Below are positions 1 through 64,000 of a stretch of DNA of 64,000 nt, in pieces (position 1 is the stretch's first letter; every line of letters begins with the position of its first letter). Made by a program: the position numbers and the translations under genes. Location: the NCBI RefSeq assembly GCF_016908635.1, contig NZ_JAFBEG010000013.1:1-64000 (forward strand). Direction: 5' to 3'. The notes beneath the pieces were generated by a model. The model did not search any database. It was not told the DNA's origin and saw only the letters and a list, made by a program, of their open reading frames with translations. The DNA comes from Sporohalobacter salinus (lineage in GTDB: Bacteria; Bacillota; Halanaerobiia; Halobacteroidales; Acetohalobiaceae).

Positions 1-41
1 CTTTAGCAGAAAAGCCGTTACTTTTTCAAGCGACAATAAAT

Positions 42-70
42 ATAATAACATCAAATTTGATTTTTGTCAA
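42..70 (-). promoter_or_regulatory. Strong leftward sigma-A promoter (second of a tandem pair)
   Basis: Read on the minus strand, a perfect -35 TTGACA (65-70) is followed after exactly 17 bases by TATTAT (42-47). It points out of the left end of the window, away from gyrA. Together with the promoter at 117-145 it forms a tandem pair. In Bacillus subtilis the gene after gyrA is an rRNA operon (rrnO), so I infer these drive an rRNA operon just outside the window. Confidence 0.7.
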
Positions 71-116
71 GAGAAAAATGAATTAATTTGTCAGCTGTTT
101 TGAGGCGACAGCTAAT

Positions 117-145
117 AATCTATCATCTATATCTCTTTTTGTCAA
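117..145 (-). promoter_or_regulatory. Leftward sigma-A promoter (first of a tandem pair)
   Basis: On the minus strand, TTGACA (140-145) is followed after 17 bases by TAGATT (117-122). The -35 lies 75 bases upstream of the -35 of the next promoter, and both share TTGACAAAAA. A related TGTCGC motif follows each -10. Tandem promoters with similar initiation regions are typical of rRNA operons. Confidence 0.6.
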
Positions 146-155
146 GGATAAATTA

Positions 156-205
156 AAGTAAATCAATGTATTTATATTACATAGTGATAATACATTGATT
201 TACTT
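156..205 (-). terminator. Long inverted repeat, probable gyrA terminator
   Basis: Perfect 15-base arms (AAGTAAATCAATGTA at 156-170 and its complement at 191-205) begin 11 bases after the gyrA stop codon. The 20-base spacer contains a smaller inverted repeat (TATTA/TAATA), so the hairpin can extend. Read on the minus strand it is followed by TTTAATTT, a weak U tract. It separates gyrA from the promoter pair to its left. Confidence 0.6.
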
Positions 206-216
206 AATTCATTTAA

Positions 217-2649
217 TTATTCCTCTTCTTCATTTTCGATATGAGCTAAGGAAACTACTTGATCTCCTTCAGCTAAATTCATAAGATTAACTCCTTGTGT
301 ATTTCGACCTGTAGATGATATTTCGGATACCGAAATTCTAATAACTATTCCCTCTTTAGAAATCAACATTACTTCGTCATCTTCTTCTACTATTTTTAAA
401 GCAGTTAATTTACCATTCTTATCTGTTCTTTTTATAGTAAGTAATCCTTTACCCGCTCTACTTTGACGACGATATTTATTTACTGAAGTTTGTTTACCAT
501 AACCTTTGTCTGTAACTACTAATAATTGTCCGCCTTCTTCAATAATGTCTGCTCCTATTACTTCATCTTGAAGAGTTAAATCTATTCCTTTTACTCCTTT
601 AGCTGTTCTTCCCATACTTCTAACCTCTGATTCATCAAATCTAATTGCTAATCCTAACTTGGTTCCTAGAATAATATCTTTATGACCAGTAGTTAGTTTA
701 ACATCAATTAATTCATCATTTTGCTGTAAATCAAGGGCTATTAGTCCAGTATAATTTGTATTGAACTCATTTAAGTCTGTTCTCTTGACTATTCCCTGTT
801 TAGTAGCCATTAATAAATAATTATCTGATTCGAAGTCTTCAATAGGAATTACAGCAGTAATCTTCTCTTCAGGTTCCATATCCAATAAATTAATAATCGC
901 TGTTCCTTTAGCCTGTCGGCTTGCCTCAGGAATTTGGTAACCTTTCAAGCGATAAACTCTTCCTTGATTAGTGAAAAATAATAGATAATTATGAGTAGAA
1001 GTAGTATATAATTGTTCTACAGAATCTTCAGTATCTGTATTTATGCCAATTACTCCTCTGCCACCACGATGTTGACTTCTATAGGTATCTAATGGAATAC
1101 GTTTAATATAATCATTGTTAGTAATAGTTATTACTATTTCTTCTTCTTCAATTAAATCTTCAAGTGCTAAATCTATCTCTTGATCAACTATCTTTGTTCT
1201 TCTTTCATCTTTATATTTTTTCTTTAACTCAAGAACTTCATCCTTGATAATCCCTAATAATTTTTCTTCACTAGCCAAAATTGACTTCAAATATTCAATC
1301 TCTTTAATTAGTTTTTGGTATTCGGATTCAATCTTTTCTATTTCTAATCCAGTTAACCGCTGTAACCGCATCTTTAAGATAGCTTCAGCCTGTTTATCTG
1401 ATAGATCAAAGTTATTAATTAATCTTTCTTTTGCTATATCTTTACTTTCAGAACTGCGAATTTTCTTTACTACAGCATCTATATTATTAAATGCAATCTT
1501 TAAACCTTCTAGAATATGAACCCGCGCTTCAGCTTTGTCAAGCTTATACTTAGTTCTACGCGTTACTACTTCTTTTTGATGTTCAAGATAATGTTGTAGC
1601 ACCTCTTTGAGGCTGAGTACTTCAGGTTCACCATTAACTAAGGCTAACATAATAATTCCAAAGGTTCTTTGTAGCTGAGTATGTTTAAATAATTTATTCA
1701 AAACTATCTTAGCATTAGCACTTCTTTTTAAGTCAATTACTACTCTCATTCCATTTCGATCAGATTCATCTCTTAGATCAGAAATTCCTTCTACTTCTCC
1801 ATCTCTAACTAAATCAGCTATCTTTTCTACTAATTTAGCTTTATTTACTTGATAAGGCAACTCATTTACAATAATTCGCTCTCTATTATTACCCAATTCT
1901 TCAACTTCGCTCTTAGCCCTAACCTTGACTTTACCTTTTCCAGTTTCAAAGGCTTTTTTGATTCCCTTTCGCCCCATAATTAGACCGCCTGTAGGAAAAT
2001 CAGGCCCTTTAATTATTTTCATTAAATCTATAATATCAAGTTCAGGATTATCTATCATAGCAATTAATCCATCAATAACTTCAGTTAAATTATGAGGAGG
2101 AATGTTAGTCGACATTCCAACAGCAATCCCAGAAGATCCATTAATTAATAAATTCGGCAATCTAGCTGGGAGAACCTCTGGTTCTTTAAGTGTATCATCA
2201 AAGTTAGATTTAAAATCAACTGTATCCTTATTTATATCCGATAATAATTTTGTTGATAATTTGGACATTCTAGCCTCGGTATATCGCATAGCTGCAGCAG
2301 AATCGCCATCTACAGAACCAAAATTACCATGGCCATCTACTAGCATATAACGATAAGAAAAATCCTGTGCCATTCTAACCATAGTATCATATACAGCTGT
2401 ATCACCATGAGGATGATACTTACCTAAAACTTCTCCAACTATTCTAGCTGACTTTTTATGTGACTTATTAGGAGTAATACCTAGTTGATGCATTGCATAT
2501 AAAATACGGCGATGAACAGGTTTCAATCCATCTCTGACATCCGGCAAAGCTCTTCCAGCTATAACACTCATTGCATAATCCATATATGCATCTTTCATTT
2601 CATTTTCAATATTAACAGATGTCACTTCCTGCTTCTTTAATTCCGGCAT
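217..2649 (-). CDS. gyrA: DNA gyrase subunit A
   Basis: GyrA is the breakage-reunion subunit of DNA gyrase, which introduces negative supercoils using ATP hydrolysed by GyrB. The 810-residue product has the expected family length. The N-terminal winged-helix/tower region carries the active-site tyrosine in the context [10 protein letters not shown] (Tyr123), and the quinolone-contact region reads HPHGDT (Thr84 where E. coli has Ser83). The C-terminal beta-pinwheel has a GyrA box variant, QHRGGRG. I chose ATG at 2649 because AGGAGG precedes it at good spacing; an upstream TTG at 2667 would contain that site. It follows gyrB by 32 bases in the origin-proximal minus-strand cluster. Confidence 0.98.
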
Positions 2650-2681
2650 AATCTTCCCTCCTATCAATTCAATCTAAAAAC

Positions 2682-4649
<1,968 letters not shown>

Positions 4650-4907
4650 CTAATGATCACGGTCTAAGCGATTAACATAATTCATTCGTTTTCTCAATGT
4701 CTTTGATGATATATTGGAATAATAAATAGTTTCATCAGTTAAGACAAAAGATTTAGGTTCTCCCTTAGCAAAATTTTTAATAAAACCTTCTTCTTTAGCA
4801 ACTTTTAAAAATTCTCGGGTAATTTCTGAATCAGTCGATTCAATATCAGCTATCATCACTACATCCTTAGTAGGAATCATATAATCATTACCTAAATGTA
4901 ACAACAT
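4650..4907 (-). CDS. remB: RemB/YaaB-like small protein
   Basis: This 85-residue protein begins MLLHLGNDYMIPTKDVVMI and ends in a basic stretch (SSKTLRKRMNYVNRLD). Length, motif style and position between recF and gyrB match B. subtilis YaaB (RemB), a regulator of extracellular matrix genes in that species. Its biochemical role is less well defined than that of RemA. A strong GAGGAGG site precedes the ATG. It probably belongs to the dnaA-gyrA transcript. Assignment rests on similarity of motifs and on synteny; its function here is inferred. Confidence 0.8.
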   Translation of the reverse strand: MLLHLGNDYMIPTKDVVMIADIESTDSEITREFLKVAKEEGFIKNFAKGEPKSFVLTDETIYYSNISSKTLRKRMNYVNRLDRDH

Positions 4908-4922
4908 TCCAGATGTCCTCCT

Positions 4923-5801
4923 CTATAACTGGTCATAAACTTGAATATAATTCTTGCCAATAACTTTTTTAATGATGTTTCTACTCAAATTGTCAGGTTG
5001 AATTCTCTTTTTTAACATAACATAATTCTGAATTAGAACTCTAACCTCTTGGGTAGATCTACCATTATTTTTATCTTTCATTGCTTGTGGAATTCTTTCT
5101 TTTATGTCTTGCCAGAAATCAGTTAGTAATTCCTCCCTAATACGATTATAATCTGAATACGAAAAACTAGGAAAGAAATCAATAATTTCTTCGTAAGTCA
5201 ACCAAGGATTTTCTATCAATAGATTCTCTATTTTACTAAAATTCTTCCTACTCTTTAACTGACATATTATACAATTTTTTGCTTCTTTAGGATGAAAAGC
5301 AGAACAGTAATCACATCTTACCCAACCTTCTTTCTCCTTCCATTTATTTAATTTTTTATTCTTTACTAAAATAGAATAAAGTTTTTGCTTTAACTCTTCA
5401 TCCGATACTGGTCTTAACTTATCTTCTACTTCATTCACTTCTTCTAAAGTTAATTCTATTTCACTTAAATCAAATGAATCTTCAAATTTGTGATTTCTTG
5501 TTGAATTTGAATTAATAGAACCAAGTTTAAATCTAATATCCTCAACCATTTTTTGATCTAAGTGTTGATTTAAACGAGAAATTAAATCTTCTTTTAAAAA
5601 AAGTAATTGGTGCGCCCAGGTAGAATTGTCAACCGTTACAAACAAAGTCCCTTGATTAATATAACTAGCTTTAGTATGCTTCTTTACTTTATCTCCAATA
5701 ACTTTTGGCCAAATATTTAATACCTGTTGTTCTTTAATTTTATGACTTAAACTTAAATCCTGTAAGGTCTTTTCTAAGACTCTATTAATGGGTTTAACCA
5801 T
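4923..5801 (-). CDS. DUF721 (DciA-like) protein with zinc ribbon
   Basis: The N-terminal ~95 residues (VLEKTLQDLSLSHKIKEQQVLNIWPKVIGD, then TLFVTVDNSTWAHQLLFLK) match the DUF721 family. DciA, the helicase operator of bacteria lacking DnaC/DnaI loaders, belongs to this family. An acidic linker follows, then a four-cysteine zinc ribbon (WVRCDYC...NCIIC, residues ~160-182) and a further ~100-residue basic region I do not recognise. At 292 residues it is much longer than a minimal DUF721 protein. Its start overlaps the end of recF by 8 bases, so the two are translationally coupled. A replicative helicase loading or repair role is inferred from family and neighbours. Confidence 0.75.
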   Translation of the reverse strand: MVKPINRVLEKTLQDLSLSHKIKEQQVLNIWPKVIGDKVKKHTKASYINQGTLFVTVDNSTWAHQLLFLKEDLISRLNQHLDQKMVEDIRFKLGSINSNSTRNHKFEDSFDLSEIELTLEEVNEVEDKLRPVSDEELKQKLYSILVKNKKLNKWKEKEGWVRCDYCSAFHPKEAKNCIICQLKSRKNFSKIENLLIENPWLTYEEIIDFFPSFSYSDYNRIREELLTDFWQDIKERIPQAMKDKNNGRSTQEVRVLIQNYVMLKKRIQPDNLSRNIIKKVIGKNYIQVYDQL

Positions 5802-6918
5802 TATATGTGGTCTCCATGACCTTACCTCCTTTAACTTGATAAATATTTTTGTTTTCCTCTAATTTATGTAATTTATTTATTTCAGTACTAGTTATAAAAG
5901 TTTGTATTTTATTTTCAATTACTTTTAATAAATATCTTTGTCTACTACTATCCAGCTCTGAGAAAACATCATCTAACAATAAAATAGGATATTCACCTAT
6001 TTCTGATTTCATAAATTCCAATTCAGCCAATTTCAAAGCTAAAGCTGCAGTTCTTTGTTGTCCTTGCGAACCAAATTTTCTAATATTTATATCATTTACT
6101 TTAAATAAAATATCATCTCGATGAGGACCAAATAGGCTAACTCCACGTTGAATTTCTTTTTGTTGATTAGTTTTTAATTTTTCTGTAAAGATTGACTTAA
6201 TTTTTTCTACAGTAGTATCGTCTTTACTTAAATCTAATGATGATTGATAAGATAGATCTAGTGTTTCCAAACCATCAGTGATTTTACGATGCATTAATCG
6301 AGCTAAAATACTCAATTTATCTAAAGCATTTAATCGCTTAGTAATTATCTTACTCCCTAAATTAATCAATTGCTGATTCCAAACTACCAACATATCTTTA
6401 GAACTTTTGCCTTCTCTAATTTCTTTTAATAAATTATTACGTTGTCTTATTATTTTTCTATATTCTTGTAAGTTATGATAATAATAAGAATTAATTTGGG
6501 AAATTTCTAAATTGATAAATTTTCTTCGTTTACTCGGACTTCCCTTAACTAATTTTAAATCTTCAGGCGAAAAGATAATAGAATTAATATAGCCTAATAA
6601 ATCTTCTAATTTCTTTAATTTATTATCGTTAATTTTTACTTCTTTTTTTCTATTTTTAAATAAAAGTTCAATTTCAAATTCTTGTTCTTTTTTATTTACA
6701 AGACTGCTAATATAGAAACTATCTTGTTGCCAATTTACCATCTCAGATGTAACATTAGTTCGATGTGAATCTCCTGTACTTAATAAGTATATAGCTTCTA
6801 AAATGTTAGTTTTCCCCTGAGCATTATTTCCAATAAATATATTTAGATTTCTATTTAATTTAAGTTCCAAGGTATGATAATTTCTGAAATTCTTCAAAAA
6901 AAGATTGGTAAGATACAA
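5794..6918 (-). CDS. recF: DNA replication and repair protein RecF
   Basis: RecF is an SMC/ABC-like ATPase that, with RecO and RecR, loads RecA at single-strand gaps. The 374-residue protein starts MYLTNLFLKNFRNY and has the Walker A motif GNNAQGKTN near residue 31. An ABC-type signature region follows (FGSQGQQRTAALALKLAE), and then the Walker B motif ILLLDDVFSELD near residue 316. Length is typical for the family. It lies between the S4-domain gene and the DUF721 gene, overlapping the latter by 8 bases, in the conserved dnaA-dnaN-recF order of Bacillota. Confidence 0.96.
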   Translation of the reverse strand: MYLTNLFLKNFRNYHTLELKLNRNLNIFIGNNAQGKTNILEAIYLLSTGDSHRTNVTSEMVNWQQDSFYISSLVNKKEQEFEIELLFKNRKKEVKINDNKLKKLEDLLGYINSIIFSPEDLKLVKGSPSKRRKFINLEISQINSYYYHNLQEYRKIIRQRNNLLKEIREGKSSKDMLVVWNQQLINLGSKIITKRLNALDKLSILARLMHRKITDGLETLDLSYQSSLDLSKDDTTVEKIKSIFTEKLKTNQQKEIQRGVSLFGPHRDDILFKVNDINIRKFGSQGQQRTAALALKLAELEFMKSEIGEYPILLLDDVFSELDSSRQRYLLKVIENKIQTFITSTEINKLHKLEENKNIYQVKGGKVMETTYNG

Positions 6919-6941
6919 ATTACTTTATCACTCCTTACCAA

Positions 6942-7154
6942 TTATTGGCTTATGAGTTTATATTCTTCTTTTCCTATTGTAATTATATCACCTGGATATA
7001 AAGTAAAGCTACGTCTTTTTTCTATTTCACCATTAACCATTACTTTTCCTTTTTTTATAAGTAATTTAGCTTCGCCTCCAGTTGAAACAATATTTCCCCA
7101 CTTCAAAAACTGACTCAAATTAATGCTTTCGGTATTAATTTTAATTTTTTCCAC
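6942..7154 (-). CDS. yaaA: S4-domain RNA-binding protein (YaaA/YlmH type)
   Basis: The 70-residue protein is essentially a single S4 RNA-binding fold: SINLSQFLKWGNIVSTGGEAK, then IKKGKVMVNGE, then a loop ending LYPGDIITI. The same small S4 gene lies between dnaN and recF in B. subtilis (yaaA), where it has been linked to late 50S ribosome assembly. Position and length match exactly. It sits 10 bases after dnaN and is presumably co-transcribed with it. The precise RNA target cannot be told from sequence. Confidence 0.88.
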   Translation of the reverse strand: MEKIKINTESINLSQFLKWGNIVSTGGEAKLLIKKGKVMVNGEIEKRRSFTLYPGDIITIGKEEYKLISQ

Positions 7155-7164
7155 TTTATCCCTC

Positions 7165-8262
7165 CTAAGTTGATCTAACTGGCATAATTACATGAATATA
7201 ATTGTCATTGTCTACTTCTTTAATTACTCCAGGACTTAATTCACCAGATAATTCAATTAATATTTCTTCTTCATCTATTACTTTTAAAACGTCAATTAGA
7301 TAATTAGCATTAAAAGCTATTTCAGTGTTGTCACCTTGTTGTGAAGTACTTAATTCTTCATATGCCTGTCCAACCTCTGGAGCATTAGATTCTATTATTA
7401 ACTTATTATCATGAAACTTTGTCTTAATTATATTAGAATTATTTCTAGCAACTAATGCTGCTCTTTTAGCAGAATTAAGTAATTTTTTTCTTTCTAATTT
7501 AACTTCAGTTTCATGATTATTAGGAATTACTTGTTTATAATTTGGAAACTGTCCTTCTATTAAACGAGATATAATGACAATTCCTGAAAACTCAAATAGA
7601 ATTTGGTTATCAGCAATTAAAAGTCTAATATCATCTTCTGAAGTTAATAACTTACTTAATTCATCTAATGTTTTACTAGGGATAATTATTTCTTGTTTTT
7701 CTAAATCATTCTCTAATTCTAGCTGAGTATAAGCTAATCGATAAGAATCAGTAGCAACTAACTTTAAATTTTTATTATCTATAGATAGTAATCCTCCAGT
7801 TAAAAATGGTCTACTTTCATCATCTGAGGTAGCAAATTTAATTCGGTCGATCATTTTTTGAAATGTTTCTTGAGATAAGTTATATTCAGTATCTGAATTA
7901 ACTTCCGGTAACAATGGATATTCATCAGCTGGAGAGCCATGAATTTTAAATTCAGATGATCCACAAGAAATTTCTACTTTATTATCTTCTTTCAATTCTA
8001 AATTTAATTCTTTGTTTGGAAGTTCTCTAATAATATTAGCTAAATAATTAGCAGGTAATACAATAGAGCCATCTTTTATAATATTTGCATTTACTTTGCA
8101 TTCTATTCCTAATTCTAAATCTGTACCAACTAATTTAAGTTCTTCCTCTTGGGTTTTAATTAAAATACCAGATAAAATAGGTAAAGTACTTTTAGAGGAA
8201 ATAGCTTTTCTAACAGTTTGAATGCCATCATAAAAATCATTTTTGTCAATCTTTATTTGCAT
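7165..8262 (-). CDS. dnaN: DNA polymerase III beta subunit (sliding clamp)
   Basis: The beta clamp forms a ring-shaped dimer around DNA that tethers polymerase III and other replication proteins. The 365-residue product has the three-domain clamp layout. Recognisable motifs are KSTLPILSGILI (domain 1), PLLPEVNSDTEYNL and PFLTGGLLSID (domain 2), and a C terminus ending YIHVIMPVRST, the hydrophobic-pocket side of domain 3. Length is normal. AGGAGG-like sequence precedes the ATG at 8262. The gap between it and dnaA contains the predicted unwinding region of the origin. Confidence 0.97.
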   Translation of the reverse strand: MQIKIDKNDFYDGIQTVRKAISSKSTLPILSGILIKTQEEELKLVGTDLELGIECKVNANIIKDGSIVLPANYLANIIRELPNKELNLELKEDNKVEISCGSSEFKIHGSPADEYPLLPEVNSDTEYNLSQETFQKMIDRIKFATSDDESRPFLTGGLLSIDNKNLKLVATDSYRLAYTQLELENDLEKQEIIIPSKTLDELSKLLTSEDDIRLLIADNQILFEFSGIVIISRLIEGQFPNYKQVIPNNHETEVKLERKKLLNSAKRAALVARNNSNIIKTKFHDNKLIIESNAPEVGQAYEELSTSQQGDNTEIAFNANYLIDVLKVIDEEEILIELSGELSPGVIKEVDNDNYIHVIMPVRST

Positions 8263-8529
8263 ATAAAGACCTCCTTGAATTTAGTTATTAACAATTAGTT
8301 ATTATTTTATTAACTCTTATATATATAAAAGAACTAGTAATAGTAGTAATAGTAGTTGTGGATTTGTGGAAAAGTGTCTAAACCTATTGGCATTAATATT
8401 ATCCACATGTTAATAAGTTGTTGTTAAATAGACAAAGGTTATCCACATATGAACAACTTGACATAGTTTTTTCAATTGTCCACAATTGATGAACAAGTTA
8501 TTAGTATGGTTATGAACATGCTTCAAAGC
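8263..8529. other. oriC: oriC, dnaA-dnaN side: DnaA boxes and AT-rich unwinding region
   Basis: This gap holds two perfect DnaA boxes, TTATCCACA at 8399-8407 and 8439-8447. A one-mismatch box (TTGTCCACA) lies at 8476-8484, with weaker copies at 8357-8365 and 8365-8373 on the other strand. Next to the weaker pair is a run of DnaA-trios (8335-8355), followed by the AT-rich TTATATATATAAAAG (8317-8331). The boxes-trios-AT-rich order is that of the B. subtilis basal unwinding system, so I place strand opening here. Confidence 0.85.
8335..8355 (+). other. DnaA-trio array
   Basis: Seven consecutive trinucleotides read TAG TAA TAG TAG TAA TAG TAG on the plus strand, immediately followed by the DnaA-box-like TGTGGATTT. 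Read 3' to 5' away from the box they are GAT GAT AAT GAT GAT AAT GAT. This is the known DnaA-trio consensus that guides a DnaA filament onto one strand during origin melting. Confidence 0.85.
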
Positions 8530-9882
8530 TTAATTTTTTATTTTATTTATTAAGGTTTTAATGGTGCTCTTAAATTTCGCATCTTCTTCTTTCTTTTCTT
8601 CAATTTTGTTATAAGCATGTAAAACTGTCGTGTGATCACGTCCACCGAATTCTTCGCCAATTTTTGGTAGAGAAGAATCTGTCAACTCTCTAGCAATATA
8701 CATTGCAACTTGTCTAGGAAAAGCAATTGCCCTTGTTCTTTTTCTTGATTTCATATCTTCTATTTCAAGATTATAGTGATTAGTCACTATTTGTTGAATT
8801 AATTTAATGTTTATTTCTTTTGTTTCTGTGGTAGAAATAATATCCTTCAAAGCTTCTTGGGCTAATTCAACTGTAATTTCTTTATTAGTTAGTGAAGAAT
8901 AAGCTACAACTCTAATTAAAGCCCCTTCCAATTCTCTAATGTTAGAATGAATTTGGTTAGCAATATAAACTATAACTTCGTTAGGTACTTCAAGATCTTC
9001 TAAGGTAGCTTTTTTACGCAAAATAGCAATTCTAGTTTCTAGATCAGGTTCTTGAATGTCAGTGATCAAGCCCCATTCAAATCGTGATCTTAAACGTTCT
9101 TCCAAAGTTGGGATTTCTTTGGGAGGTCGATCACTTGAAATTATTATCTGCTTATTTGCTTCATGTAGAGCGTTGAAGGTATGAAAGAATTCTTCTTGTG
9201 TACGTTCTTTTCCCGCCAAAAATTGAATATCATCTATCAAGAGAATATCAATGTTTCTATATTTATTTCTAAAGTTGACGGTATTGTCATCTCTAATTGA
9301 ATTAATTAATTCGTTAGTAAATTTCTCTGAAGTAACATAAACAACTTTAAGATCAGAATTATGTTTGAGAATATAGTGTCCAATGGCATGCATTAAGTGT
9401 GTCTTTCCTAATCCCACATCTCCATAAATGAAAAGTGGGTTATATGCTTTAGCTGGTGCTTCAGCTACAGCTAAAGATGCAGCATGAGCAAATCGATTAC
9501 TACTACCAATAACAAATGTATCAAAGGTATATTTAGGATTTAGAGAAGCTGGATTATCATCTTCATCATTTTCATTATTATCAGTTTTTTTATTTTGTTT
9601 TTCTTTATTAACTAATTCTTCTTCTTTATCATTAGGAATTGCAAATTTTATATTGACTTCTTTTTCAAGCAATTGACTGATTGTTTCTTTAATTAGGTTA
9701 GAATATCTAGTTTCTAACCAGTCTTTAGAAAAATCATTAGGAACTTCAATTATAGCATAATCATCTTCAATAGATATTAATTTAGTGGATTTAAGCCAAG
9801 TTTTAAAACTGGGCTTGCTTAATTCTGATTTAAATATTTCTAAAGCTTCTTGCCAGATCTCTTTTAAATTTCTATTTTCCAT
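8530..9882 (-). CDS. dnaA: Chromosomal replication initiator DnaA
   Basis: DnaA binds DnaA boxes, melts the origin and recruits the helicase. The 450-residue protein shows domain I ([24 protein letters not shown]), an acidic linker, and the AAA+ core beginning [19 protein letters not shown]. Walker A is GDVGLGKTH and Walker B is [13 protein letters not shown]. Domain IV has the signature [18 protein letters not shown] chose ATG at 9882, which has AGGAGGT upstream; a longer frame to 9924 starts inside the box region without a ribosome site. DnaA boxes on both sides suggest autoregulation. It is the first gene of the leftward origin cluster. Confidence 0.98.
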
Positions 9883-10380
9883 AGATTTAAACCTCCTGCA
9901 AAGCAATTTAAAAATTGTCCACATATTTTATTATAGTGTTGTGGATAATTAAATTATTGTGAATAAATATGGGCTTTATATTTTTATTTTAACCAAAAAA
10001 ATGAAATATAGTATAAAAAAGGCAAAAAAATATATGTAAATTAGGTTTATCCACAAGGTTATTAACAATTCGTCTCTTTTTGTGGATAGATTTGATAATT
10101 AGGAAAAAAAAATACACAGATATAAGTTATTCACAGACTGTTGATAAATTGTGAATAACTGTTATCTCTGCAAATAAACACATTCAGCTCCATTCTAATT
10201 TTTTATTTGATGCTAACTGAGTATATTAATAATAACAAATTATTCACAGATTATCAACATAATTTTAGTGGAAAACTTCTCTTTTTAGCTAATTTTATTC
10301 ACAATTAGCCATAATTAATATCCACAAGAATTATCCACAGCAATTATTAAGTAAAATTATATTAGTCTTATCATTTTTTA
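9883..10380. other. oriC: oriC, dnaA upstream side: cluster of DnaA boxes
   Basis: No gene is visible in this very AT-rich stretch. It contains eight perfect TTATNCACA boxes: plus strand at 10047-10055, 10127-10135, 10240-10248, 10295-10303 and 10331-10339; minus strand at 9940-9948, 9958-9966 and 10150-10158. One-mismatch copies lie at 9915-9923, 10081-10089 and 10318-10326. With the dnaA-dnaN gap this makes a bipartite origin with dnaA in the middle, as in B. subtilis. rpmH, normally found here, is absent. Confidence 0.9.
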
Positions 10381-10387
10381 ATATATC

Positions 10388-10417
10388 TTGACATGGAGGC
10401 TAGGAATAACCTATAAT
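10388..10417 (+). promoter_or_regulatory. Sigma-A promoter for the rnpA operon
   Basis: TTGACA (10388-10393) and TATAAT (10412-10417), both perfect, are 18 bases apart and lie about 70 bases before the rnpA start. This is the first rightward promoter after the origin and probably drives rnpA-yidD-yidC-jag. Confidence 0.8.
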
Positions 10418-10488
10418 TTATGTAGTACAATATTTTAATTGAGTAAGAATATCTGTTTAATGTATTTGCTTAGGAGGAAACTATTATT

Positions 10489-10845
10489 ATGAATAATAAA
10501 GATGAGTCCTTTCCTAAAAGTGAAAGACTAACAAAGACTCATCAGTTCAAGCGAGTCTATAATCAAGGAAATTCAATTTCTAATAATTTAGTAGTTTTAT
10601 ATACGTTAAAAAGAAGCAGTGGGAATAGGAGAATAGGTTTTTCAGTTAGTAAAAAAGTTGGAAATGCAGTTGTGAGAAATAGAATTAAGAGAATTTTAAA
10701 AGAGATCTATCGGCGTAATAAGAGTGAATTAATTAATAACATAGATTTAGTGTTTATTGCTCGCCAAGGAATTAGTAGTGCTTCCTATCAAGAAATTAAA
10801 AATTCTGTGTTTGATCTTTTTGCAAAAGCTAAAATTATGCAGTAA
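10489..10845 (+). CDS. rnpA: Ribonuclease P protein component
   Basis: RnpA is the protein subunit that helps the RNase P RNA bind precursor tRNA and cut its 5' leader. The 118-residue basic protein contains the family motif RNRIKRILKEIYRRN (residues ~64-78) and FSVSKKVGNAVVRN just before it, and starts with the usual LTKTHQFKRVYNQG region. AGGAGG precedes the ATG. Normally rpmH is directly upstream, but here rnpA follows the origin region itself. yidD begins 18 bases downstream. Confidence 0.95.
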   Translation: MNNKDESFPKSERLTKTHQFKRVYNQGNSISNNLVVLYTLKRSSGNRRIGFSVSKKVGNAVVRNRIKRILKEIYRRNKSELINNIDLVFIARQGISSASYQEIKNSVFDLFAKAKIMQ

Positions 10846-10863
10846 CTATGGGGAGATTAATTT

Positions 10864-11076
10864 ATGTTAACTAGATTATTGTTAATCTTGATTAAATTTT
10901 ATCAAAAGTTTATTTCCCCTTTAAAGTTAGGGAGATGTAGATTTTATCCTACTTGTTCTAATTATGCTTTAGAAGCAATAAGTAAATATGGTTGTTTTAA
11001 GGGTGGTTTGATGTCTATAAAAAGAATTTTATGTTGTCACCCATTTCATTCTGGAGGTTATGATCCAGTAGAGTAA
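10864..11076 (+). CDS. yidD: Membrane protein insertion efficiency factor YidD
   Basis: The 70-residue protein has the conserved YidD core: [31 protein letters not shown], then [17 protein letters not shown]. The cysteines in RCRFYPTCS and ILCCHPF are those of the family. It is thought to assist YidC/Sec-dependent insertion of membrane proteins and acts at the inner face of the membrane. It sits between rnpA and yidC, its classic position, and ends soon before the next ribosome site. Confidence 0.95.
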
Positions 11077-11104
11077 TATTTAACAAAATTGAGGGGGTTA
11101 TTAA

Positions 11105-11782
11105 GTGTTGAATCTAGTTTCGGTAGGGTTTTTTGAAATTTTTGGAGAGATGTTTGGATGGTTAGGAGGTTTAATGACGCAGTCGCTCGATTTTTTTTAT
11201 GGATACACTAATAGTTATGGTTTAGCAATTATTTTATTAACTTTAGCTATTAGAGTTTTACTCTTTCCGTTAGTTGCAAAACAGACTCGGTCAATGAAGG
11301 CAATGCAAGAGTTACAACCTAAAATGGAAGAATTGAAAGAAAAATATGGTGATGACCAACAGCAGTATCAGCAGAAAGTAATGGAATTATATAAAAAACA
11401 TAAGGTTAATCCGGCAGCTGGATGTTTACCATTATTGCTACAGATGCCTATTTTAGTTGCTTTATTTCATGCATTGAGAGATTTTAAAGCATTGGAACAA
11501 GCCAGTTTTCTTTGGATTGGTAATTTAGCACAACCTGATTTAGTACTTGTTATTTTAACTGGTTTAGTAATGTTTGGTCAGTCTATGGTACAGCAGAAAA
11601 TGTCAGGTAATGCTGGTGGAAATAATAAAATGATGATGTTTATGCCGTTATTGATCGTAGTTATTGGATTTAAATTACCAGCTGGTGTCTTAATATATTG
11701 GTTTACTTCTAATTTAGTAATGGTTGCTCAACAGTACTTTTTGTATCGAGAACCAGTTGAAATAAAGGAGGAATCTAGTTAA
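11105..11782 (+). CDS. yidC: Membrane protein insertase YidC/OxaA/SpoIIIJ
   Basis: YidC inserts and folds membrane proteins, alone or with SecYEG. The 225-residue protein is the short Gram-positive form without the large periplasmic domain. It has an N-terminal hydrophobic segment, then SYGLAIILLTLAIRVLLFPL with the conserved arginine in the groove. A charged cytoplasmic hairpin follows (KAMQELQPKMEELKEKYGDD), then further membrane segments including NPAAGCLPLLLQMPI. The start is GTG with GAGGGGG upstream. No lipobox cysteine is visible near the N terminus. jag follows after one base, so the two are probably translationally coupled. Confidence 0.95.
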   Translation: MLNLVSVGFFEIFGEMFGWLGGLMTQSLDFFYGYTNSYGLAIILLTLAIRVLLFPLVAKQTRSMKAMQELQPKMEELKEKYGDDQQQYQQKVMELYKKHKVNPAAGCLPLLLQMPILVALFHALRDFKALEQASFLWIGNLAQPDLVLVILTGLVMFGQSMVQQKMSGNAGGNNKMMMFMPLLIVVIGFKLPAGVLIYWFTSNLVMVAQQYFLYREPVEIKEESS

Positions 11783-11783
11783 G

Positions 11784-12416
11784 ATGAAAGAAATTATTCA
11801 GAAAGGTAAGACTGTAGATGATGCATTAGAAACAGCTTTACAGAAATTATCTACTACTGAAGATAAAGTAAAAGTGGAAGTTTTGGAAGAAGGGGAAAAT
11901 GGTTTTTTAGGTTTTATTGGAGGTAAGGATGCTAAAATAAGAGTTTTGAAGACTAGAGATAAACATAATAAAGCACTTGAATTTATGAAAAATATGATTG
12001 ATAAAATGGATTTAAATATTAAAGTAGAAAAGATTGAAAGTAAATCTGATTTAGAACAGATTACAATCAATTTAACAGGAGATAATTTAGGAATTGTTAT
12101 CGGAAGACGAGGCAAAACTTTAGATGCACTACAATATTTAACTAATTTAGCTGTTAATAATCCGAAAAATGATGATGAATATTTGCGTGTTATTCTTGAT
12201 GCAGAGGGGTATAGAAAGCGTCGTGAAGAGACATTGCGTAATTTAGCTTTAAGGTTAGCAAATAAAGCAAAGAGTAAGGATAGGCGAGTAGTTTTAGAGC
12301 CAATGCCTCCCCATGAACGAAAGATTATTCATAGTACTTTACAGGATGATTCTGAAGTTCAGACACATAGTGAGGGGCAGGATCCCTATCGTAAGGTTGT
12401 AATCGTAGCTCAATAA
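11784..12416 (+). CDS. jag: RNA-binding protein Jag/KhpB
   Basis: The 210-residue protein has three recognisable parts. An N-terminal Jag domain (residues 1-52) includes GKTVDDALETALQKL and GENGFLGFIGGKDA. A KH domain (~70-140) has the GIVIGRRGKTLDALQYL loop, and a C-terminal R3H domain (~145-208) has LEPMPPHERKIIHSTLQ. KhpB proteins bind RNA, often with KhpA, and affect cell division and elongation in other Bacillota. It follows yidC closely and is followed by a terminator, making it the last gene of the rnpA operon. Confidence 0.94.
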   Translation: MKEIIQKGKTVDDALETALQKLSTTEDKVKVEVLEEGENGFLGFIGGKDAKIRVLKTRDKHNKALEFMKNMIDKMDLNIKVEKIESKSDLEQITINLTGDNLGIVIGRRGKTLDALQYLTNLAVNNPKNDDEYLRVILDAEGYRKRREETLRNLALRLANKAKSKDRRVVLEPMPPHERKIIHSTLQDDSEVQTHSEGQDPYRKVVIVAQ

Positions 12417-12429
12417 ATAGCTTTCATTA

Positions 12430-12455
12430 CCCAGTAGGTTAATCTACTGGGTTTT
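12430..12455 (+). terminator. Intrinsic terminator after jag
   Basis: A perfect hairpin CCCAGTAG / CTACTGGG (12430-12437 and 12444-12451) with a 6-base loop is followed by TTTT. It closes the rnpA-jag transcript before mnmE. Confidence 0.85.
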
Positions 12456-12520
12456 CAATTTAAATAGTGAATTTTAAGATGATGATTAGGTTAATTTATA
12501 GATGATAAGAGGTGGTCTAA

Positions 12521-13912
12521 TTGTACAAAAAGGATACTATTGCTGCTATTTCTACTGCAGTTGGTGAAGGCGGAATTGGGATTGTCCGGGTTAGTGGTTC
12601 CAAAGCAATTGCTACTGTTGATAAAATTTTTAAGAGCTATCAACAAGAAAATAAGAAATTAAGTGAAGTGAATACATATACTGCTCATTATGGACATATA
12701 GTTGATCCTGAGACAGAGCAAGTGGTTGATGAAGTTATATCTTTAGTAATGAAGGCGCCTAAGACTTATACTAAAGAAGATGTTGTTGAAATTAATTGTC
12801 ATGGAGGAGTAGTTCCCTTACAGAAAATTTTAGATTTAGTTTTAGATGTAGGAGCTAGATTAGCAGAACCAGGTGAATTTACTAAACGGGCTTTTCTAAA
12901 CGGACGAATTGATCTTTCACAAGCAGAGGCTATTATGGATGTAATTACTTCAAAGACAGAAGCTGGTCTAGAGGTAGCTATGGATCAACTAGAAGGTGGT
13001 TTGTCTAATCAAATTGATAGTATTTCTCAAAAAATTTTAGAATTATTAGCCCATTTAGAAGCTTCTATTGATTTTCCAGAGGATGAGATTGAAGACTTTG
13101 ATCCTGAAGAATTAGAAAAGAGAGTAGTAGAAATTTTAGAAGAAATAGAAGATCTAATAGCTACTAGTAAGAAAGGAAGAATTGTAAGAGAAGGGATTCA
13201 GACAGCAATTATCGGTAAGCCTAATGTAGGTAAATCTAGTCTTTTAAATGCTCTTTTACGGGAGAATAGAGCTATTGTTACGGAAGTACCCGGTACTACT
13301 CGTGATGTAATTGAAGAAGTCATTAATATTAATGGTATTCCACTAAAAATAATTGATACAGCAGGTATTAGAGAGGCTAAAAATGAAGTAGAAAAGATTG
13401 GAATTAAGAAATCACAAAAATTTCTTGAACGAGCAGATTTAGTTTTGTTAGTATTGGATGCTCATTGTGGGCTCACTGCTGAAGATAAAAAAATTATAGA
13501 TTTAGCTAAGGGAAAAGATACAATCATAGTAGTAAATAAAACTGATTTAGAACCTAAATTAGATATAGAAGAGCTGAAAGAAGAATTAAATATGAAATCA
13601 ATTGTTGAAACATCAGCTACAGAAGGTATAGGAATTAATGAATTAGAAGAAATAATTTCAGAAATGGTTTTTGGCGGTCAGATTAAGTCTACTGACCAGA
13701 CTTTAATAACTAATCTACGTCACAAAGAAGCATTAGAAAATGCTTATGATAATATGAAAAAGGTAAAAGAGACAGTGGAACGTGATTTACCAGCTGATTT
13801 TGTGACAATAGATCTTAAAGCAGCTTTAGAGAAACTAGGTAAGATTACTGGTGATACAGTAGATGAAGATATCATTGATCGTATTTTTGCTGATTTTTGT
13901 TTAGGTAAATAG
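12521..13912 (+). CDS. mnmE: tRNA modification GTPase MnmE
   Basis: MnmE acts with MnmG to place a (carboxymethyl)aminomethyl group on uridine 34 of certain tRNAs, using GTP and a folate derivative. The 463-residue protein has the N-terminal folate-binding domain (GEGGIGIVRVSGSKA; CHGGVVPLQKIL). The inserted Ras-like G domain shows GKPNVGKSSLLN near residue 232, DTAGIRE and NKTD. The conserved C-terminal FCLGK supplies the catalytic cysteine. The start is a TTG with AGGTGG upstream. It lies 27 bases ahead of the first mnmG. Confidence 0.97.
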   Translation: MYKKDTIAAISTAVGEGGIGIVRVSGSKAIATVDKIFKSYQQENKKLSEVNTYTAHYGHIVDPETEQVVDEVISLVMKAPKTYTKEDVVEINCHGGVVPLQKILDLVLDVGARLAEPGEFTKRAFLNGRIDLSQAEAIMDVITSKTEAGLEVAMDQLEGGLSNQIDSISQKILELLAHLEASIDFPEDEIEDFDPEELEKRVVEILEEIEDLIATSKKGRIVREGIQTAIIGKPNVGKSSLLNALLRENRAIVTEVPGTTRDVIEEVININGIPLKIIDTAGIREAKNEVEKIGIKKSQKFLERADLVLLVLDAHCGLTAEDKKIIDLAKGKDTIIVVNKTDLEPKLDIEELKEELNMKSIVETSATEGIGINELEEIISEMVFGGQIKSTDQTLITNLRHKEALENAYDNMKKVKETVERDLPADFVTIDLKAALEKLGKITGDTVDEDIIDRIFADFCLGK

Positions 13913-13939
13913 AAATATAGTAAGTGGGAGTGAATTAAC

Positions 13940-15814
13940 TTGAAAAAGTATGATATAATTGTAATTGGAGCTGGACATGCCGGTTGTGAAGCGGCATTGG
14001 CTGCAGCCAGAATGGAGTGTAGTACATTACTTTTAACTTTGAATGTTGATCATATTGCTTTAATGCCTTGTAATCCTTCTATTGGAGGTCCTGCTAAAGG
14101 ACATATTGTACGTGAGATAGATGCCTTAGGTGGAGAGATGGCAAAGAATATTGATAAATCTTACATTAATATTCAATTGTTGAATACTTCTAAAGGACCG
14201 GCAGTTCATGCGCTGCGGGCTCAGGCAGATAAACATCTTTATCAATTAGAGATGACTAAAGCTTTGCAAGAGCAGGACAATCTAGATTTGAAACAAGCAG
14301 TAGTGACAAAATTGAAATCTGATGGCAAATTTGTGACAGGAGTAAAGACGATCACTGGTGTGGAGTATCAAGCAGATAAAATTGTTTTAACTACTGGAAC
14401 TTCTTTAGGTGGTAAAGTAATTATCGGTGATGTCAAATATGTCGGTGGGCGACAGGGAGAATTTGCTGCAGTTGAATTGTCAAATAGTTTAAAGGAATTA
14501 GGATTAAATCTCGAAAGATTTCAGACAGCGACTCCACCACGAGTTCATCGTGATTCAATGAATTTTTCTAAGATGACTTCGCAACCAGGTTCGGAAGAAC
14601 AACTACAATTTTCATTTAGTGAATCACGAGTTGAAAGAGAACAGACGCCTTGTTGGTTAACTTATACTACTGAAGATACAAAGCAAATTATTAAGGAGAA
14701 GATTGAAAAATCGCCTTTAAGTACTGGAATTATTGAGGGAGAGGGTCCAAGGTATTGTCCTTCAATTGATAGAAAGATTATGAGGTTTCCAGATAAGACT
14801 AGTCATCAAGTATTTATTGAACCAGAAGGATTGAATACTAAAGAAATGTATGTTAATGGTTTGACTACAGCTATGCCAGAAGCAGATCAAGTAGATATTT
14901 TACGGAGTGTTCCGGGATTAGAAAAAGCTGAGATAATGAGACCAGCTTATGCAGTAGAATATGATTACTTACCACCAACTCAACTTAAACCAACACTTGA
15001 AACTAAAGAAGTAGAAGGTTTATATACTGCTGGACAAATTAATGGTACTTCTGGTTATGAAGAGGCAGCTGGTCAAGGATTAATGGCTGGTATCAATGCT
15101 GCTAGAGTACTGGCAGATAAGGAACCGATAATTTTAAAACGATCTGAATCTTATATAGGCGTTTTAATTGATGATTTGGTAACTGAAGGAACGAATGAGC
15201 CTTATCGAATGTTAACTTCAAGGGCGGAATATCGTTTAGTTTTAAGACATGATAATGCAGATTTGCGTTTAACTCCATTAGGTTATGATATAGGATTAGT
15301 TGATAGAGATGAGTATGATAGAGTTAAAGAAAAAGAAAGAAAGTTAAAAGAAGGAAAGGATTATTTAGAAAGTATTCAAATTAATCCTACTAAAGAGGTT
15401 AGACAGAAACTAAAGGAGTTTGAAAGTGGTGGCTTAAAGAAACCTGTTTCGTTAGCTACTCTTTTAAAACGTCCAGAAATAGATTATGATGATTTGAAAG
15501 TTTTCAATGATGTTCCTGAATTTAGTGAACATATTAAAGAACAAGTTGAGATAGAGGTTAAATATGAAGGGTATATCAAGCGGCAGATGAAACAGATTAA
15601 GAAATTTCAGCAAATGGAAGAAAAAATTATTCCAGAGGATATAGATTATCGTCAGTTGGATAATTTAAGAACGGAAGCTAGAGAAAAGCTGGCAGAAATA
15701 GAGCCAGTTTCACTTGGACAAGCATCTAGAATATCAGGTGTCTCTCCAGCTGATATTTCAGTTTTAATGATTTATCTAGAAGAGTATAAACAGCAAGGAG
15801 AGGATAGAGAATGA
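13940..15814 (+). CDS. mnmG: MnmG paralog, first of a tandem pair (diverged copy)
   Basis: MnmG is the FAD- and NADH-binding partner of MnmE in wobble-uridine modification. This 624-residue protein has the FAD-binding [15 protein letters not shown], the cysteine in [10 protein letters not shown] and the cysteine in [11 protein letters not shown], plus the C-terminal helical domain. It departs from family consensus in places: [12 protein letters not shown] where the next copy and most MnmG proteins have TGTPPR, and PCWLTYTT for SCWLAETN. The catalytic cysteines being intact suggests it is functional. The start is TTG. Its last four bases overlap the start of the second copy. Confidence 0.85.
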
Positions 15815-17709
15815 AAAATTATGATGTAATTGTTGTTGGTACTGGACATGCTGGTTGTGAAGCAGCTTTAGCAGCAGCTAGATTAGGTTGTAAGACTTTA
15901 GTTTTAACTGTTGATCTTGATAATGTAGCCTTAATGCCTTGTAATCCAGCTGTTGGCGGTCCAGCTAAGAGTCAGATGGTTAGAGAAATTGATGCCTTAG
16001 GTGGTGAAATTGCAAAGAATTTAGATAAATCTTTTATCCAATTAAGGAGATTAAATACTGGAAAGGGTCCGGCAGTACAGGCTCTGCGTGCTCAGGTTGA
16101 TAAAAAGGATTATCATTTAAATATGAAACAGACTTTAGAAGAAGAGGACAATCTTGACTTAAGACAGGGGATTGTAACAAAATTAATTATAGACGAGAAT
16201 AAAGTTACAGGTGTTAAATTAAAGACAGAGATTGCTTTTTATGGTAAGAAAGTAATTTTAACTACGGGTACTTTTTTGAAAGGTTCAATTATTATCGGTG
16301 ATCATTCTTTTAATTCTGGTCCTCATAATCAGTTTCCAGCTAATGCTTTGTCGAATAATTTAGCGGAATTAGGATTTGAAATTAGAAGATTTAAGACTGG
16401 AACACCGCCGCGAATTGATAAGAGAACTGTTGACTTTTCTAAATTGGAAGAACAGCCTGGGATTAATGAAGATGTTTCTTTTTCCTTTACTGAGGTTGCT
16501 AGCGCCGAGCAAAAAGATCAGATATCTTGTTGGTTAGCAGAAACTAATCAGGAGACTCATAGAATAATTAGAGAAAATATAGATCGTTCTCCTCTTTATG
16601 GTGGAATAATTGAAGGAGAAGGCCCTAGATATTGTCCTTCAATTGAAGATAAAGTAATGCAGTTTTCTGATAAAAAGAGCCACCAATTATTTTTAGAACC
16701 TGAAGGAGAATATATTTATGAAATGTATTTAGCTGGTTTGTCTACAAGCTTGCCTGAAGATGTACAGTTAGAAATGTTGCATACTCTGCCTGGATTTGAA
16801 GAAGCAGAGATTATGCGTCCTGGTTATGCAATCGAGTATGATTGTATTAATCCTCTACAGTTAAAACCGACTTTAGAAACTAAATTAATAGAAGATTTAT
16901 ATACTGCTGGGCAGATTAATGGTACTTCTGGTTATGAAGAGGCCGCTGGTCAAGGATTAATGGCTGGGATCAATGCTGTACAGAAGTTGAAGGAAAAGGA
17001 ACCAGTTATTTTAAAGCGTTCTGAAGCTTATATTGGAGTTTTAATTGATGATTTAGTTACTCAGGGTACTGAAGAACCATATCGTATGTTGACTTCTCGA
17101 GCAGAATATAGATTACTATTAAGACATGATAATGCCGATTTAAGGCTGACTCCACTTGGATATAAACTTGGTTTGATTTCTGAAGATAGATATCAAAACT
17201 TTATTGATAAAAAAGAGGCGATTACAGTAGAAAAAGAGAGACTAAAGGATACTAAGTTATATCCTGAAGATGAGGTTCAGGATACTTTAAATAAGTTAGG
17301 AAGTGCTAGGATTAGTAATGTTGATACTCTAGCGAGATTATTAAAAAGACCAGAATTAGATTATGAAAGTTTAGCTGCTTTAGATCCTGATAGACCCAAA
17401 CTTTCTTCTGAAGTTAAAGAAGAAGTTGAGATTCAGTTAAAATATGAAGGATATATAAATCGCCAACTAAAACAGGTTAAAAATCACCAAGAATTAGATG
17501 AACAAAAGATTCCACAAGATATAGATTATAATGAAATTAACGGTTTATCAGCTGAATCATTAGAAAAATTAAAAAAAGTAAGTCCTGTATCAGTAGGACA
17601 GGCGGCAAGAATTCCTGGAGTAAAGCCTGCAGATATTTCTTTACTTACTGTTCATTTAGAGAAGTTAAACCAGACGGTAAATGAGAAAGGGGAGGACAAT
17701 GAAGACTAA
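15811..17709 (+). CDS. mnmG: tRNA uridine 5-carboxymethylaminomethyl modification enzyme MnmG (second copy)
   Basis: The 632-residue protein has the complete MnmG signature set: [17 protein letters not shown] (FAD), [45 protein letters not shown] and [17 protein letters not shown]. It matches family consensus better than the copy before it and is the more likely partner of MnmE. It starts within ATGA at the end of the first copy and overlaps rsmG by 11 bases. The mnmE-mnmG-rsmG order is classical; the duplication of mnmG within it is not. Confidence 0.95.
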
Positions 17710-18421
17710 AGATTTGTTGGTATCGGGAGCTGATGAGTTGGGGCAGAAACTAAATACTGAACAAATAGATCAATTTTTAGATTATTTGGATATTCTACGT
17801 AAATGGAATCAAAAGATGAACTTAACGGCTATTGATGATCCTGAACAGATTGTAGTTAAACACTTTTTAGACTCAATTTCTTGTGCATCTGCAATAGATT
17901 TAACTTCTGAAGAAAAGATAATTGATTTAGGTACCGGAGCAGGTTTTCCTGGAATACCGCTAAAGATTTTATATCCTAGCTTAGAATTAACACTGTTAGA
18001 TTCAACTAAAAAGCGAATAACTTTTCTTAAGAATTTAGTTAGAAAATTAGGTTTAGATAAGATTGAATTTATTCATGGCCGTGCTGAAGATTACGGACAA
18101 AAGAAGGAGTATAGGCAAGGGTTTGATATAGTGATATCTAGGGCTGTAGCTTCGTTAAATATTTTAAGTGAGTATTCAGTTCCTTTTTTAAAACCCAGTG
18201 GTTCATTTTTAGCTCAAAAAGGTGCTAAGGTAAAAGAGGAAGTTGTGGAAGCTACACGAGCTATAGAGGTATTAGGAGCTGAAATTTATGATGTAGTTCC
18301 TATTAATTTACCGTATACTGATGCTGAGCGTAATTTAGTGATTATTGATAAAATTAGAGAAACTCCATTAAAGTATCCTCGAAAAGCTGGTACTCCCAGC
18401 CAGGAGCCAATTTCTAATTAA
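17699..18421 (+). CDS. rsmG: 16S rRNA (guanine-527-N7) methyltransferase RsmG
   Basis: RsmG methylates G527 in the 530 loop of 16S rRNA using S-adenosylmethionine. The 240-residue protein has the family motifs [18 protein letters not shown], and the SAM-binding [16 protein letters not shown] near residue 75. It also has [14 protein letters not shown] and ends with a [12 protein letters not shown] tail. I chose ATG at 17699 because GGGGAGG is well placed upstream; a start at 17681 would lie further inside mnmG. It is translationally coupled to the second mnmG. Confidence 0.96.
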
Positions 18422-18433
18422 GCTAGGGGGGTA

Positions 18434-18880
18434 ATGTTGAGTAAAAGAAAAAAAATTATATTTGGTTTTATTTTATTATTGTTAGTAGGGACTTTCTTTT
18501 CTAATAGGGCTAGTGCGAAAGTAAAGCTAGATACTGTTTTAACAACTAATGGATTGGATGAAGATGGACTTCCTAGTAAGTTCAAAAATGTCTTTGTTCT
18601 AGATAAAGATCCTGCTGTTCAATATTATGTAAACTGGAAAGACGATAATAGGCCCCATAAAGTTTTGGTTGAATGGTTGGGGCCTCAAAAACAGGTTATT
18701 AATCAATTAAAGCTATCTAATTTTGTTGGAAATACAGTTAAATCTTATATTAGCTTAGAAGAGAAAGTGAAAAAGCAGATAGTTGTTCCTAATCAGCCAG
18801 GAGAATATTTTATTAAGCTTTATATAGATAAAGAATTAATTGCAATTACTAAATTTAAATTAAAGGAAGTTATTGATTGA
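18434..18880 (+). CDS. Secreted protein of unknown function
   Basis: I do not recognise this 148-residue protein. It starts with a basic N terminus and one hydrophobic segment (IIFGFILLLLVGTFF). A likely signal peptidase I site follows at RASA-KV near residue 29, with no lipobox cysteine, so it is probably exported. The mature part has mixed beta-strand-like sequence (VQYYVNWKDDNRPHKVLVEWLGP; GEYFIKLYIDKELIAITKF), suggesting a small beta-sandwich. It follows rsmG by 12 bases and has a strong GGGGGG-rich ribosome site, so it may be co-transcribed. The following 345 bases are non-coding. Confidence 0.7.
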   Translation: MLSKRKKIIFGFILLLLVGTFFSNRASAKVKLDTVLTTNGLDEDGLPSKFKNVFVLDKDPAVQYYVNWKDDNRPHKVLVEWLGPQKQVINQLKLSNFVGNTVKSYISLEEKVKKQIVVPNQPGEYFIKLYIDKELIAITKFKLKEVID

Positions 18881-19225
18881 GGTTTAGTAATTATTTTTAT
18901 TATAATTGTCATTTATTTAAGTAATTTTATCAGTTTTATCCGTAATATCTCTAATACTAGATCTTTTCAATATTAAAATTTCTTTTCTATAGAAGATTTA
19001 AATTTATAGTAGCTGTAAAACTAAACTTCTACTTAAGACTCTAGTTTTATAGTATAGATAGTATTCTTTCCTATATTAAAATTATATTATCTATTGATTA
19101 AAAAGTAAATTAGCTAAGGGAATATAAATTGAAAGTCTTTATAATATAGATCTTTTTAGGCAGGAGGTTAGGACTTAGTCACAGAAATAATAAAAATAAT
19201 ATCTGAAAAAAAGTGAGGTGAGCTG
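18881..19225. other. Non-coding gap before the parAB locus
   Basis: This AT-rich stretch has no open frame with a plausible start and ribosome site. An AGGAGG-like sequence near 19162 is not followed by a convincing gene. A ribosome site (AAGTGAGGTGAG) at its right end belongs to the ParB-like gene. I see no clear terminator hairpin and no parS. Confidence 0.5.
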
Positions 19226-20098
19226 ATGAAGAATCAGTTAACCAGTTTTTTAAATTTGCTTGGTCTAAATGATGGGAAGAATAAAGGAGAAGATTCACTA
19301 TTTACTCAGAGTAATGTTGAAAGGGAAATAAAATATTTACCTGTAGATAAGATAGTTTCTAATCCATATCAATCACGAATTGGATTTGATGAAGGTGAAT
19401 TAACAAAATTAGCAGCGTCGATTAAAGAACATGGGATAATAGAGCCGCTACTTGTTCGCAAGAATGGTGATGCTGAAGATTATGAATTAGTGACAGGAGA
19501 AAGAAGATTGAAAGCTAGTAGATTAATTGGTTTAACTGAGGTTCCAGTAATAATTGGGGAATTTGAAGAAGTTGAAATGGCTGAAATTATTCTTTTTAGT
19601 AATTTTCACCAAAAAGGATTGGATTTTTTAGAAGAAGCAATTGGATATCAGCAGTTATTAAATAAATTTGAATTATGTGAGGAAGAATTGGCTGAAAAAT
19701 TGAGTAAACCCTTGGATATAATTGAAGATAAGTTATGTTTGTTAGAATTACCAACTGAAGTTTTGAGATTGACTAGAAGTCCAAAAGTTACTGAAGGACA
19801 TGCTAGAGCAATATTGGAATTACCTAATAAAGAACTACAAATAAAAGTTATAAAACAAGTGATTGAAAATGAATATACCGTTGAAGAGTTAAAAAAATTA
19901 ATTACGAAGTTGCTGATTGAATCAAATGAATATAGGGATAAAAAGAAAGTAATTAAGTATTTTAATGATATTAGGTTAGCTGTAAATACCATTCGAAAAA
20001 CTATTCATGATATAAGATCTAGTGGTTTAAATATAGAAGTTGAAGAGAATGAGCAGCAAGAAGGTATTGAAATTAATATCCGCTTATCTAAAAAATAA
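19226..20098 (+). CDS. Divergent ParB/Noc-like protein
   Basis: The 290-residue protein has the ParB N-terminal fold: VDKIVSNPYQSRIGFDEGELTKLAASIKEHGIIEPLLVR, then the CTP-pocket motif GERRLKASRLIG. An HTH-like region follows, with VTEGHARAILELP. The usual ENLQRxxL box is changed to SNFHQKGLD, unlike the ParB two genes downstream. Its position just before parA matches B. subtilis Noc, which protects the nucleoid from division, so a Noc-like role is plausible but not proven. No Noc-type palindrome was seen nearby. parA starts 22 bases later. Confidence 0.7.
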   Translation: MKNQLTSFLNLLGLNDGKNKGEDSLFTQSNVEREIKYLPVDKIVSNPYQSRIGFDEGELTKLAASIKEHGIIEPLLVRKNGDAEDYELVTGERRLKASRLIGLTEVPVIIGEFEEVEMAEIILFSNFHQKGLDFLEEAIGYQQLLNKFELCEEELAEKLSKPLDIIEDKLCLLELPTEVLRLTRSPKVTEGHARAILELPNKELQIKVIKQVIENEYTVEELKKLITKLLIESNEYRDKKKVIKYFNDIRLAVNTIRKTIHDIRSSGLNIEVEENEQQEGIEINIRLSKK

Positions 20099-20119
20099 AG
20101 TAGTTTTAGGAGGGGTAAT

Positions 20120-20881
20120 GTGGGAGAAATTGTTGCAATTGTAAATCAAAAAGGGGGAGTAGGTAAGAGTACTACAGCAATTAACTTAAGTGCTTTACTA
20201 ACTGAATTTGAAAGAAGAGTATTGTTAGTTGACATAGATCCACAGGGGAATGCTAGTAGTGGAGTAGGAATAGATAAAAAGGAGATAGATTATTGCATCT
20301 ATGATGTTTTAATTAATGATTATCAACTTGATGATGTTATTGTAAATACTGAGCTAGATAATTTAGATTTAGTTCCTGCAACTCTTGAACTTGCTGGAGC
20401 AGAAATAGAACTAGTATCTAAGTTATCCCGGGAAGAGAGGTTGCGTCAGGCTTTAACAGCAGTGGAACTGGATTATGATTATATTTTTATCGATTGTCCT
20501 CCTTCATTAGGTTTATTGACATTAAATGCACTTACCGCTGCTGATTCGGTTTTAATTCCTATTCAATGTGAGTATTATGCATTAGAAGGATTAAGTCAAC
20601 TCTTGAATACTATAGATTTGGTCCAGAACAATCTCAACCAAAATTTGGAGATAAAGGGTGTGGTTTTAACTATGCATGATGCCCGTACTAATTTATCTCA
20701 GCAGGTTAGAGAGGAAGTTTATGATTACTTTAAAGGTAAAGTATATGAGACTATTATACCTCGGAATGTGAGATTGAGTGAGGCTCCAAGCTTTGGTCAG
20801 CCAATTAATTTATATGATAAGTCATCCAAAGGAGCTCAAGCATATTTGGATTTAGCTAAGGAAGTGATAGATGATGAGTAA
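20120..20881 (+). CDS. parA: Chromosome partitioning ATPase ParA/Soj
   Basis: ParA/Soj is a deviant Walker ATPase that dimerises on DNA and acts with ParB in origin segregation; in B. subtilis it also modulates DnaA. The 253-residue protein has the deviant Walker A NQKGGVGKSTTAINL near residue 9, VLLVDIDPQGNASSG (Walker A') and YIFIDCPPSLGLLTLNAL (Walker B). GTG is the start, with AGGAGGGG upstream. Its end overlaps the start of parB by 11 bases, so the two are coupled. Confidence 0.95.
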   Translation: MGEIVAIVNQKGGVGKSTTAINLSALLTEFERRVLLVDIDPQGNASSGVGIDKKEIDYCIYDVLINDYQLDDVIVNTELDNLDLVPATLELAGAEIELVSKLSREERLRQALTAVELDYDYIFIDCPPSLGLLTLNALTAADSVLIPIQCEYYALEGLSQLLNTIDLVQNNLNQNLEIKGVVLTMHDARTNLSQQVREEVYDYFKGKVYETIIPRNVRLSEAPSFGQPINLYDKSSKGAQAYLDLAKEVIDDE

Positions 20882-21731
20882 AAAGAGATTAGGTAAAGGA
20901 TTGGGTGCATTGATTTCCGATAAGAAGCCTGAAGGAAATTCATCTGAGAAGGGGATTCAGAAGGTTAAAGTTAATAAGATTGAACCTAATCCTTATCAGC
21001 CGAGAAAAGAGTTTAATCAGAAGAGGTTAGAAGAATTAAGTCAGTCTATTAAAAAACATGGTTTATTACAACCGGTTACTCTTCGAAGCAAAGAAGATAA
21101 TTCTTATCAGTTAATTGCTGGTGAGAGAAGGTGGAGAGCAGCTAAATTAAGTGGTCTTGATGAGATTACAGCAATAATTCAAGATTGTAGCCAACAGCAG
21201 ATGATGGAAATAGCTTTAATTGAAAATTTACAGCGTGAAGATTTAGATCCTATAGAAGAAGCAAAGGCTTACAATAAATTAATTGATAAATTTGATTTAA
21301 CTCAATCTAAAGTGGCAGAAAGTGTTGGTAAGAGCCGATCATCTATAGCTAATTCTTTACGACTACTTAATTTGCCATCTGAAATTCAAGATTATGTTTC
21401 ACGTGAAACATTAACAGTTGGACATGCTAGAGCTTTATTATCTTTGTCTACCAATGCTGAACAGAAAGAAGTTGCTAAAGAAGTTATTGAAAATAACTTA
21501 TCAGTACGAGAAACAGAAAAGTTAGTTAAAAATTTAACTACAGATAAAAAAAGAGAGAAAAAAAAGAAATCTAAAAAACGCGACCCTAATATAGTAGCAA
21601 TTGAAGATAGGTTAAGAAGGAGCTTGGGAACAGAGGTAAGTGTTAAACGAGGAAAAGATAAAGGAGAAATCATAATTGAATATTATTCTGATGAAGAATT
21701 AACAAGGTTGTTAGAATTTTTGGAAGGATAA
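20871..21731 (+). CDS. parB: Chromosome partitioning protein ParB/Spo0J
   Basis: ParB binds parS and spreads as a CTP-dependent clamp, recruiting SMC and working with ParA. The 286-residue protein starts SKKRLGKGLGALIS, which suits ParA stimulation. It has GERRWRAAKLSG and ENLQREDLDPIEEAKAY (CTP motifs), an HTH (TQSKVAESVGKSRSSIANSLRLL) that reads parS, and a C-terminal dimer region. A perfect parS lies inside the gene (21395-21410). Unlike the copy upstream, all signature motifs are intact, so this is the main ParB. Confidence 0.96.
   Translation: MMSKKRLGKGLGALISDKKPEGNSSEKGIQKVKVNKIEPNPYQPRKEFNQKRLEELSQSIKKHGLLQPVTLRSKEDNSYQLIAGERRWRAAKLSGLDEITAIIQDCSQQQMMEIALIENLQREDLDPIEEAKAYNKLIDKFDLTQSKVAESVGKSRSSIANSLRLLNLPSEIQDYVSRETLTVGHARALLSLSTNAEQKEVAKEVIENNLSVRETEKLVKNLTTDKKREKKKKSKKRDPNIVAIEDRLRRSLGTEVSVKRGKDKGEIIIEYYSDEELTRLLEFLEG
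21395..21410. other. parS: parS site inside parB
   Basis: The 16-base palindrome TGTTTCACGTGAAACA matches the Bacillota parS consensus exactly. It lies within the parB coding sequence, as in B. subtilis, about 12 kb from the origin. Confidence 0.95.
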
Positions 21732-21790
21732 TGCAGATGGTTTTTAACTAATAAGAATAAAAATTGTTTCACATGGAATTGAGATTATTA

Positions 21791-21806
21791 TGTTTCACGT
21801 GAAACA
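21791..21806. other. parS: parS site downstream of parB
   Basis: A second perfect TGTTTCACGTGAAACA lies 60 bases after the parB stop. A degenerate copy (TGTTTCACATGGAATT, 21775-21790) directly precedes it and could be a weak or decayed site. Confidence 0.95.
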
Positions 21807-21924
21807 TTCTCTGCTCAAATTGGGAAACCTATTTGAAAGGAGAAAATAAATTTTATGAATTTAATCTGAGCTAGAGGTATATCCAACTGCAAGGAAATAT
21901 GCATGTTATAGTTTGGAGAACTTT

Positions 21925-21954
21925 AAAAGATCTATCCGCTTGGATAGATCTTTT
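21925..21954 (+). terminator. Terminator after the parAB region
   Basis: A perfect 13-base stem, AAAAGATCTATCC (21925-21937) with its complement at 21942-21954, has a 4-base loop and ends in TTTT. It separates the par locus from hydF and its symmetric A/T ends could work in both directions. Confidence 0.85.
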
Positions 21955-22003
21955 ATATATTAAGCTTATATAATTACTAAGACTAGGTAAGGGGGATCAA
22001 TGG

Positions 22004-23221
22004 ATGAAGGAAACACCGCAGGCTAATAGACTTCATATTGCTATTCTAGGACGTAGAAATGCAGGAAAGTCTAGTTTAATTAATGCTTTGACAAATCAAG
22101 ATTTGGCTGTAGTTTCTAAAGTAGCTGGAACTACTACTGATCCAGTATATAAAAGAATGGAAATTTTGCCGATTGGTCCAGTGGTAGTAATTGATACTGC
22201 TGGGATTGATGATACAGGTGAATTAGGAGAATTACGGGTTAAGAAAACAAAAGAAGTATTAGGCAGAACTGATTTAGCAGTATTAGTAATAGATCCTGAG
22301 TTAGGAATAGACAGTTATGAACAAGAGTTATTAGCAGAAGTTGAAAATAGGGATATTCCTGTGGTAGGAGTAGTAAATAAGAAAGATAAGTTTGAAGCGG
22401 TTGATGTGAGCAGTTTTAGTAATGAATTAGGAATAGAGTTGATTCCTGTTAGTGCTAAAGAAGGAACTAACATTGAAAAATTAAAGAAAGAAATGGTAAT
22501 AAAAGCTCCCGAAAAGTTTGAAAAACCACATATTATTGGAGATCTAATTAAACCTCAGGAAACAGTTATCTTAGTAGTACCTATTGATGCTGCAGCTCCC
22601 AAAGGTAGATTAATTTTACCTCAAGTGCAGACACTAAGAGATGTATTAGATAATGATGGGCAAGCAGTAGTAGTTAAAGAAACTGAATTAGAAAGTGCTT
22701 TAGATAATTTGAAAGATGATCCTAAAATGGTTGTTACAGATTCTCAAGCTTTTGAAGAAGTAGCTAAAAAGGTGCCAGCGGAAATAATATTAACAGGCTT
22801 TTCTGTTTTATATGCTAGATATAAAGGTGATTTAGAAATTTTAACTAAAGGAGTTAAAAATTTAGAGAAACTTAAAGTAGGAGATAAGGTCTTGATAGCT
22901 GAATCTTGTACTCACCATCGAACTCATGAAGATATTGGAACAGTAAAAATTCCAAATTGGTTACAAGATATGGTTGGTGGAGAACTGAATTTTGATCATG
23001 TAGCAGGTAGGGAATTTCCCAATAATTTAGAGAAATATGATCTTATTGTTCATTGTGGAGGTTGTATGACTAATCGTAAAGAGATATTGTATAGAATAAA
23101 GAAGGCTGATAGTATAGAAGTCCCTATTATCAATTATGGAATATTAATTGCTTATGTTCATGGAATCTTAGATAGAGCATTAGAACCTTTCGCATTGGCC
23201 AAAAAGATTTGGGAAAAATAA
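22004..23221 (+). CDS. hydF: [FeFe]-hydrogenase maturation GTPase HydF
   Basis: HydF is the scaffold on which the two-iron subcluster of [FeFe]-hydrogenase is built by HydE and HydG before transfer to HydA. The 405-residue protein has a Ras-like G domain (GRRNAGKSSLINAL near residue 16, DTAGIDDTG, NKKD), then a dimerisation region. The C-terminal cluster-binding domain has ESCTHHRTHEDIG and HCGGCMTNRKE, giving the family Cys-x-His...His-Cys-x-x-Cys ligands. It implies that the organism makes an [FeFe]-hydrogenase. hydE, hydG and hydA are not in the window. Confidence 0.94.
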   Translation: MKETPQANRLHIAILGRRNAGKSSLINALTNQDLAVVSKVAGTTTDPVYKRMEILPIGPVVVIDTAGIDDTGELGELRVKKTKEVLGRTDLAVLVIDPELGIDSYEQELLAEVENRDIPVVGVVNKKDKFEAVDVSSFSNELGIELIPVSAKEGTNIEKLKKEMVIKAPEKFEKPHIIGDLIKPQETVILVVPIDAAAPKGRLILPQVQTLRDVLDNDGQAVVVKETELESALDNLKDDPKMVVTDSQAFEEVAKKVPAEIILTGFSVLYARYKGDLEILTKGVKNLEKLKVGDKVLIAESCTHHRTHEDIGTVKIPNWLQDMVGGELNFDHVAGREFPNNLEKYDLIVHCGGCMTNRKEILYRIKKADSIEVPIINYGILIAYVHGILDRALEPFALAKKIWEK

Positions 23222-23260
23222 TAAAATAAAGGATCTATCTTTAGTGAAAGGGTGGTAAAG

Positions 23261-24403
23261 ATGATTTATCTTGACAATGCGGTTACTTTATTTCCCAAAC
23301 CGGAAGTTGTATATAAAAAGATGGATCAATTCATGCGGGAAACAGGAGTAAATCCCGGTCGAGCTAGTCATCAGTTGGCTACTGCTGCTAATGCAAAAAT
23401 ATCGGCTGTTAGAAAATTAATAGCCGATATTTTTAATATTGAGGATTTTAAAGAAGTAGTCTTTATATTTAATGGGACTGATGCCTTAAATTTAGGATTA
23501 AAAGGTGTCATAACTAAAGGTGACCATATAATTACTAGTATTATGGAACATAATTCAGTTATTCGTCCTCTAAAACATTTAGAACAAGAAGGATTAATTG
23601 AATTAAGTATAATAAGGTGTGATGAAAGAACGGATAGATTGGAAGTAAGTGATGTGGAAAAGAAAATCAAAAATAATACTAAATTAATTATTTTAACTCA
23701 TGCTTCAAATGTTACAGGGACTTTGATGCCAATTAAAGAAATAGGAAGATTGACAACTAGAGAAGATATTATATTTATGGTTGATGCAGCTCAGACTGCT
23801 GGAGTTTATCCAATTGATGTACAAAAATCAAAGATAGATTTGTTAGCTTTTCCGGGTCATAAAGGATTATTAGGGCCACAGGGAACTGGAGGTTTGTATA
23901 TCAACCAAAGATTAAATATAAAAGGGTTACGACAAGGGGGAACTGGTGGTAATTCTGAAACTTTATATCAACCAGAAAAAATTCCAAATAAATATGAAAG
24001 TGGTACAACTAATGGGGGTGGAATTGTAGGTTTAGGAGCTGGAATTGAATATATTTAAGAAAAAGGAATGGATAATTTAAGAAATCATAAGCTAAGTTTA
24101 ACAGATTATTTATTAACTGAATTAGGTAAAATGTCTAAAGTTAAAATTTATGGACCGCAGAATATTCAAGAACAGGCACCAGTGGTATCTTTTAATTTAG
24201 TAGATAAGATGGCTTCTGAAATTGGATTTATACTTGACAGAGCTTTTGATATTGGTATTAGATCTGGATTACATTGTGCTCCTGTTGCTCATCGTACTTT
24301 AGGTACTTTAAAACAGGGGACAGTCAGAATTAGTCCCGGGAATTTTAATAATCAGGCAGACTGTGATAAGTTAATTAGAGCAGTGAAGGATATCCTTGAG
24401 TAG
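23261..24403 (+). pseudogene. Cysteine desulfurase-like class V aminotransferase, interrupted by an in-frame stop
   Basis: Two adjacent frames make one PLP enzyme of the cysteine desulfurase family. The first part starts MIYLDNAVTLFPKPE and contains the PLP lysine in AFPGHKGLLGPQGTGG. The second contains the expected C-terminal cysteine region, SGLHCAPVAHRTLGT. They are in the same frame, separated only by TAA at 24056-24058 in GIEYI-stop-EKGMDNLR. One base change (AAA to TAA) would explain it. I start at ATG 23261; GTG at 23252 is less likely. No second ribosome site is evident, so the enzyme is probably inactive unless this is a sequencing error. Sulfur or selenium handling would have been the likely role. 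Confidence 0.85.
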
Positions 24404-24428
24404 TTAAATTAATAGGAGGTCAAGTTAA

Positions 24429-25109
24429 ATGAAGGGAACAATAGTAAATACAACTGCTATTATAATAGGTAGTAGTTTAGGCTTGATTTTAGGCCATAGA
24501 GTATCTGAGTCCTTAAAAGAAACAGTAATGCAGGGTTTAAGTTTGGCTGTATTCTTAATTGGAGGTCAGATGGCTTTAGAAACAAATAATATACCTATTA
24601 TTATTTTAAGCTTATTATTAGGCGGTATTATTGGTGAAATTTTAGGGATTGAAACTAGATTAAATAATATAGGAGATTGGTTAGAAGATAAGGTTAGTTC
24701 TGAAGATGGAAATGTAACTGAAGCTTTTGTGAGAACTACTTTAATCTATTGTGTAGGAGCTATGGCTATTATGGGAGCTATTCAGGATGGATTAACAGGT
24801 GATCCTTCAACACTGTATGCTAAATCTATGTTGGACGGATTTTCCTCTATAGCTTTTGCTTCTACTATGGGAGTTGGAGTTGTTTTTTCATCGCTGGCTG
24901 TATTTATCTATCAGGGAAGTATAACTTTACTAGCCAGCAGTGTACAAACAGTTTTAACCCCAAAAATTATAGCTGAAATGACGGCCACAGGAGGTTTATT
25001 AATTGTTGCTATTTCAGTTAATATCTTAGAAATTGCAAAGATTAAAGTTGGTAATTTATTGCCCAGTATTTTTGTTGCAGTATTATTAAGTTATTTATTT
25101 ATTAAGTAA
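24429..25109 (+). CDS. DUF554 (YqgA-like) membrane protein
   Basis: The 226-residue protein is strongly hydrophobic with about six or seven membrane segments and the typical DUF554 start MKGTIVNTTAIIIGSSLGLILG. It also has LLLGGIIGEILGIE and GAMAIMGAIQDGLTGD. The family is widespread and may transport small molecules, but its substrate is unknown. AGGAGGT precedes the ATG, 25 bases after the end of the broken aminotransferase gene, so they may share a transcript. A terminator follows at 25157. Confidence 0.88.
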   Translation: MKGTIVNTTAIIIGSSLGLILGHRVSESLKETVMQGLSLAVFLIGGQMALETNNIPIIILSLLLGGIIGEILGIETRLNNIGDWLEDKVSSEDGNVTEAFVRTTLIYCVGAMAIMGAIQDGLTGDPSTLYAKSMLDGFSSIAFASTMGVGVVFSSLAVFIYQGSITLLASSVQTVLTPKIIAEMTATGGLLIVAISVNILEIAKIKVGNLLPSIFVAVLLSYLFIK

Positions 25110-25156
25110 TTTTTTATTATTTATATGAATGTGAATTACATAAAGATTTTAGTTTT

Positions 25157-25186
25157 TCATTCTCATTATTGGGAATGATTTTTTTA
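25157..25186 (+). terminator. Likely terminator after the DUF554 gene
   Basis: A short stem TCATTC/GAATGA (25157-25162 and 25173-25178) with a 10-base loop is followed by a run of seven T. The stem is short, so this is a moderate call. Confidence 0.55.
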
Positions 25187-25615
25187 TTTTGGATTTATTA
25201 ATGATAATCTTTATTAAGCAATTAATATTTGAAGTAGTAATTATTATATAAGATTTAGTATTTTAAAAGGAAATTTACTTTTTTTGTCGAAATAAAATCA
25301 TTAGGTAAAAGTAAATTTTTTAGGTAAAAGTAAACTATTTGAATTTTTTATAGTTATAGGAGGGAAATTTGGTGTATTCTATGAGAAATAGAGAAAATTA
25401 TAATTAATACTGTTTTCCTATTTTAGTAAAAGCTAATTAGTTTTTAAGCTTTAAAGTTTTTCTTAAATTAGTGATTGTTCTAACTATATTTAGTTAAAGT
25501 AGTTTAGATTCAAATACTAAATTTATAAGCTAAATTTAGTAGCAGTATCAAAAGTAAATTAAGAGAGTTTAAAAATAAATAGAATTAGAAAGTGATTTTA
25601 AAAGGAGGAATATAT
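25187..25615. other. Long AT-rich leader before bactofilin, with inverted and direct repeats
   Basis: No substantial gene is visible. A perfect 12-base inverted repeat, AAATTTACTTTT (25271-25282) and its complement (25307-25318), brackets 24 bases. The right arm sits in TTAGGTAAAAGTAAA, which is repeated directly at 25301-25315 and 25320-25334. A tiny frame (GTG 25372 to stop 25407, 11 residues) has a strong AGGAGGG site. These could be an operator and a leader peptide, but nothing identifies a regulator. Confidence 0.45.
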
Positions 25616-26155
25616 ATGTTATTTGGAGGAAAAGATAAAGATAAGAAACGGAAGCCAAAGACTAAAAATTCAAGCAATATGGAAACAGTAATTGGCGAAA
25701 ATACAGAGATAGAAGGTACTATTAATATCGAAGGTTCGCTAAGAATTGATGGTGTAATAAAGGGAAAATTAAAGTCTGAAGGAGATGTAGTGATCGGAGA
25801 AAGTGGAGCTTTAAGAGCGGATATAGAGGCTAGAAATGCAACAATTGCTGGTAGTGTTAAGGGAAATGTAATAACAGAAAATAAGTTGGTAATTACTTCT
25901 ACTGGGAAATTAATTGGTGATATTAAGATTGGTAATTTAATTGTAGAGGATGGGGCTGTATTTAAAGGCAAGAGTGAGTCGAAGTCAGCTCCTACCAAGA
26001 GATTTTCTAATTCAGCAAAGAAGCAGAATGATAAACAGAATTCAGATAAGGCAAAAAAGGTTAAGGATGAAAGTAATTCTAAAAAGAATTCAAATAATAA
26101 AGTAACGAAAAAAAAGCAAAGTAATAAAAGGAAGTCTAATAAGAAAAAGAAATAG
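25616..26155 (+). CDS. Bactofilin
   Basis: Bactofilins are small cytoskeletal proteins that polymerise without nucleotide through a right-handed beta-helix. Residues ~30-120 of this 179-residue protein show the repeating pattern: TVIGENTEIEGTINIEGSLRI, DGVIKGKLKSEGDVVIGE, and GSVKGNVITENKLVI. The N terminus (MLFGGKDKDKKRKPK) and the C-terminal ~55 residues are lysine-rich and probably disordered; the tail could contact membrane, DNA or wall partners. I chose ATG at 25616, with AAAGGAGG upstream. It is followed by a strong terminator and appears to be its own transcript. Confidence 0.9.
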   Translation: MLFGGKDKDKKRKPKTKNSSNMETVIGENTEIEGTINIEGSLRIDGVIKGKLKSEGDVVIGESGALRADIEARNATIAGSVKGNVITENKLVITSTGKLIGDIKIGNLIVEDGAVFKGKSESKSAPTKRFSNSAKKQNDKQNSDKAKKVKDESNSKKNSNNKVTKKKQSNKRKSNKKKK

Positions 26156-26162
26156 ATAAGAT

Positions 26163-26195
26163 AAAGAGCTACTATATGCATATAGTAGCTCTTTT
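26163..26195. terminator. Bidirectional terminator between bactofilin and yyaC
   Basis: A perfect palindrome with arms AAAGAGCTACTATA and complement around a TGCA centre (26163-26194) ends in TTTT on the plus strand and AAAA on the left. It lies between two converging genes and can serve both. Confidence 0.9.
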
Positions 26196-26215
26196 ATTTT
26201 AGAGTAAGATTCATA

Positions 26216-26920
26216 TTAATTTAATAGTTTTAGTTTAGATCGCTTTAATCCCCAGTTAACACCACGGGAAATAATTTTAGCCATTTTCATTACTAAGTTT
26301 AAGCGAGTGCTTTGAAGGACAAAATGTTCCATATATCCACTAATATTGACTAAACCAGTAATATGCATGTTACCAATAAGTGGAAGAGATTTATTTACTC
26401 CTGAGCCAGGTTTTAAAGGACCAGGTTTAACCTTAATAGAGCCTATGCTATCATTGCTTCCTAATCCAGCATCAATAGCAAGAATAAATGGATTTAGATA
26501 TTTATTGTTGATATGTTTTTTATTCTCTTGTAAATTAGTAGCATGAACCGGTTCTTCTAAAGTACCAAAAACAGGAATCTCAGAAGAGATAAATTTCTTT
26601 AAGCGACTACCAGTTAACGGCCCCAGAGCATCACCGGTCGATCGATCAGTGCCGACACAAATTATTATAATATTGTCATGATTATTAGTATATAACTTCT
26701 CTAATAAAGTAGTAATTCCCCTTTTTAGTTTATTAGTAGCTAATTTATCTTTAATATGTATTTTATAACTTGAAATATCTTCAGTATTATTTTTTCTTTT
26801 AGATAATTTATTTTTAGAATTAACACAAGTAGTACATAAGGATTTGGAATCAGACAAAGATTTAAGATCCATTATTTTACGACCGCATTTTTGACAGGTA
26901 CTAGTCTCAAGGCTTTTCAT
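26216..26920 (-). CDS. yyaC: Sporulation protein YyaC (germination protease-like)
   Basis: The C-terminal ~160 residues of this 234-residue protein match YyaC, a relative of the germination protease GPR found in spore formers: IIICVGTDRSTGDALGPLTGSRL, then EPVHATNL, AIDAGLG and IGNMHITGLVNISG. The N terminus adds a zinc-ribbon pair, CQKCGRK and LCTTCVNSK, that is not part of the usual short YyaC. It suggests the organism can make endospores. It is transcribed against bactofilin and divergently from the YkvI-like gene. Confidence 0.87.
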   Translation of the reverse strand: MKSLETSTCQKCGRKIMDLKSLSDSKSLCTTCVNSKNKLSKRKNNTEDISSYKIHIKDKLATNKLKRGITTLLEKLYTNNHDNIIIICVGTDRSTGDALGPLTGSRLKKFISSEIPVFGTLEEPVHATNLQENKKHINNKYLNPFILAIDAGLGSNDSIGSIKVKPGPLKPGSGVNKSLPLIGNMHITGLVNISGYMEHFVLQSTRLNLVMKMAKIISRGVNWGLKRSKLKLLN

Positions 26921-27059
26921 AAAAACTTCCCCCTAAAATATTTTATAAATGAGCTTTAATTTAATATATGCAAGATAGGAATATAATAATCTGTTAAATC
27001 TTGTTACATAATTTTTAACCTAAATTGAATATAATTTATTAGAGCTAGGAGGGGAAGTT

Positions 27060-28109
27060 ATGAGAAGAGATCATAAATTGATTATTCAGAGTGCAGTTAC
27101 TTACATAGGAGCTATAATAGGAGCCGGATTTGCCTCAGGACAGGAGATTTTACAGTTTTTTAGTCTACAGCAGTGGGGATATTTAGGTATCATTTTTTGT
27201 GGGATTTTATTTGCTTTTTTAGCTTATATGATTTTTTCGATAAGCTTAGACTTTAATTTAGCTACTTATGATCAGTTATTTCATTGGTTTGGTAGTGAAA
27301 AACTAGGAAGTTTAGGAGATTTAGTTATTTTATTTTTTTTGTTTTGTAGTTTCATAATTATGCTGTCAGGTAGTGGAGAAGTTTTCGTTCATTATTTTCA
27401 GTTAAATAAGAATATTGGTATATTATTGACAGCTATAATTATAGTTTTAACTATTAAATCGGGAATTGAAGGAGTTATGAAGTTAAATATTATTTTAGTG
27501 CCTGGCTTAATTTTACTTATAATAGTGATTTTTGGATTGAGTATAGAAAATAACTTTTCTTTAGCTGTTGATAAGCAGCAAATTAACAGTTTAACAACTG
27601 AAAATTGGATTTTTCAAGCTATTAATTATGTTGTCTATAACTTCTTTTTAGCTTTACCAGTTCTAACGGCAATTCCAACTAAGATTAGAAAAAAAAAGTT
27701 ACTGAAACGTAGTAGTTTATTAGCAGGGATAATATTAACAGTTTTAGGATTAATTATTAATACTTTATTGGTTCAGAATTTTAATTTAATTAAAGGTAGT
27801 CAAATACCAATGCTGGAAATACTAAGTTATAAAAGTAATAAATTATATTTTCTTTATTCTATAATTCTCTGGCTTGCTATGATTACAACAGCAACTAGCA
27901 GTTTTTATGGATTAATAAAAAGATTGAATAATAAGCTTACTATGTCTTTAAATAAATTATTAATCATATTTACTATAGCTGGCTTTTTATTAGCAAAATT
28001 TCATTTTGCGGTTTTAGTATCTACAATTTATCCTTTTTTAGGAAATATAGGAGGAATTATTTTTCTAGGTTTTTTGACTAGTTATATAAGGCGTAAAGTT
28101 GTAATTTGA
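27060..28109 (+). CDS. YkvI-like membrane transporter
   Basis: The 349-residue protein is hydrophobic throughout with about ten membrane segments. It opens with SAVTYIGAIIGAGFASGQEILQFF, the characteristic N-terminal helix of the YkvI family, which is related to amino-acid/sodium symporters of the LeuT-like fold. Substrate is unknown. AGGAGGGG precedes the ATG. It is divergent from yyaC, with 139 bases between them, and is followed by an AT-rich gap before mscS. Confidence 0.8.
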   Translation: MRRDHKLIIQSAVTYIGAIIGAGFASGQEILQFFSLQQWGYLGIIFCGILFAFLAYMIFSISLDFNLATYDQLFHWFGSEKLGSLGDLVILFFLFCSFIIMLSGSGEVFVHYFQLNKNIGILLTAIIIVLTIKSGIEGVMKLNIILVPGLILLIIVIFGLSIENNFSLAVDKQQINSLTTENWIFQAINYVVYNFFLALPVLTAIPTKIRKKKLLKRSSLLAGIILTVLGLIINTLLVQNFNLIKGSQIPMLEILSYKSNKLYFLYSIILWLAMITTATSSFYGLIKRLNNKLTMSLNKLLIIFTIAGFLLAKFHFAVLVSTIYPFLGNIGGIIFLGFLTSYIRRKVVI

Positions 28110-28242
28110 AATAAAAATTATTAATTTTTTAATTAGATATTAAGAAGGGAAATAGTTAGAATTAAAAGAAATATAGACAATAAAGGATTTTCGGTTTATT
28201 TTAAGTTAAATTATATTTAGGAAAAAGTGGGGGAAAATTAAG

Positions 28243-29088
28243 GTGCAGAGCTTATTAAGAATTTTAATGCAGAGAATAAAGAATATTATAGCTCCTAATA
28301 ATTTAATCTTAATCGGAACCATAATTTTGCAGTTAATAGTAATTATTCTATTAGGTAATATTTTGAAAAAAACAAGCTATTTATTAATTGATCGCCTTTT
28401 TGAAGATGATAATTGTGGAAATGATAGACAGGCGGACCAAACTTTAAATTCTTTACTAAAGAGTTTATTTCGATATGGGATTTACTTTATAGGTATTACT
28501 ATGGGATTAAAAATTATGGGGATTCCAACTTTTTCAATTCTAGCTGGAGCAGGAGTAGTAGGATTAGCTGTTAGTTTTGGAGCTAGGAATTTAGTAGAGG
28601 ATATAATTACTGGTTTTTTTATTCTCTTTGAAGGACAGTTTGGAGTTGGTGATTATATTAAGACGGCTGGAATAGATGGAGTAGTAAAAGAGATGGATTT
28701 GCGAGTGACTCGAATTCAAAATTTTGATGGTGATATACATATTATTCCTAATAGTGAAATAAAGCAAGTAACTAATTATACTACGGCTGATAGTAGAGTA
28801 ATAATTAATATAGGAGTTAGTTATGAAGAAAATATTGCTGAAGTAATTAATATTTTAGATAGATATATTAAAGAATTAAAGATAACTGGTTTAAAATCAG
28901 CTCCTCAAGTAGTAGGTATAGAAGAGTTTGGTGATTCTAGTATAATAATTAGAATTTCAGCTTGGACTGATCCATTGGAAAAATGGCAGGTAGCTAGAAA
29001 GTTACGCCAAAAAATTAAGGAAAAACTAGATCAAGAAAAAATTGAAATTCCTTATCCTAAGCGTGTTATCATCAAGCAAAATAATTAA
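28243..29088 (+). CDS. mscS: Small-conductance mechanosensitive channel (MscS family)
   Basis: MscS-type channels open under membrane tension and release solutes on hypo-osmotic shock, a useful function in a salt-adapted cell. The 281-residue protein has two N-terminal membrane helices. The pore helix is glycine/alanine-rich (SILAGAGVVGLAVSFGARNLVEDIITG), and the cytoplasmic domain begins FILFEGQFGVGDYI and includes VTRIQNFDGDIHIIPNSEI. Start is GTG. It is followed after 13 bases by the DUF951 gene and then ychF, an order common in clostridial-type genomes. Confidence 0.92.
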   Translation: MQSLLRILMQRIKNIIAPNNLILIGTIILQLIVIILLGNILKKTSYLLIDRLFEDDNCGNDRQADQTLNSLLKSLFRYGIYFIGITMGLKIMGIPTFSILAGAGVVGLAVSFGARNLVEDIITGFFILFEGQFGVGDYIKTAGIDGVVKEMDLRVTRIQNFDGDIHIIPNSEIKQVTNYTTADSRVIINIGVSYEENIAEVINILDRYIKELKITGLKSAPQVVGIEEFGDSSIIIRISAWTDPLEKWQVARKLRQKIKEKLDQEKIEIPYPKRVIIKQNN

Positions 29089-29101
29089 GGAGGACTTAAT
29101 A

Positions 29102-29287
29102 ATGAAGTTTGAAATAGGTGAAATAGTTAGATTTAGAAAGAAACATCCTTGTGGTGATGATAGGTGGGAAATTTTGCGAACTGGGATGGATTTTAAAGTT
29201 AAGTGTTTAGGATGTGAGCGGGTGATTATGTTATCACGACCTAAATTTGAAAAGAGTGTTAAAGAAAAAGTTGAAGTTAAAGAATGA
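29102..29287 (+). CDS. DUF951 protein
   Basis: A 61-residue protein with the DUF951 pattern: EIGEIVRFRKKHPCGDDRWEILRTGMDFKVKCLGCERVIMLSRPKFEK. One cysteine in HPCGDDRW and the pair in KCLGCERV could bind metal. ATG at 29102 has AAGGAGGA upstream; a longer frame would overlap mscS. Function is unknown, but the family is conserved next to ychF and rpsF in Bacillota. Confidence 0.88.
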   Translation: MKFEIGEIVRFRKKHPCGDDRWEILRTGMDFKVKCLGCERVIMLSRPKFEKSVKEKVEVKE

Positions 29288-29374
29288 TTTTGCTTGATTT
29301 GAATATAAAGCCAATTTAAGTTATAATTTTTATTGGAGCTTATAATTAAATTGGTAAAGGAGCTGTTAGTTGGA

Positions 29375-30475
29375 ATGGGAATGAAGTGTGGGATTGTAGG
29401 TTTACCGAATGTAGGTAAGTCTACATTATTTAATGCAATTACTGAAGCAGGTGCTGGGTCAGAAAATTATCCTTTTTGCACTATAGATCCTAATATAGGA
29501 ATTGTTAAAGTACCGGATAAAAGATTAGATACTTTAACAGATATCACTAATCCTGAGGAAACGATTCCGACAGCAATTGAATTTGTTGATATTGCAGGAT
29601 TAGTAAAAGGAGCTAGTGATGGTGAAGGTTTAGGGAATAAATTTTTATCCCATATTAGAGAAGTAGATGCCATTATTCATGTGGTACGCTGCTTTGAAGA
29701 TAATGATATTACTCATGTTGAAGGTGATATAGATCCATTACGTGATATTGAGACGATAAATACCGAGCTGATTTTGGCTGATTTAGAGACAGTTGAAAAT
29801 AGAATAGAAAAAACAGAACGAATGTTAAAAAGTGGTGAAAAAAAGTATAAAGAAGAAATGGAAGTATTAGAAAAAATTAAATCAGCTTTAGATAATGGGC
29901 AACCAGCTCGAAGTGTTGAGTTATCATCAAAAGAAAAAGAACGAATTAAGGATTGTCATTTACTAACTGTTAAACCAACACTTTATGCTGCTAATGTTAG
30001 TGAAGATGAGATAGGTAATAGTGAAGAAAGTCAATATGTACAAGCTGTCAGAAAACATGCTGCCAGTGAAGAAGCAGAAGTAATTACTGTTAGTGCTGAA
30101 GTAGAATCGGAAGTAGCAGAATTATCTACAGAAGAAGAAGAACTCTTTTTACAGGAATTGGGAATTGAAGAAGCAGGTTTGGATAAATTGATTAGAGCTG
30201 GTTATCAATTGTTAGGGCTGATTACCTTTTTTACTGCTGGACCTAAAGAAGTTAGAGCTTGGACAGTAAAAAAAGGTTCTACAGCTCCTAAAGCAGCAGG
30301 GAAGATTCATACTGATATGGAAAAGGGTTTCATTAGGGCAGAGGTAGTTAGCTATGAAGAATTAGTAAAAGCTGGTTCTTTTGCTCAAGCTCGAGATGAA
30401 GGAGTATTACGTTTAGAAGGAAAGGATTATATTATTCAGGATGGAGATGTCTGTCATTTTAGATTTAATGTTTAA
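29375..30475 (+). CDS. ychF: Redox-regulated ATPase YchF
   Basis: YchF is an Obg-family P-loop protein that prefers ATP and binds ribosomes. The 366-residue protein has KCGIVGLPNVGKSTLFNAIT near its start, DIAGLVKGAS (G3) and NVSEDE near the base-recognition region. A coiled-coil insertion follows (VENRIEKTERMLKSGEKKYKEE), and the C-terminal TGS domain includes LITFFTAGPKEVRAWTVKKGSTAPKAAG. I chose ATG at 29375, which gives the usual length; the frame extends further without a better ribosome site. Confidence 0.94.
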   Translation: MGMKCGIVGLPNVGKSTLFNAITEAGAGSENYPFCTIDPNIGIVKVPDKRLDTLTDITNPEETIPTAIEFVDIAGLVKGASDGEGLGNKFLSHIREVDAIIHVVRCFEDNDITHVEGDIDPLRDIETINTELILADLETVENRIEKTERMLKSGEKKYKEEMEVLEKIKSALDNGQPARSVELSSKEKERIKDCHLLTVKPTLYAANVSEDEIGNSEESQYVQAVRKHAASEEAEVITVSAEVESEVAELSTEEEELFLQELGIEEAGLDKLIRAGYQLLGLITFFTAGPKEVRAWTVKKGSTAPKAAGKIHTDMEKGFIRAEVVSYEELVKAGSFAQARDEGVLRLEGKDYIIQDGDVCHFRFNV

Positions 30476-30478
30476 AAT

Positions 30479-30507
30479 TTGCAATTTTAGATTAAGAATG
30501 TTATAAT
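30479..30507 (+). promoter_or_regulatory. Promoter of the rpsF-ssb-rpsR operon
   Basis: TTGCAA (30479-30484) and a perfect TATAAT (30502-30507) are 17 bases apart. The leader downstream contains a possible hairpin (CTCTATT/AATAGGG, 30524-30544). A leader hairpin in this place can bind S6:S18 for feedback in other bacteria, but the known CCG bulge is not evident. Confidence 0.65.
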
Positions 30508-30574
30508 AGTCTAGTATTCCATGCTCTATTTATGAGAATAGGGCCATTGACCAAATGGAGGAGGTGTAGAAGAT

Positions 30575-30862
30575 ATGCGAGAATATGAAACAATGTTTAT
30601 TTTAAATCCTGACTTAGAAGATGATATTACTGAAGAGATAGTAGAGAACATTAAGAATACTATTGATGAAAGTAAAGGAGAAATTAGTAATATTGATAAG
30701 TGGGGGACTAAAAAGTTAGCTTATGAATTGGATGATCATAAGGCTGGCTATTATACTGTTATTAATTTTAATGGCAAAGGTGAAACTGTAGATGAGTTAG
30801 AAAGAGTTTATAGATTGAATGATAATATTCTAAGATTTATTATTTTGCGTGACGAGCAGTAA
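30575..30862 (+). CDS. rpsF: Small ribosomal subunit protein bS6
   Basis: The 95-residue protein has the S6 fold motifs MREYETMFILNPDLED, WGTKKLAYELDDHKAGYYTVINF and NDNILRFIILR. S6 binds 16S rRNA as a heterodimer with S18 in the platform of the 30S subunit. GGAGGAGG precedes the ATG. The rpsF-ssb-rpsR order is conserved, and this trio ends at a terminator after rpsR. Confidence 0.96.
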   Translation: MREYETMFILNPDLEDDITEEIVENIKNTIDESKGEISNIDKWGTKKLAYELDDHKAGYYTVINFNGKGETVDELERVYRLNDNILRFIILRDEQ

Positions 30863-30901
30863 ACATTATGTATGAGTTTGATTATAAAGGTGGTGTTTTA
30901 A

Positions 30902-31291
30902 GTGTTAAATAAGGTAATTCTAATTGGACGGTTAACTGATGATCCGGAATTAAGATATACTCCTAATGGAGTAGCAGTTGCTAACTTTTCTTTAGCTGTT
31001 GAACGTCCCTATACTAATAAAGACGGCGATAGAGATGTAGATTTTATTGATATAGTCGTCTGGAGAAAACAGGCAGAAAATTGTGCCAACCACCTAGGAA
31101 AAGGAAGATTAGTTGCAGTAGAAGGTCGTCTACAAATTAGAAGCTATGAAAATAGTGAGGGGCAACGAAGAAGGGTATCAGAAATTGTAGCCAATAATGT
31201 TCGCTTTTTAGATTGGCCTAGTGATAACCGTTCACAACAGGGACAACAAGCAGATGATTTTGATGAAGACGATATAGATGTTCCATTTTAG
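30902..31291 (+). CDS. ssb: Single-stranded DNA-binding protein
   Basis: SSB coats single-stranded DNA during replication and repair. The 129-residue protein has an N-terminal OB fold (LNKVILIGRLTDDPELRYTPNGVAVANFSLAVERP; DFIDIVVWRKQAENCANHLGKGR). A short glutamine/aspartate-rich linker leads to the conserved acidic tip DDIDVPF that recruits partner proteins. The linker is short, so it is a compact SSB. Start is GTG. It lies between rpsF and rpsR. Confidence 0.96.
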   Translation: MLNKVILIGRLTDDPELRYTPNGVAVANFSLAVERPYTNKDGDRDVDFIDIVVWRKQAENCANHLGKGRLVAVEGRLQIRSYENSEGQRRRVSEIVANNVRFLDWPSDNRSQQGQQADDFDEDDIDVPF

Positions 31292-31316
31292 ATCTAAAGA
31301 TAAGGAGGGAAGTTAG

Positions 31317-31532
31317 ATGGGATACGGCAGCAGAAAGTCTTGTGTATTTTGTGCTAATAAAATTGAAGGTATAGACTACAAAGAAGTCAATAAATTAAAT
31401 AAATATTTAACTGATCGTGGTAAGATTGTACCGCGTAGGATTTCTGGAAATTGTGCTCGGCATCAAAGACAGTTAACAAAAGCTATTAAGCGAGCTAGAA
31501 GTATGGCTTTGCTTCCTTTTACAGTTGATTAA
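31317..31532 (+). CDS. rpsR: Small ribosomal subunit protein bS18
   Basis: The 71-residue protein has the S18 core [49 protein letters not shown]. Near the N terminus, CVFC together with the later cysteine and histidine in NCARH could bind zinc, the so-called C+ form. S18 pairs with S6 on the 30S platform. It is the last gene before a strong terminator. Confidence 0.96.
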
Positions 31533-31541
31533 AGCCCTAAG

Positions 31542-31571
31542 ACAGAGAGGTGTTTTCCTCTCTGTTTTTTT
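31542..31571 (+). terminator. Terminator after rpsR
   Basis: A perfect 9-base stem, ACAGAGAGG/CCTCTCTGT (31542-31550 and 31557-31565), with a 6-base loop is followed by a run of T. Confidence 0.92.
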
Positions 31572-31642
31572 ATCTTAAGCAGGAAAAAAGATATTTTTTC
31601 AAGAAATTAATTTAATAGAAAAAGGGCAGTAGGAGGAGTGAA

Positions 31643-31975
31643 ATGAGAAAGTATAATTCTAAAAATCAAAAGAATAATATTACTAAGAACTTGAAAATAA
31701 TAGAATGGTTAAAAAGTGAATTATTAAATAGTGTTTCTCATTTATTTAAGGTAATGTTGAGAGATAGTCAAGTTAATGTTATTGATGCTTTAGCTAATTT
31801 AATAATTTCTACATATTTATTAGCAAAACGTTTAGGAATTTCACCAGATAAATTAGAGCGTAAAGTTCGAGACAATTTGCAGGAAAATATTGACCAGAAT
31901 CATGAGATAGAAAAAGAGTATGGTGATTTAAGTTTAGTGTTAAGACATATAATTAAAAAGAATAATAAGAGGTGA
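31643..31975 (+). CDS. MazG-like protein
   Basis: The 110-residue protein is helical and resembles the small MazG-like family found near rpsR in clostridial-type genomes: IIEWLKSELLNSVSHLFKVMLRDSQVNVIDALANLIISTYLLAKRLG. The acidic residues expected of an active nucleotide pyrophosphohydrolase are sparse, so enzymatic activity is doubtful. GGAGGAG precedes the ATG. It overlaps the start of the DUF2232 gene by 4 bases (GTGA), so the two are coupled. Confidence 0.7.
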   Translation: MRKYNSKNQKNNITKNLKIIEWLKSELLNSVSHLFKVMLRDSQVNVIDALANLIISTYLLAKRLGISPDKLERKVRDNLQENIDQNHEIEKEYGDLSLVLRHIIKKNNKR

Positions 31976-32880
31976 CGGTTTTGTCAACTTTGGAAACTAA
32001 AGCGTTAGTAGAAGGGGCTTTGTTTACAGCTATAATAGTTATTTTAACTTTGCTTGCTTTTTATCTACCACCAATTATAGGAATGGTGCTTCTATTTATC
32101 TTACCAGTTCCGTTTATCGTATTAGGAGTTCGACAGGGTACTAAGACTAGTACTTTAGCAGCTGTTTTAAGTGCAATTATTCTCGGAATTTTAATTAATC
32201 CTATAATGATTCTAGTTGTGTTATTTGGTTTTGGTTTAATAGGAGTAGTCTTAGGAGCAGCTTTTGAAGAAAAATTTTCGCCACATAAATTAATTATAAT
32301 TGCAGTTATAGCAGCGATTGTTTCCACATTATTAATGGTAGGGATTAATTTTTATTTATTCAACTTTAATCCTACAACTATTTTCAATCAAGCAATAGAA
32401 AAATATCAGAATTTAGGTTTCGATCAGGCAACATTAAAGGAACTAGAAGATATAACACGTAATTTTAAAGAGACAATGCAGACTTTATTTCCTTCCTTAT
32501 TTATAATTGCTGGAGCAATAAACGGATTAATTAGTTATTATATTGGTCTTTCTGTTCTAAATAGGTTAGGATATGAATATGAATATCCACTTTCATTTTC
32601 TGAATGGAGGTTTTCTAAATATTTAGTTTTTGGATATTTATTTGGGATTATTTCAATTAATACTACTATAGGTAAGAATCTGTATTTAATTTTTAGTTTT
32701 ATTTTTTTGATTCAAGGTTTAGCAGTAGTAGCTCATTATTTGAAAAGCTTTAATATTTCTGATAAAATTCAAAAAGCAATCTTAGTGTTTTTAGCATTTC
32801 TTCCTATTAATCAAATTATAGTCTTTTTAGGTTTATTAGATGTTTGGTTTGATTATAGAAAATTAGAAGAAGAGGACTAG
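31972..32880 (+). CDS. yybS: DUF2232 (YybS-like) membrane protein
   Basis: The 302-residue protein has about seven or eight membrane segments and the DUF2232 layout: ALVEGALFTAIIVILTLLAFYLPPIIGMVLLFILPVPFIVLGVRQG at the N terminus, and PLSFSEWRFSKYLVFGYLFG later. It resembles small-molecule (ECF-like) permease subunits; the substrate is unknown. It sits between the rpsR region and rplI, as yybS does in B. subtilis. The start GTG overlaps the previous gene. Confidence 0.85.
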   Translation: MTVLSTLETKALVEGALFTAIIVILTLLAFYLPPIIGMVLLFILPVPFIVLGVRQGTKTSTLAAVLSAIILGILINPIMILVVLFGFGLIGVVLGAAFEEKFSPHKLIIIAVIAAIVSTLLMVGINFYLFNFNPTTIFNQAIEKYQNLGFDQATLKELEDITRNFKETMQTLFPSLFIIAGAINGLISYYIGLSVLNRLGYEYEYPLSFSEWRFSKYLVFGYLFGIISINTTIGKNLYLIFSFIFLIQGLAVVAHYLKSFNISDKIQKAILVFLAFLPINQIIVFLGLLDVWFDYRKLEEED

Positions 32881-32977
32881 AGTTAATGCTTCTAATTTTA
32901 GGATTAATTACTATTGATCTAGTATTGCCAAGGGGTTAAATATATTATATAATTTAAAAGGAGGCATTAGATTAGAG

Positions 32978-33424
32978 ATGAAAGTTATTTTAAAAGAAGA
33001 TGTAAAGAACATAGGTCAAAAGAATGAGGTTGTAGAAGTTGCTGATGGACATGCTCGTAATTATTTGTTACCTAAAGGATTAGCAGTTAAAGCTACTGAT
33101 AGCCAATTGTCTAAGTTGAAACAGAAAAAGCAAGCTAGGAAAAGAAAGAAACAACAGGAATTGAATGAAGCTCAAAAGAAAGCTGATAAGTTAGAAGATA
33201 AAGTGTTTGAGGTTTCAGTTAAAGCTGGTGAAACAGGAAAACTTTTTGGATCTGTAACTACTAATGATATTGCTGACGTAATTGAAGATGAAACTGGGGT
33301 TAAAATTGATAAGCGTAAGGTAGAACTTGATGATAATATTAAAACGCTAGGCACTAAAAAGGTTACTATTAACCTACATAAAGACGTGACAGCTATGGTA
33401 AAAATTAAGGTTGTAGAAGCCTAA
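32978..33424 (+). CDS. rplI: Large ribosomal subunit protein bL9
   Basis: The 148-residue protein shows the two L9 domains. The N-terminal rRNA-binding domain reads MKVILKEDVKNIGQKNEVVEVADGHARNYLLPKGLA, a long connecting helix follows (SQLSKLKQKKQARKRKKQQELNEAQKK), and the C-terminal domain contains TGKLFGSVTTNDIAD. AGGAGG precedes the ATG. It lies directly before lonC and dnaB, again the common Bacillota order. Confidence 0.96.
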   Translation: MKVILKEDVKNIGQKNEVVEVADGHARNYLLPKGLAVKATDSQLSKLKQKKQARKRKKQQELNEAQKKADKLEDKVFEVSVKAGETGKLFGSVTTNDIADVIEDETGVKIDKRKVELDDNIKTLGTKKVTINLHKDVTAMVKIKVVEA

Positions 33425-33459
33425 AGTTTATCATTACTTTATTTTAGAAAGGGATTAAA

Positions 33460-35397
33460 ATGAAGCAGACATTCCAGCATTTATCACCAAAAAAAATCGA
33501 GCAAATAATTGTTGACCAATCACAAAAGGAGCAGTTACAAAAGAAAGTAACTGCTCTCTTTAATCTTTTAGTTGATTTTTATGGGACAGAAGAGTTTACT
33601 TTAAAAGTAACTAAATTAGATGCTTTAGATTTAGTAGAATCCGAATTGATTTGTGAGCAATTAATAGCTTTACAGCGGTTAGTTTATGAAGATCCAACAC
33701 TTAATAAAGTAATTGGAGAGCATAATGGCGTTGGAGAATTAATTTCAATATTGGAAGAAGAAATTACTGATCGGTTAGTTCAAAATCGAGTTAATAATCA
33801 ACTGGAAGAGAGAATAGCAAAGAAGATGCAGCAAAGGCAGAAGGAATATATGCAGGAAATTAAACGTGAAATTCTTTCTGAGGAAGAAAGTAAAGCTGAT
33901 ACACCTGCTGCTTTAAAGAAATATTGTGAATTAGAAAAATTAGAAGAAAAGGGATTAGCTAATTCTACTACTGATTTATTACGTCCTAATGCTTTAAAAG
34001 AAGTTGTAGGTCAAGACAAAGCTGTAAAGGCGTTGCTATCTAAATTAGCTTCTCCTTTTCCACAGCATATTATTATCTATGGGCCGCCAGGTGTAGGAAA
34101 AACTACTGCAGCTCGATTAGGTTTGCAGCGGGCAAAAGAACTGTCTTATACTCCATTTGATTCTGAGGCTAACTTTGTAGAAGTGGATGGAACTACTTTA
34201 CGTTGGGATCCAAGAGAAACAACAAATCCATTATTGGGATCGGTTCATGATCCGATTTATCAGGGGGCTAGAAGTAAATTAGCTGAAGGTGGAATTCCAG
34301 AGCCAAAGACTGGATTAGTTACTAAGGCCCATGGGGGAGTTCTCTTTATAGATGAAATTGGAGAGTTAGATTCTATGCTACAGAATAAATTATTGAAAGT
34401 ATTAGAGGATAAACGAGTTAATTTTGATTCTTCTTATTATGATTCAAATGATGAAGATATTCCTCAATATATTAAGAAATTATTTGAAGATGGAGCGCCG
34501 GCTGATTTTATTCTCATTGGTGCTACTACTCGACGGCCAGAAGAGATTAATCCTGCTTTGCGTTCAAGAGCAGCAGAGATTTTCTTTTCTCCACTTCAAA
34601 GAGAACATATTCATCAGATAATAACGAATGCTTGTAATAAATTGGATATAGATATTAACACTGAGGTTATAGAGTTAATTAGCCAGTACACTATTGAGGG
34701 AAGAAAAGCAGTTAATATTTTAGCAGATGCTTATAGTTTAGCTTTATATGAAGCAGAAATGACTAAAAAAGGAAAGAAAGATATTAAGATTACTGCTGAT
34801 GAGGTTTATCAAGTAGTACAGACAAGCAGATTAACTCCTTATCGGCAGAAAAAAGCAGGATCTATTAATAAAGTAGGTAAGATATTTGGTTTAGGGGTTA
34901 GTAATTTTTCTGGTAGTATTTTGGAGATTGAAGCTATTGCTTTTTCAGCTACTGAAGAGGGCCAAGGAAGTATTAGGTTCAATGAAACAGCTGGTAGCAT
35001 GGCTAAAGATTCAGTCTTTAATGCTGCTTCAGTAGTGCGTAAGATTACAGGAGAAAATATAAATGATTACGATTTACACATTAATATAGTTGGAGGCGGC
35101 AAAATAGATGGTCCTTCTGCTGGATTAGCTATTGTATTATCTATTATTAGTGCTATTGAGGAGAAACCAATTCGTCAGGATATAGCTGTTAGTGGCGAAG
35201 TTTCAATTCGAGGGAAAGTAAAACCCGTAGGCGGCATAATTGAAAAAATATATGGAGCTAAACAGGCTGGAGTTAAAGAAATCTTTTTACCTATTGATAA
35301 TTCTCAAGAAGTTCCACAGAATGAAAGTGAAATAGAAATTAATTTGGTAGAAAATATAGAAGAAGTATTAGATAAGATATTAGTTAGAAAAGTGTAA
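33460..35397 (+). CDS. lonC: Lon-family ATP-dependent protease LonC
   Basis: The 645-residue protein lacks the usual Lon N-terminal domain. Instead it has a ~175-residue helical region, then an AAA+ module (Walker A YGPPGVGKTT near residue 208, Walker B GGVLFIDEIGELD near 291). The Lon protease domain carries the catalytic serine in GGGKIDGPSAGLAI and the catalytic lysine in EKIYGAKQAGVKEIFLP. This matches the spore-associated LonC family found between rplI and dnaB in spore formers. Its presence supports a sporulating organism. Confidence 0.88.
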   Translation: MKQTFQHLSPKKIEQIIVDQSQKEQLQKKVTALFNLLVDFYGTEEFTLKVTKLDALDLVESELICEQLIALQRLVYEDPTLNKVIGEHNGVGELISILEEEITDRLVQNRVNNQLEERIAKKMQQRQKEYMQEIKREILSEEESKADTPAALKKYCELEKLEEKGLANSTTDLLRPNALKEVVGQDKAVKALLSKLASPFPQHIIIYGPPGVGKTTAARLGLQRAKELSYTPFDSEANFVEVDGTTLRWDPRETTNPLLGSVHDPIYQGARSKLAEGGIPEPKTGLVTKAHGGVLFIDEIGELDSMLQNKLLKVLEDKRVNFDSSYYDSNDEDIPQYIKKLFEDGAPADFILIGATTRRPEEINPALRSRAAEIFFSPLQREHIHQIITNACNKLDIDINTEVIELISQYTIEGRKAVNILADAYSLALYEAEMTKKGKKDIKITADEVYQVVQTSRLTPYRQKKAGSINKVGKIFGLGVSNFSGSILEIEAIAFSATEEGQGSIRFNETAGSMAKDSVFNAASVVRKITGENINDYDLHINIVGGGKIDGPSAGLAIVLSIISAIEEKPIRQDIAVSGEVSIRGKVKPVGGIIEKIYGAKQAGVKEIFLPIDNSQEVPQNESEIEINLVENIEEVLDKILVRKV

Positions 35398-35416
35398 GCC
35401 TAAGGGAGGGATAGAT

Positions 35417-36757
35417 ATGGGAAAAGACTTAAATGATAGTGTGCCGCCACATAGTATTGATGCTGAAAAATCCACATTAGGAGCAATGTTGATTGATCGT
35501 GATGCTATAGCAAAGGCAATAGAAGCTTTGAAACCGGATGATTTTTATCGTGAAGCTCATGCTATTATCTATGATGTAATTAATGAAATTTTTGATAAAG
35601 GTGAGCCAGTAGATTTAGTAACTGTTAGTGAAGAATTAAGAGCAAAAGAAGCTTTAGAAGATATCGGAGGGGTAGCTTATCTTACTTCTCTAGCTGATAG
35701 TGTACCAACAGCATCCAATGTTACATATTATGCTAAAATAGTAGAAGAGAAATCTCTGCTTAGAAATTTAATTAAATCAGCTAATAAAATTTCACAATTG
35801 GGTTATCGTGGTGATGAAGAAGTAGATGTAGTTTTAGATAAAGCTGAACAATTAGTCTTTAATATTTCTCAAAAGAGATCAGTACAAGAGTATTCTGGTA
35901 TTCGTGATGTCTTAATGGATACCTTCGATAATTTAGAGAAACTCTATGATAATAAAGATGGCATAACTGGTGTTCCAACAGGATTTACTGATTTAGATCA
36001 AATGACTTCTGGATTTCAGGAATCTGATTTAGTAATCATTGCTGCCCGTCCTAGTATGGGGAAGACTGCTTTGGCTTTAAATATAGCTCAGTATGCAGCA
36101 ATACAGGAAGATATTCCAGTAGCAATTTTTTCTTTAGAGATGTCAAAAGAGCAATTGGTTCAGAGAATGTTATGCTCAGAAGCACAGGTAGATGGTCATC
36201 GCTTGCGGACAGGTTATTTGAATGAAGATGACTGGAATCGCTTGACTAATGCTGCTGGTAATCTTAGTGAAGCTAATGTTTATATTGATGATACACCAGG
36301 CATTACAGCTATGGAAATGAGAGCTAAAGCCAGAAGAATGAAAGCGGAACATGGTTTAGGATTGATTTTAATTGACTACTTACAGTTGATGCAGGGTCAA
36401 GGTCGATCTGAAAGTAGACAACAAGAAGTTTCCAATATATCTCGTTCATTAAAGGGATTAGCTAGAGAGTTAAATGTACCTGTAGTTTCTTTATCACAGT
36501 TAAGTAGAGCAGTAGAACAAAGAAATGATAAACGGCCTCAATTAAGTGACCTTCGTGCTAGTGGTAGTATTGAACAGGATGCAGATTTAGTTGCCTTTAT
36601 TTATCGAGATGAATATTATAATCCAGATACCGAAAAACAGGGAATTACAGAAATTATTGTTGGAAAGCAGCGTAATGGTCCGGTAGGAACGGTAGAACTA
36701 GCATTTCAGAAAGAATATACTAAGTTTGTTGATTTGGCTAATAGAGAAGCTCAATAA
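35417..36757 (+). CDS. dnaB: Replicative DNA helicase DnaB
   Basis: DnaB (called DnaC in Bacillus) is the hexameric helicase that opens the replication fork. The 446-residue protein has the N-terminal helical domain (PPHSIDAEKSTLGAMLIDRDAI) and the RecA-like motor domain. Walker A is AARPSMGKTALALN near residue 213, Walker B is LGLILIDYLQLM, and SLSQLSRAVEQRNDKRPQLSDLRASGSIEQDADLV follows. No intein is present. No DnaI/DnaB-type loader was seen nearby; the DUF721 gene next to recF is a candidate loader. A terminator follows. Confidence 0.96.
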   Translation: MGKDLNDSVPPHSIDAEKSTLGAMLIDRDAIAKAIEALKPDDFYREAHAIIYDVINEIFDKGEPVDLVTVSEELRAKEALEDIGGVAYLTSLADSVPTASNVTYYAKIVEEKSLLRNLIKSANKISQLGYRGDEEVDVVLDKAEQLVFNISQKRSVQEYSGIRDVLMDTFDNLEKLYDNKDGITGVPTGFTDLDQMTSGFQESDLVIIAARPSMGKTALALNIAQYAAIQEDIPVAIFSLEMSKEQLVQRMLCSEAQVDGHRLRTGYLNEDDWNRLTNAAGNLSEANVYIDDTPGITAMEMRAKARRMKAEHGLGLILIDYLQLMQGQGRSESRQQEVSNISRSLKGLARELNVPVVSLSQLSRAVEQRNDKRPQLSDLRASGSIEQDADLVAFIYRDEYYNPDTEKQGITEIIVGKQRNGPVGTVELAFQKEYTKFVDLANREAQ

Positions 36758-36791
36758 TTAATATATAAATATATTAAAATTGATTTTTTAA

Positions 36792-36824
36792 TTAGCCATT
36801 TTAATTAATGGCTAAATTTTATTG
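36792..36824 (+). terminator. Terminator after dnaB
   Basis: A 9-base perfect stem, TTAGCCATT/AATGGCTAA (36792-36800 and 36807-36815), is followed by ATTTTATTG. It separates dnaB from purB. Confidence 0.75.
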
Positions 36825-36901
36825 TTTAATACTTTAAACTAATAAAGTGTTAAAATAACCGAATATTTATCAAAAAAACATCATTTAAATTCGTCCAATG
36901 T

Positions 36902-36930
36902 TTGACATTATCTAGTTATTTTGCTATTAT
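36902..36930 (+). promoter_or_regulatory. Promoter of purB1-purA
   Basis: TTGACA (36902-36907) and TATTAT (36925-36930) are 17 bases apart. Upstream, CGAA (36860-36863) and TTCG (36890-36893) form an inverted pair about 30 bases apart. This resembles the geometry of paired PurR boxes in Bacillus, though the flanking match is weak. Confidence 0.75.
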
Positions 36931-36986
36931 ATTAGTGTGTTTTTGGAAAATTAATTATGATTAATCTAACTAGGAGGAAAATTTTA

Positions 36987-38282
36987 ATGATAGATCGTTA
37001 TACTCTGCCTGAAATGAAAGATGTTTGGAGTGAAAAAAATAAATTTAATAAATGGTTAGATATCGAAATTGCTGTTTGTGAATCCTTAGCTAAAGTAGGT
37101 AAAATTCCAAATGAAGATGTAGATAAGATAAAGAATGAAGCTGACTTTACTGTTGATCGAATTAAAGAAATTGAAAAAGAGACTAAGCATGATATTTTAG
37201 CTTTTTTAACAGCAGTAGCTGAAACTTTAGGTGAAGAATCGAAGCATATACATTTAGGATTGACATCATCTGATATTAAGGATACAGCTCGTTCACTACA
37301 ATTAAAAGAGGCTGCAGAGATAATCTTAAGTGATCTAAAAGAGGTTACAGAATTATTAGGGAAGAAGGCCGTTGAATATAAAGATCAGGTAATGATTGGT
37401 CGTACTCACGGAATTCATGCTGAACCAATTACTTTTGGACTTAAATTGGCTAACTGGTATTCCGAAATGCAACGGAATATTGAACGATTTAGATCAGCTA
37501 AAGAGAGAATAAGTTATGGTAAAATCTCTGGTGCTGTAGGAACTTTTGCTAATATTACTCCTGAAGTAGAGGAGATTACCTGTGATATTTTAGATTTAAA
37601 ACCGGCTCCTATATCTTCACAGATTTTACAGCGGGACCGACATGCTGAATATATATCTACTCTAGCTGTAATTGCTGGTTCTTTAGACAGATTTGCTACT
37701 GAGATTAGAAACTTGCAGAGAACGGATATTTTAGAGGTAGAGGAATCATTTAAGAAAGGCCAGAAAGGTTCTTCAGCTATGCCACATAAAAAGAATCCGA
37801 TTACCTGCGAAAGAATTTCTGGTTTAGCTCGAGTTGTCAGATCAAATAGTACTGCTGCTTTTGAAGATCAGCCATTGTGGCATGAACGAGATTTAACCCA
37901 CTCATCAGTAGAGAGAATTATTTTTCCTGATAGTAGTATTTTAATAGATTATATGTTGACTAAATTTAAAACTGTACTTAAGCAGTTAGAGATTTATGAA
38001 GCTAATATGATGGAGAATTTAGAGAAAACTAGTGGTTTAATATTTTCTCAAAAAGTAATGTTGGAATTGGTAAATAAAGGTTTACTAAGAGATGACGCCT
38101 ATGAGTTAGTACAAAGGAATGCTCTTAAAGCTTGGGAAGGTGAGAAACACTTTAAAGATTACTTAGCAGCAGATGAAGAAATTTTAAAGTATTTGACTGA
38201 AAAAGAGATTGATAGGATTTTTGATTATGACTATCATCTTAAAAATATAGATGAAATTTTTATTCGGTTAGGATTAGAATAA
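36987..38282 (+). CDS. purB: Adenylosuccinate lyase (PurB), first copy
   Basis: Adenylosuccinate lyase removes fumarate from SAICAR and from adenylosuccinate. This 431-residue protein has the B. subtilis-type sequence, with RYTLPEMKDVWSEKNKFNKWLDIEIAVCESLAKVG at the start. TSSDIKDT and the GRTHGIHAEPITFG region follow, and the signature GSSAMPHKKNPITCERISGLARVV carries the catalytic serine loop. ATG at 36987 follows AGGAGG; a start at 36957 is unlikely. It pairs with purA 25 bases downstream, which fits AMP synthesis. A different lyase lies in the main pur operon. Confidence 0.93.
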   Translation: MIDRYTLPEMKDVWSEKNKFNKWLDIEIAVCESLAKVGKIPNEDVDKIKNEADFTVDRIKEIEKETKHDILAFLTAVAETLGEESKHIHLGLTSSDIKDTARSLQLKEAAEIILSDLKEVTELLGKKAVEYKDQVMIGRTHGIHAEPITFGLKLANWYSEMQRNIERFRSAKERISYGKISGAVGTFANITPEVEEITCDILDLKPAPISSQILQRDRHAEYISTLAVIAGSLDRFATEIRNLQRTDILEVEESFKKGQKGSSAMPHKKNPITCERISGLARVVRSNSTAAFEDQPLWHERDLTHSSVERIIFPDSSILIDYMLTKFKTVLKQLEIYEANMMENLEKTSGLIFSQKVMLELVNKGLLRDDAYELVQRNALKAWEGEKHFKDYLAADEEILKYLTEKEIDRIFDYDYHLKNIDEIFIRLGLE

Positions 38283-38286
38283 ATAA

Positions 38287-39594
<1,308 letters not shown>

Positions 39595-39610
39595 GTATTA
39601 ATTATAGATT

Positions 39611-39640
39611 AACCGCCTGAACTTATTTAGGCGGTTTTTT
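39611..39640 (+). terminator. Terminator after purA
   Basis: An 8-base stem, AACCGCCT/AGGCGGTT (39611-39618 and 39629-39636), with a 10-base loop runs into a tract of T. It closes the purB1-purA operon. Confidence 0.9.
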
Positions 39641-39697
39641 TAATATTAGTAAAGGTGAATGTTATCTATGTTAGTTTAAAAAATATTCGTCTTTATG

Positions 39698-39726
39698 TTG
39701 ACTAAACGACATATTTTTGGTATTAT
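39698..39726 (+). promoter_or_regulatory. Promoter of the main pur operon
   Basis: TTGACT (39698-39703) and TATTAT (39721-39726) are 17 bases apart and lie just upstream of the riboswitch. Upstream on the minus strand, ACGAATATTTTTT (39678-39690) resembles CCGAATATTTAT before purB1. Confidence 0.75.
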
Positions 39727-39759
39727 AAACTTGAAAAAAGGATTATATCCGAATGATAG

Positions 39760-39828
39760 CCTCATATAATTGTGGGAATAAGGCTCACGAGTTTCTACCA
39801 GGTGGCCATAAACTACCTGACTATGAGG
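39760..39828 (+). promoter_or_regulatory. Purine riboswitch aptamer, guanine type
   Basis: P1 is formed by CCTCAT at the 5' side and ATGAGG at the 3' side. Core segments TATAAT, AGTTTCTACCAGG, CCATAAACTACC and GACTATGAGG match the purine aptamer, including both kissing loops. The specificity base in GACTAT is C (adenine aptamers have U here), so the ligand should be guanine or hypoxanthine. It is the first of two aptamers before purD. Confidence 0.93.
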
Positions 39829-39829
39829 G

Positions 39830-39908
39830 GAGTGTACCTAGGGTTCCGCATTTATGGTCTGGTCCAAGCGGTACAATTATTTACACCGAAGGGAGAAAAG
39901 CCCAGGCG
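39830..39908 (+). promoter_or_regulatory. ykkC-family aptamer, PRPP-type riboswitch
   Basis: Immediately after the guanine aptamer come the conserved ykkC elements: ACCTAGGGTTCCGC, GGTCTGGTCCAAGCGGTAC, CACCGAAGGGAGAAAAGCCC. This family includes guanidine, ppGpp and PRPP sensors. The purine-operon context and the tandem arrangement with a guanine aptamer match known guanine-PRPP tandem riboswitches. Its 3' end (AAAAGCCCAGGC) overlaps the terminator stem, so ligand binding should prevent termination. Confidence 0.85.
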
Positions 39909-39960
39909 GGGAGGTTCTGCTCTTAGTCTAGTTGGCGGAATCTCTCTGCCTGGGCTTTTA
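39899..39960 (+). terminator. Riboswitch-controlled terminator before purD
   Basis: AGCCCAGGC (39899-39907) pairs perfectly with GCCTGGGCT (39948-39956). The stem extends inward through GGGGAG and CTCTCT, and is followed by TTTATTAA. The left arm is shared with the end of the ykkC aptamer, giving mutually exclusive structures. Confidence 0.9.
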
Positions 39961-39981
39961 TTAATATTAAGGAGGGATTTT

Positions 39982-41253
39982 ATGAAAACGTTGGTGATTG
40001 GAAGTGGCGGAAGAGAGCATACTTTAGTTTGGAAATTAAATCAGAGTCCGAAGGTAGATAAGATATTTGCTGCTCCAGGTAATGCGGGAACAGCTCAGTT
40101 AGCTAAAAATATTGATATAGATGATAAAAATGTTGAGGGATTAGTGGAGTTTGCTCAAAAAGAAAACATAGATTTAACTTTTGTTGGTCCAGAAGCACCA
40201 TTAGTTGCTGGAATTGTTGATCGTTTTAATGAAGAGGGTTTGAAAGTTTTTGGGCCAAATAAAGAAGCTGCAAAGTTAGAAGGAAGTAAAGTGTTTTCTA
40301 AAAACTTGATGGCTAAATATGATATTCCAACAGCTAAGTATGATACTTTTACTGACCCGGAGAAAGCAATTACATATATTAAAGAGGTAGGAGTTCCTAT
40401 TGTAGTTAAGGCTGAAGGCTTAGCTGCAGGAAAAGGAGTAATTATTGCTGAAACTGAAGCCGAAGCTATTGAAGCAGTAGAAACAATTATGCTAGATAAG
40501 AAGTTTGGTCAGGCAGGTGAAAGGGTTGTTATTGAGGAGTATTTAGATGGAGAAGAGGCAACTGTTTTAGCTTTTACTGATGGAGAGAAAATAATTCCTA
40601 TGGTACCTTCACAGGATCATAAGCAGGCTTATGATAATGATGAAGGCCCTAACACAGGCGGTATGGGGGCTTACGCTCCTGCGCCAGTAGTAACGGATGA
40701 AGTACTGCAGCAGGTTTATGATGATATTTTAGTACCGACTATTGATGCTTTGCAGAAGGAAGGAATTAAGTTTAAAGGAGTTTTATATACTGGACTGATG
40801 ATTACTGCAGACGAGACGAAGGTTTTAGAATATAATGTGCGTTTTGGTGATCCGGAAGCACAGCCAGTATTATCTCTTTTGAAGACTGACTTAGTAGATA
40901 TTGCTGAAGCTGTTATTACTGGAGATTTAGCTTCAGTAGAAGTGAAATGGTCTGATAAGAAATCTGTTTGTGTAGTAATGGCCTCAGGTGGGTATCCTAT
41001 AGATTATGAGACTGGTAAGGAGATTGCTGGAATTAAAGAGGTTGAAGCAGATGATATTACTGTTTTCCAAGCCGGTACTGAAAATAAGGATAATAAATTA
41101 GTAACAGCCGGTGGTAGAGTATTAGGTGTAACTGCGCTAGGTGATGGTTATCAAGGGACTATCAACAAAGCGTATCAAGGAATAGAAAAGATTGAATTTG
41201 AGGATGCACATTATCGGACTGATATTGGACATAAAGCATTGAATCATAAGTAG
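39982..41253 (+). CDS. purD: Phosphoribosylamine-glycine ligase
   Basis: PurD joins phosphoribosylamine and glycine using ATP to give GAR. The protein, starting MKTLVIGSGGREHTLVWKL, is 423 residues, the normal length. It has the ATP-grasp motifs VVKAEGLAAGKGV, VIEEYLDGEEAT, PSQDHKQAYDNDEGPNTGGMGAYAP and NVRFGDPEAQ. The reading frame stays open upstream to 39772 through the riboswitch, but the ribosome site AAGGAGGG and the family start both place translation at ATG 39982. It is the first gene of the main pur operon. Confidence 0.97.
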   Translation: MKTLVIGSGGREHTLVWKLNQSPKVDKIFAAPGNAGTAQLAKNIDIDDKNVEGLVEFAQKENIDLTFVGPEAPLVAGIVDRFNEEGLKVFGPNKEAAKLEGSKVFSKNLMAKYDIPTAKYDTFTDPEKAITYIKEVGVPIVVKAEGLAAGKGVIIAETEAEAIEAVETIMLDKKFGQAGERVVIEEYLDGEEATVLAFTDGEKIIPMVPSQDHKQAYDNDEGPNTGGMGAYAPAPVVTDEVLQQVYDDILVPTIDALQKEGIKFKGVLYTGLMITADETKVLEYNVRFGDPEAQPVLSLLKTDLVDIAEAVITGDLASVEVKWSDKKSVCVVMASGGYPIDYETGKEIAGIKEVEADDITVFQAGTENKDNKLVTAGGRVLGVTALGDGYQGTINKAYQGIEKIEFEDAHYRTDIGHKALNHK

Positions 41254-41278
41254 TAGCTTAAAAAGAGGAGGTGCTTAA

Positions 41279-42442
41279 ATGCTGATGGATGAGACTAAAC
41301 AAAAAATTGGCATTATCGGCGGTGGTCAATTAGGTAAAATGATGATTTTAGAAGCTAAAAAGATGGGCTTTTATATTATAATTCTGGATCCTACAGCCTA
41401 TTGTCCCGCCCATAGCATTGCTGATGAACATCTTATAGCTGATTTTGATGATGAGGAAGCCATTAGAGAATTAGCCAAGAAGTCTGATATTATAACTTAT
41501 GAATTTGAACATATTGGAGTAGAAGTTTTACAGGACTTAGAAAGTGAAGGATATGATATTTATCCTGCCCCAAAGGCGTTAGCTAATATTCAAAATAAAT
41601 ATCAGCAAAAAGAGTTGCTTAAGAAATATAATCTACCGGTACCAGATTATATTAAGGCAATTACTAAAGAGGATATTAAAATAGCAGGAGAGAAGTTTGG
41701 TTATCCTGTAATGTTAAAAAGTTGTACTGGTGGCTATGATGGGAAAGGGAATTTTTTAATTAGAAGTGAGAGTGAAATTAAAGCAGGATATCAGGCTTTA
41801 GGAGATGGGGATAATTTATTAATGGTAGAAGAGTTTATTCCTTTTGATAAAGAAATTTCAGTCTTAGCCTGCCGTAATGTTAGTGGAGAAGTAGTTACTT
41901 ATCCTATTGGAGAGAATAAGCATCAAGCTAGTATTTTAATTGAAACTAAGGTTCCGGCTGATATTAGCTCTCAAGTTAAAGAAGAGGCGCTTAAGCTAGG
42001 TCAAGAGGTTATAGAATTATTTTCGGGAGTGGGGATTTTTTGTATAGAGATGTTTGTGACAGAAGATGGTAGAGTGTTAATTAATGAAATTGCTCCTCGG
42101 CCTCATAATTCAGGTCATTATTCTATTGAAGGTTGTGTTACTTCTCAGTTTGCTAATCATATTAGAGCAATTACAGGTTTGCCGTTAGGAAGTACAGATT
42201 TAGTAAGGCCTTCGGTAATGAGAAATATTCTTGGTGAAGATGGAAGCAAAGGAGAAGCTAAAGTTATGGGGATGAAAGAAGCTTTAGAATTTTCAAATGT
42301 TAAAGTTCATAATTATGGGAAGAAGCTAACAAAACCCACTAGGAAGATGGGGCATTTAACAGCTACGGCAGATACAGTGGATAAAGCAAGCCAGGCTGTT
42401 TTAGAAGCAAGTAAACTGGTTAAGATAGGGTGTGAGTTTTAA
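41279..42442 (+). CDS. purK: 5-(carboxyamino)imidazole ribonucleotide synthase
   Basis: PurK uses ATP and bicarbonate to carboxylate AIR to N5-CAIR. The 387-residue ATP-grasp protein has KIGIIGGGQLGKMM at the N terminus, YPVMLKSCTGGYDGKGNFLI in the ATP-grasp domain, and VEEFIPFDKEISVLACR. NEIAPRPHNSGHYSIEGCVTSQFANHIRAI lies near the end. ATG at 41279 follows AGAGGAGG; a second ATG two codons later is possible. Together with PurE it forms the two-step bacterial route to CAIR. Confidence 0.95.
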   Translation: MLMDETKQKIGIIGGGQLGKMMILEAKKMGFYIIILDPTAYCPAHSIADEHLIADFDDEEAIRELAKKSDIITYEFEHIGVEVLQDLESEGYDIYPAPKALANIQNKYQQKELLKKYNLPVPDYIKAITKEDIKIAGEKFGYPVMLKSCTGGYDGKGNFLIRSESEIKAGYQALGDGDNLLMVEEFIPFDKEISVLACRNVSGEVVTYPIGENKHQASILIETKVPADISSQVKEEALKLGQEVIELFSGVGIFCIEMFVTEDGRVLINEIAPRPHNSGHYSIEGCVTSQFANHIRAITGLPLGSTDLVRPSVMRNILGEDGSKGEAKVMGMKEALEFSNVKVHNYGKKLTKPTRKMGHLTATADTVDKASQAVLEASKLVKIGCEF

Positions 42443-42478
42443 GTTGTAGATTTTAATTAAAATAGGAGGAATTAATTT

Positions 42479-42997
42479 ATGCAGCCTAAAGTAGGAATTA
42501 TCATGGGTAGTGATTCAGATTTACCGGTGATGCAGGAGGCAGCAAAAGTGTTAGATGATTTTGACCTTTCCTATGAGTTAACAGTGGTATCGGCTCATAG
42601 AACTCCTGATCGAGTAAAGGAGTATGCGGAAGAAGCAGCAGATAAAGGAGTTAAAGTTATTATTGCTGGTGCAGGTGGAGCAGCCCATCTACCAGGGATG
42701 ACAGCATCTCATACTTCTCTACCAGTGATTGGTGTTCCGATTAAAACTTCAAAATTAAGCGGGTTGGATTCCCTTTATTCAATTGTACAGATGCCTGGAG
42801 GAGTACCGGTAGCTACAGTAGGAATCAATGGAGCTGAGAATGCCGGACTTCTAGCAATTCAAATGTTGGGGATAGCCAATGAAGATATTAGAGCTGATTT
42901 CAAAGCTTATAAAGAAAAAATGGCTAATGAAGTAAAAGAAACTTCAGTAAAATTAGAAGAACTTGATTATGAAGAGTATTTAAATGAGAATTCTTAA
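42479..42997 (+). CDS. purE: N5-CAIR mutase
   Basis: PurE moves the carboxyl group of N5-CAIR to give CAIR. The 172-residue protein has the class I motifs [28 protein letters not shown] (catalytic histidine), [25 protein letters not shown] and [18 protein letters not shown]. Pairing with purK indicates the class I reaction. AGGAGG precedes the ATG. A patatin-like gene follows before purB2. Confidence 0.96.
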
Positions 42998-43053
42998 GTT
43001 AACACCTTTTTAGTATCGGTTCATATAATGTATATATAAGGTAGGTGATACCG

Positions 43054-44007
43054 ATGCTAAAAGGCAAGAGACCAACAGTAGGACTGGCTCTCGGTGGAGG
43101 AGGACTTAGAGGAGTAATTCATATCGGTATTTTAGAAATTTTTCAGCAACATGAAGTTCCAATTGATGTTATCTGCGGTAGTAGTGCTGGAGGAATGATT
43201 GGGGGACTTTATAGTACAGGATGTAGTGTTCAAGAATTAAAGGAATTAGCTTTTGATTTTAAAGAGGGAAAATATTTTAATCTAAGAATTGATCCAATTA
43301 GAGTTTTGCAAATTTTATTAAAAATTTTAATGGGGAAATTTGGTTTTAGTTGTTTAGACATGCCAAAGGGGATAATTATAGGGCAAGATATTGAGCGATT
43401 CTTACTTTGGCAGACTGAGGGCAAATATTTTGATCAAACTGAAATTCCAATAGCTATTACTGCTACTGATATTAAAACAGGAGAATTAATTATATTTACG
43501 GAGGATAGATTAACTCCTTCACTGCATGGTATGGACAATATGATCTTTATTCAGGGTTTAGATGATGATATTTTTATTACAGATTGTCAACTGGCTCAGG
43601 CTATTAGAGCTAGTATTTCGATTCCAGGATTATTTGTACCGGTAGAATTGGATAATCGTCTATTAGTAGATGGAGGTCTTAAAAATAATGTACCAGCTGA
43701 TATATTAGATAAGTTAAATGTTGATCTTAAATTGGCAGTAGATTTAGGATTTGAGATTCAGGATGATGATTCAATTAAGAACGTATTTGATATGCTGTTA
43801 CAGTCTTTTGATATAGTAGGCCAAGAAGTTACTGACCTTAAACTGGATGATTATGCTGATTTCGTTATTAGTCCTAATGTAGAGCAGGTTAGTTTAACTG
43901 ATGTAGACAAGATTCCTTACTTGTTGGAGGTAGGGAGAAAAATAGGAAGAGATTATGTTTATGAAATTAAGGATTTAATCGAAAATTTTAGGGAGGACAA
44001 TCAATGA
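43054..44007 (+). CDS. Patatin-like phospholipase
   Basis: The 317-residue protein has the oxyanion-hole GGGGLRGVIHIGIL, the nucleophile motif GSSAGG (Ser near residue 44) and the catalytic aspartate in DGGLKNNVP, the Ser-Asp dyad of patatin lipases. Members hydrolyse acyl ester bonds in membrane or storage lipids; the substrate here is unknown. I chose ATG at 43054, with GGTAGG upstream; a GTG at 43045 is possible. The stop overlaps the start of purB2 by 4 bases, so it is embedded in the purine operon although it has no obvious purine role. Confidence 0.87.
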   Translation: MLKGKRPTVGLALGGGGLRGVIHIGILEIFQQHEVPIDVICGSSAGGMIGGLYSTGCSVQELKELAFDFKEGKYFNLRIDPIRVLQILLKILMGKFGFSCLDMPKGIIIGQDIERFLLWQTEGKYFDQTEIPIAITATDIKTGELIIFTEDRLTPSLHGMDNMIFIQGLDDDIFITDCQLAQAIRASISIPGLFVPVELDNRLLVDGGLKNNVPADILDKLNVDLKLAVDLGFEIQDDDSIKNVFDMLLQSFDIVGQEVTDLKLDDYADFVISPNVEQVSLTDVDKIPYLLEVGRKIGRDYVYEIKDLIENFREDNQ

Positions 44008-45398
44008 CTACTCGTAGTATTTTTGATAATATCAGCCCCTTAGATCATCGTTATTCACTTCGTAAGGATGAATTTGAAGATTATAAGTATTATTTATCAG
44101 AAAGGGCTAAAATCAAATATCAAACAGCAGTAGAAGTTGCTTTAGTAAAGGCATTAGCTAAATCGGATATCTGTTCTAAAGAGATAACCAAAGAAGTAGA
44201 GGAAGCTGCTAAAAAGATCAATCCTCAAGAAGTATATGAAGAGGAAAAGAAGACTAAACATAATATTAGAGCTTTGGTTAATTGTATTCAACAGAGAGTT
44301 AGTGATGAGGCTAAGCCTTATATTCATTTTACTACTACTTCTTTTGATATTGTTGATACTGCAAATTCTTTGCGGTATAAGGAATGTGCAGAAGAATTAA
44401 TTTTGCCTACATTAAATAAATTGGAAAAGATTTTAATGGAAATTGCTCTTCGGGAAAAGGATACTATTCAGGTTGGCAGAACTCATGGGCAGCATGCTGT
44501 TCCAATTACTTTCGGTTTTGCAATAGCAGAGTATGTCAGTAGATTAGGTAATAGGATTAAAGAAATTGCCGAAAGTAGTCAGCAGTTAAAAGGCAAGATT
44601 GCTGGGGCAGTTGGTGCTTATAATGCTAGTCATCTTTTCTTTGAAGATCCAGAGAAATTTGAAGCTAATGTTTTAGCTGAACTAGATTTAGAAGCTGGTA
44701 CTCATTCAACTCAAATAGTAGAACCAGAATATATAACTGATTTTGTCCATTCGCTAGTTTCTTGTTTTGGAGTTCTGGCTAATTTTAGTGATGATATGCG
44801 TCATTTACAACGAACAGAGATTAGTGAAGTAGGAGAACATTTTGATAAAGACCAAGTTGGTTCTTCAACAATGCCTCACAAACGAAATCCTATCAATTAT
44901 GAAAATGTCAAAAGTATGTGGAAACAGTTCATGCCTAGAATGATGACTCTTTATCAAGATCAAATATCAGAACATCAAAGAGATTTGAGTAATTCTGCTT
45001 CAAGTAGATTCATACCTGAAATTATAGTTGGTTTATTATCGGCTGTTAATCGTTTAATTAGAACTTGTGAAAAATTAGTGGTTGATCAGCAGCAGATGGA
45101 AAATAATTTTGATCAGAGTAAAGAAATGGTAGTGGCTGAACCGCTCTATATTTTGCTTGCTTCTTTAGGACATCCTGATGCCCACGAAGCAGTCAGAAGA
45201 TTGACATTAGAAGCTCAGGAAACAGGGGAGACATTAAGAGAGCTAATTCAAAAGAAAGATGAATTAAATCCTTATTGGGAGCAGTTAACTGAGAAGCAAA
45301 AAGAGTTATTAATTAATCCGGACAAGTATACTGGAATAGCAGTTAGAAAAACAGAAAAAGTAGTTTCTTATTGGAAAGAAGAATTAGGGATTAATTAA
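44004..45398 (+). CDS. purB: Adenylosuccinate lyase (PurB), second type
   Basis: This 464-residue lyase belongs to the same superfamily as the copy at 36987 but is of a different type: MTTRSIFDNISPLDHRYSLRKDEFEDYKYYLSERAKIKYQ. It has HFTTTSFDIVDTANSLRYKE, GRTHGQHAVPITFGFAIAEY and the signature DQVGSSTMPHKRNPINYENVKSMW with the catalytic serine. Its place between patatin and purC suggests it mainly cleaves SAICAR in the IMP pathway, while the other copy pairs with purA. That split is inference. The start overlaps the previous stop (ATGA). Confidence 0.88.
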   Translation: MTTRSIFDNISPLDHRYSLRKDEFEDYKYYLSERAKIKYQTAVEVALVKALAKSDICSKEITKEVEEAAKKINPQEVYEEEKKTKHNIRALVNCIQQRVSDEAKPYIHFTTTSFDIVDTANSLRYKECAEELILPTLNKLEKILMEIALREKDTIQVGRTHGQHAVPITFGFAIAEYVSRLGNRIKEIAESSQQLKGKIAGAVGAYNASHLFFEDPEKFEANVLAELDLEAGTHSTQIVEPEYITDFVHSLVSCFGVLANFSDDMRHLQRTEISEVGEHFDKDQVGSSTMPHKRNPINYENVKSMWKQFMPRMMTLYQDQISEHQRDLSNSASSRFIPEIIVGLLSAVNRLIRTCEKLVVDQQQMENNFDQSKEMVVAEPLYILLASLGHPDAHEAVRRLTLEAQETGETLRELIQKKDELNPYWEQLTEKQKELLINPDKYTGIAVRKTEKVVSYWKEELGIN

Positions 45399-45425
45399 AT
45401 TTGATTTTATAGGAGGCATGTAATA

Positions 45426-46136
45426 ATGGAGAAATTAAAAAAACTCTATGAAGGAAAGGCTAAAAAGATTTATAGTACAGAGGATGATGATAAGATAGTT
45501 GTAGAGTATAAGGATGATGCTACAGCTTTTGATGGTCAAAAAAAGGGGCAGATTACTGAAAAAGGTAAATTTAATGCTGAAATTTCTACTATTTTCTTTG
45601 AGTTATTAGAAGAGCATGGAATACCTACTCATTTAATTAAGCAGTTAAATGAAGTTGATGTGCTAGTTAAAAAGCTAGAAATCATTCCTGTAGAAGTGGT
45701 AATGAGAAACATAGCAGCTGGTAGCTTAGCTGAGCGTTTAGGCTTAGAAGAAGGAACTGAGTTAGATCAGCCTGTATTAGAGTTTTATTATAAAGATGAT
45801 GATTTAGGAGATCCAATGATTAATGAGTATCACATTCAGACTGAAGAGTTAGCTAAAGAGGAAGAGTTAGAAGTAATTAAAGAGTTAGCTTTTGAAATCA
45901 ATGAAGTTTTAGTTGAATTTTTGACTGATAAAGATATTGATTTAGTTGATTTCAAGTTAGAGTTTGGAGTAGATGTAACTGACGGTAAGATATATCTTGG
46001 CGATGAAATTTCACCGGATACCTGTCGATTTTGGGATAGTAAGACTAAAAAGAAATTGGATAAAGATCGTTTCCGTAGGGACTTAGGAGAGGTTGAGAAC
46101 GCTTACCAAGAAATTTTAAAAAGACTGAAGTCATAA
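45426..46136 (+). CDS. purC: SAICAR synthetase
   Basis: PurC couples CAIR with aspartate using ATP. The 236-residue protein has the family motifs LYEGKAKKIYSTEDDDKIVVEYKDDATAFDG, PVEVVMRNIAAGS, VDFKLEFGVD and LGDEISPDTCRFWD. GGAGG is well placed upstream. It lies between purB2 and purS in a tight cluster. Confidence 0.97.
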   Translation: MEKLKKLYEGKAKKIYSTEDDDKIVVEYKDDATAFDGQKKGQITEKGKFNAEISTIFFELLEEHGIPTHLIKQLNEVDVLVKKLEIIPVEVVMRNIAAGSLAERLGLEEGTELDQPVLEFYYKDDDLGDPMINEYHIQTEELAKEEELEVIKELAFEINEVLVEFLTDKDIDLVDFKLEFGVDVTDGKIYLGDEISPDTCRFWDSKTKKKLDKDRFRRDLGEVENAYQEILKRLKS

Positions 46137-46158
46137 TTAAGATAAGGGAGGAAGTAAA

Positions 46159-46419
46159 ATGGACTATAAGGTAGAGATCGAGATTTTACTTAAGGAGAGT
46201 ATCTTGGATCCACAGGGACAAGCAGTAGAGGATGGCTTAGAAAAATTAGATTATAATAATGTATCTGATGTTCAAGTAGGAAAATATATAGAATTAGAAT
46301 TAGAAGATTTAGCATCGAAAGAAGAGGCTAGTAAGCAAGTAGAGGAAATGTGCCAGCGGCTATTGACCAACCCAGTAATTGAGGATTATACTTTTGAGAT
46401 TGAAGAGTTGGAGGGATAG
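46159..46419 (+). CDS. purS: FGAM synthase subunit PurS
   Basis: PurS is the small bridging subunit of the three-part FGAM synthase (PurS-PurQ-PurL). The 86-residue protein shows [46 protein letters not shown] and ends [23 protein letters not shown]. PurQ starts two bases after its stop, so the subunits are probably made in step. Confidence 0.95.
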
Positions 46420-46420
46420 T

Positions 46421-47119
46421 ATGAAATTTGCAGTCGTAACCTTTCCTGGATCTAATTGTGACCAGGATTGCTACCATGTAGTTAATGAAGTTTTAGAAGA
46501 GCCTACTGATATGTTATGGCATGATAATACAGCAGATCTATCTGAGTATGATTGTGTAATTTTACCTGGAGGATTTTCATATGGTGATTATCTCAGAACC
46601 GGTGCTATTGCCCGTTTTTCTCCTATGATGGAGTCAGTAATTGAGTATGCTAAAAATGGAGGTTTAGTAATTGGGATCTGTAATGGGTTTCAAATTTTAT
46701 TGGAAGCTGGCTTATTACCGGGAGCTATGAAAATTAATAATAGTTTGAAATTCGTCTGTAAACATATTGATTTAGAAGTTGTCAATGCTGAGACTCCTTT
46801 TACTAATCAATGTAGTGAAGGTGAATTGTTAAATGTTCCGGTAGCGCATGGAGAAGGAAATTATCATATTGATGAAGCGGGTTTACAGGAATTAATTAAT
46901 AATGACCAGATAGTAGTTAAATATAATAATGAGAATCCTAATGGTTCTATGGCTAATATAGCTGGAATTTGTAATAAGGAAAAGAATATATTTGGTTTAA
47001 TGCCGCATCCAGAACGCTGTTCTGAATCTATTTTAGGGAATGGCTCTGATGACGGTTATAAAATCTTTGCTTCAATTTTGGAATATGTGACTAAGAGAGG
47101 TGAGAATAATGGTCGATAA
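46421..47119 (+). CDS. purQ: FGAM synthase subunit PurQ (glutaminase)
   Basis: PurQ is the glutamine amidotransferase subunit that supplies ammonia to PurL. The 232-residue protein starts [17 protein letters not shown]. It has [17 protein letters not shown], the nucleophile cysteine in [18 protein letters not shown], and the histidine/glutamate pair in [12 protein letters not shown] at 46421 has GAGGG upstream; the frame extends left into purS but that start is unlikely. It overlaps purL by 11 bases. Confidence 0.96.
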
Positions 47120-49298
47120 ACTCTGGGAACAAGAAGGATTAACTGAGGCAGAATATGAAATGATTGTTGATATTTTAGGAAGAAAACCTAATCGAACTGA
47201 ATTAGGTATGTATGGTGTAATGTGGTCAGAGCATTGTAGTTATAAGAATTCTAAGGCAGTACTTAGAAATTTACCAACGGAAGGTGAGCGCGTTCTACAG
47301 GGGCCAGGCGAGAATGCTGGAATTATAGATATTGATGATAAACAGGCTGTTTCTTTTAAGATTGAGAGTCATAATCATCCGTCAGCAATTGAACCTTATG
47401 AGGGAGCAGCTACTGGTATAGGTGGTATTCTTCGTGATATTTTTACTATGGGAGCTAGACCGATAGCCTGCTTAAATTCACTTCGTTTTGGTGATTTAAC
47501 TAATGACCGTGTTAAATTTTTATTGGATGGAGTAGTTTCTGGAATTGCTGGTTATGGTAACTGTATAGGGATTCCTACTGTCGGGGGAGAAGTCTATTTT
47601 TCTGATTCTTATCAAGAAAATCCATTAGTTAATGCTATGTGTGTTGGAATTATGGATCATGAGGACATTTCTACTGGAACTGCTAAAGGTGTAGGTAATC
47701 CAGTAATGGTGGTAGGAGCAGCAACTGGTAGAGATGGAATTCAGGGAGCCAGTTTTGCTTCTGATGAGTTAACCGAGGATTCTGAAGAGGATCGGCCGGC
47801 AGTTCAGGTAGGAGATCCCTTTATGGAAAAATTATTATTGGAGGCCTGTTTGGAATTAATTAAGACTGGTTGTTTAGTCGGAATTCAGGATATGGGAGCA
47901 GCAGGACTGACTAGTTCTTCTTGTGAGATGGCAAGTCGTGGTGGAGCGGGAATTGAGTTAGATATTGACTTAGTACCGAAGCGAGCTACTGGAATGACAT
48001 CTTATGAAGTGATGTTATCTGAATCGCAGGAACGGATGCTAGTAGTGCCGAAGAAAGGCAAAGAGGACTTAGTGGAAGAAATTTTTGCTAAATGGGGACT
48101 ACATGCAGAAGTAGTTGGTAAAGTAACTGATGATGGAATGCTTAGAGTATATAAAGAAGATGAAATAGTAGCTGAAGTACCAGCAAGTTCCTTAGCGGAT
48201 GATGCTCCAGAATATAATAGAGAATCTAAGCGGCCGGAGTATTTAGACGAGGTTCAAAATTATAATGTAAATGAACTTGATGAGCCTACAGATTTTGATG
48301 AGGCATTGTTAGAGCTTCTTGTAGCTCCTAATATTGCTAGTAAAGAGTGGGTTTATGAGCAGTATGATCATATGGTACGGACTAATACTGTTGTTTTACC
48401 TGGTTCTGATGCAGCAGTATTGAGAGTGAAAGGAACTGACAAAGGATTAGCTGTGACAACAGATTGCAACGGACGCTATTGTTATCTCGATCCTGAACGT
48501 GGTGGAAGTATTGCGGTAGCTGAAGCAGCTAGAAATATAGTTTGTGCTGGTGGAGAACCAATTGCTATTACTGATGGCTTGAATTTTGGTAATCCGATGA
48601 AACCAGAGATTTTCTGGCAGTTTGAAAAATGTATTGAAGGAATTAGTAATGCCTGTTTAGCTTTAGATACCCCAGTAACTGGCGGGAATGTAAGTTTCTA
48701 TAATGAGAGTCCTACGGCAGCAGTTTATCCTACTCCAATTGTTGGTATGGTAGGATTGCTTGAAGATTTAGATCAGGCTACAACGGCTGATTTTAAAGAT
48801 GAAGGTGATGTTGTTTTGCTTTTAGGAGAGACTAAGGCGGAATTAGGAGCTAGTGAATATTTGAATACTATTCATGATTTAGAAACAGGTAAAGTTCCTG
48901 AACTTGATCTTGAATTAGAAAAGAGTGTACAACAAAGCTGTTTGCAAGCTATTAAATCCGGTCTTGTTAAGTCGGCTCATGATTGTGCTGACGGCGGATT
49001 AGCTGTGGCAGTAGCTGAAAGCTGTATAGCTGGCGATATAGGTGCAAAAATTGAAATAAAAAGTGAATTATCGACAGCAGAGTTATTATTCTCTGAATCA
49101 CAGAGTAGAATCCTTGTTTCGACAGCTAAGGAAGATGTGGCACAGCTAAAAGAGATAGCAGTTAAACATGATATTCCTATAACAGAGTTAGGCCAAGTAA
49201 CTGGTGAGAGGTTAGCAATTAATAATTCTGTTAGCCTAAAGATTGAGGAGTTGAAAGAAAAATGGCAGACAAGTATCGAAAACAAGATCGAAGATTAA
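47109..49298 (+). CDS. purL: FGAM synthase subunit PurL
   Basis: PurL converts FGAR to FGAM with ATP and ammonia from PurQ. The 729-residue protein is the small type that needs PurS and PurQ. Motifs include [14 protein letters not shown] near the N terminus (catalytic histidine), [29 protein letters not shown], and [33 protein letters not shown] appears near the end. ATG at 47109 follows GAGAGGTGAG. Confidence 0.97.
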
Positions 49299-50689
49299 TG
49301 GATAAGATGGAAGAGGAATGCGGAGTTTTTGGTATCTATGCATCTGATGGTAAGTGTGATGTAGCTAATCTCACTTATCTTGGGCTTCATGCTTTACAGC
49401 ATCGTGGACAGGAAAGTGCTGGTATCTGTGTTAATAATAGTGGAGAGCTAAGAGTTTATAAAGATATGGGATTAGTGACGAATATTTTTGATGAGGAAAA
49501 ATTATCTGATTTAACAGGAGAGATGGCTTTAGGTCATGTTCGCTATTCAACGACAGGTTCTAGCCTTTTGGCCAATGCTCAGCCTTTATTGGTTAATTCT
49601 AGCAAGGGGGATTTGTCATTAGCTCATAACGGTAATTTAGTTAATAGTGATGAAATAAGACATAATTTAGAAGAGCAGGGTACTATCTTTCATTCAACGT
49701 TGGATACTGAGGTTATTGCTCATTTAGTAGCTAGGTCCTTTAAAGATGATATTATTGAAGCTATTACACATAGTTTACAGCAGATTAAAGGTGCTTTTAG
49801 TATTGTAGCTATGACAGAGGATAGCTTGATTGCTGCTAGAGATCCCTATGGTTTTAGACCTCTATCTTTAGGTCGTAAAGGAGATAATTATGTAGTTGCT
49901 TCTGAGACTTGTACTTTCGATATTATTGGTGCCGAATTAATTAGGGATATTGAGCCTGGTGAGATGGTAATAATCAATGAAGATGGAATTGAAAGTTTTT
50001 ATTATAGTGAACAGAGACCGAATACTTTCTGTGTTTTTGAATTTATCTATTTTGCTCGTCCAGACAGTATTATAGGGGGACAGAATGTTCATCTAGCTCG
50101 CCGAGAGATGGGAAGACAGTTAGCTCGTGAAATGGATGTAGAAGCTGATTCGGTAATACCCGTTCCTAGCTCAGGAATACCATCTGCTTTAGGATTTTCT
50201 GAAGAATCAGGTATTCCTTATCAGCAAGGAATATTGAGAAATAAATATGTCGGCCGAACTTTTATTCAGCCAACACAAGAAATTAGAGATTTAAAAGTAA
50301 GATTGAAATTAAATCCAATTAAAGAAATAATAAAAGATAAAAAGGTAATCCTAATTGATGATTCGATTGTTAGAGGAACTACTAGTAAGCAAATTATCAG
50401 AATGGTAAGATCAATTGGAGCTAAAGAAGTTCATATGGCTATATCATCACCACCAGTAGCTTATCCTTGTTATTATGGTATGGATACATCACGCCGCAAG
50501 GAATTAATTGCTGGTCAGAAGGATATAGAAGGTATTTGTCAACATATTGGAGCTGATTCGCTCCATTATTTAAGTCAAGAAGGCTTATTAAATTCTATTA
50601 ATGCTAATGGGTATGGCTTTTGTACAGCTTGTTTTGATGGAGAGTATCAGATTGAGACTGGAATAGATAAATTTGCGCTAGAAAAGTAA
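49262..50689 (+). CDS. purF: Amidophosphoribosyltransferase
   Basis: PurF makes phosphoribosylamine from PRPP and glutamine, the first committed step. The catalytic cysteine lies in [13 protein letters not shown] after a short leader that is probably removed. The PRPP site is [17 protein letters not shown]. Cysteines in [16 protein letters not shown] and FCTACF match the [4Fe-4S] ligands of the Bacillus-type, oxygen-sensitive enzyme. I keep ATG at 49262, which has GAGGAG upstream and overlaps purL by 37 bases; ATG at 49298 (TAATG) is a good alternative and would give 463 residues. Confidence 0.94.
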
Positions 50690-50706
50690 TAAATGGAGGT
50701 GAGAGA

Positions 50707-51741
50707 ATGGGATTATCTTATGAAGATGCCGGTGTAAATATCGATGCTGGCGAAGAAGCAGTAGATAAGATAGGACAACATGTAGAATCCACTTTTGGGC
50801 CAGAGGTATTGACGGAACTAGGTAGTTTCGGGGCTTTATTTGCTCCAAATCTTACTGAATATGAAGAGCCAGTCTTTGTTGCTGGTACTGACGGAGTAGG
50901 TACTAAATTAAAAGTAGCTTTTATGATGGACAAACATGATACTATCGGAATTGATTTAGTAGCTATGTCAGTTAATGATATTGTAGTTCAGGGAGCTCGT
51001 CCTCTCTTCTTTTTGGATTATTTAGCTATCGATAACTTAATTCCAACTAAAACTGAAGAAATTGTGAAAGGAATTAGTCGAGGATGTAAGAAAGCAGGGG
51101 CAGCTTTAATTGGTGGTGAAATGGCTGAAATGCCTGGGTTTTATAGTCAAGATGAGTATGATTTAGCTGGATTTGCTGTTGGAATTGTAGATAGATCAGA
51201 AATAGTTACTGGCGAAGATATAGAATCTGGTGATAAAGTAATTGGTTTAACTTCTAATGGAATTCACAGTAACGGTTATTCTTTGGCTCGGAAGGTCTTA
51301 TTTGAAGTAGCTGGTTATGATGTGGAAACAGAATTAGTAGAACTTGATGACCAGTTAGGCCATGAATTGTTAAAACCAACTAAAATTTATGTGAAACCTA
51401 TTTTAGAATTATTAGATGAGTTTAAATTAAAAGGAATAGCTCATATTACTGGCGGTGGATTGGTAGAGAATTTACCCCGTATTCTACCTGAAGGAACAAA
51501 AGCAGTACTTGATTCGGATATTTGGCCGACACCGGTAATTTTTGATTTGATACAGCAAGAAGGGAATATAGAATTAACTGAGATGTATCGTACTTTCAAT
51601 ATGGGAATTGGAATGGCTATTGTTGTAAGTGCAGATAAGGCAGAGGAAGTTTTGACTAAATTAAATGAATTAGAGGAAGAAGCCTATCTTATTGGAGAAA
51701 TCCAGGGTGGTAATCAGACAGTCGACTTAAATTTGGAGTAA
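50707..51741 (+). CDS. purM: AIR synthetase
   Basis: PurM closes FGAM to AIR using ATP. The 344-residue protein has LSYEDAGVNIDAGEEAVDKI, FVAGTDGVGTKLKVAF, DLVAMSVNDIVVQGARPLFFLDY, and GGEMAEMPGFY. SNGIHSNGYSLARKV and HITGGGLVENLPRILP follow. GGAGGTGAG precedes the ATG, 17 bases after purF. Confidence 0.97.
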   Translation: MGLSYEDAGVNIDAGEEAVDKIGQHVESTFGPEVLTELGSFGALFAPNLTEYEEPVFVAGTDGVGTKLKVAFMMDKHDTIGIDLVAMSVNDIVVQGARPLFFLDYLAIDNLIPTKTEEIVKGISRGCKKAGAALIGGEMAEMPGFYSQDEYDLAGFAVGIVDRSEIVTGEDIESGDKVIGLTSNGIHSNGYSLARKVLFEVAGYDVETELVELDDQLGHELLKPTKIYVKPILELLDEFKLKGIAHITGGGLVENLPRILPEGTKAVLDSDIWPTPVIFDLIQQEGNIELTEMYRTFNMGIGMAIVVSADKAEEVLTKLNELEEEAYLIGEIQGGNQTVDLNLE

Positions 51742-51765
51742 GATTATAAAAGTGAGGTGGAGTAA

Positions 51766-52377
51766 TTGGGGAAGAAATTAGTTATTGGTGTTTTAGCTTC
51801 CGGAAGGGGGACTAATCTACAGTCGATAATTAACAGCATTGAAGAAGAGAGATTAGATGTCGAAATTGGAATTGTAATTAGTGATAAGGCAGATGCCAAG
51901 GCTTTATCACGAGCAGAAGATCATGGTTTAAAGCAACAGTGCATAAGACCTAGTGAGTTTGATAATATAAAAGAGTATGAAGCAGAAATGATTAAGGTTT
52001 TAGAAGAAAATAATGTAGAATTAGTTGTAATGGCTGGTTTCATGAGGATTTTAAGTTCTTATTTTATTCAGTATTATTCTAATCAAATTATGAATATTCA
52101 TCCATCATTATTACCTTCTTTTCCTGGGACTGATGCTCAAAAGCAGGCTCTTGAGTATGGAGTGAAGGTAAGTGGTTGTACAGTTCATTTTGCTGATGAG
52201 GGAATTGACAGTGGCCCCATTATTATACAATCAGCTGTGCCGGTGTTAGAAGATGATACAGTAACAAGTCTTTCTAAGCGGATTTTGGCTGAGGAACATC
52301 GGCTCTATCCAAAAGCAATTCAACTTTATGCTGAGAATAAATTGAGAATTAGAGCGGGGAAAGTAGAGATTATATAA
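51766..52377 (+). CDS. purN: GAR transformylase (folate-dependent)
   Basis: PurN transfers a formyl group from 10-formyltetrahydrofolate to GAR. The 203-residue protein has VLASGRGTNLQSIINSI, VVMAGFMRILSSYFI, the active-site NIHPSLLPSFPGTDAQKQAL and GCTVHFADEGIDSGPIIIQ. The start is TTG with GAGGTGGAG upstream. It is followed by purH after 21 bases. Confidence 0.96.
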   Translation: MGKKLVIGVLASGRGTNLQSIINSIEEERLDVEIGIVISDKADAKALSRAEDHGLKQQCIRPSEFDNIKEYEAEMIKVLEENNVELVVMAGFMRILSSYFIQYYSNQIMNIHPSLLPSFPGTDAQKQALEYGVKVSGCTVHFADEGIDSGPIIIQSAVPVLEDDTVTSLSKRILAEEHRLYPKAIQLYAENKLRIRAGKVEII

Positions 52378-52398
52378 AAATTAATTTGAGGTGATAAT

Positions 52399-53967
52399 AT
52401 GGAACAGATACGATATGCTTTAATTAGCGTTTCGGATAAAACAGGAATTGTGGAGTTTGCAAAGGGGCTGCATAAGTTGGGAGTTAATATTGTGTCTACT
52501 GGAGGTACCGGAGCTAAATTAAAGGAAGCAGGAATTCCGATTGTAGATATTCCACAGGTAACTGATTATCCAGAGATGATGGATGGTAGAGTTAAGACAC
52601 TTCATCCTGCTGTACACGGAGGTATTTTAGCTGTTAGAGATAATGAAAAGCACATAACTGAACTTAAGGAATTGGGAATTAAACCGATAGATTTAATTGT
52701 AGTTAATCTTTATCCTTTTGCTGAGACAATCTCTAAAGATAATGTAACATTTGAAGAAGCAATTGAAAATATAGATATTGGTGGGCCTACAATGATTAGA
52801 TCAGCTGCTAAGAACTGTAATGATGTGGGGGTAGTAGTTGATCCTACAGATTATGATGGGATTTTAGAGGAGTTAAAGGAGAATGGAGTAGAATTATCAT
52901 CTGATAGAAAATTAGAGTTAGCCTATAAAGCCTTTAAACATACTGCAGAGTATGATCATTTGATTCAGGATTATCTCTTTGACTTTGTTAAAGATGAAGA
53001 TGAAGCCAAGGAAGTAATCCGAGAACGATATGAGAAGGTTAGTGATTTACGCTATGGTGAGAATCCTCATCAAAAGGGAGCTTTTTATCGACAAATGGAG
53101 ACAACAGAACCTTCGATAACAACAGCCAAGCAGCTGCATGGTAAGGAATTATCTTTTAATAATATTAATGATACCAATGGAGCCTTAGAATTAGTGAAAG
53201 AATTTAGTGCTAAACCAGCAGCAGCAGTGATTAAACATGCTAATCCCTGTGGTATGGCGACAGCGGATACTTTAGTTGAGGCCTACAAGCAGGCTCATGC
53301 TGGAGATCCTGTTTCAGCTTACGGTAGTATTGTAGCTTTAAATCGTAAAGTTGATAAAAAAACGGCAGAAGAGATAGCAGATCCTGAGAAATTTGTTGAA
53401 GTAGTAATTGCTCCTAGCTTTAGTAAAGATGCTTTTGAAATTTTGCAGAATCGATGGGAGAGTGTGCGGTTGTTAGAAACTGGCGAGTTGTTTATCGATG
53501 AAGATACTACTGAAAAGGATATGAAAAAGGTTGTCGGCGGTCTGTTAGTGCAGGATCGTGATCTAGCTCAATTAGATGAATCGGAGCTTGAGATTGTAAC
53601 TGATCGTCAGCCGACTGATCAGGAACTTAAGGATATGTTATTTAACTGGAAGGTTGTTAAGCATGTTAAATCTAATGCTATCGTGATGGGTAAAGATGAA
53701 CAGATTGTCGGCGTTGGTGCTGGACAGATGAGTCGGGTAGATGCTATGATTATTGCTGGACGAAAGGCAGGGGAAAGAAAAGAAGAAGCAGTAGTAGCTT
53801 CTGATGCTTTCTTTCCTTTCGCTGATGCAGTTAAGCAGGCAGCTGAGATGGGGATTACAGCTATTATTCAGCCCGGTGGTTCAATTAGAGATGAAGAAGT
53901 AATAGAAGCTGCTAATGAACATGGTATTGCTATGGTTTTTACTGGTCGGAGACATTTTAATCATTAG
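52399..53967 (+). CDS. purH: Bifunctional AICAR transformylase/IMP cyclohydrolase
   Basis: PurH carries out the last two steps to IMP. The N-terminal IMP cyclohydrolase domain has ALISVSDKTGIVEFAKGL, STGGTGAKLKEAGI, and TDYPEMMDGRVKTLHPAVHGGIL. The C-terminal transformylase domain has LRYGENPHQKGAFY, AAVIKHANPCGMA and the closing SDAFFPFADAVKQAAEMGITAIIQPGGSIRD. Length 522 residues is typical. It ends the purine operon at a terminator. Confidence 0.97.
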   Translation: MEQIRYALISVSDKTGIVEFAKGLHKLGVNIVSTGGTGAKLKEAGIPIVDIPQVTDYPEMMDGRVKTLHPAVHGGILAVRDNEKHITELKELGIKPIDLIVVNLYPFAETISKDNVTFEEAIENIDIGGPTMIRSAAKNCNDVGVVVDPTDYDGILEELKENGVELSSDRKLELAYKAFKHTAEYDHLIQDYLFDFVKDEDEAKEVIRERYEKVSDLRYGENPHQKGAFYRQMETTEPSITTAKQLHGKELSFNNINDTNGALELVKEFSAKPAAAVIKHANPCGMATADTLVEAYKQAHAGDPVSAYGSIVALNRKVDKKTAEEIADPEKFVEVVIAPSFSKDAFEILQNRWESVRLLETGELFIDEDTTEKDMKKVVGGLLVQDRDLAQLDESELEIVTDRQPTDQELKDMLFNWKVVKHVKSNAIVMGKDEQIVGVGAGQMSRVDAMIIAGRKAGERKEEAVVASDAFFPFADAVKQAAEMGITAIIQPGGSIRDEEVIEAANEHGIAMVFTGRRHFNH

Positions 53968-53976
53968 TAATTAGCT

Positions 53977-54003
53977 AGAGTCTGGATTATCCAGGCTCTT
54001 TTA
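53977..54003 (+). terminator. Terminator after purH
   Basis: A hairpin AGAGTCTGG/CCAGGCTCT with a 6-base loop has one G-T pair and is followed by TTTTATTTTT. It ends the pur operon. Confidence 0.88.
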
Positions 54004-54023
54004 TTTTTATAGTTGGAATCTTA

Positions 54024-54047
54024 TAAGTATTTTTGCAAAAATACTTA
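54024..54047. promoter_or_regulatory. 24-base perfect palindrome over the pab promoter -35
   Basis: Each half is TAAGTATTTTTG and its complement, with no spacer. It covers the -35 TTGCAA (54033-54038) of the promoter below and has no following T tract, so an operator is more likely than a terminator. The regulator is unknown. Confidence 0.75.
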
Positions 54048-54061
54048 AGTTAGTATATAAT
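54033..54061 (+). promoter_or_regulatory. Promoter of the pab genes
   Basis: TTGCAA (54033-54038) and a perfect TATAAT (54056-54061) are 17 bases apart, about 85 bases before the chosen start of the first gene. Confidence 0.75.
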
Positions 54062-54146
54062 AATAAAAAATCTTCTTAACATAATATGTAAGCTAACAGA
54101 AGAAAGTTTTGTTGAATTTGTCATGATTAGAAAGGATGATAAGTCA

Positions 54147-55640
54147 TTGTATTTTCCAACTAAAAAGAGATTAAAGTCTTTAACTAAAAAAGGGAATATA
54201 GTTCCGGTTTATCGTAAAATTCCAATAAATGATGAAACACCAATTTCAGTAATTGAGAAGTTAGAAGGGAATAGTGAGGATTTCTTTTTATTAGAAAGTG
54301 GGAAGGGTCCAGAAAATATTGCTCGTTATTCTTTTCTTGGTTATAAACCTTTCATGACTTTTAGAAGTAAAGGAGATAAGATTACAATAGAAAAAGGATC
54401 AGAGGAAGTGGAAAAGGTTGGACATCCTTTGACGGAATTAAGGCAGATTATGGATCAATATCAACCAGTTGAGGTTGACAAATTGCCTAAATTCTATGGT
54501 GGAGGCATAGGCTATTTTAGTTATGATGTGGGGAGGTTTTTTGAGGATTTACCAACAGATGCTGATGATGATTTAGAATTGCCAGAAATTTTCTTTGCTT
54601 TTACTGAGAGAGTGATTGTTTTTGATCATGTAGCTGAAGAATTAATTATAATTTCCAATTTAAGGCTACAGCAGGGAGAAGTAGAAGAATTATATGTTCA
54701 AGCTAAAGAAGAGATTGATAGCATGGTTGAAGATATAACTAGCAATGATTACCAAGATAACATAAGAGAATTTGATGATTTGGCTTTTGTTGAAGAAGAC
54801 TTAGATTATAACGCTAGCTTTAGTAAAGAGGAATTTGCTGAAGCTGTTCGGCAGGCTAAGGATTATATTAAATCCGGCGATATCTTTCAGGTTAATCTAT
54901 CTGTCCGGGTAGATACTCCTGTAACGGAGGATTCTTTTACAATTTATAAAGTATTACGTAAGTTGAATCCATCCCCTTATATGGCTTATTTAAACTTTGG
55001 TGATTTTCAGATTGTAAGCTCATCGCCAGAATTGTTAGTTCGTTCTTTAGATGGAATAGTGGAAGCAAGACCAATTGCTGGTACTAGACCGAGGGGAGAT
55101 ACTGAGGAGAAAACACAGGAGTTAGCTGAAGAATTGATTAATCATCCCAAGGAAAGAGCAGAACATATTATGTTAGTTGATTTAGAACGAAATGATTTAG
55201 GAAGAGTTGCTGATTATGGAACGGTAGAAGTTGATGAATTAATGGTGATTGAAGAATATTCTCATGTGATTCATATAGTTTCTAATGTAAGAGGAGAGTT
55301 ACATGAAGATAAAGATTGTTTTGATGTTTTAAGAGGAGTTTTTCCTGGAGGAACTATTACTGGAGCCCCGAAGGTTAGAACTATGGAGATAATTGAAGAA
55401 TTAGAACCGGTTAGACGGGGGCCTTACACTGGTTCGATTGGATTTTTAGGTTTTGGAGAAGAGATGGAATTAAATATTGTAATAAGAACTATGGTAATTA
55501 AAGATGGTAGAGCTTATATTCAGGCAGGAGCAGGTATAGTTGATGACTCTATTCCCGAAAAGGAGTACGAGGAATCGCTTAAAAAAGCTGAAGCACTACT
55601 AAAGACAATTACTTTGGTGGAAGAGGGTGATATCCAGTGA
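54147..55640 (+). CDS. pabB: Anthranilate/aminodeoxychorismate synthase component I
   Basis: Chorismate-using enzymes of this family make either anthranilate (TrpE) or aminodeoxychorismate (PabB). The 497-residue protein has the chorismate-binding signature RPIAGTRPRGDTEE, then HIMLVDLERNDLGRV and FPGGTITGAPKVRTMEII. It looks TrpE-like at the N terminus (YFPTKKRLKSL, IPVYRKI, LLESGKG), including the serine of the tryptophan-binding motif. Neighbours pabA and pabC favour folate synthesis. I prefer TTG at 54147, with AAAGGATG upstream, over ATG at 54123, which has no ribosome site. Confidence 0.8.
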   Translation: MYFPTKKRLKSLTKKGNIVPVYRKIPINDETPISVIEKLEGNSEDFFLLESGKGPENIARYSFLGYKPFMTFRSKGDKITIEKGSEEVEKVGHPLTELRQIMDQYQPVEVDKLPKFYGGGIGYFSYDVGRFFEDLPTDADDDLELPEIFFAFTERVIVFDHVAEELIIISNLRLQQGEVEELYVQAKEEIDSMVEDITSNDYQDNIREFDDLAFVEEDLDYNASFSKEEFAEAVRQAKDYIKSGDIFQVNLSVRVDTPVTEDSFTIYKVLRKLNPSPYMAYLNFGDFQIVSSSPELLVRSLDGIVEARPIAGTRPRGDTEEKTQELAEELINHPKERAEHIMLVDLERNDLGRVADYGTVEVDELMVIEEYSHVIHIVSNVRGELHEDKDCFDVLRGVFPGGTITGAPKVRTMEIIEELEPVRRGPYTGSIGFLGFGEEMELNIVIRTMVIKDGRAYIQAGAGIVDDSIPEKEYEESLKKAEALLKTITLVEEGDIQ

Positions 55641-56236
55641 TTTTGATGATAGATAATTACGATTCTTTTACGTACAATTTAGTACAGTATTGTGGACAAT
55701 TAGGTGTAGATATTAAGGTTCAGAGAAATGATAAAATTACAATTGAAGAAATAAAAGAGTTAAATCCAGAAAAAATAATTATTTCTCCCGGACCTTGTAC
55801 TCCCTTAGAAGCCGGAATTTCTAATGATGTAGTAAGAAATTTTAAAGGTGAAATTCCTATTTTAGGGATCTGTTTAGGTCATCAGTGTATTGGGCATGTT
55901 TTTGGAGCAAATATTATTAGAGCTGAAAATTTAATGCATGGCAAGACTTCTGAGATACATCATAATGAAGAAGGAATATTTACAGATGTTGAAGTTCCAT
56001 TTATAGCTACTAGATATCATTCTTTAATTATTGAGCGAACTACAATACCTGATTGTTTTGAGATCACTGCTTGGACTGAAGATGATGAAATTATGGGGAT
56101 TAGACATAAAGAATATGATATTGTTGGTCTTCAGTTTCATCCGGAATCAATTTTGACTAAAGCTGGACATGACCTATTGGCTAACTTTTTGGAAGCACCT
56201 AAACTTGACCATAGTGTGATTGATTATGCTATTTAA
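55637..56236 (+). CDS. pabA: Glutamine amidotransferase PabA/TrpG
   Basis: This 199-residue protein supplies ammonia to component I. It has MILMIDNYDSFTYNLVQY, SPGPCTPLEAG, the nucleophile cysteine in GICLGHQCIGHVFG and the histidine/glutamate in LQFHPESILT. It overlaps the gene before it by 4 bases and pabC after it, so the three are coupled. PabA and TrpG cannot be told apart by sequence alone; a single protein may serve both pathways. Confidence 0.92.
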   Translation: MILMIDNYDSFTYNLVQYCGQLGVDIKVQRNDKITIEEIKELNPEKIIISPGPCTPLEAGISNDVVRNFKGEIPILGICLGHQCIGHVFGANIIRAENLMHGKTSEIHHNEEGIFTDVEVPFIATRYHSLIIERTTIPDCFEITAWTEDDEIMGIRHKEYDIVGLQFHPESILTKAGHDLLANFLEAPKLDHSVIDYAI

Positions 56237-57086
56237 TATTAATGGAGATATTTTATCTTTAGAAGAGGCACGAATTTCTCCGTTAGATCGCGGTTATTTA
56301 TATGGTGATGGTATATTTGAAACCATGCGGTCTTATGGTTCTGAAATCTTTAAATTGGATGAGCATTTAGATAGATTATATAATTCTGCTCAGGCTATTT
56401 TATTAGATATACCTTATTCTAAGGAAGAATTGATTACAGAGATTGAAAGGACTTTATCTGCTAATAAATTGACAGAAGAAGATGCATATATTAGGATTAG
56501 TTTTTCCAGAGGAGAAGCAGAATTGGGGATTGATCCTACTGAAGCTACTAATCCAACGTTGATGATTATAACTAAACCTTTAACTTCTCCTAGTGCTGAA
56601 TTATATGAAGAAGGTTGGGAAGTGGTTACTGTTCCTACCCGCAGAAATCATATAGAAACAGTTAATCCTAGAATTAAGTCCTGTAACTTTTTAAATAATA
56701 TTCTAGCTAAAGCAGAAGCTAAATTATTTGATGCTGATGATGGTATTATGCTCAATCAGCAGGGGTATGTAACTGAAGGTACGGTTAGTAATGTATTTTT
56801 AGTTAAAGATGGAATTTTAAAAACACCACCTCCGTCAGCTGGACTTTTGGCTGGAATAACCCGTAAAGTAGTAATTGAAACAGCTGATGAATTAGGAATT
56901 CTGGTTAAAGAAGAGAATTTAACTAGACATGATTTTTATATGGCTGACGAAGCTTTTGCAACAGTAACTTCAGTAGAAATTATTCCTATAGTTAAAATGG
57001 ATGATAGAGAGATTGGCAGTGGAAAACCTGGTCCAATAACAGAGAAACTTTTTAAGAATTTTCCTCGTCCAGGGAGCATTGTATAA
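56226..57086 (+). CDS. pabC: Class IV aminotransferase, probable aminodeoxychorismate lyase
   Basis: PabC splits aminodeoxychorismate to p-aminobenzoate and pyruvate with PLP. The 286-residue fold type IV protein has RGYLYGDGIFETMRSYGSEIFKLDEHLDRLYNSA, the PLP lysine in NPRIKSCNFLNNILAKAEA and VTEGTVSNVFLVKDGILKTPP. Branched-chain or D-amino-acid aminotransferases share this fold; the pabB-pabA context favours PabC. ATG at 56226 overlaps the end of pabA; a TTG at 56220 is possible. A terminator follows. Confidence 0.85.
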   Translation: MLFNINGDILSLEEARISPLDRGYLYGDGIFETMRSYGSEIFKLDEHLDRLYNSAQAILLDIPYSKEELITEIERTLSANKLTEEDAYIRISFSRGEAELGIDPTEATNPTLMIITKPLTSPSAELYEEGWEVVTVPTRRNHIETVNPRIKSCNFLNNILAKAEAKLFDADDGIMLNQQGYVTEGTVSNVFLVKDGILKTPPPSAGLLAGITRKVVIETADELGILVKEENLTRHDFYMADEAFATVTSVEIIPIVKMDDREIGSGKPGPITEKLFKNFPRPGSIV

Positions 57087-57142
57087 TTGAATGTATAGGA
57101 TAAGTTAAATAAAGTGGCATACATCAATATTTTAATATATTA

Positions 57143-57170
57143 AGAGCAGTCGTAACGGCTGTTCTCTTTT
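57143..57170 (+). terminator. Terminator after pabC
   Basis: An imperfect hairpin (AGAGCAGTC with GGCTGTTCTCT) with a short loop is followed by TTTTATAATA. Confidence 0.7.
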
Positions 57171-57202
57171 ATAATATGATATAATTCGGAGAAACAAATA
57201 AT

Positions 57203-57260
57203 AGCAGCTTCGTTAATGAAAGTTTAACTTAAAAGCATAATAAGTAAGGACGAAGTTGCT
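57203..57260 (+). promoter_or_regulatory. Inverted repeat in the leader of the YheO-like gene
   Basis: AGCAGCTTCGT (57203-57213) and ACGAAGTTGCT (57250-57260) pair over 11 bases with one G-U, around an AT-rich 36-base loop. It lies 48 bases before the start of the regulator gene. It does not match a riboswitch class I know. Confidence 0.45.
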
Positions 57261-57307
57261 AATGTTGATTTGCAGATATTATCATAGTTAGAATGGAGGA
57301 AGTTTAA

Positions 57308-57985
57308 ATGAATATTTTAGTAGATGATAATCGAGAAGTCCATCCGTACTTAGAGAACATGAAATCAATTGCTAAAGGAATATATGTTTTTTTAGGTGAA
57401 GATTCAGAGGTAGTTATTCATGATCTAAGTGATCCTACTAGTTCAATTATTTTTTTGGCTGGAGAGTTAACTGATAGAAAATTAGGGGGGCCGATAACTG
57501 ATTTAGGTTTGGAGATTTTGCGTAGAGCAGCCAATGGAGCAAACCCAGAAGATATCTTAAATTATCGTAATCAGACAGAAGATGGTCGGACTTTTAAATC
57601 CTCAACTCTGTTTATTAAAGATGATATGGGGGAAGTTATAGGTTGTTTGTGTATTAATTATAATGTAACTAAATTATTCTTAGTTGAAAATATTATCGGG
57701 AACTTCTGCAAAATGAAAGAAGATAGTAATGAAAATTCTGATCAACAACAGATGCAGTATGAAATTTTTGCTAATGATATAGATGATGTATTAAGCAAAA
57801 TGATAGAAGCAGCTATAAATCAAGTGGAGAAGCCAGTACCTTTTATGAAGAAACAGGATAAGCTTAAAGTGATTGAATTTCTAGAGCAAAAAGGTGTTTT
57901 TGCTATTAAAAGATCTGTAGATAGGGTTGCTAATGAATTAAGTGTTTCGCGTTATACTGTCTATAATTATTTAAAAGAAATTTAA
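57308..57985 (+). CDS. YheO/DauR-type transcriptional regulator
   Basis: The 225-residue protein has an N-terminal PAS-like YheO domain (IYVFLGEDSEVVIHDLSDP; TLFIKDDMGEVIGCLCINYNVT). A C-terminal helix-turn-helix ends RVANELSVSRYTVYNYLKEI. Relatives regulate amino-acid catabolism genes and often lie next to ridA. Here a decayed ridA follows directly, keeping the linkage but probably losing the partner. GGAGGAAG precedes the ATG. Confidence 0.85.
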   Translation: MNILVDDNREVHPYLENMKSIAKGIYVFLGEDSEVVIHDLSDPTSSIIFLAGELTDRKLGGPITDLGLEILRRAANGANPEDILNYRNQTEDGRTFKSSTLFIKDDMGEVIGCLCINYNVTKLFLVENIIGNFCKMKEDSNENSDQQQMQYEIFANDIDDVLSKMIEAAINQVEKPVPFMKKQDKLKVIEFLEQKGVFAIKRSVDRVANELSVSRYTVYNYLKEI

Positions 57986-58007
57986 TAAAATTAAGTTAAC
58001 TAAAAGA

Positions 58008-58303
58008 ATGAAGAACATACTGATGAAGCACCAGCAGCTGTAGGAGCTTATTCACAAGCAATTGAAGCAGGAGATACTGTCTATGTTTCAGGACAGATTG
58101 CTATTGATCCTAAAACAGAAGAGTTAATTGATGGAGATGTAGAAACACAAGCTAAACAAGTATTAGAAAATTTAACTGCTATTTTAAAAGAAGCAGGCTG
58201 TAGTTTAAAAGATGTAGTTAAGGCAGAGGTCTTTTTAGATGATATCGATAATTTCGGTGCTGTAAATGAAATATTTAGAAAAATTAGATTCAGTAAAGCA
58301 TGT
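58008..58303 (+). pseudogene. ridA: Decayed RidA family gene
   Basis: From 58022 one frame reads DEAPAAVGAYSQAIEAGDTVYVSGQIAIDP, then ENLTAILKEAGCSLKDVVKAEVFLDDIDNFGAVNEIFRK, a clear RidA (imine deaminase) body of about 90 residues. The likely start, ATG at 58008 (MKNI...), is one base out of frame, so a one-base loss near codon 5 is implied. The C-terminal part with the conserved arginine region is missing; after KAC the sequence becomes unrelated and ends at 58360. RidA removes reactive enamine/imine products of PLP enzymes. Confidence 0.85.
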
Positions 58304-58348
58304 ATTTTAATTTATAATTCTCAAATACTATTTACTATCAAAAAGCTA

Positions 58349-58377
58349 TTGACAAATTAATAGATTTATAGTATCAT
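58349..58377 (+). promoter_or_regulatory. Promoter of tRNA-Phe
   Basis: TTGACA (58349-58354) and TATCAT (58372-58377) are 17 bases apart, 20 bases before the tRNA. It overlaps the tail of the ridA remnant. Confidence 0.8.
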
Positions 58378-58396
58378 GTGTAAATGTAGGTTATGT

Positions 58397-58472
58397 GGCG
58401 AGATAGCTCAGTTGGTAGAGCAGTGGATTGAAAATCCTCGTGTCCCCGGTTCGAATCCGGGTCTTGCCACCA
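58397..58472 (+). tRNA. tRNA-Phe (anticodon GAA)
   Basis: The 76-base sequence folds as a cloverleaf. The acceptor is GGCGAGA with TCTTGCC (one G-U), the D arm contains AGCTCAGTTGGTAGAGC, the anticodon loop is TTGAAAA with GAA, and the T arm is CCCCGGTTCGAATCCGGGT. The CCA end is encoded. Confidence 0.97.
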
Positions 58473-58507
58473 TTTTTATTTGATGACAAAATTTTTTTAA
58501 ATATATT

Positions 58508-58542
58508 AAAAGAGCTAGTTGATTTTCAACTAGCTCTTTTTT
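58508..58542. terminator. Bidirectional terminator between tRNA-Phe and lgt
   Basis: A perfect stem with left arm AAAAGAGCTAGTTGA and complement, loop TTT, is followed by T on the plus strand and preceded by A. It overlaps the lgt stop codon and serves both converging units. Confidence 0.9.
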
Positions 58543-59288
58543 ATGTTCTTTTGTCTGAGATAGTAGATTAAAGTAGTTGATATAATGATTAATAAAATGC
58601 TAATAACTTGAGCTACACGTAGAGGTCCTAACATTAAGCTATCGGTTCTTAAACCTTCAATAAAGAAACGGCCAACAGAATAGGCAATGATATAACTTAA
58701 GAATACAGTTCCATCTTCATTGTGATCCCGGTTTCCTAACCATAATAAAAAGCTAAAAACTAATAAATCCCAAATTGATTCATATAAAAAAGTAGGGTGA
58801 CGGTAAGCACCATCAATATACATAGCCCAAGGGAGGTCAGTTTTATATCCATAGGCTTCTTGATTTATAAAGTTTCCCCAACGACCAATGGCTTGGCCTA
58901 GAATAATGCTAGGAGCAGCGATGTCAGCTATTTGCCAGAAGTTAACTTTTTTTATTTTTGTAAAGATTATAGCAGTTAATACAGCTCCGATTAAAGCTCC
59001 ATGAATAGCTAGTCCTCCGTTCCAGACAGCAATTATTTCTGAGAGATGATGGCTGTAGTAGTCCCATTGGAAGATAACATAGTAAGTTCTAGCTCCAATA
59101 ATAGAGACAGGTATAGCCAAAATGACTAGATCCAATAATAAATCTGGATTAAAATTTCTTTTTTCAGCTCTTTTTAAAGCAATGATTAAACCTAAAAAGA
59201 TAGCTGAGGCCATTATAATACCATACCAGTGAATAGAAATTGGTCCAAATCTAAAAGCTACTGGATCTATATAATCTGGGTTCAACAT
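58530..59288 (-). CDS. lgt: Prolipoprotein diacylglyceryl transferase
   Basis: Lgt transfers diacylglycerol from phosphatidylglycerol to the lipobox cysteine of prelipoproteins. The 252-residue membrane protein has about seven membrane segments. Motifs are ISIHWYGIIMASAIFLG, HGALIGAV and the signature GQAIGRWGNFINQEAYG. I chose ATG at 59288, with AGGAGG 11 bases upstream on the minus strand; the frame extends to 59333. It is transcribed toward tRNA-Phe. Confidence 0.96.
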   Translation of the reverse strand: MLNPDYIDPVAFRFGPISIHWYGIIMASAIFLGLIIALKRAEKRNFNPDLLLDLVILAIPVSIIGARTYYVIFQWDYYSHHLSEIIAVWNGGLAIHGALIGAVLTAIIFTKIKKVNFWQIADIAAPSIILGQAIGRWGNFINQEAYGYKTDLPWAMYIDGAYRHPTFLYESIWDLLVFSFLLWLGNRDHNEDGTVFLSYIIAYSVGRFFIEGLRTDSLMLGPLRVAQVISILLIIISTTLIYYLRQKNIKKS

Positions 59289-59683
59289 AATGAAATTAAT
59301 CCTCCTGAATAGTCTATATTTAATTAAGATCACAAGATTTTATTATGGCTGATATTAAGATTATTTTTGTTTATTAATTATATTATAACAGTATTAAATC
59401 ATATTTTTAAATATAGTTTATGAAAATTTGATTTCATGGATGTATTAGTTGGCCTTCTTTTCACTTATTTGGTAAATTATTTTTGGATTTATAATAATTT
59501 TTTCCATTATATAGCAGCAAGAAAATAATAAGAAATTATATTTTGAAAAAGGAGTTTTAAAAAATGTATAGTATTATACAAATAATGTATCATGAATTAT
59601 AGTTGTTACATTAATATATATTGATTTATTAATATACTCAAATTTTATTATAAGTAAATATATAAATTAGGAGGAGGAAAAAA
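59289..59683. other. AT-rich gap between divergent lgt and rex
   Basis: No clear gene lies here. A 12-residue frame (59564-59602) has an AAAAAGGAG site in front of ATG, but its length is too small to support. I looked for a Rex palindrome of the TTGTGAA-type and did not find one. Confidence 0.4.
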
Positions 59684-60310
59684 GTGAAGAAAGATATTAC
59701 CCCTACTACAACGATAGAGAGATTACCAGTTTATTACCGTTGTTTACAGAAATTGAATAAGATGAATATTGAAGTTATATCTTCTCAAGACTTAGGAGAT
59801 AAGATTGGAATACCTTCTACTCAAGTAAGAAAGGATTTATCATACTATGGTGAATTTGGTCGAAGAGGTGTAGGCTATGAAGTGCCTGTCCTATTAAAAC
59901 ATTTGAAAAAGATATTAGGACTTGACCAGGAATGGGAAGTAGCCTTAGTTGGTGCTGGTAATTTAGGGCATGCTTTAGTTAACTACGATGGTTTCAGAAA
60001 ATTAGGTTTGAAGATTGATTATGTATTTGATATTGATTCCTATAAAATTGGCAAAAAGTTTGCAGGTTTAACAGTTCGTGATGTAAATGAATTAAAAGAA
60101 GTAGTAGAGAATAAAGGAGTTAAAATAGGGATTATTGCTGTTCCAGCTAAATATGCTCAAGATGTTGCTGATAATTTAGTTGATGCAGGTGTTAGAGCAA
60201 TCTGGAATTTTGCTCCTGCCTATATAAAGGCTCCACAGGATATTGAATTAAGAAATGAAGATTTATCTACTGGGCTAATTAGTTTATCCTATCATTTATC
60301 ACAGGATTAA
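59684..60310 (+). CDS. rex: Redox-sensing transcriptional repressor Rex
   Basis: Rex senses the NADH/NAD+ ratio and represses fermentation and hydrogenase genes when NADH is low. The 208-residue protein has an N-terminal winged helix (IPSTQVRKDLSYYGEFGRRGVGYEV). The Rossmann domain has VALVGAGNLGHALVNYDGF. A C-terminal domain-swapped helix follows. Start is GTG with GGAGGAGG upstream. It lies before the formate dehydrogenase genes, which are plausible targets. Confidence 0.95.
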   Translation: MKKDITPTTTIERLPVYYRCLQKLNKMNIEVISSQDLGDKIGIPSTQVRKDLSYYGEFGRRGVGYEVPVLLKHLKKILGLDQEWEVALVGAGNLGHALVNYDGFRKLGLKIDYVFDIDSYKIGKKFAGLTVRDVNELKEVVENKGVKIGIIAVPAKYAQDVADNLVDAGVRAIWNFAPAYIKAPQDIELRNEDLSTGLISLSYHLSQD

Positions 60311-60586
60311 ATAATATTTTAGAAAGAATAAAAGTAATTTTAAAAATTTTCCATAAGAATAACATCATTTCAAGGACTTAGCTCTATTTTGATATATTAT
60401 TCTTATTTGAGAAGATAATTTTATATATAATCCTTAGTATATCGGCATATAACAGATAATGTAAAAAATTCAAATATTTACTTGAGTATTATATAGTTGA
60501 CCAATTTAAGGATGTACTGATTTTAGCATTATAGTGCATAAGTTTATAATTAAATGGGTAGTGAGGAAATTGCGGAGGTGAGTAGT

Positions 60587-62428
60587 TTGAAATCCTTGAG
60601 AGAATTAGAAAAGCTGCAAGAAGAATTCCAAGAAAATTTGAAAGCAGCAGAAAAACGAATTCTAATTTGTGGGGGAACCGGTTGTGTTTCTTCTGGAAGT
60701 AGAGATGTTCAGGATGTATTAAAAGAAGAATTGGCAAATAATAATTTAGAAGATGAATTTGGAATAGTGGAAACAGGCTGTCATGGATTTTGTGAAAAAG
60801 GTCCAATTGTAATTATATATCCCGAAGAAATTTTTTATTGTGAAGTGAGCGTAGAAGATGTAAAAAAAATAGTACAAAAGCAGCTTTTAAAAGGAGAAGT
60901 AGTAGAAGAATTATTATACCAGGATCCGGTTAATAAAGATAATATCTTTTCTTATCAGGATATTGACTTCTATAGTGAACAGCAACAGATAGTATTGAAG
61001 AATTGTGGGCAAATCAATCCAGAAGACATTAAAGAATATTTGTTAACAGATGGTTATCAAGCATTGGGACGGGTTTTAACTGAAATGGATCCTCAAGAAG
61101 TAATTGATGAAGTTAAGGAATCAGGCCTTCGTGGACGAGGAGGAGGAGGATTTCCAACTGGATTGAAATGGCAGTTTGCTCGAGATAGTGAAGGAGACAA
61201 AAAGTATATTATTTGTAATGCTGATGAAGGGGATCCAGGGGCTTTTATGGATCGTAGTTTGTTGGAAGGTGATCCTCATAAAATTATTGAAGGTATGGTT
61301 ATTGCAGGGTATGCCATTGGAGCAGATGAGGGATATGTCTATGTTAGAGCTGAATATCCTTTAGCTATTGAGCGTTTAGAAAAAGCACTTGATCAAGCTG
61401 GGGAATATGGATTATTAGGAGATAATCTTTTTGGAACAAGCTTTAGTTTTGATCTGCATATTAAAGCAGGTGCTGGAGCTTTTGTTTGTGGTGAAGAGAC
61501 GGCTTTAATGGCATCAATTGAGGGAGAACGAGGCATGCCAAGGCCGAGACCCCCGTTTCCTGCTCAAAAAGGATTATGGGGAAAACCGACAAATATAAAT
61601 AATGTAGAAACTTATGCTAATATAGCAGAGATTATTGATAATGGGGCTGAAGCTTTCAGTTCAATAGGTACCGGAAATAGTACGGGGACTAAGGTATTTG
61701 CTATGACAGGAAAAATTAATAATACTGGTTTAGTTGAAGTACCTATGGGAATTACAATGAGAGAAATTATTTATGATATAGGCGGCGGAATTCCTAATGG
61801 TAAAGATTTTAAGGCAGTACAAATTGGAGGGCCTTCTGGTGGTTGCTTGCCAGAGGAAAAGTTAGATTTATCTATTGACTATGATTCTCTAATTAATGCT
61901 GGAGCAATGATGGGGTCTGGTGGATTAGTGATAATGGATGAAGACACTTGTATGGTAGATATAGCTCGGTTCTTCTTAGACTTTACAGTAGCTGAATCAT
62001 GTGGAAAGTGTACCCCTTGTCGTGAAGGAACTAAAAGAATGTTAGATGTATTAGAAAAAATTACTAATGGAGAAGGAACTTTGGCTGATATTAATAAGTT
62101 AGAGAGTTTAGCTGAAACAATTAAGACTGCTTCTTTATGTGGTTTAGGTCAGACAGCACCTAATCCAGTGTTATCAACTTTAGAATACTTTAGAGATGAG
62201 TATGAAGCTCATGTTGAAGAGCAGAAATGTCCTGCTGGGACATGTGAAGATTTATTGAATTTTAAGATTACAGAGGACTGTCGTGGATGTACTAAGTGTG
62301 TAAATAAATGTCCTACAAATGCTATCAGTGGAGAGGCTAAAAAGCAGCATGTTATAGATGTAGACGAATGTATTAAGTGTGGAGCTTGTATAGATGCCTG
62401 TCCATTTAATGCTATAGTTAAAGAATAA
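60587..62428 (+). CDS. NuoF-like flavoprotein subunit of an NAD-linked complex
   Basis: The 613-residue protein resembles HydB/HndC and NuoF. It has an N-terminal thioredoxin-like [2Fe-2S] domain (CGGTGCVSSGS; ETGCHGFCEKGP) and the NADH/FMN module (SGLRGRGGGGFPTGLKW; NADEGDPGAFMDRSLLEGDPH). A SLBB part, a [4Fe-4S] site (ESCGKCTPCREGTKRM...SLCGLG) and two C-terminal ferredoxin clusters (CRGCTKCVNKCP; CIKCGACIDACP) follow. The start is TTG at 60587 with GGAGGTGAG; ATG at 60554 has no such site. With the next gene it should pass electrons between NAD(H), ferredoxin and formate. Electron bifurcation is possible but not shown. Confidence 0.88.
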   Translation: MKSLRELEKLQEEFQENLKAAEKRILICGGTGCVSSGSRDVQDVLKEELANNNLEDEFGIVETGCHGFCEKGPIVIIYPEEIFYCEVSVEDVKKIVQKQLLKGEVVEELLYQDPVNKDNIFSYQDIDFYSEQQQIVLKNCGQINPEDIKEYLLTDGYQALGRVLTEMDPQEVIDEVKESGLRGRGGGGFPTGLKWQFARDSEGDKKYIICNADEGDPGAFMDRSLLEGDPHKIIEGMVIAGYAIGADEGYVYVRAEYPLAIERLEKALDQAGEYGLLGDNLFGTSFSFDLHIKAGAGAFVCGEETALMASIEGERGMPRPRPPFPAQKGLWGKPTNINNVETYANIAEIIDNGAEAFSSIGTGNSTGTKVFAMTGKINNTGLVEVPMGITMREIIYDIGGGIPNGKDFKAVQIGGPSGGCLPEEKLDLSIDYDSLINAGAMMGSGGLVIMDEDTCMVDIARFFLDFTVAESCGKCTPCREGTKRMLDVLEKITNGEGTLADINKLESLAETIKTASLCGLGQTAPNPVLSTLEYFRDEYEAHVEEQKCPAGTCEDLLNFKITEDCRGCTKCVNKCPTNAISGEAKKQHVIDVDECIKCGACIDACPFNAIVKE

Positions 62429-62462
62429 ATTAGAAGTAAGATTGAAGGGAGGTTTGAGTATT

Positions 62463-64000
62463 ATGGTTGAACTTACTATCAATGATAAGCAGGTAGAGGT
62501 ACCTAAAAATTATACAGTTCTTCAAGCTTGTAAAGACCTTAATATAGAGATACCGACTCTTTGTTATAATGAAGTGTTAGAGCCACATGGAGCTTGTAGA
62601 TTATGTATAGTTGAGGTTGAAGGTTTTGATAATTTACCAGCTTCCTGCACATTACAAGTAGAAAATGGTATGGAAATACATACTCATAGTGAAAGAGTAA
62701 TGGAAATAAGAAAAAATATATTAGGATTATTAATTGCAGATCATCCATTGAATTGTTTGACTTGTGAACAATCAGGAAATTGTAAATTACAGGATTATTG
62801 TTATGAGTATGATGTTGAAGGACCAATTTTTGGAACTAATGAGAAAGAAAAACTAGAAATAAAAGATAAAAATCCTTTTATTGAGTATGATCCCAATAAA
62901 TGTATTTTATGTGGTAGATGTGTTAAGGTAGATCAAGAGATTCAGTGTTCTGATACCCTTGAATTTAGTCAAAGGGGACATAAAACTTTAGTATCAACTG
63001 CTTATGAACAGGATTTGAGTGGAGAATATTCCGATTGTGTGTTTTGTGGTCAGTGTGTAGAAGTTTGTCCAACAGGAGCTTTGATTTATAAACCTTCCAA
63101 GAGACAGGGAAGAGAATTTGATATTGATAAGAAAGTACAAACAACTTGTCCTTATTGTGGTGTAGGTTGTCAGTTGGAGTTAGAGATTAAAGATAATGAG
63201 GTAGTTAAAGTTGGTTCTGTTTATAAAGATGGGATTCCCAATTCAGCAGGAGAAGCATGTATTAAAGGACGTTTTGGTTATCAATTTATTAGTCATGATG
63301 ATCGTTTGACTAACCCCTTAATTAAACGTGATGGAGAATTTGAAGAAGCCAGTTGGGATGAAGCTTTAGATTATATAGCTGAAAATTTAAGTGAAGTTAA
63401 AGAAGAGTATGGTAGTCAGGCTGTTGGCAACTTAACTTCAGCTCGATGTACTAACGAAGAGAATTACTTAATTCAGAAGTTTATGAGAGCTGTGATAGGG
63501 ACAAATAATGTAGATCATTGTGCTCATTTGTGACACTCTCCTACTGTGGCTGGTCTAGCCAAAAGTTTTGGAAGTGGAGCAATGACAAATTCGATTAGTG
63601 AAGTTGAAACGTCTGATGTGATTTTTGTAACTGGTTCGAATACTACAGAAGCTCATCCAGTAATAGGTAGTAAGATTAAAAAAGCAGTTAAGAATGGTAC
63701 TAAGTTAATTGTAGCGGATCCACGTGAGATTGGGTTATCATCTGTAGCTGATATTGCAGTCAAGCAAGAGCCTGGAAGTGATATAGCTTTGATTAATGGT
63801 CTAATGCATATAATTATTAAAGAAGATTTACATGATAAGGAGTTCATTGAAGAGAGAACTGAGGGATTTGAGGCATTAAAAGAACTTGTTAAAGATTATC
63901 CTCCTGAAAAGGTAGCAAAGATTACTAATATTCCGGCTAAGGATATAATTGAAATGGCGAGATTATATGCTTCTGGTGATAGAGGTGCTATTTATTATGC
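62463..64000 (+). CDS. fdhA: Formate dehydrogenase alpha subunit, selenocysteine-containing (partial)
   Basis: The gene runs off the right end. The N terminus is NuoG-like: a [2Fe-2S] domain ([22 protein letters not shown]), a His-Cys [4Fe-4S] site ([21 protein letters not shown]) and two ferredoxin clusters. The molybdopterin domain begins [14 protein letters not shown]. At residue 357 a UGA (63531-63533) sits in [18 protein letters not shown], where formate dehydrogenases have selenocysteine. The frame stays open after it to the window end. The start is ATG at 62463 with GGGAGG. It probably forms a complex with the NuoF-like protein upstream. Confidence 0.93.
63531..63572 (+). promoter_or_regulatory. 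Bacterial SECIS-like element for selenocysteine insertion
   Basis: The UGA is followed 18 bases later by GGTCT in the loop of a small hairpin (TGGCT and AGCCA). In E. coli fdhF the GGUCU loop is also 18 bases after the UGA. This is the SelB recognition pattern. Confidence 0.88.

Follow-up and report, generated by a model that had tools for sequence, protein, structure and literature searches.

Guanine-PRPP tandem riboswitches, in which a guanine aptamer is followed by a PRPP-binding aptamer of the ykkC family, have been described as an IMPLY-gate class (PMC5912903), and 192 examples were counted in 2022 (PMC9481103). At B. megaterium codA guanine raises and PRPP lowers termination, and PRPP wins when the two compete (Sherlock et al. 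2018, PMC5912903). The published spacing between the P1 helices of the two aptamers is 5–7 nt, and the 2018 paper mentions Firmicutes only for tandems (PMC5912903). P0 of the PRPP aptamer and P1 of the guanine aptamer have been proposed to be mutually exclusive (Knappenberger et al.); according to a 2022 review, the structural switching of the tandem is not yet established. The residues that separate the ligands of ykkC aptamers were defined in a crystal-structure paper (PMC6031431). Position 49 is A in guanidine-I aptamers and a pyrimidine in PRPP aptamers, position 96 is G in >97% of the PRPP class and is not G or is absent in ppGpp aptamers, and the G96A change alone turns PRPP specificity to ppGpp, a shift of ~40,000-fold (PMC6031431).

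We analysed a 64,000-nt stretch of Sporohalobacter salinus DNA (the window), for which the original prediction had placed a guanine-PRPP tandem, known elsewhere as a two-input gate, before purD. Our data indicate that such a tandem very probably governs transcription of the IMP operon through one terminator and approximates an IMPLY gate, with the two aptamers probably coupled by strand exchange. The locus resembles the published class (PMC5912903, PMC9481103) in the order and spacing of its aptamers, its one terminator overlapping the PRPP aptamer, its purine genes and its PRPP-defining residues. It differs in that its P0 is bulged and in a possible extension of P0, in the window's clade, to the guanine-binding cytosine; moreover, it controls purD first, a gene that the 2018 paper does not mention in its main text (PMC5912903). 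Thus, the locus adds an example to a known class and is no new category of device, a well-supported addition to the only natural IMPLY gate built of two aptamers. A search of the Acetohalobium and riboswitch literature found no mention of this locus in titles or abstracts.

Organization of the purD leader

Over 1.1 kb, purA comes to an end and is followed by its terminator, a probable promoter, the purine aptamer of guanine type, the aptamer of the ykkC family, a terminator of 26 bp and finally purD. The features are as follows; the tandems referred to are 87 loci gathered from relatives and by scanning genome contigs for a pattern.

39611–39636: purA terminator, from the terminator scan
39698–39726 (+): probable promoter, TTGACT-17-TATTAT with an extended −10 TG, 10/12 consensus matches, transcript start at ~39733
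39760–39828 (+): guanine aptamer (P1, P2, P3), full-model match to RF00167, 21/21 helix pairs standard
39822–39828 (+): switch strand UAUGAGG, the 3′ strand of guanine P1, whose last four bases (39825–39828) also belong to P0; pairing of each helix conserved in the 87 tandems, with comparative support
39825–39831 (+): 5′ strand of P0, pairing with 39915–39922 through 7 pairs with G39919 bulged
39831–39914 (+): core of the PRPP aptamer (ykkC subtype 2b), RF00442 match, residues by T. mathranii numbering, pattern the same in 87 tandems
39831–39922 (+): whole ykkC-family aptamer
39896–39959 (+): intrinsic terminator common to both aptamers, a 26-bp stem followed by UUUUAUU, from the fold
39915–39922 (+): 3′ strand of P0, UUCUGCUC, also within the 5′ arm of the terminator
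39923–39928 (+): UUAGUC in the terminator loop, which could extend P0 onto 39819–39823 (GACUA, including C39821); clade-specific, not general
39982–41253 (+): purD, the first controlled gene (TIGR00877, 582.7 bits versus a cut-off of 288)
41285–53967 (+): rest of the operon, purK, purE, a patatin-like gene, purB, purC, purS, purQ, purL, purF, purM, purN and purH (NCBIfam)
53977–53999: operon terminator

The predicted extent of the switch, 39760–39960, proved accurate, as did the statement that the second aptamer follows the first within two bases: the last base of guanine P1 is 39828, and A39831 is the first of the 5′ tail of the PRPP aptamer. The guanine aptamer comes first and the gap between the two P1 helices is 5 nt (39829–39833). 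Neither folding nor the terminator scan revealed a terminator between the two aptamers in the leader. Promoter-like sites in the region are no more numerous than in shuffles, and the main argument for the promoter at 39698–39726 is its position. The purD start at 39982 has AGGAGG upstream, and the TIGR00877 match bears out that the switch precedes this gene. Two other candidates were discarded: a long open reading frame with a GTG start at 39772 arises from extending purD mechanically in the upstream direction, and microRNA and sRNA matches at the leader in a permissive Rfam search fall short of the gathering threshold and are due to the hairpin of the terminator.

A guanine-type purine aptamer

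The first aptamer had been called a guanine-type purine aptamer, and an Rfam covariance search recovered it as RF00167 (39742–39843 with flanks) at 85 bits against a gathering threshold of 37, with an E-value of 6.6e-14 over the whole window. The match is full and includes the core and the loop-loop bases. All three helices are present: P1 (39760–39766/39822–39828), P2 (39770–39776/39784–39790) and P3 (39799–39805/39813–39819). A C at the ligand-pairing position of such aptamers pairs with guanine, while a U would mean adenine. In the GACUA at the end of the window's aptamer this position is C39821, which corresponds to C74 in the xpt aptamer of B. subtilis, and the sequence therefore supports guanine as the ligand of 39760–39828. 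Unlike a plain guanine riboswitch of RF00167, this aptamer has no terminator of its own and instead feeds the PRPP aptamer and the common terminator.

Ligand assignment of the ykkC-family aptamer

That the second aptamer belongs to the ykkC family was borne out by a permissive Rfam search, which matched 39827–39910 to RF00442 (ykkC/guanidine-I) with 49.1 bits and an E-value of 7.8e-8. The gathering threshold of 63 was not reached, as expected since the aptamer is of a variant subtype and that threshold was made for guanidine-I; no PRPP model of Rfam 15 matched at the locus. Its P1 is formed by 39834–39838 and 39870–39874. We set residue numbers to those of T. mathranii from the primers printed in PMC6031431 plus its text, with positions 74–78 presuming a P3 of equal length. 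By this numbering the aptamer has A5 (39831), G6 (39832), G48 (39868), C49 (39869), ACACC at 74–78 (39883–39887), G96 (39905), a purine at 101 (G39910), A103 (39912), G104 (39913) and G105 (39914). ACACC and G96 are found in 87/87 tandems, the invariance of ACACC being partly by construction because our script used it as the anchor for P3. A pyrimidine occupies position 49 in 85/87; of the other two, one has A and one was not read by the script.

These residues, together with a layout matching the class of PMC5912903, point to PRPP as the ligand, as predicted, and make binding of ppGpp or guanidine in its place unlikely. A guanidine-I riboswitch beside a guanine aptamer would accord with the top Rfam model, Guanidine-I, and with the shared ykkC fold and core. 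Yet the score of 49.1 bits falls short of 63, ACACC stands in place of ACACGG, no guanidine genes are present, and the locus has P0 tails, which are absent from guanidine-I. Position 49 is A in 21 of the 24 strong RF00442 (guanidine-I) matches in the phylum, and on sequence C49 excludes this type, so that we give the guanidine reading next to no credence. The second aptamer might also sense ppGpp (ykkC subtype 2a), in which case the device would report the stringent response and not PRPP. The ppGpp and PRPP aptamers have nearly all conserved residues in common, and the wild-type PRPP aptamer itself binds ppGpp weakly (91 µM versus 2 µM, PMC6031431). Here G96, present in the window and in every tandem and not found in ppGpp aptamers, argues against ppGpp, as do downstream genes for purine synthesis and not amino-acid synthesis; we consider this reading very improbable.

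Finally, the PRPP half could have decayed in this genome, leaving guanine control alone. Such decay does occur, a relative (L149) having an interrupted PRPP core; in the window, as in its sister species, the two P0 strands and all of the contact residues are preserved, and we judge decay here highly unlikely. The PRPP aptamer thus assigned resembles that of T. mathranii (PDB 6CK5, PMC6031431), which itself comes from a tandem, in its PRPP-contacting residues, its P0 and the length of its 3′ tail (95–105). It differs in having G rather than A at 101 and G rather than U at 102, and its P0 5′ strand reads GGGGA where that of T. mathranii reads UGAAA.

A single terminator and the strand common to P1 and P0

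Both aptamers were predicted to feed one terminator, and the leader indeed contains a single 26-bp stem (39896–39959) that takes in the 3′ portion of the ykkC-family aptamer. Folding of positions 39742–39965 gave −87 kcal/mol and a z-score of −4.6, owing mostly to this terminator, and 0/200 shuffles reached a fold as stable. The simple terminator scan missed it, probably because its loop exceeds the 3–8 nt limit of the scan; the fold shows it plainly. The 3′ strand of P3 of the PRPP aptamer, like that of P0, lies within the terminator 5′ arm, and the terminator overlaps both strands in 83/84 tandems. Four bases are common to P1 and P0, and the 3′ strands of P0 and P3 lie in the terminator arm, so that the three structures, P1, P0 and terminator, are alternatives linked in a chain.

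The window's P0 is imperfect, with two G-U pairs and one bulge. Before the terminator is made, guanine P1 is more stable than P0 by ~9–13 kcal/mol in secondary-structure energies alone, calculated with a model that takes no account of kinetics, ligands or tertiary contacts. We set aside minimum-energy folds as proof of a switch; they favour guanine P1 plus the terminator whatever the state, and neither prove nor disprove switching. A ligand-free antiterminator seen in the fold, 39829–39838 paired with the P0 3′ region, was also rejected; it cannot explain the guanine OFF effect because it is compatible with guanine P1.

Comparative analysis of P1/P0 coupling

We examined P1 and P0 across the tandems by permutation, slide and Fisher tests, all of which ignore common descent, so that their figures serve as guides. 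When the P1 5′, shared and P0 3′ strands of 71 distinct tandems were cut out, each helix gave lower pairing energies with the native partner strand than after partners had been exchanged between tandems. For P1 the energies were −7.78 (own) and −6.10 kcal/mol (swapped), and for P0 −7.92 and −6.77 kcal/mol, with 0/1000 permutations doing as well in either case (kinship ignored). In the main class (57 distinct tandems) in-register pairing occupies 91% of cells for P0 against at most 71% when slid, and 98% for P1 against at most 54%. Some P0 pairs show two-sided changes, from A-U to G-C at pair 3 and from G-C to U-A at pair 4.

The same three bases serve pairs 4–6 of P1 and pairs 6–8 of P0, and it is here that tandems and singlets part. 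Compared with 45 distinct stand-alone PRPP aptamers that have G96 and come from the same phylum, P0 pairs 1–4 are equally constant in both sets, whereas pairs 6–8 are each paired in 56–67% of singlets versus 87–89% of tandems. All three are paired in 43/55 distinct tandems and in 13/45 distinct singlets (Fisher P 9e-7, kinship ignored). It is thus chiefly downstream of a guanine aptamer that the outer part of P0, the segment that would take the place of P1, has been retained. This comparison lends support to P1/P0 strand exchange and points out bases to mutate.

Two aptamers acting independently on the terminator or clashing sterically, with no common strand and no P1/P0 exchange, would be another way to build the device. 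A steric clash was left open by Sherlock 2018, the fold energies do not favour P0, and P0 is weak in some tandems (L120). Against this stand the far more frequent pairing of outer P0 in tandems than in singlets, exactly at the overlap with P1, and the survival of the swap and slide controls by both helices. We regard a device without exchange as rather unlikely, and strand exchange between P1 and P0 as the probable coupling of the two aptamers.

Proposed gate mechanism

Both aptamers and their ligand-defining residues are present in the window, where P1, P0 and the terminator also overlap one another; comparative evidence supports both helices. Ligand binding, the direction of switching and the output of the gate would follow the characterised relatives from B. 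megaterium, H. modesticaldum and T. mathranii. By analogy with these, UAUGAGG (39822–39828) would either close guanine P1, stabilised by guanine, or lend its last four bases to P0, stabilised by PRPP. With P0 and P3 formed, the terminator 5′ arm would be held and transcription would continue; with P1 held by guanine, P0 would be incomplete, the PRPP aptamer weakened and the terminator free to form. Expression would thus be shut down only by high guanine, the end product of the pathway, combined with low PRPP, its starting material, approximately an IMPLY output. Against the strand-exchange scheme, it gives no account of the ON state with neither ligand.

A possible clade-specific extension of P0

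At 13 loci of the window's order (L144 and L147 repeating L066 and L043) CUCUUAGU immediately follows the 3′ strand of P0, within the loop of the terminator, and variable sequence comes after it; L139, of the same order, lacks it after P0. CUCUUAGU is complementary to GACUAUGAG, and the extended P0 duplex has −14.4 versus −7.2 kcal/mol, with C39821 paired. Extension of P0 into GACUA was rejected as a general feature of tandems, such pairing being no commoner than in shuffled tails (75/200 shuffles reach it). For these halophilic anaerobes we tentatively suggest that an extended P0 (39819–39831 with 39915–39928) may span the whole P1 strand and pair C39821, such that the PRPP state would dismantle the guanine pocket, an idea we hold to be possible and somewhat short of probable. 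If true, PRPP binding in this group would do more than disturb guanine P1.

Operon and genome context

The controlled genes form a complete 13-gene operon in one direction, purD to purH (39982–53967), which covers the steps from PRPP to IMP. All of its pur genes pass the NCBIfam cut-off except purB (324.9 versus 326.2). A patatin-like phospholipase gene (43054–44007) sits between purE and purB, and adenylosuccinate lyases resembling purB are encoded twice, once next to purA upstream of the operon (36984–38282) and once within it (44004–45398), the latter being the gene just under the cut-off.

Elsewhere in the genome, two single guanine aptamers precede guaA (L002) and guaB (L003), gene names that we read from translations; the aptamer at 39831–39922 is the genome's only ykkC-type match. 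Guanine plus PRPP on the IMP branch and guanine alone on the GMP branch fit the reasoning in PMC5912903, and one genome thereby offers a natural contrast between an IMP operon under both ligands and GMP genes under guanine alone.

Tandems in related genomes

Relatives also have tandems before purD. It is the nearest purine gene in eight tandems of our set, and purE or purK is nearest in most others, often behind a permease-like gene. A search of the order with the guanidine-I model gave matches in 6/13 genomes, and some of the others have a tandem hidden by long inserts in P1b. Candidate tandems also occur in metagenome-assembled genomes labelled Ktedonobacterales, Ktedonobacteria or Chloroflexi (L041, L058, L078, L093 and L105), labels that may reflect contamination; some of these precede purine or cytosine permease-like genes.

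In four loci (L043, L055, L066 and L080) the P1b hairpin of the PRPP aptamer contains AT-rich inserts of ~100 bp with inverted repeats. That of L080, from Orenia, has 28 matches in its own genome and so resembles a small mobile repeat that the hairpin tolerates. L149 is the second tandem of an Orenia-like genome. A similar repeat takes the place of its PRPP core CUAGGGUUCCG, while the guanine aptamer, P0 and terminator are kept, and this locus probably has a naturally broken PRPP half. L042 and L146 are PRPP-like aptamers from which the P1a/P1b hairpin is almost wholly absent (for example, CUAGGGUUCCGAUCCAAGUGG), and are possibly minimal or defective variants.
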